From a virus: a stretch of 25,058 bases of DNA. Positions 1 through 25,058 of this stretch are shown here, one piece after another (the stretch's first letter is position 1; each line of letters begins with the position of its first letter). The notes under the pieces are model-generated. The model searched no databases and was not told the origin of the DNA. It worked only from the letters and a program-made list of their open reading frames with translations. The stretch spans positions 4,233-29,290 of IMG/VR virus record IMGVR_UViG_3300030333_004505; one strand, written 5' to 3'. A program made the position numbers and the translations under genes.

Positions 1-99
1 CTCAGAGTAAACTGCCGCATCTACCTTGATATCATTATCATCAGCAGATGTAACAATACCTAAGTTGAAATTCTTTACTTCTCTGACGGACTTAGGCAT
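1..99 (-). CDS. partial gene, N-terminus of a possible virion structural protein
   Basis: An open frame starts at ATG 99 and runs off the left edge after 33 codons. It begins MPKSVREVKNFNLG and continues through a DDNDIKVDAAVYSE segment. It overlaps the end of the upstream gene by 8 bases, as is usual in this operon. No strong ribosome binding site precedes it, only an A-rich stretch, so translational coupling is likely. The pattern (VKNFNLGIVT, then an acidic D-D-I segment, then AAVYSEN-like) resembles the start of phage structural proteins I have seen in marine phages. This is a weak recollection, not a domain match. Its position after the fibre and lysis-like genes is compatible with a further virion gene. 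Confidence 0.5.
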   Translation of the reverse strand, partial: MPKSVREVKNFNLGIVTSADDNDIKVDAAVYSE

Positions 100-277
100 C
101 TTTTCTATCTTGCTCCATTTGCATAAGTTTCGCAGTAATATAAATAGAGAGGTCTAAAGCTTCTTCAAGAGCCTCCTTAACCCAGTCTCTTCCATCATTA
201 ACATCTAACTGGTCAGCATACTCTTTTTTGCCTTGTTCTAGCCTTGCTTCTATCTTTTTTACTATTTCTTTGTTCAT
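92..277 (-). CDS. small all-alpha protein, MazG-like helix pattern
   Basis: A 61-residue protein beginning MNKEIVKKIEARLEQG. An upstream in-frame ATG at 292 exists, but ATG 277 has GGGGAGA six bases before it and forms an ATGA overlap with the stop of the phosphoesterase gene, so 277 is the better start. The segment GRDWVKEALEEALDLSIYITAKL has the E..EE.LD spacing seen in small phage proteins related to MazG-type nucleotide pyrophosphohydrolases, where acidic residues bind magnesium. The protein is short for an active MazG domain (usually about 90-100 residues), so an enzyme activity is only a suggestion. It could equally be a helical accessory protein. The gene call itself is firm. Confidence 0.75.
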   Translation of the reverse strand: MNKEIVKKIEARLEQGKKEYADQLDVNDGRDWVKEALEEALDLSIYITAKLMQMEQDRKDA

Positions 278-1053
278 ATCAATTCTCCCCATAGAGAAGC
301 GTGTCCATTTATAATCTGGATTATATGGACAGTAAAATAACCATTTCCGAAATAATCTACCACAGCAAAAGCGTGTTGCCAGTTATGTTTCCTATTCATA
401 AGCCAATCGTTTGATTTTGAATCTAATTTCTTTAAACATCCTATTGACCAAGCACTCTTGACACCATCCAAGTGGGTAACTGAAGATTGCTGAATATCGT
501 GATGATGCCCGTACATAACATTTGAACCAAGACGGATAAGATGATTGCGGGTATGGTTGATACCAGCAAAATGATTTCCGTGATAGTAAAATAACTTACC
601 AATCTTGAGATATTTTCCCACAGGATAGTATTGAAACCCTCTTCCCTCCAAGCAGGCATCTGGAAAGTTATATCCGTGACAGTAGGGGTTTTCGTCTTGG
701 AATCTGTTAAGCCAGTCATCGTGGTTTCCTTCGCAAAAGTACTTTTCTGTACAGTTAACTTTATCAAGGGCTTCATCAATCTTATCTAGCCCCTTGTTTA
801 CTTGTGCGATTTCTTCGTCCACGAATGGAATTTGATATTCCAAAGGCGGTCTTTTCTTCTTTTTCCACTGCCAAGATGAAACACTGAACCACTCCCCGAC
901 GTCTCCGAGGTCTACATAAAAGTCTGGTTTTACTATGCCTATTGCCTTTATCAAGCATTTAATGGCCCCTTTATCCTCTAGTGGAAAGTGTTTGTCCGGT
1001 GTTATTATACCTCTCTTGACAACTCCTTTATCTAATTTGGTAGTTGCTCCCAA
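274..1053 (-). CDS. calcineurin-like metallophosphoesterase
   Basis: A 259-residue protein with the metallophosphatase motifs in order: D20-x-H22 (ITPDKHFP), G50-D51 (VDLGD), G109-N-H-D-D113, H158 and H161 (YYHGNH), and G182-H-H-H185. Together these form the usual two-metal site, so a phosphodiesterase or phosphatase acting on nucleic acid or nucleotides is expected. The residues around the motifs (EGNHDDW, YGHHHD) are typical of phage members. The start is TTG at 1053, four bases after GGAGG that lies in the end of the preceding gene; no in-frame ATG or GTG exists near the N-terminus. It overlaps the zinc-ribbon gene by 22 bases and ends in an ATGA overlap with the next gene. Its role in a virion operon is unknown. 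Confidence 0.9.
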   Translation of the reverse strand: MGATTKLDKGVVKRGIITPDKHFPLEDKGAIKCLIKAIGIVKPDFYVDLGDVGEWFSVSSWQWKKKKRPPLEYQIPFVDEEIAQVNKGLDKIDEALDKVNCTEKYFCEGNHDDWLNRFQDENPYCHGYNFPDACLEGRGFQYYPVGKYLKIGKLFYYHGNHFAGINHTRNHLIRLGSNVMYGHHHDIQQSSVTHLDGVKSAWSIGCLKKLDSKSNDWLMNRKHNWQHAFAVVDYFGNGYFTVHIIQIINGHASLWGELI

Positions 1054-1301
1054 AGTTCCTCCCAGTTGCTAACATCTATAAGTAAACTCTTCGCCTTCTG
1101 GAGATGCTTCTCCGTAGTGCGCTTTGTGAATCTAAGTAGAAATTTATGACAATAATCGCATTCCCACATCAAAGGCCCTGAATAAGCACCAAGTATCTCT
1201 ACCTCGTGTATGTCAGGGCACTGACAATGTGGACACTCTTCAGGTTTATTCCTGAAAGGCTTGTTACAGTCAATGTCAAATTTATCTATGACCTTAGACA
1301 C
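1032..1301 (-). CDS. small zinc-ribbon protein
   Basis: An 89-residue protein with two CxxC knuckles, C23-PH-C26 and C48-DY-C51, 21 residues apart, which is the layout of a zinc ribbon. The C-terminal 35 residues are charged and probably helical (TEKHLQKAKSLLIDVSNWEELWEQL). The start codon is GTG at 1301, placed six bases after AAGGA, and it overlaps the stop of the preceding gene (TAGTG). No specific family is recognised. Zinc ribbons like this occur in nucleic-acid-binding or adaptor proteins, but nothing here shows a partner. Confidence 0.75.
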   Translation of the reverse strand: MSKVIDKFDIDCNKPFRNKPEECPHCQCPDIHEVEILGAYSGPLMWECDYCHKFLLRFTKRTTEKHLQKAKSLLIDVSNWEELWEQLPN

Positions 1302-1528
1302 TACTTATCCTTGAATACTCCTTCGAGTAAATCAGTGACTATGTCTACAACTCTTTCGAAAAAGATTTGTTCTTTCTCTTCGGATACAAACGGAATATCA
1401 ATTTTTTCATTGATTTTAGTAGCTATTTCATCAGCAAACTCATCAGAACCAAGCCATTCCATAGCTTCGCTTTTCATTTTATCTGCTTGAGATTCTGCCA
1501 AATCCATTAACATTTTTTTAAAATCCAT
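1301..1528 (-). CDS. small acidic helical protein of unknown function
   Basis: A 75-residue acidic protein starting MDFKKMLMDLAESQADK, with ATG at 1528 preceded by AAAGGAG nine bases upstream (inside the end of the 47-residue gene). It is rich in E, D, K and I and probably forms two or three helices. No cysteine, signal or membrane segment is visible, and I do not recognise a family. It lies between the membrane-protein cluster and the zinc-ribbon gene with overlapping ends, so it belongs to the same transcript. Confidence 0.7.
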   Translation of the reverse strand: MDFKKMLMDLAESQADKMKSEAMEWLGSDEFADEIATKINEKIDIPFVSEEKEQIFFERVVDIVTDLLEGVFKDK

Positions 1529-1534
1529 ATTGTC

Positions 1535-1678
1535 CTACTCCTTTACTTTCTTTGCTTTTAACCATATGTAGTATATGTTCACCCCGAACATTATACACAT
1601 TAGTACAACTGACAAGATATCAAGCCAGTACACTAAACCTAAACTTGTTGAAATCCCACTAACTTTTAAACTGTCCAT
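1535..1678 (-). CDS. 47-residue single-span membrane protein
   Basis: A short gene: ATG 1678 to TAG 1535, 47 residues. It has a short polar N-terminus (MDSLKVSGIST), then one hydrophobic segment at about residues 13-40 (LGLVYWLDILSVVLMCIMF and following), then a basic tail KAKKVKE. The ATG lies one base after the TGA of the upstream coiled-coil membrane gene, and a weak GGA sits in that gene's last codons, so re-initiation is likely. The AAAGGAG of the next gene is in its last codons. Size, topology and neighbours fit a small holin or antiholin-like lysis protein, but this is inferred from context only. Confidence 0.65.
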   Translation of the reverse strand: MDSLKVSGISTSLGLVYWLDILSVVLMCIMFGVNIYYIWLKAKKVKE

Positions 1679-1679
1679 A

Positions 1680-2000
1680 TCAATTTTTTCCATTTATTCG
1701 GCTCATAGAACCTTTGATTTCAGATACTTGATTATCTAAATCATTTATTTCCTTGTTGAGGGCATCAAATTTCCTATCCAGCTTGTCATCTGATTGATTC
1801 CACCTGTTAATAAGTTTAATAACCATCCCCTCCATATTCTCAAGTGTTTCACTTTGACCTTTGTTTTCAATTTTAAGATTTTGTAAAGCCTCTGCTTGTT
1901 CGTTCCCTCTTTTGTTCATAGAGTAAACCATAAACATAAACATAGCCCCTACGACACCTATCATACCCGCTTCGCTGTATAGTGCTAGAAACTCCTCCAT
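1680..2000 (-). CDS. membrane-anchored coiled-coil protein, holin-like (BhlA/UviB pattern) or inner spanin candidate
   Basis: A 106-residue protein. After a short acidic N-terminus (MEEFLALYSEAG) comes one hydrophobic span at about residues 11-28, then a basic turn (NKRG) and a coiled coil over about 35-100 with heptad-like spacing of L and I. This is the plan of BhlA/UviB-type holins and also of inner-membrane spanin subunits. The start is well fixed: AGGAGG lies seven bases before ATG 2000. It sits among four other tiny membrane or basic proteins. The endolysin is some 16 kb upstream in the same operon rather than next to it, so the lysis role is inferred. Confidence 0.6.
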   Translation of the reverse strand: MEEFLALYSEAGMIGVVGAMFMFMVYSMNKRGNEQAEALQNLKIENKGQSETLENMEGMVIKLINRWNQSDDKLDRKFDALNKEINDLDNQVSEIKGSMSRINGKN

Positions 2001-2012
2001 TAATTAACCTCC

Positions 2013-2120
2013 TCATTTGAATGGCGACTCTAAAAATTTCAAAAGACCGTCCCTTACCTTCTTAAAAAACAAATCTTCCTTCCCTCTGAAGTTACTATTT
2101 ATATTCTTTTTACGTCTCAC
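2013..2120 (-). CDS. 35-residue basic peptide
   Basis: A very short frame from GTG 2120 to TGA 2013. It starts in a GTGA overlap with the stop of the preceding coiled-coil membrane gene and has AAGGA seven bases upstream within that gene's lysine codons. The peptide is strongly basic (MRRKKNINSNFRGKEDL, then FFKKVRDGLLKFLESPFK), and the second half could form an amphipathic helix. The ribosome binding site of the next gene, AGGAGG, begins just after its stop. The coupling signals support translation, but the length is small and there is no family match. Confidence 0.5.
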   Translation of the reverse strand: MRRKKNINSNFRGKEDLFFKKVRDGLLKFLESPFK

Positions 2121-2440
2121 TTTTTTTTCCTTTTTTTCCAACTTAAGGGATTTAAATTTAATTCCTTTTGATACCAATTTAATTCTTCCTCCATTGCTGT
2201 AAGTTTTGCATTTTCTTCAGCTATATGCTTTTCGACAAGCTCTGTAATTGTGGTATCAGACTCTGATACTCTTCGTTCAAGATTGTCAATTCGTGTGATA
2301 ACTTGATAGTATGAATAAACAAGTCCAGCGACAAGTATAAACATTTGACCAAGCCACTTAATATTAATACTAATGACGGCATTATCATCCACGACAGTCC
2401 CACGATAGCTTCTGGCCGTTTTAGGTTTACCATCGCTCAC
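2117..2440 (-). CDS. single-span membrane protein with coiled coil, inner spanin candidate
   Basis: A 107-residue protein starting at GTG 2440, five bases after GGAG and in a GTGA overlap with the upstream stop. Residues 1-27 are polar and basic; one hydrophobic span covers about 28-47 (WLGQMFILVAGLVYSYYQV). A predicted coiled coil follows (about 48-92: ITRIDNLERRVSESDTTI and onward), and the end is very basic (KKRKKK). A cytoplasmic N-terminus, one span and a long coiled coil is the plan of inner-membrane spanins. The lysine-rich tail is also common in holins. The small upstream protein with a lipobox-like LNAC would be the natural outer partner if this is a spanin pair. Confidence 0.6.
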   Translation of the reverse strand: MSDGKPKTARSYRGTVVDDNAVISINIKWLGQMFILVAGLVYSYYQVITRIDNLERRVSESDTTITELVEKHIAEENAKLTAMEEELNWYQKELNLNPLSWKKRKKK

Positions 2441-2571
2441 AGTTTCTCCGGGATATCAAGTCCACCTACAGACCAACCACCATCGCAAGCATTTAATAAT
2501 AACAAGGCAAAAAGTATAAAGAATATTGCAAATCCAGCCGCTCTAAAAAAATCTTTTGTTTGCTCAGTCAT
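2437..2571 (-). CDS. 44-residue membrane protein or lipoprotein (outer spanin or holin candidate)
   Basis: A short gene from ATG 2571 to TGA 2437, starting in a TAATG overlap with the lectin-like gene and ending in a GTGA overlap with the next. The N-terminus carries K and R (MTEQTKDFFR), followed by a strongly hydrophobic run of about 17 residues ending LLLLNAC and a short polar tail (DGGWSVGGLDIPEKL). LNAC resembles a lipoprotein cleavage box, although asparagine at that position is not the usual choice. If cleaved, the mature part is only 16 residues, shorter than known outer spanins. The alternative is an uncleaved one-span holin-type protein. No separate ribosome binding site is evident. 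Confidence 0.55.
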   Translation of the reverse strand: MTEQTKDFFRAAGFAIFFILFALLLLNACDGGWSVGGLDIPEKL

Positions 2572-3602
2572 TATAATCCCATCTTCTCGTGCGTATCATT
2601 TATAAAATTATTAAGCTTAGAATCTGTCTGTCCATTGGGGCCATATGCTCCTGCTAATCCTTTAGCAACAACCACCAGAGAAACATCTCCATCGAATACA
2701 GATGCACCCGCTGATGATGATGAAGGGATACAACCTATTCCATAAGGTTCATTTGAACCTGTCCAAGCACTAGAAGATAAACAATCACTTCCATATCCAT
2801 CTGCTGTAGCATACCATTTATCATTCAGAGAATCATAAGCAGAAAACAACTGATTTATTCTATATGTTGTTCCTTTTGCACCTGAAAATGTATCAAATGA
2901 AAATACACCACAAGTCCAAGTATTATTAGTAACTATAGTAGTATTTGAGTTTCTTATGTGATAACCACCAGAGTACAATACTTTTGTCCTCATAGCTCCA
3001 GTTGCCAAAGATTCAATAACTAAGTAATTAGTAGTATTATCCCCTATGCTAAATAAAGTTCCAGCGTGGTCAGTATGCCTTCTAAACCAAATTATAATTA
3101 CTGTTCCACTACCATCTTCTAATCCATTAAGAGCAGATAATGCTCCTTCGTCCCAAGAATGAACACAATCATCACCACCACAAGTAATATACCCGGGTGT
3201 AGTTGTACTTGTAGATGCAGTAAAGGGTGCGCTACTTATAATATCAGAATCAGCATTCCAAGATGGCCCTACATCAGTCACAGTAGTGCCACTACCATTA
3301 TAAGAAGAATTGTATCCAAAATCTATTCTCATCTTTACATAACTATCCCACCAACTATTAACTGCATTGTCATACCAATCAGTATCATTATCCCAAGCTG
3401 AGTAATCGTGGTCATAAGAATAAAATTCGGATATTTGATGAGGAGCTGAGCCGTCTGGTCTATCAGACGCACCCATATCAGTATTGATAGTAGCGTAGCT
3501 ACCATCACAAGCACTAGTTAAAGATGTTTCTGCTGTTGCACTACCACCTAATTCAGCTCTAATTTGTCCAAGAGTTAATTCACCACTACTTGTTAACGAC
3601 AT
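2571..3602 (-). CDS. virion protein with probable concanavalin/LamG-like lectin domain
   Basis: A 343-residue protein. The first 65 residues (LTLGQIRAELGGSA ... HQISEFYSYDHD) follow a pattern common in phage and Bacteroidetes surface proteins, where a short conserved N-terminus ends in a SEFY-type motif. From about residue 90 it is rich in aromatic residues, S, T and N. The C-terminal end (FDGDVSLVVVAKGLAG ... LNNFINDTHEKMGL) resembles the last strand and helix of LamG/concanavalin-like domains, which bind glycans. It is the last of the fibre cluster, so receptor or glycan binding at the tail tip is the likely role. ATG 3602 overlaps the upstream S74 fibre gene by 17 bases and has only a weak ribosome binding site. 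Confidence 0.7.
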   Translation of the reverse strand: MSLTSSGELTLGQIRAELGGSATAETSLTSACDGSYATINTDMGASDRPDGSAPHQISEFYSYDHDYSAWDNDTDWYDNAVNSWWDSYVKMRIDFGYNSSYNGSGTTVTDVGPSWNADSDIISSAPFTASTSTTTPGYITCGGDDCVHSWDEGALSALNGLEDGSGTVIIIWFRRHTDHAGTLFSIGDNTTNYLVIESLATGAMRTKVLYSGGYHIRNSNTTIVTNNTWTCGVFSFDTFSGAKGTTYRINQLFSAYDSLNDKWYATADGYGSDCLSSSAWTGSNEPYGIGCIPSSSSAGASVFDGDVSLVVVAKGLAGAYGPNGQTDSKLNNFINDTHEKMGL

Positions 3603-4572
3603 CTACTAATTCCGTTAATCTGTCAATTTGGACTTGTTGTTCTTTTATACTTTCTATAAGAACTGCTATTATCTTTTCATAATCAAGAGTTAGGTATCTT
3701 TTCCCAGTCTTATCCATTAAAGGCATACTCTTTTCTCGTACAACTTCTGGAAGTATATCTTGAACTTCTTGAGCAATAAGACCTAAATCTTTTTGCCCTT
3801 CCCTACTTCCTTTCTTCCAGAGATATTCAACACCTCTAAGTCTCTTAACTTTTTCTAGCGCTAGGTCTATGGTCTTAATATTGCCCTTAACTCTCTTATC
3901 TGATATTGTTGATGAATAAGCAATAACATCTGCGTCAGCGTGGAAATCCCCACCATTAGCAAACAAGAACTCATTAGCATTATTTACCATTACCTTTATA
4001 CCTTGACCGGGGTCTGCTGTGTCGTGAAAGAAACCATCATCTGCACCATCAAACTGAATACCCGGAGCAGTATTTGAGCCACCATCAACAACTAATACGC
4101 CATCTACAGTAGTATTGTTAAATGTAACATTAGAAGTAGTCGCAACTGCTTGACCTATACTAAAGGTTGTACTACTTAAAGTAACTCCAGTACCGGCACT
4201 ATATGTAGTATTAGTATCAGTAGGAGTAGCCCAAGTACCATCTTTCTTTAGAAAAGTACTACCAGAACCACCACCAAGATTTGACAAAGCGGCGCCACTT
4301 GATAAGCTAAATGTTGTTGAGCTAAGGGTTAGTCCAGTCCCAGCGGAGTAAGTAGTATTTGTATCTGTGATATCACAATTAAATGTTGTACCACTTAAAG
4401 ACATACCAGTCCCTGCTGAATAAGTAGTATTAGTATCTGAAGGGGTGGCCCAAGTTCCATCCTTTCTCAAGAATGTAGAACCACTGCCACCCCCTAAGTT
4501 TGCTAATGCTACCCCAGAAGGGAAGTCCGCTGAAGGACTCGATTCGTGTAGTACCTTTTTCCACGAAGCCAT
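3586..4572 (-). CDS. tail fibre with C-terminal S74 intramolecular chaperone
   Basis: A 328-residue fibre. Residues 1-18 (MASWKKVLHESSPSADFP) are nearly identical to the start of the other fibre gene here, so both probably attach to the same virion site. A shaft follows with repeats: NTTYSAGTG three times (about 48, 72 and 121) and LGGGSGSTFL-[RK]-KDGTWATP twice (about 26 and 99). Residues 224-328 form a Peptidase_S74 domain: S224-D-K-R-V-K229, LGLIAQEVQDILPEVV (263-278), YLTLDYEKIIAVLIESIKE (293-311) and a coiled-coil tail. In this family the domain trimerises the fibre and cuts itself off before the serine. The start is supported by GGAG eight bases before ATG 4572. Confidence 0.88.
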   Translation of the reverse strand: MASWKKVLHESSPSADFPSGVALANLGGGSGSTFLRKDGTWATPSDTNTTYSAGTGMSLSGTTFNCDITDTNTTYSAGTGLTLSSTTFSLSSGAALSNLGGGSGSTFLKKDGTWATPTDTNTTYSAGTGVTLSSTTFSIGQAVATTSNVTFNNTTVDGVLVVDGGSNTAPGIQFDGADDGFFHDTADPGQGIKVMVNNANEFLFANGGDFHADADVIAYSSTISDKRVKGNIKTIDLALEKVKRLRGVEYLWKKGSREGQKDLGLIAQEVQDILPEVVREKSMPLMDKTGKRYLTLDYEKIIAVLIESIKEQQVQIDRLTELVDVVNK

Positions 4573-4575
4573 CTA

Positions 4576-4812
4576 TTACACTCCGTTTTGTGTATGTACC
4601 ATTTCAGGTTGTTGTGGCTGATAGCCAACAAATTCACCTGTTTTTGCAATGTGATTATCAAGGGCTTTCTGGAATTTAGCCCGAAGCTTCCCTATTTTTT
4701 CAGCTTCACTGCCCTTAATAGATGATTGGTCTATTAGTTGAATAACAAAGAATGTTTCCAACGCCTCCAACTTCACATTGTATTGCGGTTCAGTCTCTTT
4801 TTTCTGAGCCAT
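4576..4812 (-). CDS. small helical protein paired with the S74 fibre
   Basis: A 78-residue protein. The frame is open further upstream, but ATG 4812 (MAQKKETEPQYN) has AAGGAG seven bases before it and is the clear start. The core, YNVKLEALETFFVIQLIDQS then SEAEKIGKLRAKFQKALDNH, is predicted helical. It resembles the other small gene at 6229-6432 (LNVKEVGFMLRLIDEG then LELALQVKLKLQNKMEML): both have NVK, a hydrophobic helix with LID, then a K- and L-rich helix. Each lies directly before a MASWKK fibre gene. A fibre-assembly chaperone or small attachment protein is a reasonable guess from position only. Confidence 0.7.
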   Translation of the reverse strand: MAQKKETEPQYNVKLEALETFFVIQLIDQSSIKGSEAEKIGKLRAKFQKALDNHIAKTGEFVGYQPQQPEMVHTQNGV

Positions 4813-4834
4813 TTGTTCTCTCCTTATTTTGTAT

Positions 4835-6229
4835 TTATGATATTCTGATATACGGTGTCCCACTATCGTCGTCAGTGTCAACGTGAATGCTTCCTACCGG
4901 AGCTTGGTCTCCTGAACCAACACCAGTACTTCTACTAACTAGAGCAACTTGATGTATATTCTCAACTCCAGTTTCTGCACTAACATCATCTTCAGTTGTA
5001 TCATCTTCATTCAAATCCACTGGTACACCACCAAAATTTAAATGACCATTGGTTGCGTCATACCATAATGCCGCATCTAATCCGTTTGTTGTTACAACAC
5101 CTTCAGATACAGCATCTGCTCCACCTCTATCAAAAACAATTACAGCATCCCTACAGTTAGAAGCACCTGCTCTCAGTTTAATTTGAGCATCTTTGATTGC
5201 AACACTTTCAGTTGTTGTATTCGTTACAGTGCTTGTTCCAGTAACCTGTAAGTTACCACCAACAATCATATCACCACTTGTTTCAAGATTAGAGCTGAAT
5301 GTCTTTGCCCCTGCAAAAGTCTGAGTACCTGTTGTTACAACCCCTGAAGCACTACCTGATGCTGAAGGAATTGCTGAATCAGAACCTGTAGATGAATTAC
5401 AAGTTGGGCCAGCAGTTGTTCCAGCTGTCCAAGATATGTTAGTAGCAACGTGTGGACTATCACAAGTATTTGCTGATGTTTGGTCAGCATTTGCATCAGT
5501 ACATTTTGCCGCTGTATAGGTTGTTGCGATAGTTGAACCATTCCAAGTTCCAGTAGTTATTGTACCCAATGTTGTGATGCTTGTAGTACCAGCGGCCGCT
5601 ACAGCAGTTCCACCGATAGTTAGAGCATCAGTTTCTAGTGTACCGTCAATATCTGCATCTCCAGATATATCCAAGCTACCAAATTCCAATTCACCACTAG
5701 CTTTTATTTTACCAACATTAGAGCCATCAATAGCGAAAGCAATAACGTTATCAGTACTAAAGTCAATCAAGGCATCTGATGAGCCATAACCAATCTTTAA
5801 ACCAGAATTATAGATACTGGTTATTGTTGTTTGTGCGGCATCAATGTCTATATCATTAGCGCTGGCAGTTAAACCATTACCTCCGACTACATTTAAAGTG
5901 ACACCACCTGATGAACCACCACCAGTTAGACCATCACCTGCGGTTACTCCAGTGATATCACCAGAGGACGCATCCGCCCATTCAGGAGCTGTTGCTCCAG
6001 AGTTCATTGTTAAAACTTGCCCAGCAGAGCCGACACCAAGTTTTGAAAGAGCCGTAGCACCAGAAGCATATAAAATATCCCCTGCTGTGTACGACGTTGT
6101 GTTCGTACCCCCACTAGCCACTGCCAAAGCTGTTGATAATCCTGCCGCTGTACCAGATGTATTCTGATTCAGAGTAGGAAAGTCAGCTGTTGGAGATGAT
6201 TCGTGAAGGAGTTTTTTCCAACTTGCCAT
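4835..6229 (-). CDS. tail fibre / structural protein, MASWKK type
   Basis: A 464-residue protein with the N-terminus MASWKKLLHESSPTADFP shared with the S74 fibre gene. The body is low-complexity and rich in G, S, T, A and D, as in beta-helical fibre shafts. It includes a segment common in phage fibres (GGTNTTSYTAGDILYASG, then ALSKLGVGSAGQVLTM) and ends with a compact region (DAQIKLRAG ... APVGSIHVDTDDDSG ... YIRIS). No S74 domain or catalytic signature is present, so it may be a shaft or a fibre carrying another tip. AAGGAGG lies seven bases before ATG 6229. The final 30 codons overlap nothing, and the next gene starts 22 bases later. Confidence 0.8.
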   Translation of the reverse strand: MASWKKLLHESSPTADFPTLNQNTSGTAAGLSTALAVASGGTNTTSYTAGDILYASGATALSKLGVGSAGQVLTMNSGATAPEWADASSGDITGVTAGDGLTGGGSSGGVTLNVVGGNGLTASANDIDIDAAQTTITSIYNSGLKIGYGSSDALIDFSTDNVIAFAIDGSNVGKIKASGELEFGSLDISGDADIDGTLETDALTIGGTAVAAAGTTSITTLGTITTGTWNGSTIATTYTAAKCTDANADQTSANTCDSPHVATNISWTAGTTAGPTCNSSTGSDSAIPSASGSASGVVTTGTQTFAGAKTFSSNLETSGDMIVGGNLQVTGTSTVTNTTTESVAIKDAQIKLRAGASNCRDAVIVFDRGGADAVSEGVVTTNGLDAALWYDATNGHLNFGGVPVDLNEDDTTEDDVSAETGVENIHQVALVSRSTGVGSGDQAPVGSIHVDTDDDSGTPYIRIS

Positions 6230-6432
6230 TATATAACCTCCTTATGGTTCATTAGCATTTCCATTTTGTTCTGAAGTTTTAACTTTACTTGTAGAGCCAA
6301 CTCCAGAAACTTACCTTGATGGACTCCTTCGTCTATCAAGCGTAGCATAAACCCTACCTCTTTAACATTTAGATTATTATCAGGCTTCTCCTCTACAGGC
6401 TTAGCCAATGGTATCTTACTCAACGCCGACAT
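6229..6432 (-). CDS. small helical protein paired with the MASWKK fibre
   Basis: A 67-residue protein. The frame extends upstream to TTG or GTG codons, but ATG 6432 (MSALSKIPLAKPVEEK) is preferred; AAGGA lies 11 bases before it, a long spacing, so the start is less certain than most. A proline-rich N-terminus is followed by two predicted helices (NVKEVGFMLRLIDEG, KFLELALQVKLKLQNKMEML). It resembles the 78-residue protein before the second fibre gene, suggesting a duplicated pair. It overlaps the upstream gene by 17 bases and contains the next gene's AAGGAGG just before its stop. Confidence 0.65.
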   Translation of the reverse strand: MSALSKIPLAKPVEEKPDNNLNVKEVGFMLRLIDEGVHQGKFLELALQVKLKLQNKMEMLMNHKEVI

Positions 6433-6775
6433 ATAATTGACTATCCTTGTAATAAACCCCACCTTCAATCGCTGTAGGAGTTCCTGATTGTTCTTTTAAT
6501 TTTAATACTCCATTATAATCAATAGAGAATTTAATATCTGAGTCATTAGAAAACTGAGCCAAATTTCCACTTGATAAAGCACTACTTACACTGTCTGAAT
6601 CCGTAGATTCAAATTCAAATCTTCCATCATTATCAGCATCAGTTCCACCGATTCCTGCTAAGTCAAGAACCTCTACATCAGCTGAACCATTATCATAGTA
6701 AAGCTTGTTATCAGATTTTCTAAATATCAAGTTTGTATAAACTTGTGAAATTACATTATCTGTTAAAGTTGCCAT
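6416..6775 (-). CDS. probable structural protein, beta-rich
   Basis: A 119-residue acidic protein starting MATLTDNVISQVYTNL, with AGGAGGG three bases before ATG 6775. It has alternating short beta-like segments (NLIFRKSDNKLYYDNG, FSIDYNGVLKLKEQ, GGVYYKDSQLYVGVE). The phrase K-L-Y-Y-D-N-G is common in short phage fibre or neck proteins that carry a display domain before a fibre shaft. No specific family is recognised. It opens the fibre cluster and overlaps the small helical gene. Confidence 0.65.
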   Translation of the reverse strand: MATLTDNVISQVYTNLIFRKSDNKLYYDNGSADVEVLDLAGIGGTDADNDGRFEFESTDSDSVSSALSSGNLAQFSNDSDIKFSIDYNGVLKLKEQSGTPTAIEGGVYYKDSQLYVGVE

Positions 6776-6783
6776 ATTCCCTC

Positions 6784-7005
6784 CTAGACTGGCGTAAATG
6801 TTGTAGCTATAGACTCAACTGGAGTAAAGACAGATTGGATTGAATCAACAGGCGTATAGACCGTTTCTATAGGCTCTACTGAGTTCCATATATCTTCTAT
6901 AGCAAGAGAGTGAAAATAAGACTCTGTTACTTGATTAAAATATACACTAGTAAACTCTGATAAATTAAACGAACCAAAGTTTAATCCATTATATCCTTCT
7001 GGCAT
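6784..7005 (-). CDS. small protein with a C-terminal decapeptide repeat
   Basis: A 73-residue protein starting MPEGYNGLNFGSFNLSEF, in a TAATG overlap with the upstream gene. The C-terminal 31 residues are three near-copies of a ten-residue unit: VEPIETVYTP, VDSIQSVFTP and VESIATTFTP, then a final V. The alternation of V, I and aromatic residues suggests beta strands or a docking peptide. No family is recognised. Between adaptor-like and fibre genes, it may be a small tail or connector component. Confidence 0.65.
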   Translation of the reverse strand: MPEGYNGLNFGSFNLSEFTSVYFNQVTESYFHSLAIEDIWNSVEPIETVYTPVDSIQSVFTPVESIATTFTPV

Positions 7006-7469
7006 TAAAAGTCCACTGGGTTAATATTTACTGGTTGACCACTTCGTGCTTGATAGGCAAATCTCTTACCTAGCTTAACACCTTTTTCAAATTTCATTGC
7101 ATAGTACTGAGCAATATCTAATTGACCTTTTTTCTCGTGACCAAGCTGTATAGCTTTATCAACAAGATATTCGTGAAACTGTTCTGGAATATCGCTTCTT
7201 TGACTTAGAAAATCTTTACCTACCTTATAACTACCTGCACTTCCTGTTACAGAAGCACCAAGGTATAAACTACCAGAGACTGCTCTGTCATCTACTGACT
7301 GGTCTTCAAACTTAAAAGGGTCTCCTTTTTGGTAGTAATATATATGAACATCTTTTGTGGAATCTGTTGGGGATGTAAATTGAGAAGCTTCATCTTTACT
7401 AGGGTCATATTTAGCAATCCAAATTGCTCCCCTTTCTGTCCACCATACGAATTGAGCAGGAACTGCCAT
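7005..7469 (-). CDS. structural protein of unknown type
   Basis: A 154-residue protein starting MAVPAQFVWWTERGAIWIAK. The N-terminal half looks beta-rich (HIYYYQKGDPFKFEDQ). The C-terminal half is helical: IPEQFHEYLVDKAIQLGHEK then LDIAQYYAMKFEKGVKLGKRFA. This arrangement, a conserved 'IPEQFH..LV..AI..G' helix near the end, is typical of short phage head-tail or tail-nozzle-associated proteins, but I cannot name the family. It is joined to both neighbours by TAATG overlaps. Confidence 0.65.
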   Translation of the reverse strand: MAVPAQFVWWTERGAIWIAKYDPSKDEASQFTSPTDSTKDVHIYYYQKGDPFKFEDQSVDDRAVSGSLYLGASVTGSAGSYKVGKDFLSQRSDIPEQFHEYLVDKAIQLGHEKKGQLDIAQYYAMKFEKGVKLGKRFAYQARSGQPVNINPVDF

Positions 7470-8071
7470 TAGAAAACCCTCCCTCTTAAATCATCGACTT
7501 GAGCTTTAAATCCACTAGTATCGGCATAAGGATTTAATCCGGGATTAGGCTTTACACTTCCTCTATAATCTCTCATCCCTAACAAGCCTTTTAAACCACC
7601 AGCTTTTTCAGAACTCCAACTTGCAACATTATATGGGTCTATTGAGTGACCTCGGCTCCCTTGATTCTCAACATTATAAAGACCAGCCCTACTTCCTTTT
7701 ACAAACTGGTGTATAGTTGACATATCATCTAATTCTTGTCGATTTCTAAATCTAAAGTCATATGGGTCTTCAAGATTTTGATGTAAAGCCCTTTGGCTAT
7801 ATTCATCATAAACTGATTTATCATTCTCTTCCAACTGGTGCCTGAATGAAGTAGCGTAAATATGACTATCGGGTTGTCTTTGTCCTACTCTATTATAACT
7901 ATCTGTTGGATTAGCGTGAACATTTGCGGCATAATCTCTAGCTTCCTGAAAATCTTGCCTATCTGCATAGTTAGGAATAAAAGTTCTAAGTGCTCTTTGC
8001 ATTAAATTCCTATCAGGAGCTTGATATTCTTCAGCTCTCGCTAAGCCATAATGTGCTCTCTTAGGCTCCAT
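7469..8071 (-). CDS. structural protein, paralogue of the next upstream gene
   Basis: A 200-residue, charged, tyrosine- and arginine-rich protein. It shares its plan with the 236-residue protein encoded at 8071-8781: an N-terminal block (GLARAEEYQAPDRNLMQRAL against GLTHARTWEAPQRGLLQRAL), an HANP-type segment, an SRAGLYN/SRTGTLYD segment, an IDPYNVA block, and a C-terminal GSVKPNPGLNPY block followed by QVDDL (GSVKENTGINPY, QVDEL in the other). The two are tandem duplicates that have diverged. Function is unknown; position between adaptor and fibre genes points to the virion. Confidence 0.65.
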   Translation of the reverse strand: MEPKRAHYGLARAEEYQAPDRNLMQRALRTFIPNYADRQDFQEARDYAANVHANPTDSYNRVGQRQPDSHIYATSFRHQLEENDKSVYDEYSQRALHQNLEDPYDFRFRNRQELDDMSTIHQFVKGSRAGLYNVENQGSRGHSIDPYNVASWSSEKAGGLKGLLGMRDYRGSVKPNPGLNPYADTSGFKAQVDDLRGRVF

Positions 8072-8781
8072 TAGTATAAATCCATCCTTGTATTATCTTT
8101 ATGTCTTGCTATAGAGCTATCTATAGGCCTATTACCTAATTCATCTACCTGCTTTTGCCAGTGAGATTTATCAACATAAGGATTTATGCCCGTATTTTCT
8201 TTAACACTACCACCATAGCCTCTTGGAAAAACACCAAGGAACTTACTACCATATTGAACATTAGCAACATTATAAGGGTCAATTCCAGTTATCCTATTGT
8301 TATTAACAGAGTCATCATATAAAGTTCCTGTCCTACTGCCAAGTACTGCGTAATCATCAAATTCACCATACTTCCCATCTCTCATCTCATCAGCGCCTCT
8401 CATATAGGTGTAATTTCTAGGGTCTTCTGTAGCGTAACCCAAGCTTCTATTTTCAAATTTATTTCCCCACTGGTCATCGTAACCAGTTTGACTTAACGCA
8501 TATGATTCATCTCTACTAGCCCCCGAAATCTGAGTACTTCTTTGCATTTCTTTTTCTTGACGCTCCATATCAATAGGATTAAGATGAGCACCTACCATAT
8601 AACTTTCAGCGTCTTTAAAATCGTAATAATCTTTTACTCCCGGTACAACAGCGCCCAAAGCTCTTTGTAAAAGCCCTCTCTGTGGAGCTTCCCAAGTACG
8701 AGCGTGAGTTAATCCGTGATGTGTAGTTGGAACTCTTTGAATAGGCTCTATAGAGTTGTCTCTTCTAAGTGCTGGTTCCAT
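8071..8781 (-). CDS. structural protein, paralogue of the following gene
   Basis: A 236-residue protein starting MEPALRRDNSIEPIQ in a TAATG overlap with the adaptor-like gene, with AGGGA nearby. It is the longer of two tandem paralogues; it has extra residues at both ends (an N-terminal 21-residue extension and a C-terminal SSIARHKDNTRMDLY tail). It is rich in Y, R, D and N, has no membrane segment and no recognisable enzymatic motif. Blocks shared with the 200-residue neighbour are given there. Likely a virion or ejected protein, by position only. Confidence 0.65.
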   Translation of the reverse strand: MEPALRRDNSIEPIQRVPTTHHGLTHARTWEAPQRGLLQRALGAVVPGVKDYYDFKDAESYMVGAHLNPIDMERQEKEMQRSTQISGASRDESYALSQTGYDDQWGNKFENRSLGYATEDPRNYTYMRGADEMRDGKYGEFDDYAVLGSRTGTLYDDSVNNNRITGIDPYNVANVQYGSKFLGVFPRGYGGSVKENTGINPYVDKSHWQKQVDELGNRPIDSSIARHKDNTRMDLY

Positions 8782-9044
8782 TATGTTAAATCCCTATGTT
8801 TAGGACGACCAGCGAGTCGATTGATAGTTTTACCATCGTAATCCACCGAGCGAATTTCTAGAATATGGTCTGCAAGTTTATAACCTCGCTGGTTCGCCAC
8901 TATATCAAATTTATCAGCAGATTCTAGAATCTTGGTTCTTGCTGAGAACTCATCCTGCGCTCTATTAAGTAGCTTCATAGCCTCAATAGTTCCTATCTCA
9001 GGATGTTGCTGATTTATAATTTCTACCATTTCTTTAAGCTTCAT
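8781..9044 (-). CDS. head-tail adaptor-like / connector protein
   Basis: An 87-residue protein starting MKLKEMVEIINQQHPEIG. The sequence LLNRAQDEFSARTKIL, then IVANQRGYKLADHILEIRSVDYDGKTI, matches a recurrent pattern in phage connector proteins: a helix with 'N.AQ.EF..RT.IL', then a 'Y.LP..I..I..V..DG' strand pair. It is shorter than many members and ends soon after this pattern, so it may be a minimal version. ATG 9044 lies after GGGGA and overlaps the upstream gene by 11 bases. Confidence 0.6.
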   Translation of the reverse strand: MKLKEMVEIINQQHPEIGTIEAMKLLNRAQDEFSARTKILESADKFDIVANQRGYKLADHILEIRSVDYDGKTINRLAGRPKHRDLT

Positions 9045-9768
9045 CTTGTCCCCTAGTCATACCTTCAAATTGAAACATCTGGTCATATTCTTGGGCTATA
9101 ATTTGTCTTTGACTTTGTAGCCATTTATAATCTAAAGCAAACTGCTGTTGTTCAGCTGTCATTGCTTGAGCCTTTGCACTTGCCAATTCTACATCTTCAT
9201 CATCTTCGATATAATATCTTACTTTCTCCCAGCCCTGTGAAGCTTCAGCTGGGTCTGCGTGACCTCCATCAGAACTATCACTAAGTGTAGCAAGTTTATC
9301 TCTCATATCCATAAGTTTCTTATCACATAACTTCTTAGCCGCATAAAGTATTACTGCCCTATACCATTCTGCTGGAAAGTTTGCTATTGCAGAAGTGGTC
9401 TGATTAGCATTAGTAACAGCTCCATATTGAACCACATTTGCAGAAGCAGATGTTCCACTACCAAAGTTTGTTTCAGTTGGCATAGCCGCATTACCTGAAA
9501 CGCTTGCTAGATTATCAGTGTATTGAGCCCAATCATTTCCAGTGACTGTAGTAAGTAACTTAAAGGTATTTAAAGCAGGTGAGCTACTAGTAGTTGCAGT
9601 ACTTCTGTATATCTTTCTACTTGTTATATTTAACAAGTCTTCCCTAGGAACATTATAGATTCTTATCTTAGCGGCAGTTCCAGACTCTGTAATGCTTTTT
9701 ACATTAGAAGGCCCAGTTTCTTTGCCATCTGCGTCTACATAAGTGAATCTGTAATGATAAGTTGCCAT
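9034..9768 (-). CDS. neck/connector structural protein with N-terminal beta domain
   Basis: A 244-residue protein. Residues 1-85 are beta-rich with the pattern YRFTYVDADGKETGPSN, as in fibronectin-III-like or other phage display domains. After a G/S/A-rich linker (about 90-115), residues 117-145 (VVQYGAVTNANQTTSAIANF, then PAEWYRAVILYAAKKL) match the C-terminal part of adaptor proteins that normally begin with the type of sequence encoded by the preceding gene. The C-terminal 90 residues are helical and acidic. The gene starts in a TAATG overlap with the 178-residue gene. The pair may be one adaptor split in two. Confidence 0.6.
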   Translation of the reverse strand: MATYHYRFTYVDADGKETGPSNVKSITESGTAAKIRIYNVPREDLLNITSRKIYRSTATTSSSPALNTFKLLTTVTGNDWAQYTDNLASVSGNAAMPTETNFGSGTSASANVVQYGAVTNANQTTSAIANFPAEWYRAVILYAAKKLCDKKLMDMRDKLATLSDSSDGGHADPAEASQGWEKVRYYIEDDEDVELASAKAQAMTAEQQQFALDYKWLQSQRQIIAQEYDQMFQFEGMTRGQDEA

Positions 9769-10304
9769 TATAACCCTGAACTTACGGTAGCATCAGCATC
9801 AACTGCTCGTGAAATCTTCTTGCTCGTAGATGTTTTATTACCTTTTTGAGAGACAGTTTGCTTCCCTTGATTAGAGCTTGATTGCTCATCTTGCTCTAAT
9901 AGGCATCCATTTAAAGTATCATCTGGTGGTGCCTGAAAATAAGTATCTCCTCCGGGCACAGTAAACAAGGTCTGATTCATTATATAATATACTGGGGCTG
10001 TTGTATGTGCATAGTAAATACTATCTTCATCCCAAGCATTAAATCTTTCCTCAGGTTCTATTTCCCTTGCATTGAATCCTGCTAGATTAACATCAAGTAT
10101 CTTAGCAGTAGTAGCAAGAGAAAGTCCAGCAGTGGTAACAGCAGTCTCAGAAGAGAACTGTTTTAATAACTCTGGCTTAACTGCCGCTATTCTTTGAATA
10201 ACATCCCTAACTCCATCACTATAGAATTGAGGTAATTCACTTGAATAACTAGTTATTGGGCCTGCAAGAAATTTTACTTGGTCATCAAATGAAACATCAG
10301 CCAT
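9768..10304 (-). CDS. adaptor/neck-like protein, N-terminal half type
   Basis: A 178-residue protein starting MADVSFDDQVKFLAGPITSY. The region LPQFYSDGVRDVIQRIAAVKPELLKQF, followed by KILDVNLAGFNAREIEPEERFNAWDEDSIYYAHTTAPVYYI, follows the plan of a common marine-phage connector protein: a helix, a strand with a residue change to 'C/A-REI-P', then 'S.YYAT..PVYY'. After about residue 125 it becomes low-complexity and lysine/serine-rich (QSSSNQGKQTVSQKGNKTST). The usual C-terminal part of the family appears in the next gene. It is joined to both neighbours by TAATG overlaps. Confidence 0.6.
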   Translation of the reverse strand: MADVSFDDQVKFLAGPITSYSSELPQFYSDGVRDVIQRIAAVKPELLKQFSSETAVTTAGLSLATTAKILDVNLAGFNAREIEPEERFNAWDEDSIYYAHTTAPVYYIMNQTLFTVPGGDTYFQAPPDDTLNGCLLEQDEQSSSNQGKQTVSQKGNKTSTSKKISRAVDADATVSSGL

Positions 10305-10432
10305 TACTTCTTAGCCTTTTTCTTTTTTGTATTCCGTTTCTTACGAGTATCTACCTTTTCACCTTCAAATGGTTTACCCGGAACTGTACTCGTAACTAAC
10401 TGAGTATTAGTTTTTATTTTTTCATTCTGCAT
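10304..10432 (-). CDS. 42-residue basic protein
   Basis: A short gene from ATG 10432 to TAA 10304, with AGGAG six bases upstream and a TAATG overlap with the next gene, so translation is well supported. The N-terminal half is polar (MQNEKIKTNTQLVTSTVPGK), followed by PFEGEKVD and a very basic tail with 11 K or R in the last 13 residues. A lysine tail of this sort could contact packaged DNA or an acidic virion partner, but this is only a guess. No family is recognised. Confidence 0.7.
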   Translation of the reverse strand: MQNEKIKTNTQLVTSTVPGKPFEGEKVDTRKKRNTKKKKAKK

Positions 10433-10441
10433 TTATAACTC

Positions 10442-10717
10442 CTATTCGTAATAAACAACTGCTTTTCCAGCGGTCAAAGTAACGTCAAGACTAGTGCTAA
10501 AAGGAATTGGCTTTTCAAACCAAACGGCGTTTTTAGCAATGATAGCTATGCAAGCTGTATCATCTTTTATTTCGCCGAGTGCCGCTGAACTACCAGTGAA
10601 TCCCCAAAGCAAACCAGCAGTACCTGATGCCTCTACAGCACTTGTACCAGTAATCTCTTTTAACTTTACTTTTTGTGCGCTTGAAGTGCCGTAGAATGTT
10701 TTTTCTATAGCCGCCAT
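10442..10717 (-). CDS. small virion-like protein
   Basis: A 91-residue protein starting MAAIEKTFYGTSSAQKVKL, with AAGGAG seven bases before ATG 10717. It is beta-rich with G, S, T and A (LLWGFTGSSAALGEIKDD, SLDVTLTAGKAVVYYE) and has no charged helix or catalytic motif. Size and place just after the decoration-like gene suggest a head accessory protein or head-fibre base. No family match is claimed. A stable hairpin lies between it and the upstream gene. Confidence 0.65.
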   Translation of the reverse strand: MAAIEKTFYGTSSAQKVKLKEITGTSAVEASGTAGLLWGFTGSSAALGEIKDDTACIAIIAKNAVWFEKPIPFSTSLDVTLTAGKAVVYYE

Positions 10718-10741
10718 AGCGTATCTCCTTATCTAGGTACA

Positions 10742-10757
10742 GGGGGCCGAAGCCCCC
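10742..10757 (-). promoter_or_regulatory. stable cUUCGg hairpin between head genes
   Basis: On the transcribed (minus) strand the sequence GGGGGC-TTCG-GCCCCC forms a perfect six-pair GC stem with a UUCG tetraloop closed by C-G, a very stable RNA hairpin. No T tract follows it (CTGTACC), so it is not a classical terminator. A second hairpin, AGGGG-CTGA-CCCCT at 10775-10788, overlaps the stop codon region of the 157-residue gene. Together they could protect the 3' end of the abundant capsid messages from exonucleases, or set the level of downstream genes. Confidence 0.7.
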
Positions 10758-10769
10758 CATACATTATTA

Positions 10770-11243
10770 TTAAGAGGGGTCAGCCCCTATTCCTGTAATG
10801 GACATTCCAGCTTGAGGAACAGCTCCATCATACCAAATTTCAGTGGCTTCATCAATAGCACTAGTGCCATCAGCCGCTGTATACAGGATGCGAACATACT
10901 CTGCATTTTTTGGAATCAAGAATGCCTCAAGTGTATCGTCAGCCATAGCCCCAGAAGAAGCATCTCCTTCAGTTGCTTTGGCAGAAACCCAAGTTTGAGA
11001 ACCTAAAGCTCTACCATTTGGGTCTGCACCGATACCTCCAATAGAAATAGCCGCAGAATCCATAGTGTATTGCAATACAGCAGTTACACCAGCTGATTCA
11101 TCTGCTTTGGCATAGACCATACCTTTACCCTTAATAGCTAACGAGCTTCCAGCAGTATCTACATCTGCACCAGAAGCCGCCGCAACGGATACTGTCTCAG
11201 AACACTTAACGTATCCCTCTGACTTAGAATATGTGTGTGCCAT
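10770..11243 (-). CDS. probable capsid decoration or head accessory protein
   Basis: A 157-residue protein starting MAHTYSKSEGYVKCSETVSV, with AAGGAGG six bases before ATG 11243. It lies immediately after the major capsid gene, the standard place for a decoration protein. It is alanine-, serine- and glycine-rich with little charge, consistent with a small beta fold. The hexapeptide GIGADP occurs twice (about residues 70 and 151). No family is recognised by sequence, so the call rests mainly on position, size and composition. Confidence 0.6.
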   Translation of the reverse strand: MAHTYSKSEGYVKCSETVSVAAASGADVDTAGSSLAIKGKGMVYAKADESAGVTAVLQYTMDSAAISIGGIGADPNGRALGSQTWVSAKATEGDASSGAMADDTLEAFLIPKNAEYVRILYTAADGTSAIDEATEIWYDGAVPQAGMSITGIGADPS

Positions 11244-11254
11244 TTTCTACCTCC

Positions 11255-12574
11255 TTAAGACCATTTAAGAACAGCGTGTGTCTCTGGAAGACTGATTTCT
11301 AAACCGGCTTCGGTTAGAACCATATCTTTACGTCCATCAACGTTGTTGTTCTGTACGTTGGTGATAATATGAGTATCACGAGATACTCCATTACCCTTGA
11401 GTGGTCTATATGCAACATTAGACATATCTACTGCTACACAATGATTTTCCCAAGGCCCACGAAGTAGTGGGTCAGCAACAAAATGAAGATTACCAAACAC
11501 GGTATTCACCATTGTTACCTGATGTCCAAAAGCACCTTTGATGTTTTGAACGTCTAGGCTGTACTGAGAAGAGCCAACGCTGTTATTCAGGAAGGAACCA
11601 GAACCCAACTTGTTCAAGTAAGAGATAACCTTACGAGAAGCAAGTACAAGTTTATTTCCACTATTTCCACCTTCAGGTGCGAAGAAATCTTCCATCGCAT
11701 CTAAGAAAGCGTCATAGCCTGAAGAAGAGTAAGACATATTGTATATCTTACCATTTGCTTCAGTGTAAGGAATGATACCCCAAGAGTAGCGCATAGGAGC
11801 CGCAGTAGACTCGTCAGCAGAACCAACGCCAAATAGCATTGCTTGCTCTAAGTCCATTTTGTGTTCCATTAGCTTTTCTTGCCACACTCGTTTGTATTCA
11901 TCAGCCTTACCTCTGTAGCGAGTAGCTAGAGCTGTACCAGAGAACATTGGGATTGCAGTTTTAAAAATCTGACAATACCCCTCTCTGTCATACATCTCAT
12001 CACGCCATCCGTCTGGGTCTGTTCCACCCTCAGAATGTGCGCTACCAATGACAGCACCCTTTGCATCATCTGCAAAAGCACAAGTAGCGCTAAACTCAGC
12101 TTTGAGTTTAACATCTAATGTACCGGCACCTGAAGTAACAGAAGGAGTAGAATCTACTCTGAAGCGCCTTACCGTTCCGGCGGTGTCTTCAATAGCGATT
12201 ATTTGTCCTTCTACGATAAACTCAGGTACATACTCAGAAGACTGAATATTACCGTGTCTGTCATAGTTTACATACAGCTTAACTAGGTCATCACCTGAGT
12301 CGTTGACATAAGTGGTACCTGCTGTATAAGCGGCAGAACCTACTGCTTCGCCTAAGTTTAAATTGCGTCTTTGCCACTGGTGACGTTGTTCAAGAAACTT
12401 GAATACAGGGTCGTCAGTTGGCTTTTTAGCAACTTTAGACAAATAGACGAAGAAGGGGCTTTGCGCTGGTGCGAGTTCTGCAACTCGCTCACCGAAGTTA
12501 AATAATCTCCGGTTATCGTTAATAGATTGACCTTGTGGTGTTACACCGGGGTCAACACTATATTGATTAGCCAT
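11255..12574 (-). CDS. major capsid protein
   Basis: A 439-residue protein starting MANQYSVDPGVTPQGQSI. The N-terminal segment RVAELAPAQSPFFVYLSKVAKK, followed by PTDDPVFKFLEQRHQWQRRN, is characteristic of a class of phage major capsid proteins in which a 'L.P..SPF..YL' helix is followed by 'PT.DP.F..LE.R..W'. An HK97-type fold is expected by family knowledge; it has about the right length. It sits between the scaffold-like gene and a decoration-like gene. GAGG lies seven bases before ATG 12574. Exact family (for example SU10-type) is not assigned. Confidence 0.85.
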   Translation of the reverse strand: MANQYSVDPGVTPQGQSINDNRRLFNFGERVAELAPAQSPFFVYLSKVAKKPTDDPVFKFLEQRHQWQRRNLNLGEAVGSAAYTAGTTYVNDSGDDLVKLYVNYDRHGNIQSSEYVPEFIVEGQIIAIEDTAGTVRRFRVDSTPSVTSGAGTLDVKLKAEFSATCAFADDAKGAVIGSAHSEGGTDPDGWRDEMYDREGYCQIFKTAIPMFSGTALATRYRGKADEYKRVWQEKLMEHKMDLEQAMLFGVGSADESTAAPMRYSWGIIPYTEANGKIYNMSYSSSGYDAFLDAMEDFFAPEGGNSGNKLVLASRKVISYLNKLGSGSFLNNSVGSSQYSLDVQNIKGAFGHQVTMVNTVFGNLHFVADPLLRGPWENHCVAVDMSNVAYRPLKGNGVSRDTHIITNVQNNNVDGRKDMVLTEAGLEISLPETHAVLKWS

Positions 12575-12622
12575 TTCATAACCTCATCATCTATGACTAC
12601 TCGACCTACCTTAAAAGTTATT

Positions 12623-13630
12623 TCATTTCCAAGGATTCTTGGCTTCGTAGTCGTTAATTAAATCATCAATTATTGCATCTTCAGACGACTTATTTGTCGC
12701 CTCATTTGAAGAAGGCAATACACCCATTGGAGATGGAATACTTTGTGCGTTCTTCGTCTGCTGAAAATCAGGGCTCGGAGGAGGTACCGGATTATTAGCT
12801 GGAGGATTCACATTCGGTGTTCCAGTTTCCATTTGATAAAGCTTCCACAAATTATCAAGGGATACTGAAGCAGGGTCAGACATTTTTTCAATAAAGTCAG
12901 CAACTATATTTTCATCAGTCACACCGTGAGTATCTGCAATATGCCTTCGAACACCTTCCATAGCCTGACGTTGCTCTTGTTGAGCTCTCATAGCGTCTTG
13001 GCGTTCTTTCTCTGCTTGTTGCATCTTATCACGCTCTGCCTGTAACATAGCGCCTTGATATTCGACATATAAACGATTGTACTCGTCCATATCATCTCTC
13101 CAAGCATCAACCTCATCAAGATACCTTGCTGATTCTGAACTTGGGTCTTCTGTTGCTTCAGCCCTATTAAATCCTGCGGGCTTTTTGGGTTTCTCAGGAG
13201 CGCTAGGGAATTGCTCAACTTCTGGTTCTGCGGGTTCCTGTACTTCTTGCTGAGGCGTCTGTTGTCCGTTCTGATATTGTTGAATCAACTGATTCTTCAA
13301 ATCATCATTTTGTTTCTGCATTTCACCAAGTGTGTTTCTCATCTTATCAGCTTCTGATTGCCAATATTGATAACGAGTTTGGTCATTATCTACTGGTTGC
13401 TCTGGAGCTGGTTGAGCTTGTTCCTGATTTTCACTACTTTCATCTGGGGCCGCAAGAGGTCTTTCTGATACGGGTGCCCATATAGTGTCCTGATTGTCAC
13501 CACCAAAGATAGCATCTTCGATAGAGTCCGTTAGTTGTTCCTGAGGGTCAGGCTGTGAAGCAACTGGTGCTTCAACTGCTGGCTCTGGAGAATCAACCAA
13601 TGGAGTGTCTATTGTTGTTTGTTCTGCCAT
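12623..13630 (-). CDS. scaffolding protein
   Basis: A 335-residue acidic protein rich in Q, E, P and A, starting MAEQTTIDTPLVDSPEPAVE. Its first 90 residues look disordered; residues about 90-235 are charged and coiled-coil-like (QYWQSEADKMRNTLGEMQ; LQAERDKMQQAEKERQDAM), and the C-terminus (about 300-335) is a short helical segment ending EAKNPWK, which could bind the capsid protein. Composition, length and position between portal and capsid genes are those of phage scaffolds. AGGA lies seven bases before ATG 13630. No protease domain is visible. Confidence 0.8.
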   Translation of the reverse strand: MAEQTTIDTPLVDSPEPAVEAPVASQPDPQEQLTDSIEDAIFGGDNQDTIWAPVSERPLAAPDESSENQEQAQPAPEQPVDNDQTRYQYWQSEADKMRNTLGEMQKQNDDLKNQLIQQYQNGQQTPQQEVQEPAEPEVEQFPSAPEKPKKPAGFNRAEATEDPSSESARYLDEVDAWRDDMDEYNRLYVEYQGAMLQAERDKMQQAEKERQDAMRAQQEQRQAMEGVRRHIADTHGVTDENIVADFIEKMSDPASVSLDNLWKLYQMETGTPNVNPPANNPVPPPSPDFQQTKNAQSIPSPMGVLPSSNEATNKSSEDAIIDDLINDYEAKNPWK

Positions 13631-13647
13631 TACTTTTTCCTGTATGT

Positions 13648-16032
13648 TTAGGAGCTCTTCTTTTTCTTACCGGACGAAGAGGTGTCCTTGTTCTTTTCAT
13701 CCTTGGAGGCCTCTCTGACCTCTTTGGATATTTGTCCAGTTGCATCTTGAAGGCGTTTTTCAAAGAGGGTACCAGCCGCTTTCGCTTTGTTTGACTGGGC
13801 ATCTAAATCCGCCTTAAATTTTTCTAATTCAGCTTTCTGCTTAGCGTGATAAACTTCTCTTTCTCTTGTCTGTATATCACCCTCTAAATCTTTAATCTGT
13901 TCTTGGAGTTGTTCTAATTGCTGTTCTAACTGACCAATATAATCAGTTCGTTGCATAACACCCTCAACATCGAAGACCTCTGTCTTCTTGAGAACTTCTT
14001 GTCTATCTATAATCTGGTTCTTATAAGCATCCATATATAGTTCTAACTGCGCATATCTATTTGTAGGTAGTGTACTACCTGTTACGACCACAACATCGTA
14101 AGTCCCAACCCCTATGTCATTTATCATATTGATTTCACCCGTCTTATCATCAACCATCCTTTTGTTAATCATATACTCTGACATAGTCTGATTAGGATTA
14201 ATTAATCTAAAAAGTTTTTCAGATTTATACAACTGTTGACACATAGGAATTGCAACCTCACCCGCACGCTTTAATCCAGCTTCAATATCCATTAATTTAG
14301 ACCGTATCTTCCGTTGCCCAAACTCATCAAGAGACACGGTTGCCTTGTAAGTATGCGGGGCAACATCTGAATTACCCATCATTAGTTCATATAAGCCTAA
14401 CTGGTGGTCAATATCATTTTTCGCTGTGTTCTCATTTTGGTATAACTCGTTAGGCAACGGAGTCGGCTGTACTGGCTGAGGGGCGCCTTGGTCAAAATCG
14501 ACCTCTATGGCTACTCCCGGTTGTGCCCATTTTTGCTCAAACTCCCGCATATCAACACTACCCGATGGTACCAATATCTTAACATTAGTACTCGTTGTAG
14601 CGTGAGCAATTATTAGACTTCTTGTTTTATTAATATACTCTTGCATACCCTTAACCATTCGGACATCACCGATAGGATAAGGTGTACGAGTATGTTGATT
14701 CATAAACAAGACAATAGGGTATTTGTCTATTGGAAGTAATCTTCCATAAAGATATTTGTCACCTATTATGACGCACATCTTAATTCTTTCTTGATTGATT
14801 TTAACGACCTCTATTAAACCTTCCTTTAATAAATCGTTTTTTGTTATTTCTTCAATGGACGGAGGCTGTAATTGCTCCATTTGTGCTTCAAACTGTTTTT
14901 GAGCTTGTTTAGCTTCTTCTTGCTGAGACTTCTGGAGGTCTTGGAGTTGAAGCTCCATCCTCTCAGGAACCATATTGCCCAGTTGGACTTCCTCCGCCAG
15001 CTTAGTCTGCATTTCCACCATTTGAACTGAATGCTCTCTACCCATTCGTGCAAGCGCATACTCACCTTGAGCTTGAATCTCTGCCAACTGCTCCTCATAT
15101 TCCCTCTCGTATTTTTGCGATTCCTGTTCAACGACCGACGCATCTTCAACAACTTGGTCATTGATTTTCCATAACCTTTCACCTTTATACTGCTCATATT
15201 CACCACCCTCTTCTAATAGATGTTCCTTACCACTCCACTTCTCATAAACTCTATAGAGGTTGATTTGAACTTTCATATATCGCTCATAACCACGAACATA
15301 TTCGTCACTTTCACCCCATCCAACTGCCTGAGTCTTTGTTTCAGTGTCTTCTGGAAATACTAATTCACCATCGTCTTCTCTGCCCGTAACAGGTCTATCT
15401 GTATACTGGTCTGATTCAGCCTGAGCAATAGCATCAGAATACTTAGGATAAAGCTTCATAGCTTGATTCCTAGTATACATTCTTGATATTATAATGCTTT
15501 CAGCATCATCTCCAAACCTATCTCTAGAATTTGGGTCTATATACAAATCAAGAGGGTCAACATCCCTCATAATAACTTCACCCTTACCATTATCTTTAGT
15601 AGGGTCTTGATAGACTAGAAGAGCGCCAAGTCCAGTTACATAATAATCATCCACAACATTGCGTAAAGCAGTGTCTCCATCACTAATTTGCCAGATATAT
15701 TCTAACAAACCATTGAGTACCTGAGCTATCTTATTATCACTATCTTCACGAGGAGAGACTCGGAACGAAGGTCTTTTTGAGGTTAAGAGTGCTTTGGCAG
15801 ACTCAACTGCTGGATGGATTCGATTTACTACTACTGGTGCTTGGCCTCGCTCTTCTAAAGTTTCTCTTTGTGCGGCAGACCATTGTTTTCCTAGTCTAAA
15901 TTCTCTGTCTTCCTGTGCGTGTGTAGCCCAGCCATCCCTTTTATTGGAATACATCCGAAACATATTCTGCGTTTCTTCAACTAATTCCTTATATTCCGCC
16001 TCAGACTGTGGCTTTCTGTATACTTCTATCAT
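13648..16032 (-). CDS. portal protein, P22-like
   Basis: A 794-residue protein. The N-terminus (FRLGKQWSAAQRETLEERG, then QAPVVVNRIHPAVESAKALL, RPSFRVSPRE) is the signature of large P22-like portals, which form the dodecameric DNA channel. DPLDLYIDPNSRD (159-171) and ATVSLDEFGQRKIRSKLMDI (564-583) are further typical parts. Two coiled-coil stretches stand out: residues about 298-390, very rich in E, Q and K, inserted inside the body, and about 696-775 near the end, followed by a lysine/serine tail. The length is above the usual 700-730, largely because of these. GAGG lies only two bases before ATG 16032. Confidence 0.92.
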   Translation of the reverse strand: MIEVYRKPQSEAEYKELVEETQNMFRMYSNKRDGWATHAQEDREFRLGKQWSAAQRETLEERGQAPVVVNRIHPAVESAKALLTSKRPSFRVSPREDSDNKIAQVLNGLLEYIWQISDGDTALRNVVDDYYVTGLGALLVYQDPTKDNGKGEVIMRDVDPLDLYIDPNSRDRFGDDAESIIISRMYTRNQAMKLYPKYSDAIAQAESDQYTDRPVTGREDDGELVFPEDTETKTQAVGWGESDEYVRGYERYMKVQINLYRVYEKWSGKEHLLEEGGEYEQYKGERLWKINDQVVEDASVVEQESQKYEREYEEQLAEIQAQGEYALARMGREHSVQMVEMQTKLAEEVQLGNMVPERMELQLQDLQKSQQEEAKQAQKQFEAQMEQLQPPSIEEITKNDLLKEGLIEVVKINQERIKMCVIIGDKYLYGRLLPIDKYPIVLFMNQHTRTPYPIGDVRMVKGMQEYINKTRSLIIAHATTSTNVKILVPSGSVDMREFEQKWAQPGVAIEVDFDQGAPQPVQPTPLPNELYQNENTAKNDIDHQLGLYELMMGNSDVAPHTYKATVSLDEFGQRKIRSKLMDIEAGLKRAGEVAIPMCQQLYKSEKLFRLINPNQTMSEYMINKRMVDDKTGEINMINDIGVGTYDVVVVTGSTLPTNRYAQLELYMDAYKNQIIDRQEVLKKTEVFDVEGVMQRTDYIGQLEQQLEQLQEQIKDLEGDIQTREREVYHAKQKAELEKFKADLDAQSNKAKAAGTLFEKRLQDATGQISKEVREASKDEKNKDTSSSGKKKKSS

Positions 16033-16041
16033 AACCTCAAA

Positions 16042-16066
16042 AAGTTGTATTAATCCGATTCAACTT
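16042..16066 (-). promoter_or_regulatory. weak hairpin between terL and portal
   Basis: On the minus strand AAGTTG pairs with CAACTT across a 13-base loop, and the second arm runs into TTT just before the portal ribosome binding site. It is too weak for a reliable terminator. It may be chance or a minor attenuator. Confidence 0.25.
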
Positions 16067-16071
16067 ACTAA

Positions 16072-17568
16072 TTACATTGTCAACCAGTCAAGAACTGTTC
16101 TCGATTTATTTTCGACCTTTTCAGGGTCAAATTCATCTCTAAGAACTCGACAAGGTTTATGACCATCAAGAGCATAATATATAGCATCTAGTATATCATC
16201 GTGTTTACCCTTAGGATAAGAAAGAAACTCTTGCTGTGCTGGTAAATCTTTAGGTCTAAAGTGAAATTCACCCTTTGCTAACATAGGAACGAGCGATATG
16301 AGCCTCTCACTCTTCTTATTTCTAGGCTTTACTCCTTTTTCTAAACCGGGTATATATAAGTTTTGTTCCAACATATTCTTTCTAACAGCCTGTCGGAGAG
16401 CCTCCTGATAGCCTGTGGTCTCCACTTTCATACGTTTGGGACGATATTTCTTAAAAATCTCGATAATAGTGTCTGGCTGAAGAGCAGGATTAATCTTATC
16501 ACGAAATAAATCGATAATATACTTATTACCATCAGAGTCAACAGCAATCGTGGCAATAACAAAAAAGTCAGAACGAGCATTGAGTGAACTAGCTGGGTCA
16601 ATTCCTGAATATAATTCGACTGGTACGATTTCTTTTTGTCCATTTATTATCCTCACTAGGCAAGGTTGCCCATTTATTCGTTCAAAACTATAGTGGTGTA
16701 ATTTAATATACTCAGGCTTAAATGGTGCATTATCAGGGGCTTGCGCCTCATTCATATATTCTTGGAAGAATCCATTAAGATTCCCAACCCCCTCGAACTC
16801 TTGTTTAATGGCATCAATCCTTTTCATAGGGAATCGTTCAGGCCATATAGAACTTCCATCATCTTTTATGATAGAATACCAAAGAACCTTCCACGCAGGA
16901 GACTCTTTTGCCCAATATAAGAAACAATCCTCTGAGATTACCGTACCAATCATTACAATTCTACCATCATCTGATAGGGATGGGATAACAGCTTCAGTCA
17001 TCCACTTACGATTCTTAGCCCTAGCTTCGGGCGTATTAGCGTTTAACTCAGATTCGAAGTCATCAACAATAATAAGGTTAGGACGAGTATCGCCTTCAAT
17101 AAAACCACGAACCCTTTGCCCTGTACCAACCGCAATTATTCTAGTTCCATTACTGAGAATGATGTCATTCCCAGTCCATCTTTTAGCTGTGCTAGGCCCC
17201 ATATCCCCGAAGAGTCTTCGGTAAGTACTCGAATTTTCGAGATGGTACTTAATCCTTGAGAGGAAGTTAATCGACTGCGTTTGGCTTTCGGAAATGATAA
17301 CAATAAACAGGTCTTCGTCGTCTGGTTTAAATGCGGCACGCCAAAGTGGTAGGATTAGTGATGAAACAGTAGACTTAGCAGTACCACGAGGAGCGGCAAT
17401 AAGAACTCTGGGTACTCTAGGATTCTGGAGATTCTTGTATACTTCTGTGTGAAAAGGTGGAATCTCAGCCTTAAGAGCAGAGGGAAAGCAGATTTTCCCA
17501 AAGAGCCCCATAGAGCGATAAAACTTCTTAAGCGTTTGCTGTAGCTCATAGTTAGCCTCGTAGTCCAT
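16072..17568 (-). CDS. terL: terminase large subunit (packaging ATPase-nuclease)
   Basis: A 498-residue protein with the expected motifs in order. Walker A is A59-PRGTAK-S66-T67; Walker B is L165-IIV-D169-D170 followed by F-E; the coupling motif is I207-G-T. The C-terminal RNase H-like nuclease has D324 (YSGIDPA), E383 (KVETTGYQ) and D457/D458/D461 (HDDILDAIYYALDG). It cuts concatemeric DNA and drives it into the prohead through the portal, whose gene follows. Length is typical. ATG 17568 has only an A-rich, weak ribosome binding site, so the start could shift slightly, but no better candidate was seen. Confidence 0.95.
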   Translation of the reverse strand: MDYEANYELQQTLKKFYRSMGLFGKICFPSALKAEIPPFHTEVYKNLQNPRVPRVLIAAPRGTAKSTVSSLILPLWRAAFKPDDEDLFIVIISESQTQSINFLSRIKYHLENSSTYRRLFGDMGPSTAKRWTGNDIILSNGTRIIAVGTGQRVRGFIEGDTRPNLIIVDDFESELNANTPEARAKNRKWMTEAVIPSLSDDGRIVMIGTVISEDCFLYWAKESPAWKVLWYSIIKDDGSSIWPERFPMKRIDAIKQEFEGVGNLNGFFQEYMNEAQAPDNAPFKPEYIKLHHYSFERINGQPCLVRIINGQKEIVPVELYSGIDPASSLNARSDFFVIATIAVDSDGNKYIIDLFRDKINPALQPDTIIEIFKKYRPKRMKVETTGYQEALRQAVRKNMLEQNLYIPGLEKGVKPRNKKSERLISLVPMLAKGEFHFRPKDLPAQQEFLSYPKGKHDDILDAIYYALDGHKPCRVLRDEFDPEKVENKSRTVLDWLTM

Positions 17569-17597
17569 ACTTTTGCTTTTTCTTATTGTAAGCCTTT

Positions 17598-18395
17598 TTA
17601 GCCGCCTTCTTCTTCTTGTTTGGCTTCTTTTTTATCGTCTTCCCCAACTTTAACCTCCTGTTGTTGTGCTAACAACTTACGCTCTTCTTCAGCAATATCG
17701 CCAATTAATCTTTTGGTTTCCACCGCTTCAAGAGATTGAGTAGTAACTGTTTTCTGTTTATCATTCATACCGTGTAAGTCCATTAGCTTTTCTGATGCTC
17801 TCATAAGATTAGTAACATCTTTCTTGCTTTTTGCCATTTCTATGGTCTCATTTAGTAGTTCCATAGTAGCATCCGGAGTCAAACCGTGACCCTGTAATAA
17901 CTTCTGCAATTCTTCTCTTACCATTGACTTAAATACCTCCGATTTCATATGGCGTTTCCATTTTCGATGCTCTCCGGGGGTTGTTGAACCCAAAGCCATA
18001 TCTATTGATAAATTATAATCCATTGTCTGAGCATAAGCCATCGCAAGGTTTTTCATCTTATCTTGACCCGCTCTAACCTCTAATTGAGACTTTCCACTCA
18101 ATGTATGAGGAGTTTTTCTGCCCTGAGCATTCAATTTAGTGTTCTTATACTTGGGTTGGAACATATGGTATCCCCAAGGAAACCTAAGGTAGATGCTATC
18201 ACTCCCAGAAGCTTTGTGAGGATAGGTCTTCTTAGATATAACCAAAGCAACTATCTCATCATCGGAAAGGGCATATTCCCCTGCTTCTACTTCTTTCCAG
18301 TGTTTAAATGGGATATTTGAGGCTTCGGCTTCTTCCTTGGTATAAATACTATACCATACCTTACCCGTCTTATGATTTACAGGTATTTGATACAA
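17598..18395 (-). CDS. putative terminase small subunit
   Basis: A 265-residue protein directly before terL. The central part (VREELQKLLQGHGLTPDATM, ELLNETIEMAKSKKDVTNLM, RASEKLMDLHGMNDKQ; about residues 158-217) has the 'LL...I..AK..KD..NL.A.E.LMDLHGM' pattern seen in phage small terminase subunits. A basic stretch, PGEHRKWKRHMKSEV (about 138-152), may help DNA binding. The C-terminus is charged and acidic (EDDKKEAKQEEEGG). The N-terminal 100 residues, with LRFPWGYHMFQPKYKN, are not recognised. The start is TTG 18395, with AAAGG 11 bases upstream, so the exact N-terminus is uncertain. Confidence 0.65.
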   Translation of the reverse strand: MYQIPVNHKTGKVWYSIYTKEEAEASNIPFKHWKEVEAGEYALSDDEIVALVISKKTYPHKASGSDSIYLRFPWGYHMFQPKYKNTKLNAQGRKTPHTLSGKSQLEVRAGQDKMKNLAMAYAQTMDYNLSIDMALGSTTPGEHRKWKRHMKSEVFKSMVREELQKLLQGHGLTPDATMELLNETIEMAKSKKDVTNLMRASEKLMDLHGMNDKQKTVTTQSLEAVETKRLIGDIAEEERKLLAQQQEVKVGEDDKKEAKQEEEGG

Positions 18396-18443
18396 AACAG
18401 ACAGAACCTTTTAAGGTATATTCTAATCCAAATTATTGTTAAT

Positions 18444-18860
18444 TCAGTCAATAATTTCAAAGTGTACCAAATCGTCGAACCCGTTATCCTTGGTAGTTCT
18501 TTGTTCTTTTCCACTCATTACATCCTTATCTAAGCTTGGAGATGACCAATCTCCTCCCCATCTTACATTAACCCCCAACTTTGCGGCGATGCCCAAAACG
18601 AAGCCGCCCAAATAGTGAAAATCATCACGAGCATTCCAATCAATGGGATAAGGAGCAATATCCACAGCCTTCCCAGCAACGTGCTTACCAAATTTGGTCT
18701 TACTTTTACCTTGTGCAACCAATTCATTCTGTCTCTCCTGACTCCTAAGTCCTTCAATTACAGTGATATCGAAGTATTTTACTACCTCATTTAACACATT
18801 TACTAGTCTGGTGTCGACTCCTTTGAGTCTTGACTTGCTTCTTTTCCCGAATTTCGGCAT
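18444..18860 (-). CDS. endolysin, M15 (VanY / L-Ala-D-Glu peptidase) family
   Basis: A 138-residue protein made of one peptidase domain. The zinc site is recognisable: H60 in KFGKHVAGKAVDIAP, D67, and H133 in DDLVHFEIID, with E135 nearby. The early motif IEGLRSQERQNELVAQGKSK (35-54) is standard for the T5-endolysin-like M15 group, which cleaves the peptide of peptidoglycan. There is no signal peptide, so a holin would be needed for release. The start, ATG 18860, has AGGAG just upstream and lies 58 bases inside the preceding gene. The endolysin is thus early in the operon, far from the small membrane genes at 1.5-2.6 kb. Confidence 0.93.
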   Translation of the reverse strand: MPKFGKRSKSRLKGVDTRLVNVLNEVVKYFDITVIEGLRSQERQNELVAQGKSKTKFGKHVAGKAVDIAPYPIDWNARDDFHYLGGFVLGIAAKLGVNVRWGGDWSSPSLDKDVMSGKEQRTTKDNGFDDLVHFEIID

Positions 18861-19462
18861 ATTTTATCTCCTGTGTATAAAATGCTGGCGTCATCTACAT
18901 TTAGGAAGCCAACAAACTTAACTTTGGGTTCATTATTGGAAAATTCAGTCGTTGTAGGCAATTCTTTCCAATCCCACTTAAATTTATAGTCTTTTTTGAC
19001 TAATTTGCTACAATTAAATACATATATGCTATAGAATGAGCCTTGGTCTACTGCTGAAACATACAAAAACTCCTTACCCTTCTCCTCTGCTAGGGCAAGA
19101 TTAACATCCATCTTGTCGTGTTCTATCAAAAAGGTGTTATACCAAGTATATCTAGCCTTAATCTCCATAATATAGTCTGGGTCTTCAGCATCATATCTGG
19201 AATATTCATCATCAACAAGGACAAATGACCTATTAGACTCTCTATTTACGATTTCAACTATATCAGACTCGGTGACTCTTATTCCTTTACCCGTTGGAGT
19301 TTGCGCTTTGACTTCAGTATACCAGTCAGTGACCGCCTTGTATAGGTCTTCCCGTCTTTCTTTATGATTGAAACCTACTATGTCAGACAAATCCTGATAC
19401 AATAGTTGGTAATCCAACTCATAGTTATCGTTAAGGTACTTATTATACTTAGACAAACTCAA
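18803..19462 (-). CDS. putative PD-(D/E)XK-type nuclease
   Basis: A 219-residue protein. Residues 84-102 (acidic patch DDEYSRYDAEDPDYIM, then E100-I-K102) followed by a helix with K117 (TWYNTFLIEHDKMDVNLALAE) and strands (EFLYVSAVDQG, FYSIYVFN) match the core of PD-(D/E)XK nucleases: acidic residue, then E-x-K, then a helix and further strands. This could be a Holliday-junction or branch-clearing enzyme used before packaging. The start is TTG 19462 or TTG 19456; no ribosome binding site is seen, and the first TTG overlaps the preceding stop (TTGA). The C-terminal tail is polar and probably disordered. Confidence 0.6.
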   Translation of the reverse strand: MSLSKYNKYLNDNYELDYQLLYQDLSDIVGFNHKERREDLYKAVTDWYTEVKAQTPTGKGIRVTESDIVEIVNRESNRSFVLVDDEYSRYDAEDPDYIMEIKARYTWYNTFLIEHDKMDVNLALAEEKGKEFLYVSAVDQGSFYSIYVFNCSKLVKKDYKFKWDWKELPTTTEFSNNEPKVKFVGFLNVDDASILYTGDKICRNSGKEASQDSKESTPD

Positions 19463-19653
19463 GGATAGAATATAAGAAAATCAGCTGTAGTGGTATAATT
19501 AGGGTCTAATTGGTCTTGCTTTATCTCTACCTTCTTAGACTTACCTTTCCACCTGAATTTACGCCACATAGACACTCCATTCTCATCCCTTTGCCTGAAT
19601 CTCTTTAACCTATGGGGCTTGTAGTAGGTCACTTTAGGAATAATCACTATCAT
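19459..19653 (-). CDS. small basic protein
   Basis: A 64-residue protein, basic (KPHRLKRFRQRDENGVSMWR, KFRWKGKSKKVEIKQ), starting at ATG 19653 in an ATGA overlap with the preceding small gene. The pattern suggests a nucleic-acid-binding strand-rich domain, but no family is recognised. No ribosome binding site is evident; coupled translation from the upstream gene is likely. Confidence 0.6.
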   Translation of the reverse strand: MIVIIPKVTYYKPHRLKRFRQRDENGVSMWRKFRWKGKSKKVEIKQDQLDPNYTTTADFLIFYP

Positions 19654-19793
19654 TTAGTGATTTTTTTAATTTTTTCTTTTAACAAGTAAACACAGTAAGA
19701 ACAAGAGCTAATCAAACCTCCCCAAATAAGGCTAGGATGAGGTTCTCCACATAACCCTGTGATGTGTTTTATAAAGTGTATTAAATTATCCAT
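19650..19793 (-). CDS. 47-residue membrane-type protein, first gene of the late operon
   Basis: A short gene from ATG 19793 to TGA 19650 ending in an ATGA overlap with the next gene. It begins MDNLIHFIKHITGLCGEPHP, continues through a hydrophobic stretch (SLIWGGLISSCSYCVYLL) and ends in a basic tail (KEKIKKITK). One membrane span is plausible at about residues 21-38. Three cysteines and several histidines, including the H-I-T-G-L-C-G-E-P-H-P segment, are notable for such a small protein and could bind a metal. It is the first gene after the promoter, so it may be a holin or other late control protein. The ribosome binding site (AGTAGGGG) is adjacent to the ATG, which is unusual. Confidence 0.65.
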   Translation of the reverse strand: MDNLIHFIKHITGLCGEPHPSLIWGGLISSCSYCVYLLKEKIKKITK

Positions 19794-19797
19794 CCCC

Positions 19798-19872
19798 TAC
19801 TGCTAGTAGTACTGCGAGTTACATTTTCTTGTTTTAATTCAACGATTAATTCTCTCACTCGTACTGCTAGTA
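19798..19872. repeat. two direct copies of TACTGCTAGTA flanking the leader
   Basis: The 11-base sequence TACTGCTAGTA occurs at 19798-19808 (just before the first late gene) and at 19862-19872 (overlapping the proposed -10 of the leftward promoter). The copies are 64 bases apart, about six helical turns. They could be binding sites for a regulator of late transcription, or chance in a short AT-rich leader. Confidence 0.4.
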
Positions 19873-19899
19873 TACTACCACTTCTACTATACGAGTCAA
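19869..19899 (-). promoter_or_regulatory. sigma70-like promoter for the leftward late operon
   Basis: On the minus strand TTGACT (19899-19894) is followed by TAGTAT (19877-19872) after 16 bases, or by TATACT (19874-19869) after 19 bases. Either gives a good match to -35 and -10 consensus. It points toward the first late gene, whose ATG is about 75 bases downstream. No other strong leftward promoter was seen in the late operon. Confidence 0.6.
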
Positions 19900-19944
19900 T
19901 AGTAAAATTCAATTTTCAAAAATTTTTTATAGATTGGGAGAGCG

Positions 19945-19953
19945 TGATATACA
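19945..19953 (+). promoter_or_regulatory. extended -10 promoter candidate, rightward
   Basis: TGATATACA matches an extended -10 element (TGn plus TATACA). No good -35 is present at 17 bases upstream. Transcription would begin near 19960, just before the structured leader, and run into the 115-residue gene. Divergent from the leftward promoter about 50 bases away. Confidence 0.4.
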
Positions 19954-19978
19954 CTGCACCCGTCCCGTTCAAATTTCA

Positions 19979-20110
19979 CGGGGTGGGGTTCCAACTTCGT
20001 TGAAACCGCTCGTACTAGCCGTTAGTCCCGTGCTTATGTGTGGGTTGCCTCACAACACACCTGCCACTCCCAGAAGCCACTAACAACTAGTACTTCGACT
20101 CCCCACCACG
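19979..20110 (+). ncRNA. structured leader or small RNA
   Basis: A nested set of complementary segments: CG-g-GGTGGGG (19979-19988) with CCCCACC-a-CG (20101-20110), GTACTAG (20012-20018) with CTAGTAC (20087-20093), GTTAGT (20021-20026) with ACTAAC (20079-20084), GTTG with CAAC at the tip (20044-20056), and a side hairpin GGTT-c-CAAC/GTTG-a-AACC (19987-20007). Downstream, TAGAGC-CC-GCTCTA (20135-20148) and TTAATT/AATTAA (20201-20222, touching the ribosome binding site) add hairpins. It fills most of the 440-base gap before the 115-residue gene, so it is a long 5' leader or a separate RNA. Plus-strand orientation is inferred from promoter positions. No known family is recognised. Confidence 0.55.
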
Positions 20111-20233
20111 CTCATTCTCCGTGACGTTGGTGCGTAGAGCCCGCTCTATCTATGCAGATATGATGTTTCACTTCTGCGTTTTCCATAACTCGCAATCTCA
20201 TTAATTTGGGTTGCCTAATTAAAGGAGGCTATT

Positions 20234-20581
20234 ATGCCTAAACGCACTTCAAAAGTAACTAAAGGGACTGTGTCCAATACTTTCAAAGGTTCAACCAACG
20301 CTCGAGGCGAATTTATCCACGATATCGATGCTACATCAGGAAAGTGGATTAAATCCAATAACCTCAAGGTTGTAGGGCCTGAAGGCTATGAAATGAAGAC
20401 CACGCTGTCCAGCTCGATTATCGAGGGATTTGTGGCTACATATCCAGACCTTCAGGTAGAACCCAACACCGATTACATCCTTATGTCCCAGAATACTCTG
20501 GATGCTAATGATGAAAAGGGCTTAGCACCTGCGGTTGTTGGTTTCTACAAACCTGTACGCTCAGAGTGTGCACTTCCGTAG
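20234..20581 (+). CDS. 115-residue protein of unknown function
   Basis: Starts MPKRTSKVTKGTVSNTFKGS; AAAGGAGG lies six bases before ATG 20234. The leader AGGAGGCTATTATG is identical to the one before the small cysteine protein at 21271. The N-terminus is basic, the middle probably beta-rich (KVVGPEGYEMKTTLSSSIIE, DLQVEPNTDYILMSQ), and the end is VVGFYKPVRSECALP. No domain is recognised. It has its own long structured leader and is followed by a strong terminator, so it is probably a monocistronic, well-expressed gene. An early host-takeover role is possible but not shown. Confidence 0.75.
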   Translation: MPKRTSKVTKGTVSNTFKGSTNARGEFIHDIDATSGKWIKSNNLKVVGPEGYEMKTTLSSSIIEGFVATYPDLQVEPNTDYILMSQNTLDANDEKGLAPAVVGFYKPVRSECALP

Positions 20582-20598
20582 GGTTACACCTCGGCAAT

Positions 20599-20636
20599 AA
20601 AGGTTCGCCTTTCCCCTATATCTATAGGGTTTTATT
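20599..20636 (+). terminator. rho-independent terminator after the 115-residue gene
   Basis: CCCTATA-TC-TATAGGG (20614-20629) is a perfect inverted repeat followed by TTTTATT. Just before it AAAGG-TTCG-CCTTT (20599-20612) forms a UUCG-capped hairpin. The two begin 18 bases after the stop codon. Confidence 0.75.
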
Positions 20637-20642
20637 ACACGG

Positions 20643-20741
20643 AATGAAATTCAGCAACCAATAATTCCCTACAGGTGATAGCGTAGGTAGAATATTAATC
20701 AGGGTAGGATACCAAGATTTCTCAGGTTGTTGAGTTTCATT
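20643..20741 (+). ncRNA. RNA element closed by a 17-pair stem
   Basis: Bases 20643-20659 (AATGAAATTCAGCAACC) pair with 20725-20741 (GGTTGTTGAGTTTCATT) over all 17 positions, including two G-U pairs. G-U pairs rather than mismatches suggest selection on RNA. The enclosed 65 bases contain CCTAC/GTAGG and GGTA-gga-TACC local pairs. It lies between a terminator and the large RNA that follows; no ORF of note covers it. No family is recognised. Confidence 0.6.
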
Positions 20742-20779
20742 ATGTGTTGTAATTCTTTAATAATTAATTCTTAAATAAT

Positions 20780-21237
20780 TGTATTATGTAGTCATCAGTG
20801 CTCACAGGCCAGTGAGTGATGTTGGCGTAGCATAGTCCTTGGGAGAACATCTCTTTGCCGAACAAACGGATGCCAAGGGCTCTCAATAGGTTGTAGTGAC
20901 CTAATATTATCGCTGAAATCAATGTGATAATATCTCGTAAAGAGTTGAGGGATACGCAGGGAACTAACAAAGTAGAGTTTGTTGGTCGTTACATCATAGT
21001 TGAGGAAAGTTCTCCTCTAGACTATAATGATAGCAATCCAAAGGTATAAGTTCAGGTAACTGAACAATGTCTTGGAGTGGTGTTGTGCGGTAATTCGCAA
21101 AGCCACTAGCAGTAATGCTACTATCAGATGTGCGTGAGTCGAAAGACCACAACGAAAGAACTTCCTGTTGTTGGGTAGGCACTATGAAACTGTGCTTCTA
21201 CAAGTCCAACTATGTGCATAATACATTATTTTTTTTT
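20780..21237 (+). ncRNA. large multi-branched structured RNA (about 450 nt)
   Basis: TGTATTATG-TAG (20780-20791) pairs with CTA-CATAATACA (21209-21225, with a four-base bulge), closing about 440 bases; TTATTTTTTTTT follows (21226-21237). Inside are many local helices: ATCA/TGAT with CTCAC/GTGAG (20794-20820); CCTTGG/CCAAGG (20837-20878) enclosing two hairpins; CTCTCAA/TTGAGGG (20880-20951) enclosing TAGGT/ACCTA and ATATTATC/GATAATAT; CTAACAAA/TTTGTTGG (20964-20985); ATAGT-GAGGA/TCCTC-ACTAT (20996-21025); GTTCAG-GTAA-CTGAAC (21050-21065); TAGCA-GTAA-TGCTA (21107-21120); GTG-a-GTC-GAAA-GAC-CAC (21134-21150); and GTTGG-GTAG-GCAC/GTGC-CTAC-CCAAC (21170-21210). Three loops are GNRA on this strand only. 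This is the style of large ornate RNAs such as ROOL or GOLLD, though identity with either is not claimed. No plus-strand gene fits here. Confidence 0.75.
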
Positions 21238-21270
21238 GTCATTATTATCTTAAATAACAAGGAGGCTATT

Positions 21271-21468
21271 ATGGTAAGAGTTTATTATTGTAATTGCTGT
21301 AAAGAAGTAACAGACTTCATTAATTGTAGTCTCGAAGAGGCTGATGAAGTAATGGATTTCTTTAACGATATGGGTTTTCCAGAATCACCCAATATCATAG
21401 TAAAACCAAATCGTAACGAGTGTTATAGGTGTATGCCTGACGCTCATTATCGTGTTGGCGGTATTTAA
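21271..21468 (+). CDS. 65-residue cysteine-rich, zinc-binding-type protein
   Basis: Starts MVRVYYCNCCKEVTDFINCS. The frame is open further upstream, but ATG 21271 has AAGGAGG six bases before it and the same leader as the 115-residue gene, so it is the start. C7-x2-C10 and C51-YR-C54, about 40 residues apart, with C9 and C19 in addition, suggest a treble-clef or zinc-ribbon-like metal site. The middle is acidic and helical (EEADEVMDFFNDMG). No family is recognised. It lies between two structured RNA elements. Confidence 0.75.
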   Translation: MVRVYYCNCCKEVTDFINCSLEEADEVMDFFNDMGFPESPNIIVKPNRNECYRCMPDAHYRVGGI

Positions 21469-21474
21469 TTAAGT

Positions 21475-21663
21475 ATCAGGTAGTTAAGGTCGACCCTACT
21501 GAGTCCATATTCTAGTATTGTCTAGGCCAAGGTATCAGAGGTAAGCATCATCATCTACTAAAATGGAAGAGCACCAGTCGTGAGGCTGTCCCTCTAGAGT
21601 TCATCACTGCAAGAGGGCTGATGAAATAAAAGTGAATGTTAAGTTATGTCTTAACTACCTGAT
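21475..21663 (+). ncRNA. structured RNA closed by a perfect 14-pair stem, with alternative folds
   Basis: ATCAGGTAGTTAAG (21475-21488) and CTTAACTACCTGAT (21650-21663) are perfectly complementary and enclose 161 bases. Inside are CAGTC-GTGA-GGCTG (21575-21588, a GNRA loop on the plus strand), CCT-a-CTGA with TCAG-AGG near the 5' side, and two overlapping pairs: CCCTCT (21590-21595) with AGAGGG (21612-21617), and TTCATCA (21600-21606) with TGATGAA (21619-21625). The 3' closing arm can also pair locally: GTTAAG (21638-21643) with CTTAAC (21650-21655). The element ends 27 bases before the next start codon. It is either a switching leader or a processed small RNA. Confidence 0.65.
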
Positions 21664-21690
21664 TTAACCAAGAAAACAAGGAGGAATGTG

Positions 21691-21906
21691 ATGAGTAGAG
21701 GATTCACACCTGAAAGTCTCAAGGCACTAGTCAATGATGTAGTGTTCTGGAGCAAACACACCAACGGACGTAGAGTTGGTAAATCACTTGTGCTAAAAGC
21801 CATTATTAATGGTAGAGCAAGTAGTTTAGTTGACTATGTCCTGTCGGCTAAAAGTGGTGAAATGACACCATTGCCAAAGGATTGGCACAAACCTTTATAT
21901 GTCTAA
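21691..21906 (+). CDS. 71-residue protein of unknown function
   Basis: Starts MSRGFTPESLKALVNDVVFW at ATG 21691, with AAGGAGG six bases upstream (a GTG directly before it is less likely). It is basic and probably helical in the first 55 residues (RRVGKSLVLKAIINGRASSL), ending PLPKDWHKPLYV. No motif is recognised. It overlaps the next gene by eight bases (ATGTCTAA) and leads a run of five tightly packed small genes. Confidence 0.7.
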   Translation: MSRGFTPESLKALVNDVVFWSKHTNGRRVGKSLVLKAIINGRASSLVDYVLSAKSGEMTPLPKDWHKPLYV

Positions 21907-22123
21907 AGGTATCAAACTTCCACACGGCATTGAGTCACTGTTCGAATTAGAGCAGTGGCTCAGGTCTGTGTTCACTTTTTCTTATGAGCGGGAAATAAGT
22001 GCTAGGAGTCTAGAAGACAATATTGAATTGGCTTTAAAAATGGAAGAAGAAATAGACTCACAAATTGACGCTCAAATCGATGAATATTACTTAAGCAAAG
22101 GAGAGATAGATGGTAATATTTAA
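21899..22123 (+). CDS. 74-residue acidic helical protein
   Basis: Starts MSKGIKLPHGIESLFELEQW at ATG 21899 inside the preceding gene's last codons, without an evident ribosome binding site of its own. The second half is acidic and probably one long helix (NIELALKMEEEIDSQIDAQI). The ribosome binding site of the next gene lies in its last codons. No family is recognised. Confidence 0.65.
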   Translation: MSKGIKLPHGIESLFELEQWLRSVFTFSYEREISARSLEDNIELALKMEEEIDSQIDAQIDEYYLSKGEIDGNI

Positions 22124-22253
22124 TATCCCAGAATGGCTAAGTATTGTATTGGCATTGGGAATTTCATTTTTTTTGTGGTCAGCAGGTATACTGATGGCTA
22201 TGATGATAGGTGGAATTGTCAATGGGGCAATACGAAATTGGTTTAAGAAATAA
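22110..22253 (+). CDS. 47-residue single-span membrane protein
   Basis: ATG 22110 to TAA 22251-22253; AAAGGAG lies six bases upstream, a strong site. A short start (MVIFNIPEWL) is followed by a continuous hydrophobic segment of about 27 residues (SIVLALGISFFLWSAGILMA and following), then a small polar and basic tail (NGAIRNWFKK). It overlaps the previous gene by 14 bases and the next one by TAATG. A small one-span phage protein of early or middle class; its target is unknown. Confidence 0.75.
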   Translation: MVIFNIPEWLSIVLALGISFFLWSAGILMAMMIGGIVNGAIRNWFKK

Positions 22254-22501
22254 TGTCAGATTATTACAGCATTAGGCACGAATCAAGGCCAAGTCTAGAC
22301 GAGTTGTTTGGTTTCGACACTGATGATATTACAGATGTTAAATGGGAAGGTGTCAATTATAACGACCATCCTGATTATTCAGATGCCTATATTGCTTCGG
22401 CTAAGTATAGAAATAAAGAAATGACCGAGGCAGAGATAGAATTGCTAATGCAGAACTATCCTAATTGGTGTTATGATAATTTAATGGAGGCGATATTCTA
22501 A
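22253..22501 (+). CDS. 82-residue acidic protein of unknown function
   Basis: Starts MSDYYSIRHESRPSLDELFG in a TAATG overlap, and ends with TAATG into the next gene. It is rich in D, E and Y (DTDDITDVKWEGVNYNDHPD), the C-terminal third being helical (TEAEIELLMQNYPNWCYDNL). It has no membrane segment or clear motif. Acidic small proteins in this location often bind host proteins, but no evidence for that is visible. Confidence 0.7.
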   Translation: MSDYYSIRHESRPSLDELFGFDTDDITDVKWEGVNYNDHPDYSDAYIASAKYRNKEMTEAEIELLMQNYPNWCYDNLMEAIF

Positions 22502-22716
22502 TGGTATCATTTAACAAGTATGTAGACGAAACACTCGCAAGGACTAAAACAGTATGTTTCTTAGTCAAGTGTATTGAGGTACTACTGAAATACTCACGGA
22601 AAGATATGCCAAAAGGTATACGAATCAAATGTGAGCAAGTGTTAGCAGAGCACGCAAACTCTGTTCGAACAGGCAGAGGAAAGTCAATGACAAAATGGGA
22701 CGACATCGTCGTTTAA
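22501..22716 (+). CDS. 71-residue basic helical protein
   Basis: Starts MVSFNKYVDETLARTKTVCF in a TAATG overlap, with GGAGG ten bases upstream. It is basic and mainly helical (LVKCIEVLLKYSRKDMPKGI, RIKCEQVLAEHANSVRTGRG), ending KSMTKWDDIVV. No family is recognised. It is the last gene of the packed small-gene run; non-coding structured DNA follows for nearly 790 bases. Confidence 0.65.
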   Translation: MVSFNKYVDETLARTKTVCFLVKCIEVLLKYSRKDMPKGIRIKCEQVLAEHANSVRTGRGKSMTKWDDIVV

Positions 22717-22724
22717 TATTTTTG

Positions 22725-22753
22725 TTGTATAAATGCAGTATTATTAATATATT
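22725..22753 (+). promoter_or_regulatory. sigma70-like promoter before the cloverleaf-like RNA
   Basis: TTGTAT (22725-22730), 17 bases, TATATT (22748-22753). The -10 matches consensus at five of six positions and the -35 is weak. A start near 22760 falls just before the first arm of the RNA at 22767. Confidence 0.5.
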
Positions 22754-22766
22754 GTATTGCTGGCTT

Positions 22767-22859
22767 GAGGGGGCGAGTTGACCTTGGAAAAGGCAACGGA
22801 TGACCGTCATCTACTAAAGGCCCAAATACGGGACACACAGTAGAAATGCTCGTCCTCTC
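22767..22859 (+). ncRNA. cloverleaf-like structured RNA, about 93 nt
   Basis: GAGGGGGCGAG (22767-22777) pairs with CTCGTCCTCTC (22849-22859) over 11 positions with two G-U pairs. Three arms lie inside: TTG-a-CCTT-GGAA-AAGG-CAA (22778-22796, a GNRA loop on this strand), GATGA-CCG-TCATC (22799-22811), and TACT...CCC-AAATAC-GGG...AGTA (22812-22842). The result is a compact four-way junction. It is not a tRNA: the closing stem is too long, there is no TpsiC-type arm and no anticodon loop of seven. A promoter candidate precedes it at the right distance. No known RNA family is recognised. Confidence 0.65.
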
Positions 22860-22878
22860 TCTTTGTTTAATAAAATTT

Positions 22879-22975
22879 TCTTATCATCCTTCTTGTTGGA
22901 TAAGATAGGGACAAATGTTAGTCCGATATAGGCTCTCTTGTTTGTCCTTGGGCATTACACCAACCCGTGATGCCC
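22879..22975 (+). ncRNA. three consecutive hairpins, part of a structured transcript
   Basis: TCTTATC/GATAAGA (22879-22905), GGACAAA/TTTGTCC (22909-22947, large loop that can also pair GGAC with GTCC) and GGGCATTAC/GTGATGCCC (22950-22975, nine pairs with one G-U and an eight-base loop) follow one another with spacers of two to three bases. This continues into the terminator-type hairpin at 22991. There is no ORF of note. It may be the body of one RNA that starts at about 22760 and ends at 23066. Confidence 0.55.
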
Positions 22976-22990
22976 TAAAACTTCTGAACC

Positions 22991-23066
22991 GAGCGAGTGT
23001 AGTCTTTGAAACAGTGGGTTCCTTTCCCTAGCTGTTGGGTTTGTCTGCACTCGCTCATCTTTTTTT
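22991..23066 (+). terminator. long terminator-type hairpin with T7 tract
   Basis: GAGCGAGTGTAG (22991-23002) pairs with CTGCACTCGCTC (23045-23056; 12 positions, one G-U), followed by ATC and seven T (23060-23066). Inside, AACAG-t-GGG (23010-23018) pairs with CCC-tag-CTGTT (23026-23036). The T tract fits intrinsic termination; the elaborate 42-base interior suggests that the hairpin also has another role. It ends the structured stretch that begins near 22760. Confidence 0.7.
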
Positions 23067-23113
23067 AATTTGCAATTACTTGCGATTTCAGGAAACTAGT
23101 GCAAACTAGATAG

Positions 23114-23138
23114 AGACCTAGGTAAAGCCTCTAGGTCT
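23114..23138 (+). ncRNA. hairpin AGACCTAG/CTAGGTCT
   Basis: An eight-pair stem with a nine-base loop (GTAAAGCCT). It lies between the long terminator and the next structured block; ACTAG occurs twice just upstream (23096 and 23105). It may be part of the leader of the following RNA. Confidence 0.4.
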
Positions 23139-23189
23139 GTACATACAATAAACTCCTAAGAGCAGGAGGTGAGTATGGCACAAGTGATT

Positions 23190-23266
23190 TAGGGGGAATT
23201 GAAGCCAGTCAGATATAAAACCGTCTGCGTGCAGAGAATTCTCTAGAAAGCCGGACATTCCCCCTA
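23190..23266 (+). ncRNA. RNA element closed by a perfect 10-pair stem
   Basis: TAGGGGGAAT (23190-23199) and ATTCCCCCTA (23257-23266) are perfectly complementary and enclose 57 bases containing TCTG-CGTG-CAGA (23224-23235) and the palindrome AGAGAATTCTCT (23233-23244). The size is like that of a tRNA, but the stem is ten pairs and no D- or T-arm is visible. Either strand could be used; orientation follows the neighbours. Confidence 0.5.
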
Positions 23267-23289
23267 TTAGCAATTCAAGATTTAATAAT

Positions 23290-23482
23290 ATGAGTGTAAA
23301 CTGCATATCGAAGGAGAACCTTTTAAAGATGATGTGCACTGACCTAAGGTGATACTTACCCAAAGCGGTGAAGAGAAAAGAAGTTGTGAACTGCAAGCAA
23401 CTCAAAGTACCGAAGGACTGTGGATGGAAGCAGATGGGAGGCGTAGTGAAATCTAGATGTAGTAACTACGGTTTACACTCAT
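23290..23482 (+). ncRNA. structured RNA closed by a perfect 12-pair stem, directly before a gene
   Basis: ATGAGTGTAAAC (23290-23301) pairs with GTTTACACTCAT (23471-23482) and encloses 169 bases. Stacked just inside is TGCATAT/ATGTGCA (23302-23338). Further inside are CGGT/ACCG (23366-23412) enclosing AGTTG/CAACT (23382-23402), and GTAGT/ACTAC (23443-23469), which stacks next to the closing arm. The total length, about 193 bases, and the place just before a ribosome binding site match the element at 21475-21663, but the sequences are not alike. A long minus-strand frame crosses it, most likely by chance. Confidence 0.6.
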
Positions 23483-23500
23483 TAATTAAAGGAGGTCAAT

Positions 23501-23797
23501 ATGATTGACAATTACCTTATGTTATTATTCTCAATGTTGAGTGTAGTAACAATAGTTTTCATAATATGGTTATCACGAAACCTTCTGGACGTATGCTACG
23601 AGAGGGATGAGTGGAGAGAAAGAGCAGTGGATACCAATGCCGCTCTCCAAGAGATGGAACAATTAAAATATTATGAAGATACGATAGCCCGTCATCGTGA
23701 TGATGGACTTCGTCCCTATAGGGCGTTGACTCAAGTAAACTGGGATAAGACTATGAAAGAGTCACATAGCACCCGAAACCCAAACCAAGGAGAATAG
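23501..23797 (+). CDS. 98-residue N-terminally anchored membrane protein
   Basis: Starts MIDNYLMLLFSMLSVVTIVF; one hydrophobic span at about residues 5-25, then a charged, probably coiled-coil stretch (YERDEWRERAVDTNAALQEM, EQLKYYEDTIARHRDDG), and a polar tail. AAAGGAGG lies five bases before ATG 23501. It heads a short operon with the beta-grasp protein, whose AAGGAG sits in its last codons. No family is recognised. The architecture (short N-terminus, span, coil) would place the coil in either the cytoplasm or periplasm depending on topology. Confidence 0.75.
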   Translation: MIDNYLMLLFSMLSVVTIVFIIWLSRNLLDVCYERDEWRERAVDTNAALQEMEQLKYYEDTIARHRDDGLRPYRALTQVNWDKTMKESHSTRNPNQGE

Positions 23798-23803
23798 GTA
23801 CCT

Positions 23804-24046
23804 ATGGCTAAAGTTTATGCGATATCTTTCCACTCAGGTGGTCAGGTACACGAACTGGAAGCAGATTCCCCCGCTGATATAGCGTCAGGCTGGGACTTAT
23901 CTCTGGAAGGTGTCGAAATTTTCGTTAACGAAGATAAGGCACAAGTAAGCACTGACCTTAGGGATGGTGATTATGTTTCCTTCCAAAGAGATAAAGTCAC
24001 ATCTGGCTCTGATTGCATCGTAGCGCTTGCGCTCGATAGTCAGTAG
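23804..24046 (+). CDS. small beta-grasp protein, ThiS/MoaD/ubiquitin-like candidate
   Basis: An 80-residue protein. The pattern is that of a compact beta-grasp fold: strand VYAISFH (4-10), strand VHELEAD (15-21), short helix SPADIASGW (22-30), then V37-EIFVNEDKAQVST, L52-RDGDYVSF (strand, turn, strand), and KVTSG (64-68). 'VN....V..D..L.DGD.V' before a KV-GG type end is typical of ThiS/MoaD-like and phage ubiquitin-like proteins. There is no terminal GG; SG at 67-68 is followed by a 12-residue tail (SDCIVALALDSQ). A conjugated form would therefore need trimming, or the protein may be non-conjugated. The next gene encodes an E2-like candidate. ATG 23804 has AAGGAG 11 bases upstream. Confidence 0.55.
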   Translation: MAKVYAISFHSGGQVHELEADSPADIASGWDLSLEGVEIFVNEDKAQVSTDLRDGDYVSFQRDKVTSGSDCIVALALDSQ

Positions 24047-24065
24047 GAGACTGTGATGGTTTCTC

Positions 24066-24093
24066 GGGGCTCGAATGTTCGGGCCCCAGTTTT
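24066..24093 (+). terminator. terminator or attenuator between the beta-grasp and E2-like genes
   Basis: GGGGCTCGAA-TG-TTCGGGCCCC (24066-24087) forms a stem of up to ten pairs with one G-U, followed by AGTTTTCTTCT. The T tract is short, so termination is probably partial. It begins 19 bases after the stop codon. Confidence 0.65.
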
Positions 24094-24120
24094 CTTCTAT
24101 CCAAAAAACAAGGAGTAATA

Positions 24121-25058
24121 AATGGATGCAGGGTTAAAAAGATGTCTAATGGAGGTATTTTATTGTCTTAAATCAATGGAAGGAGAGCAACGAGAGTTGC
24201 AATTCAAGTTGATAGAAGAGCAATTTGATATTGTCTATTGGCAAAATCGTGGTGATAAGAATAGTCCTTATATAAATGAGGATACAAAAGAAATTAATCC
24301 CTATTATAATTCTAGGGCTATCACCATAACTGAGGTTCCATACTTTATTGTAAAGTTTGCAAAACCTCAAGTACGGGGCAGAAGAAAAGTTACTTTTGCT
24401 GACCAGTACTCAATTATCACAGCAACAGGTGGTACAATGCCAAACATACGATGCAAAGAGAACACGGCTGTAGACACAGGAATGTTCGGTCAAAGTATCA
24501 GAGGTAGATATGGCGATGGGTGGGAAAGAGCATTACATCCTCATATTTCAGGAGCACAACCTTGCTTAGGTTCTTTTGAAAATATGATGTTCAAAGAGGT
24601 TCAAACAAATCCAGTAGGATTTCTGTCATTACTTGCTAAGTTTTATAGAACTTGGAATGTCGCCAGTGCATACTGGGATATCAATAGAATGACACCTCTT
24701 TACTCTAGACCTGATGAAGATGGAAATACCAAGATATTATTACCAGCTATAGTTTACGAAAGATACAAGCAGCACGGCGGCGTAAGAACTAGTACACTAC
24801 AGATGATACTTCCTCTTATAGACTATAAGAAAGTAAATCTTAATCAATATCTCAGGGCTATGGAGGTTGTAAGTCAATTAGACTATGGCTTTCCTGATGT
24901 AATGTATGGATACATACTTCCAGAGATTCAGAGAAGAGCTGGTACTATTGATTCTTACAAACCAATTTGGACAAAAGCACATTCAGCCATTAACAAGATA
25001 TCTAATGAAAGTTGGACATTTTATAGGCAAGATATAGTTGGAGACAAAAGAAGGTTGG
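24121..25058 (+). CDS. E2 ubiquitin-conjugating-like protein, 3' end outside the window
   Basis: An open frame from ATG 24121 (AAGGAG six bases upstream) to the right edge, 312 complete codons. It starts MDAGLKRCLMEVFYCLKSME. The key segment is L138-HPHISGAQPC148-L, which resembles the E2 signature HPN-[IV]-x(n)-C-L, in which the histidine-proline pair lies just before the catalytic cysteine. It is preceded by strands (YFIVKFAKPQVRG, KVTFADQYSIITATG) and followed by a helix (GFLSLLAKFYRTWNVASAYW). The cysteine is seven residues after the second histidine, eight in typical E2 enzymes. The third motif residue is H rather than N, as in prokaryotic and phage E2-like families. Residues after about 190 form a helical region of unknown function. 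The neighbouring beta-grasp protein strengthens the reading. Confidence 0.55.

Follow-up and report, generated by a model that had tools for sequence, protein, structure and literature searches.

What lies at positions 20780-21237 (+) of the window, by which we mean the whole 25,058-nucleotide stretch analysed here (positions 4,233 to 29,290 of IMG/VR virus record IMGVR_UViG_3300030333_004505), and does it belong with the large ornate RNAs known from phages? The original prediction placed at this locus a large non-coding RNA of about 450 nt that might be ROOL or GOLLD, a divergent relative, or a new class.

Genomic context

The record that holds the window is 55,175 bases long. Its left arm carries genes for terminase, portal, major head protein and endolysin, and its right arm a series of small genes followed by a Sak4-like annealing protein and a primase/helicase. 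An island with long ORF-free stretches lies between these arms, and it is here that the RNA sits, ~3 kb from a gene encoding an ordinary large-subunit terminase. Directly 3' of the RNA and on its strand lies ORF 21271, which was found only in the window; at other loci different genes follow the RNA. A sigma-70-like promoter scan performed no better than shuffles. The nearest phages, L002 and L004 (terminases 98% and 96% identical), are represented by contigs that stop a little short of the RNA, at window positions 20598 and 20741.

It is important to note that this RNA is not the only structured stretch in its surroundings. Upstream, window 20610-20738 holds a hairpin resembling a terminator, a conserved TTTTATTACACGGAA block that may be a phage promoter, and then a 14-bp stem (GAAATTCAGCAACC/GGTTGTTGAGTTTC) where relatives have a short hairpin; in L102 and L099 the RNA is preceded by a distinct RNA-like stretch of ~135 nt with GCGACAAUU/AGUUGUCGC as its closing stem, after which L102 has a T run. 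Downstream, window 21469-21675 is ORF-free with a long closing stem (UCAGGUAGUUAAG/CUUAACUACCUGA, z -2.35) and yielded no relative. A second conserved structured RNA of ~105 nt at window 22758-22866, closed by GAGGGGGCGAG/CUCGUCCUC and bearing a GGAAAA loop, is also present at L006:5655-5750(-) and matches no Rfam family. A third conserved RNA motif at window 23219-23300, GAAGCCAG...AUAAAACCG..UGCGUG...AAAGCCGGACAU, lies within a stem that L006 forms from different letters, and a ~200-nt ORF-free stretch at window 23287-23490 is closed by AUGAGUGUAAACUGC/GGUUUACACUCAU.

Fold and conservation of the RNA

The stretch 20780-21237 (+) has a minimum free energy of -149.6 kcal/mol (z -5.66), and none of 100 shuffles was as low. 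Since 458-nt windows across the same phage (mean z about -1.3, sd 1.9) reach -7.8 at 24001, fold energy alone is not decisive, and we dropped it as proof of an RNA. The comparison with a second phage, L006, is more informative. Its terminase is 91% identical, it was the only match in exact-motif scans of viral contigs, and it carries a syntenic RNA between the same two genes, whose own minimum-energy fold contains the same closing stem, P2, P3 and P12. Across 102 base pairs in 19 helix segments, 47 are identical between the two phages, nine differ in one partner and 46 in both partners, and 44 of the 46 double-changed pairs are canonical in both phages, in a hand alignment of the helices that favours pairing. 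Paired segments thus did not change without compensation. These same helices fix the strand as +, since their pairs include 21 G-U but not a single A-C. When translated, window and L006 show similarity in several frames, on both strands and essentially where the 3' end is conserved, which therefore reflects RNA conservation; we rejected a coding reading of the stretch, as the original prediction had also done. On comparative grounds, we regard it as virtually certain that 20780-21237 (+) is a conserved structured RNA.

Fold, relatives and the comparison with L006 together delimit the RNA, from P1 to P1', at 20780-21225 (all parts are on the + strand). P1, the closing stem, pairs 20780-20790 with 21215-21225; it had been predicted as 9 bp (12 with a bulge), and its presence holds while its length becomes 11 bp, including one G-U. 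This stem is re-paired with other letters in L006 and closes differently in the relatives termed group X below. The P2 hairpin (20791-20826) presents the loop AGGCCA (20806-20811) with a self-complementary GGCC at 20807-20810, and is followed by P3 (20834-20881), an interrupted hairpin with the 5-nt bulge GAGAA, and by a P4 multibranch (20882-20949) of three hairpins, P4a, P4b and P4c, in which the 10-nt loop of P4b reads UGAAAUCAAU in the window and UAAAAUCAAU in L006. The 5' strand of P5 (CAGGGA, 20957-20962) makes a long-range pairing with UUCCUG at 21162-21167, enclosing the P6 hairpin (20963-20986, loop GUAGAG), the P7 region (20990-21030, with a GGAAAGUU-type loop common to group X), P8 (21041-21073), the P9 region (21076-21105, GUAAU loop), the P10 hairpin (21108-21121) and P11 (21133-21150). 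P11, CGUGA-GUC-GAAA-GAC-CAC, is the most conserved element of the class. The P12 hairpin (21170-21210) reads GUUGG-GUAG-GCAC-UAUGAAACU-GUGC-UU-CUAC-AAGU-CCAAC. Unpaired but conserved in the 3' core are an A-rich linker after P11 and the UA...ACU of the P12 loop. The fold thus holds more than the predicted dozen or so internal helices, and the three + strand GNRA tetraloops are as described: GUAA at 21056-21059 (P8) and 21113-21116 (P10), and GAAA at 21141-21144 (P11). The T9 tract directly after the RNA is likewise present (21229-21237), but is not common to L006 and so is not a defining part.

Relatives in an uncultured phage family

Built from the 3' 89 nt of window and L006, the covariance model R1 matches 15 further loci. 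Its first matches were L043, L056/L058, L063 and L025, with L020 a marginal one, and all lie in the same island and orientation. Its E-values, which are rough owing to a short calibration, are 4e-5 for L043, ~1e-5 to 0.02 for most other loci, and 0.1-0.4 for the marginal L020 and L113. A motif learned from the R1 loci occurs in 11 stretches of 2.9 million viral contigs, where we estimate that ~0.4 would be expected, and the new stretches were confirmed by R1; a looser scan added L112, L113 and L116, all matched by R1, L113 marginally. The distinct members number 17 (window, L006, L020, L025, L043, L058, L063, L098, L099, L102, L103, L106, L107, L108, L112, L113 and L116), leaving out the near-duplicates L022, L056 and L104. 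Among loose-pattern matches we rejected L090 and L092, which look coding, and L091, which R1 does not find, as well as the loosest-pattern matches L111, L114, L115 and L117-L120, which R1 does not match.

The 3' core gives a covariation of 0.574 over 14 loci and of 0.596 over 19 R1 matches, the latter including second hits in L113 and L116 that are both probably spurious. None of 500 shuffles was as high, and slid controls reached at most 0.118 (at most 0.099 against 0.596). The large ornate RNA of the original prediction is thus real, with covariation across a phage family.

Group X (L025, L043 and L063) closes its RNA by GGUAGGU/ACCUACC and retains the helix order of the window; its alifold consensus contains 160 pairs, 38 with compensatory changes, and in P3-P4 all 155 of 155 cells are paired, with double changes at nine pairs. 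R2, a model of the 5' part, recovers nothing beyond the two sequences it was built from, window and L006. A model of the P3-P4 region trained on group X, L058 and L098 (R3), from which window and L006 were left out, nevertheless matches window 20833-20952 with an E-value of 0.0014 in 630 kb, the best non-training match and in the right place; the next, L103, is in register (E 0.06). R1 at the 3' end thus reaches all groups, while R3 at the 5' end, derived from group X, extends only weakly to groups W and Z. Judged by these models, the 3' core P8-P12 is the most conserved part, and the 5' half P2-P4 keeps its architecture while its sequence drifts. Because the distance from the start of P2 to P11 is 341-402 nt in all groups examined, the size of the RNA is nearly constant, and from P1 and P12 we infer a length of ~450-520 nt for each member.

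All members with enough neighbouring genes on their contigs belong to one phage family and carry the RNA in the same place; for L108 and L112 the matched gene context is too small or absent. This family is uncultured and mostly marine, and within what could be searched the RNA is restricted to it. No match to the window RNA was found in INPHARED by blastn (the nearest INPHARED terminases are <30% identical among the matches listed), and a motif scan of 84,980 bacterial and archaeal genomes found no copy. Nor is there a copy in two MAG contigs with terminase relatives, binned as Euryarchaeota ARS1358 and Flavobacteriales, labels which are not host evidence; the ARS1358 contig (L109, NZBN01000005.1) carries a terminase of the phage family, 71% identical, and its binning may be wrong.

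R1 run over whole records missed known members, L025, L058 and L063 among them, and negatives were instead taken from filters-off searches. On this basis, of 16 phages for which the entire island was read, about 7 carry the RNA and about 9 gave no match even in the filters-off searches; the RNA is therefore accessory. Long, highly paired ORF-free stretches occupy its place in other phages of the family (L036:1812-2472(-), L009:2250-2580(-) and L064:789-1109(-)) and gave no R1 match where searched; the island may therefore swap different structured RNAs.

Comparison with Rfam

Scans with the 4,227 families of Rfam 15, at gathering and at low thresholds, match the RNA to none. At the gathering threshold, neither the window nor eight loci matched any family, and at E<=5 neither did the RNA region nor eight member loci drawn from all groups. 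The models for ROOL, GOLLD and OLE do not match the RNA region or the member loci, the group I and group II intron models gave no match, and the phi29 pRNA model has none in the window. By model, then, this is not ROOL, GOLLD, OLE, an intron or phi29 pRNA, and its class is in all likelihood absent from Rfam. Among the possibilities that the original prediction had listed, it is the new class that survives.

A switching palindrome in the P2 loop

The P2 loop differs among members in its letters and, with one exception, contains a palindrome. It reads AGGCCA in window and L006, GGCC in L113 and L116, CUGAUCA in L025 and L063, UUGAUCAG in L043, GUUAGCUA in L058, CUAGCUAA in L112, GUGUACA in L103, UGUUAAC in L106, CCGUACA in L102 and L099, and CCUGCAA in L107, so that the palindromes switch among GGCC, GAUC, AGCU, GUAC, UGCA and UUAA; the exception is UUAGCG in L020/L022. 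A self-complementary tetranucleotide occurs in 10 of 11 distinct loops, compared with a mean of 3.8 when each loop's own letters are shuffled (P 9e-5), the loops having been delimited after being seen. For L025/L063, L043 and L020 our delimitation departs from the minimum-energy fold, being either broader or displaced, and in L025/L063 that fold uses part of the palindrome for pairing within the hairpin. The tetranucleotide occurs once only in the RNAs of window, L006, L043 and L058, and its self-complementarity is therefore usable only between copies.

A similar signature is found in OLE, where a hairpin loop palindrome switching among GGCC, GAUC and AGCU mediates a symmetric RNA-RNA contact; Kretsch et al. 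(PMC12286853) took the switch of OLE L9.3 from GGCC to GAUC/AGCU as support for an intermolecular kissing loop. OLE combines a symmetric kissing loop with a covarying palindrome, and P2 shows the sequence signature of such a loop. OLE is, however, a bacterial RNA, described in PMC9723947 as about 600 nt long and from extremophilic or anaerobic Gram-positives, and here we deal with phages and have no Rfam match. With this parallel, copies of the RNA probably pair with each other through the P2 loop, and the covarying palindrome leaves the earlier suggestion of possible multimers better motivated.

Possible function

We lean, without strong conviction, towards a trans-acting phage RNA of a new class, whose copies associate with one another through P2 and whose mode of action resembles that of the large ornate RNAs. 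The phage would make the ~450-nt RNA as a separate transcript acting in trans; the RNA would fold into one body closed by P1; copies would bind through the self-complementary P2 loop in a homotypic kissing loop; and the resulting homo-dimer or higher homo-oligomer may work during infection, perhaps in the lytic cycle, as OLE, ROOL and GOLLD do. By analogy with GOLLD and with ROOL, which forms an octameric cage of RNA only, a higher-order assembly can be proposed only tentatively. Rather doubtful, at this stage, is the further idea of an evolutionarily independent phage RNA family, with a length some two-thirds that of ROOL and an occurrence limited to a single uncultured marine phage family, that forms an RNA-only homo-oligomeric particle.

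The main rival is a monomeric phage RNA that has a protein partner or serves as a decoy or sponge for a host factor (e.g. an RNase or an RNA-sensing defence), its P2 palindrome being incidental or binding a dimeric protein. Its accessory status, patchy distribution and fast evolution are what one would expect of host-interaction factors, and the conserved unpaired stretches of the 3' core (the A-rich linker and the P12 loop) could be a protein site. However, this account leaves unexplained why the P2 loop changes its letters and keeps its self-complementarity, and it offers no candidate partner, the adjoining downstream gene being found only in the window. We consider it unlikely.

That the RNA is a divergent GOLLD or ROOL, too distant for the Rfam models, is improbable. 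Like GOLLD it is phage-encoded, large and multi-helix, and like ROOL it is a phage RNA of elaborate fold with a kissing-loop signature and no known protein partner. We know of no counterpart in ROOL of the P11/P12 core motif. GOLLD has a conserved 3' region, a less conserved 5' region and self-interacting kissing loops (PMC12286853), and the conserved 3' and divergent 5' ends seen here (R1 against R2 and R3) are a shared property rather than proof of homology. GOLLD, however, is 800 nt or more and often lies near tRNA islands, and ROOL env-120 is 659 nt; the RNA here is smaller, the window has no tRNA, its relatives have a single tRNA-Met (in the pair L056/L058), and members of all groups remain without a match even at E<=5. 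The likenesses to GOLLD in 3'/5' pattern and to OLE in palindrome are a resemblance in possible working, not membership.

A role in packaging or other virion assembly, as for phi29 pRNA, a much smaller phage RNA that multimerises by loop pairing, is highly improbable: the terminase gene is close by and multimerisation is possible, but about half of the close relatives with the same terminase family do without the RNA, the terminase itself is unexceptional, and the phi29 model has no match. Least credible is a cis-acting leader or a ribozyme or intron of the downstream gene, for although ORF 21271 follows directly on the same strand, it was found only in the window, different genes follow elsewhere, and the intron models are unmatched.

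Self-association through P2 thus remains the account that we prefer. Few large ornate RNAs have been described so far. A further phage class, compact and with a candidate self-pairing loop that covaries across lineages, makes a natural comparison set, and being smaller than ROOL and GOLLD it is also a convenient structural target. If its copies do not multimerise, the covarying palindrome needs another reason; if they do, RNA-only assemblies would have arisen repeatedly in phages.

Follow-up and report, generated by a model that had tools for sequence, protein, structure and literature searches.

A phage gene block predicted to encode a complete ubiquitin-like conjugation and deconjugation cascade

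A gene block that starts in the 25,058-nucleotide stretch of viral DNA analysed here (the window) and runs on past its right edge most probably encodes a complete phage-borne cascade for conjugating and deconjugating a ubiquitin-like modifier, comprising the modifier (Ubl), an E2-like protein, a JAB peptidase and an E1. We favour this reading because the same genes recur in an unvarying order and key residues of their products are conserved; that no E3 was identified and that the E1 has only one domain count against it. An earlier reading of the sequence alone had proposed a phage-borne ubiquitin-like protein beside an E2-like protein, and this proposal is now supported by the conservation of the cysteine and HP pair in the E2-like protein, by E1 and JAB genes next to it, and by a UBC-like structure model.

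Layout of the gene block

The window spans positions 4233–29290 of a 55,175-bp viral record. Virion genes in its left part (terminase, SU10-type capsid and a tail fibre with an S74 chaperone) run on the minus strand, and the Ubl–E2 pair forms the start of a rightward block. The window ends where the record has a 10-N scaffold gap (L003 2292–2301, where L003 position + 22767 = window position), which interrupts the E2 reading frame; this frame is open at the window end and contains no stop inside the window. The features of the block, all on the plus strand, are as follows.

23501–23797, plus strand: small predicted membrane protein, 98 amino acids, just 5′ of the Ubl gene (from the list of open reading frames)
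23804–24046, plus strand: Ubl, a predicted beta-grasp modifier of 80 amino acids (open reading frame, structure model, profile and fold matches, Ser-Gly conservation)
24122–25058, plus strand: E2-like gene, of which 312 amino acids lie in the window; it crosses the 10-N gap and extends to L003 2769 (window 25536)
L003 2702–3499, outside the window, plus strand: JAB, 265 amino acids (Prok-JAB, PF14464)
L003 3459–4151, outside the window, plus strand: E1/ThiF, 230 amino acids (ThiF, PF00899)
L003 4164–5030, outside the window, plus strand: AAA_24/Sak4-like ATPase (profile match)
L003 5036–5638, outside the window, plus strand: protein of 200 amino acids
L003 5651–7474, outside the window, plus strand: PriCT/DnaB primase-helicase (profile match)

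Matches to single full-length genes of L006 and L009 show that the reading frame beyond the gap belongs to the E2 gene and encodes its C-terminal part. Past the window edge the same strand thus carries, in order, the remainder of the E2 gene, JAB, E1, the Sak4-like ATPase, the 200-residue protein and the primase-helicase. The sequence-only reading had called for a search for ThiF/E1 and JAB genes beyond 25058, and both turned up there, adjoining and in the same operon. Because stop/start overlaps join E2, JAB and E1, and only 75 bases separate the end of Ubl from the start of E2, the four genes resemble an operon. In this record the Ubl gene lies 6.2 kb and the E1 gene 8.7 kb from the terminase. 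Relatives of the 98-residue membrane protein were found at five other loci (phmmer, E ≤ 1e-3), and searches of Pfam and PHROG with it returned no match.

Several other features of the record were noted in passing. The record is a scaffold, and several short N gaps in L003 and L004 interrupt reading frames. The non-coding segment just 5′ of the operon (22990–23500) opens with a terminator-like hairpin and a T run and folds far better than its shuffles (z −3.7); it had no Rfam match and aligned poorly to the two nearest relatives. At 274–1053, on the minus strand, a protein without a Pfam match at E 0.01 contains the strings GNHDDW and YHGNH, which we take to be calcineurin-type phosphoesterase-like. 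Outside the window, L004 970–9990 (minus strand) encodes a protein of 3006 amino acids with the string GGADLDGDKAF, similar to the DxDGD motif found in RNA polymerases of the multisubunit type; crAss-like phages are known to have giant virion RNA polymerases. A 601-residue piece of this protein matched nothing among phage records or PDB chains.

The four predicted proteins

Both reading frames of the Ubl–E2 pair are present as first described, and the Ubl has 80 residues with Ser67-Gly68 (codons 24002–24007) and no GG. An AlphaFold2 model of the window Ubl (pLDDT 77) has the element order E-E-H-E-E-E and a disordered tail, and its fold matches include MoaD (Z 9.0 over 64 residues, rmsd 1.8), TtuB (Z 8.8) and SAMP1 (Z 7.8); a profile search matched SAMP2 and ThiS-like chains at E about 1e-3. 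As modelled, the Ubl is a MoaD/TtuB-like beta-grasp protein, with both the strand order and the glycine close to the end of the fold that characterize ubiquitin-like members. A Ser-Gly close to the C terminus occurs in all 58 distinct Ubl sequences, and in 47 of the 58 it is followed by 0, 1 or 2 residues; the window Ubl, with 12 residues behind Ser67-Gly68, has one of the longer tails. In cr106_1 (L244 677–1880), one of the crAss-like phages described below, a free 92-residue Ubl ending in KSG-KF is followed by an HNH endonuclease gene and then by a reading frame for the extension, so that the Ubl gene is split at the predicted processing site, two residues past Ser-Gly. The sequence-only reading had offered two explanations for the missing GG. 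The conservation of Ser-Gly, the short tails and the cr106_1 split favour the first, a precursor cut after Ser-Gly; the second, a decoy that is never conjugated, is disfavoured by a complete and conserved set of enzymes.

In the E2-like protein from 24122, H139-P140-H141 (codons 24536–24544) and C148 (24563–24565) are present as first read. Among 47 distinct sequences, the window protein included, 43 reach the alignment column, and every one of these 43 has HPH and the cysteine, which argues that the motif is not a chance occurrence. In an enlarged set of 89 distinct sequences of 380 or more amino acids (range 397–700), 86 contain HPH-x(5-8)-C-x-[GA], two have HSH, and one, at a contig edge, is without its N terminus; an HP-type motif before a catalytic-type cysteine, as in the E2 superfamily, is therefore found in 88 of 89 if HPH and HSH are both counted. 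Only H, P, H, C and G passed an 85% column filter, and there is no conserved histidine after the cysteine. The C-terminal part is long, helical and fast-evolving, with low model confidence and a mean column identity of 14% in alignment A1.

The fold was modelled for the nearest full-length relative, L009, rather than for the window protein, from 33 sequences. This model is confident only at about residues 20–60, 90–130 and 150–200, and its HPH (155–157) and cysteine (164) sit at the edge of a weak model loop. The sequence-only reading had made its E2 assignment depend on a UBC fold around the motif. In a structure comparison of residues 19–210, all 50 matches listed were UBC/E2, UEV or UFC1 chains (Z 4.6–6.8), the best covering 117 residues at rmsd 3.4 with a Z of 6.8, which is under 8; Foldseek alone gave no UBC match with E < 1. 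With moderate confidence we assign the E2-like protein a UBC-like fold, on the basis of this comparison at Z below 8 and of the motif. Profile databases contained no family match to it, a PDB profile search with the E2 and JAB alignments returned no relevant match, and neither Ubl nor E2 has a model in PADLOC, NCBIfam or PHROGs.

The two remaining enzymes both score above curated Pfam cut-offs. The JAB protein matches PF14464 at E 8.5e-6 (26.1 bits, cut-off 25), and Prok-JAB is the sole domain found in it. The JAMM arrangement E...H-x-H-x(10)-D, with a serine before the aspartate, is invariant in 27 of 27 aligned rows and conserved in all 98 JABs of the enlarged relative set. The E1 matches PF00899 at E 1.1e-13 (51.4 bits, curated cut-off 28.1), which places it in the ThiF/E1 superfamily. 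Its single domain contains an RNKDLIDQ stretch at the N terminus, the nucleotide-binding glycines and, within (P)C-T-x-K-H-T, the cysteine C179. We take this last sequence to resemble the catalytic-cysteine motif of eukaryotic E1s; C[TS]xKHT is found in 95 of 95 sequences, C179 being its cysteine in the window phage. The closest PDB entries to the E1 profile are the eukaryotic ubiquitin, SUMO and NEDD8 E1s, which are nearer than MoeB or ThiF.

Distribution, relatives and known systems

Because the E2 sequence varies too quickly for a peptide-pattern search (as sole query the window E2 matched no viral contig), we chose E1 and JAB as seeds. The E1 seed retrieved 65 viral contigs. A JAB profile retrieved 379 relatives, and the best 80 that we kept included 75 new loci; a few contigs were retrieved by both seeds, so the locus counts overlap slightly. 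Profiles built from the first set and applied to the second found all four genes in 53 of the 75 new loci. Across both sets, every locus with 4.2 kb or more of sequence upstream of E1 has all four genes (62 of 62, representing 46 distinct E1 sequences), and the order Ubl-E2-JAB-E1 holds in 88 of 88 loci with all four. The four genes remain open and their catalytic-type residues conserved while overall identity drops to 20–45%.

To judge whether the module is core or accessory we used terminase as the query, which makes the selection independent of the Ubl-E2-JAB-E1 module, and searched the 12 records of at least 35 kb among the best 80 of 443 terminase relatives. E1 and JAB were found in nine, and E2 and Ubl in eight; the E1-bearing record that lacks the latter two (G008) ends inside JAB. 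Judged by contig range and strand, G003, G004 and G012, the three records without E1, break off roughly 1.4, 0.8 and 4.2 kb upstream of the terminase, and thus, given the distances of Ubl and E1 from the terminase in the window's record, stop short of the module site. In another record (G007, 54,395 bp) one part of the E2 match lies at each end of the record, an arrangement that suggests a genome both complete and circularly permuted. With E1 in nine of the 12 terminase-chosen records and the other three ending before the locus, the module looks fixed, a core component of the window-phage lineage. The lineage probably consists of marine bacterial viruses; the IMG/VR sample names (JGI numbers) are, we presume, mostly marine. 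Genome contigs searched with the window JAB or E1 alignment yielded no relative, and hence no host or prophage, which is weak evidence of absence because the search needs short conserved peptides.

A tblastn search with E1 matched 74 phage records, all at less than 60% identity (29 Bacteroides, 29 Flavobacterium, 12 uncultured and 4 others). In ten phage regions examined, the order is Ubl (with an extension), E2-like, JAB and E1; a primase adjoins, as mostly do uracil-DNA glycosylase and exonuclease genes. By gene order and sequence, cultured crAss-like phages (crAss001 and DAC15; Steigviridae gp76–gp79) and Flavobacterium phages (Fpv homologues) appear to carry a divergent version of the same module, whose genes are annotated 'metalloprotease domain', 'thiamine biosynthesis protein' or 'ThiF family protein', and otherwise 'hypothetical'. 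We compared profiles by hhalign using eight of the ten regions, two being near-identical. JAB and E1 are homologous between the two phage groups (hhalign 99.9%), and at the level of sequence profiles this homology is certain. The E2-like proteins of the crAss-like and Flavobacterium phages went undetected by the window-lineage E2 profile and were aligned to it only by HMM–HMM comparison (E 3.5e-4, probability 37%), which placed HPH on HSH and Cys on Cys. The Ubl profiles gave no significant match (E 0.021, probability 2%), and a link between the two Ubls, not significant by profile, is suggested by position, the Ser-Gly boundary and a similar look: in 10 of 10 crAss-like and Flavobacterium Ubl proteins, [KRS]SG stands behind a beta-grasp-like part (crAss001 gp79 reads ...KKIKSG there, and the window Ubl has Val-Thr-Ser-Gly). 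The two groups thus share gene order, homologous JAB and E1, a [KRS]SG Ubl and an E2-like protein with HSH...C, and differ in having HSH in place of HPH and a long C-terminal Ubl extension.

We compared the phage system with four known ones. Type II CBASS, with Cap2 and Cap3, shares the E1, E2 and JAB chemistry, and the phage E1 weakly matches E1–E2 models. In CBASS, however, Cap2 is an E1–E2 fusion and the modifier is a CD-NTase, whereas in the phages E1 and E2 each have a gene of their own in all 88 loci with the four genes, a free Ubl is present, and no nucleotidyltransferase was found among the 10 proteins scanned at the locus. The PRTRC system, which we take to be type 6d of Iyer, likewise has Ub-like, JAB, E1 and E2 genes in one operon; PRTRC models scored far under their cut-offs on the phage proteins. 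In type 6d the E2 lacks the classical histidine (PMC1779556) and has one after the cysteine, and an additional alpha-helical protein is present; the phage HPH, in contrast, precedes the cysteine. TAPI and TAPK of lambda and T1 also pair a phage-encoded Ub-like domain with a JAB peptidase, but there the JAB occurs with NlpC/P60 in tail genes without E1 or E2 (PMC1779556), whereas the present genes form a stand-alone cascade beside replication genes, with both E1 and E2. In BilABCD, as here, a single operon encodes Ubl, E2, JAB and E1 as individual proteins. However, BilA has two Ub domains, BilB has the arrangement C..E..H..H downstream of the cysteine, and BilD has two adenylation domains (PMC11354881); the phage Ubl has a single domain of 80 residues, the phage E2 has its HPH upstream of the cysteine, and the phage E1 is a single domain of 230 residues. 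Bil is, moreover, a host gene set and Ubl-E2-JAB-E1 a phage one. The defining features tested set the phage system apart from Bil, CBASS and PRTRC and from the tail pair of lambda.

Possible mechanism and targets

In the cascade that we propose, JAB would trim the Ubl precursor after Ser-Gly, E1 would adenylate the terminal glycine and hold the Ubl as a thioester on C179, and E2, through C148 with HPH alongside, would accept the Ubl and transfer it to target proteins, from which JAB could remove it again. The variable C-terminal part of E2, together with a set of tail motifs, may set the place of action. Among possible places we lean towards the replication machinery of the host, where E2 and JAB would dock on the sliding clamp.

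This guess draws in part on short motifs in E2 and JAB (for example GQGTLFS and QVPLSF). Known clamp-binding motifs take the form Q-aliphatic-x-[LM][FL] or, as a hexapeptide, Q-aliphatic-x-[LM]-x-[FL], and some are located in C-terminal tails (PMC11139829). We tested a relaxed pattern, Q..[LIM](F|.[FL]), that had been noticed in the alignments beforehand, so that the test is post hoc. The 53 E2 tails were representatives with less than 80% identity over the last 30 residues, a set that left out reading frames below 100 amino acids, those cut by contig ends and the gap-cut window frame. Within these last 30 residues the motif is present in 36 of 53 tails (pentapeptide in 21, hexapeptide in 19) and missing from 17, against a mean of 2.7 and a maximum of 9 in 1000 runs of shuffling; it is present in 0 of 53 preceding 30-residue segments, 0 of 53 E2 first-30 segments and 0 of 54 E1 tails. 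The JAB linker (60–140 residues past the JAMM motif, a region chosen after viewing the alignment and absent from two of 65 JABs) contains the pentapeptide in 24 of 63 (shuffles: mean 1.0, maximum 4), compared with 0 of 63 in the region before the JAMM motif. Q-x-x-L-P-F is found in three of eight crAss-like or Flavobacterium JABs (crAss001 QGELPF, Kolpuevirus QEELPF and cr126_1 QNELPF), and the cr106_1 JAB has QTNLPF. Among other reading frames 21 of 194 match, which by listing position are 17 Sak4-like ATPases, two E2 fragments and two copies of the 200-residue protein. Near the C terminus of the Sak4-like ATPase, 17 representatives have LAQK, LRQK or LSQK followed by x-L-x-F/L (for example LAQK-x-LPF), a hexapeptide form.

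The motifs share Q, L/I/M and F with the clamp-binding motif and are loose at position 2, where many copies have G, S, T or A and the known motifs prefer an aliphatic residue (PMC11139829). In the window phage itself, the pattern matches the E2 tail QQQISF in its hexapeptide form alone and does not match the JAB sequence QTSFL. As a docking signal the pattern is suggestive only. By Pfam, the window's own record has no beta clamp (PF02767) and no PolA (PF00476), so a clamp partner would be the host's. Docking of E2 and JAB on a sliding clamp is possible, although we place it somewhat below even. We hold similarly tentatively that the tagged target would be the replisome or the clamp, a choice preferred because replication genes surround the module in both phage groups and because of the tail motifs. 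Taken as a whole, the scheme in which E2, JAB and perhaps the Sak4-like recombinase sit on the clamp, tag or untag the clamp or replisome proteins bound to it and thereby switch replication to the phage is one that we put forward with more doubt.

The same chemistry could instead tag a host defence or regulatory factor, for counter-defence or takeover, with the E2 and JAB motif binding a partner other than the clamp. The module stands among replication-type rather than virion genes, the rapid divergence of the E2 C-terminal part is what one would expect of a host-facing surface, and host Ubl defences are known, namely Bil and CBASS Cap2. We nevertheless consider this alternative somewhat unlikely: the module is found in every record that covers the locus, while counter-defence genes are usually patchy, and the tail motifs look like a known replication docking motif. 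Less likely again is conjugation of the Ubl to phage virion or assembly proteins during morphogenesis. The phage does have a large virion-type gene set, and the Bil defence targets phage tails by the same chemistry, but the operon accompanies replication genes in both the window lineage and the crAss-like phages, and a text search of the article on the structure of the crAss001 virion found no mention of gp76–gp79 in its main text (PMC10172136). Virion modification and opposition to a host defence had both been raised by the sequence-only reading; the gene neighbourhood and the tail motifs speak more for replication.

It is very unlikely that the Ubl serves as a sulphur carrier, its thiocarboxylate being used for nucleoside, tRNA or cofactor modification. 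The crAss-like annotation 'thiamine biosynthesis protein' implies such a role, the nearest fold matches of the Ubl, MoaD and TtuB, both serve sulphur transfer, and the E1 belongs to the ThiF superfamily. However, every complete locus encodes an E2-like protein with the conserved H-P/S-H and cysteine, and we know of no role for such a protein in sulphur-carrier pathways; moreover, no rhodanese or sulphurtransferase was found among the 10 neighbour proteins scanned, and the E1 profile lies closer to conjugating E1s than to MoeB or ThiF. A non-conjugated decoy or decaying remnant, which the absence of GG might suggest, is scarcely credible given the universal Ser-Gly and four open genes that keep their catalytic-type residues despite such low identity.

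Within the CC-licensed PubMed Central literature, the scope of our search, neither a phage Ubl-E2-JAB-E1 system nor ubiquitin in crAss-like phages is reported, and text searches of PMC6235969 and PMC10354031 gave 0 matches. What is known of ubiquitin-like conjugation in bacteria mainly concerns its use by the host as a weapon against phages, and a full Ubl-E2-JAB-E1 cascade as a fixed component of a phage would be the reverse of that picture. It would add a predicted E2 with an HP-type active site and a predicted modifier ending in Ser-Gly, and it gives a predicted role to genes labelled 'thiamine biosynthesis' and 'metalloprotease' in crAss-like phages that have been cultured. One of these, crAss001, grows on Bacteroides intestinalis, so that the prediction is directly testable. 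If docking on the clamp is true, ubiquitin-type modification would be linked to replication control in a bacterial virus. If the cascade is indeed tethered at the fork, it would be a prokaryotic counterpart of the control of PCNA by ubiquitin and SUMO, and one that belongs to the core gene set of a marine phage lineage and, as a diverged version, to that of crAss-like phages of the gut.
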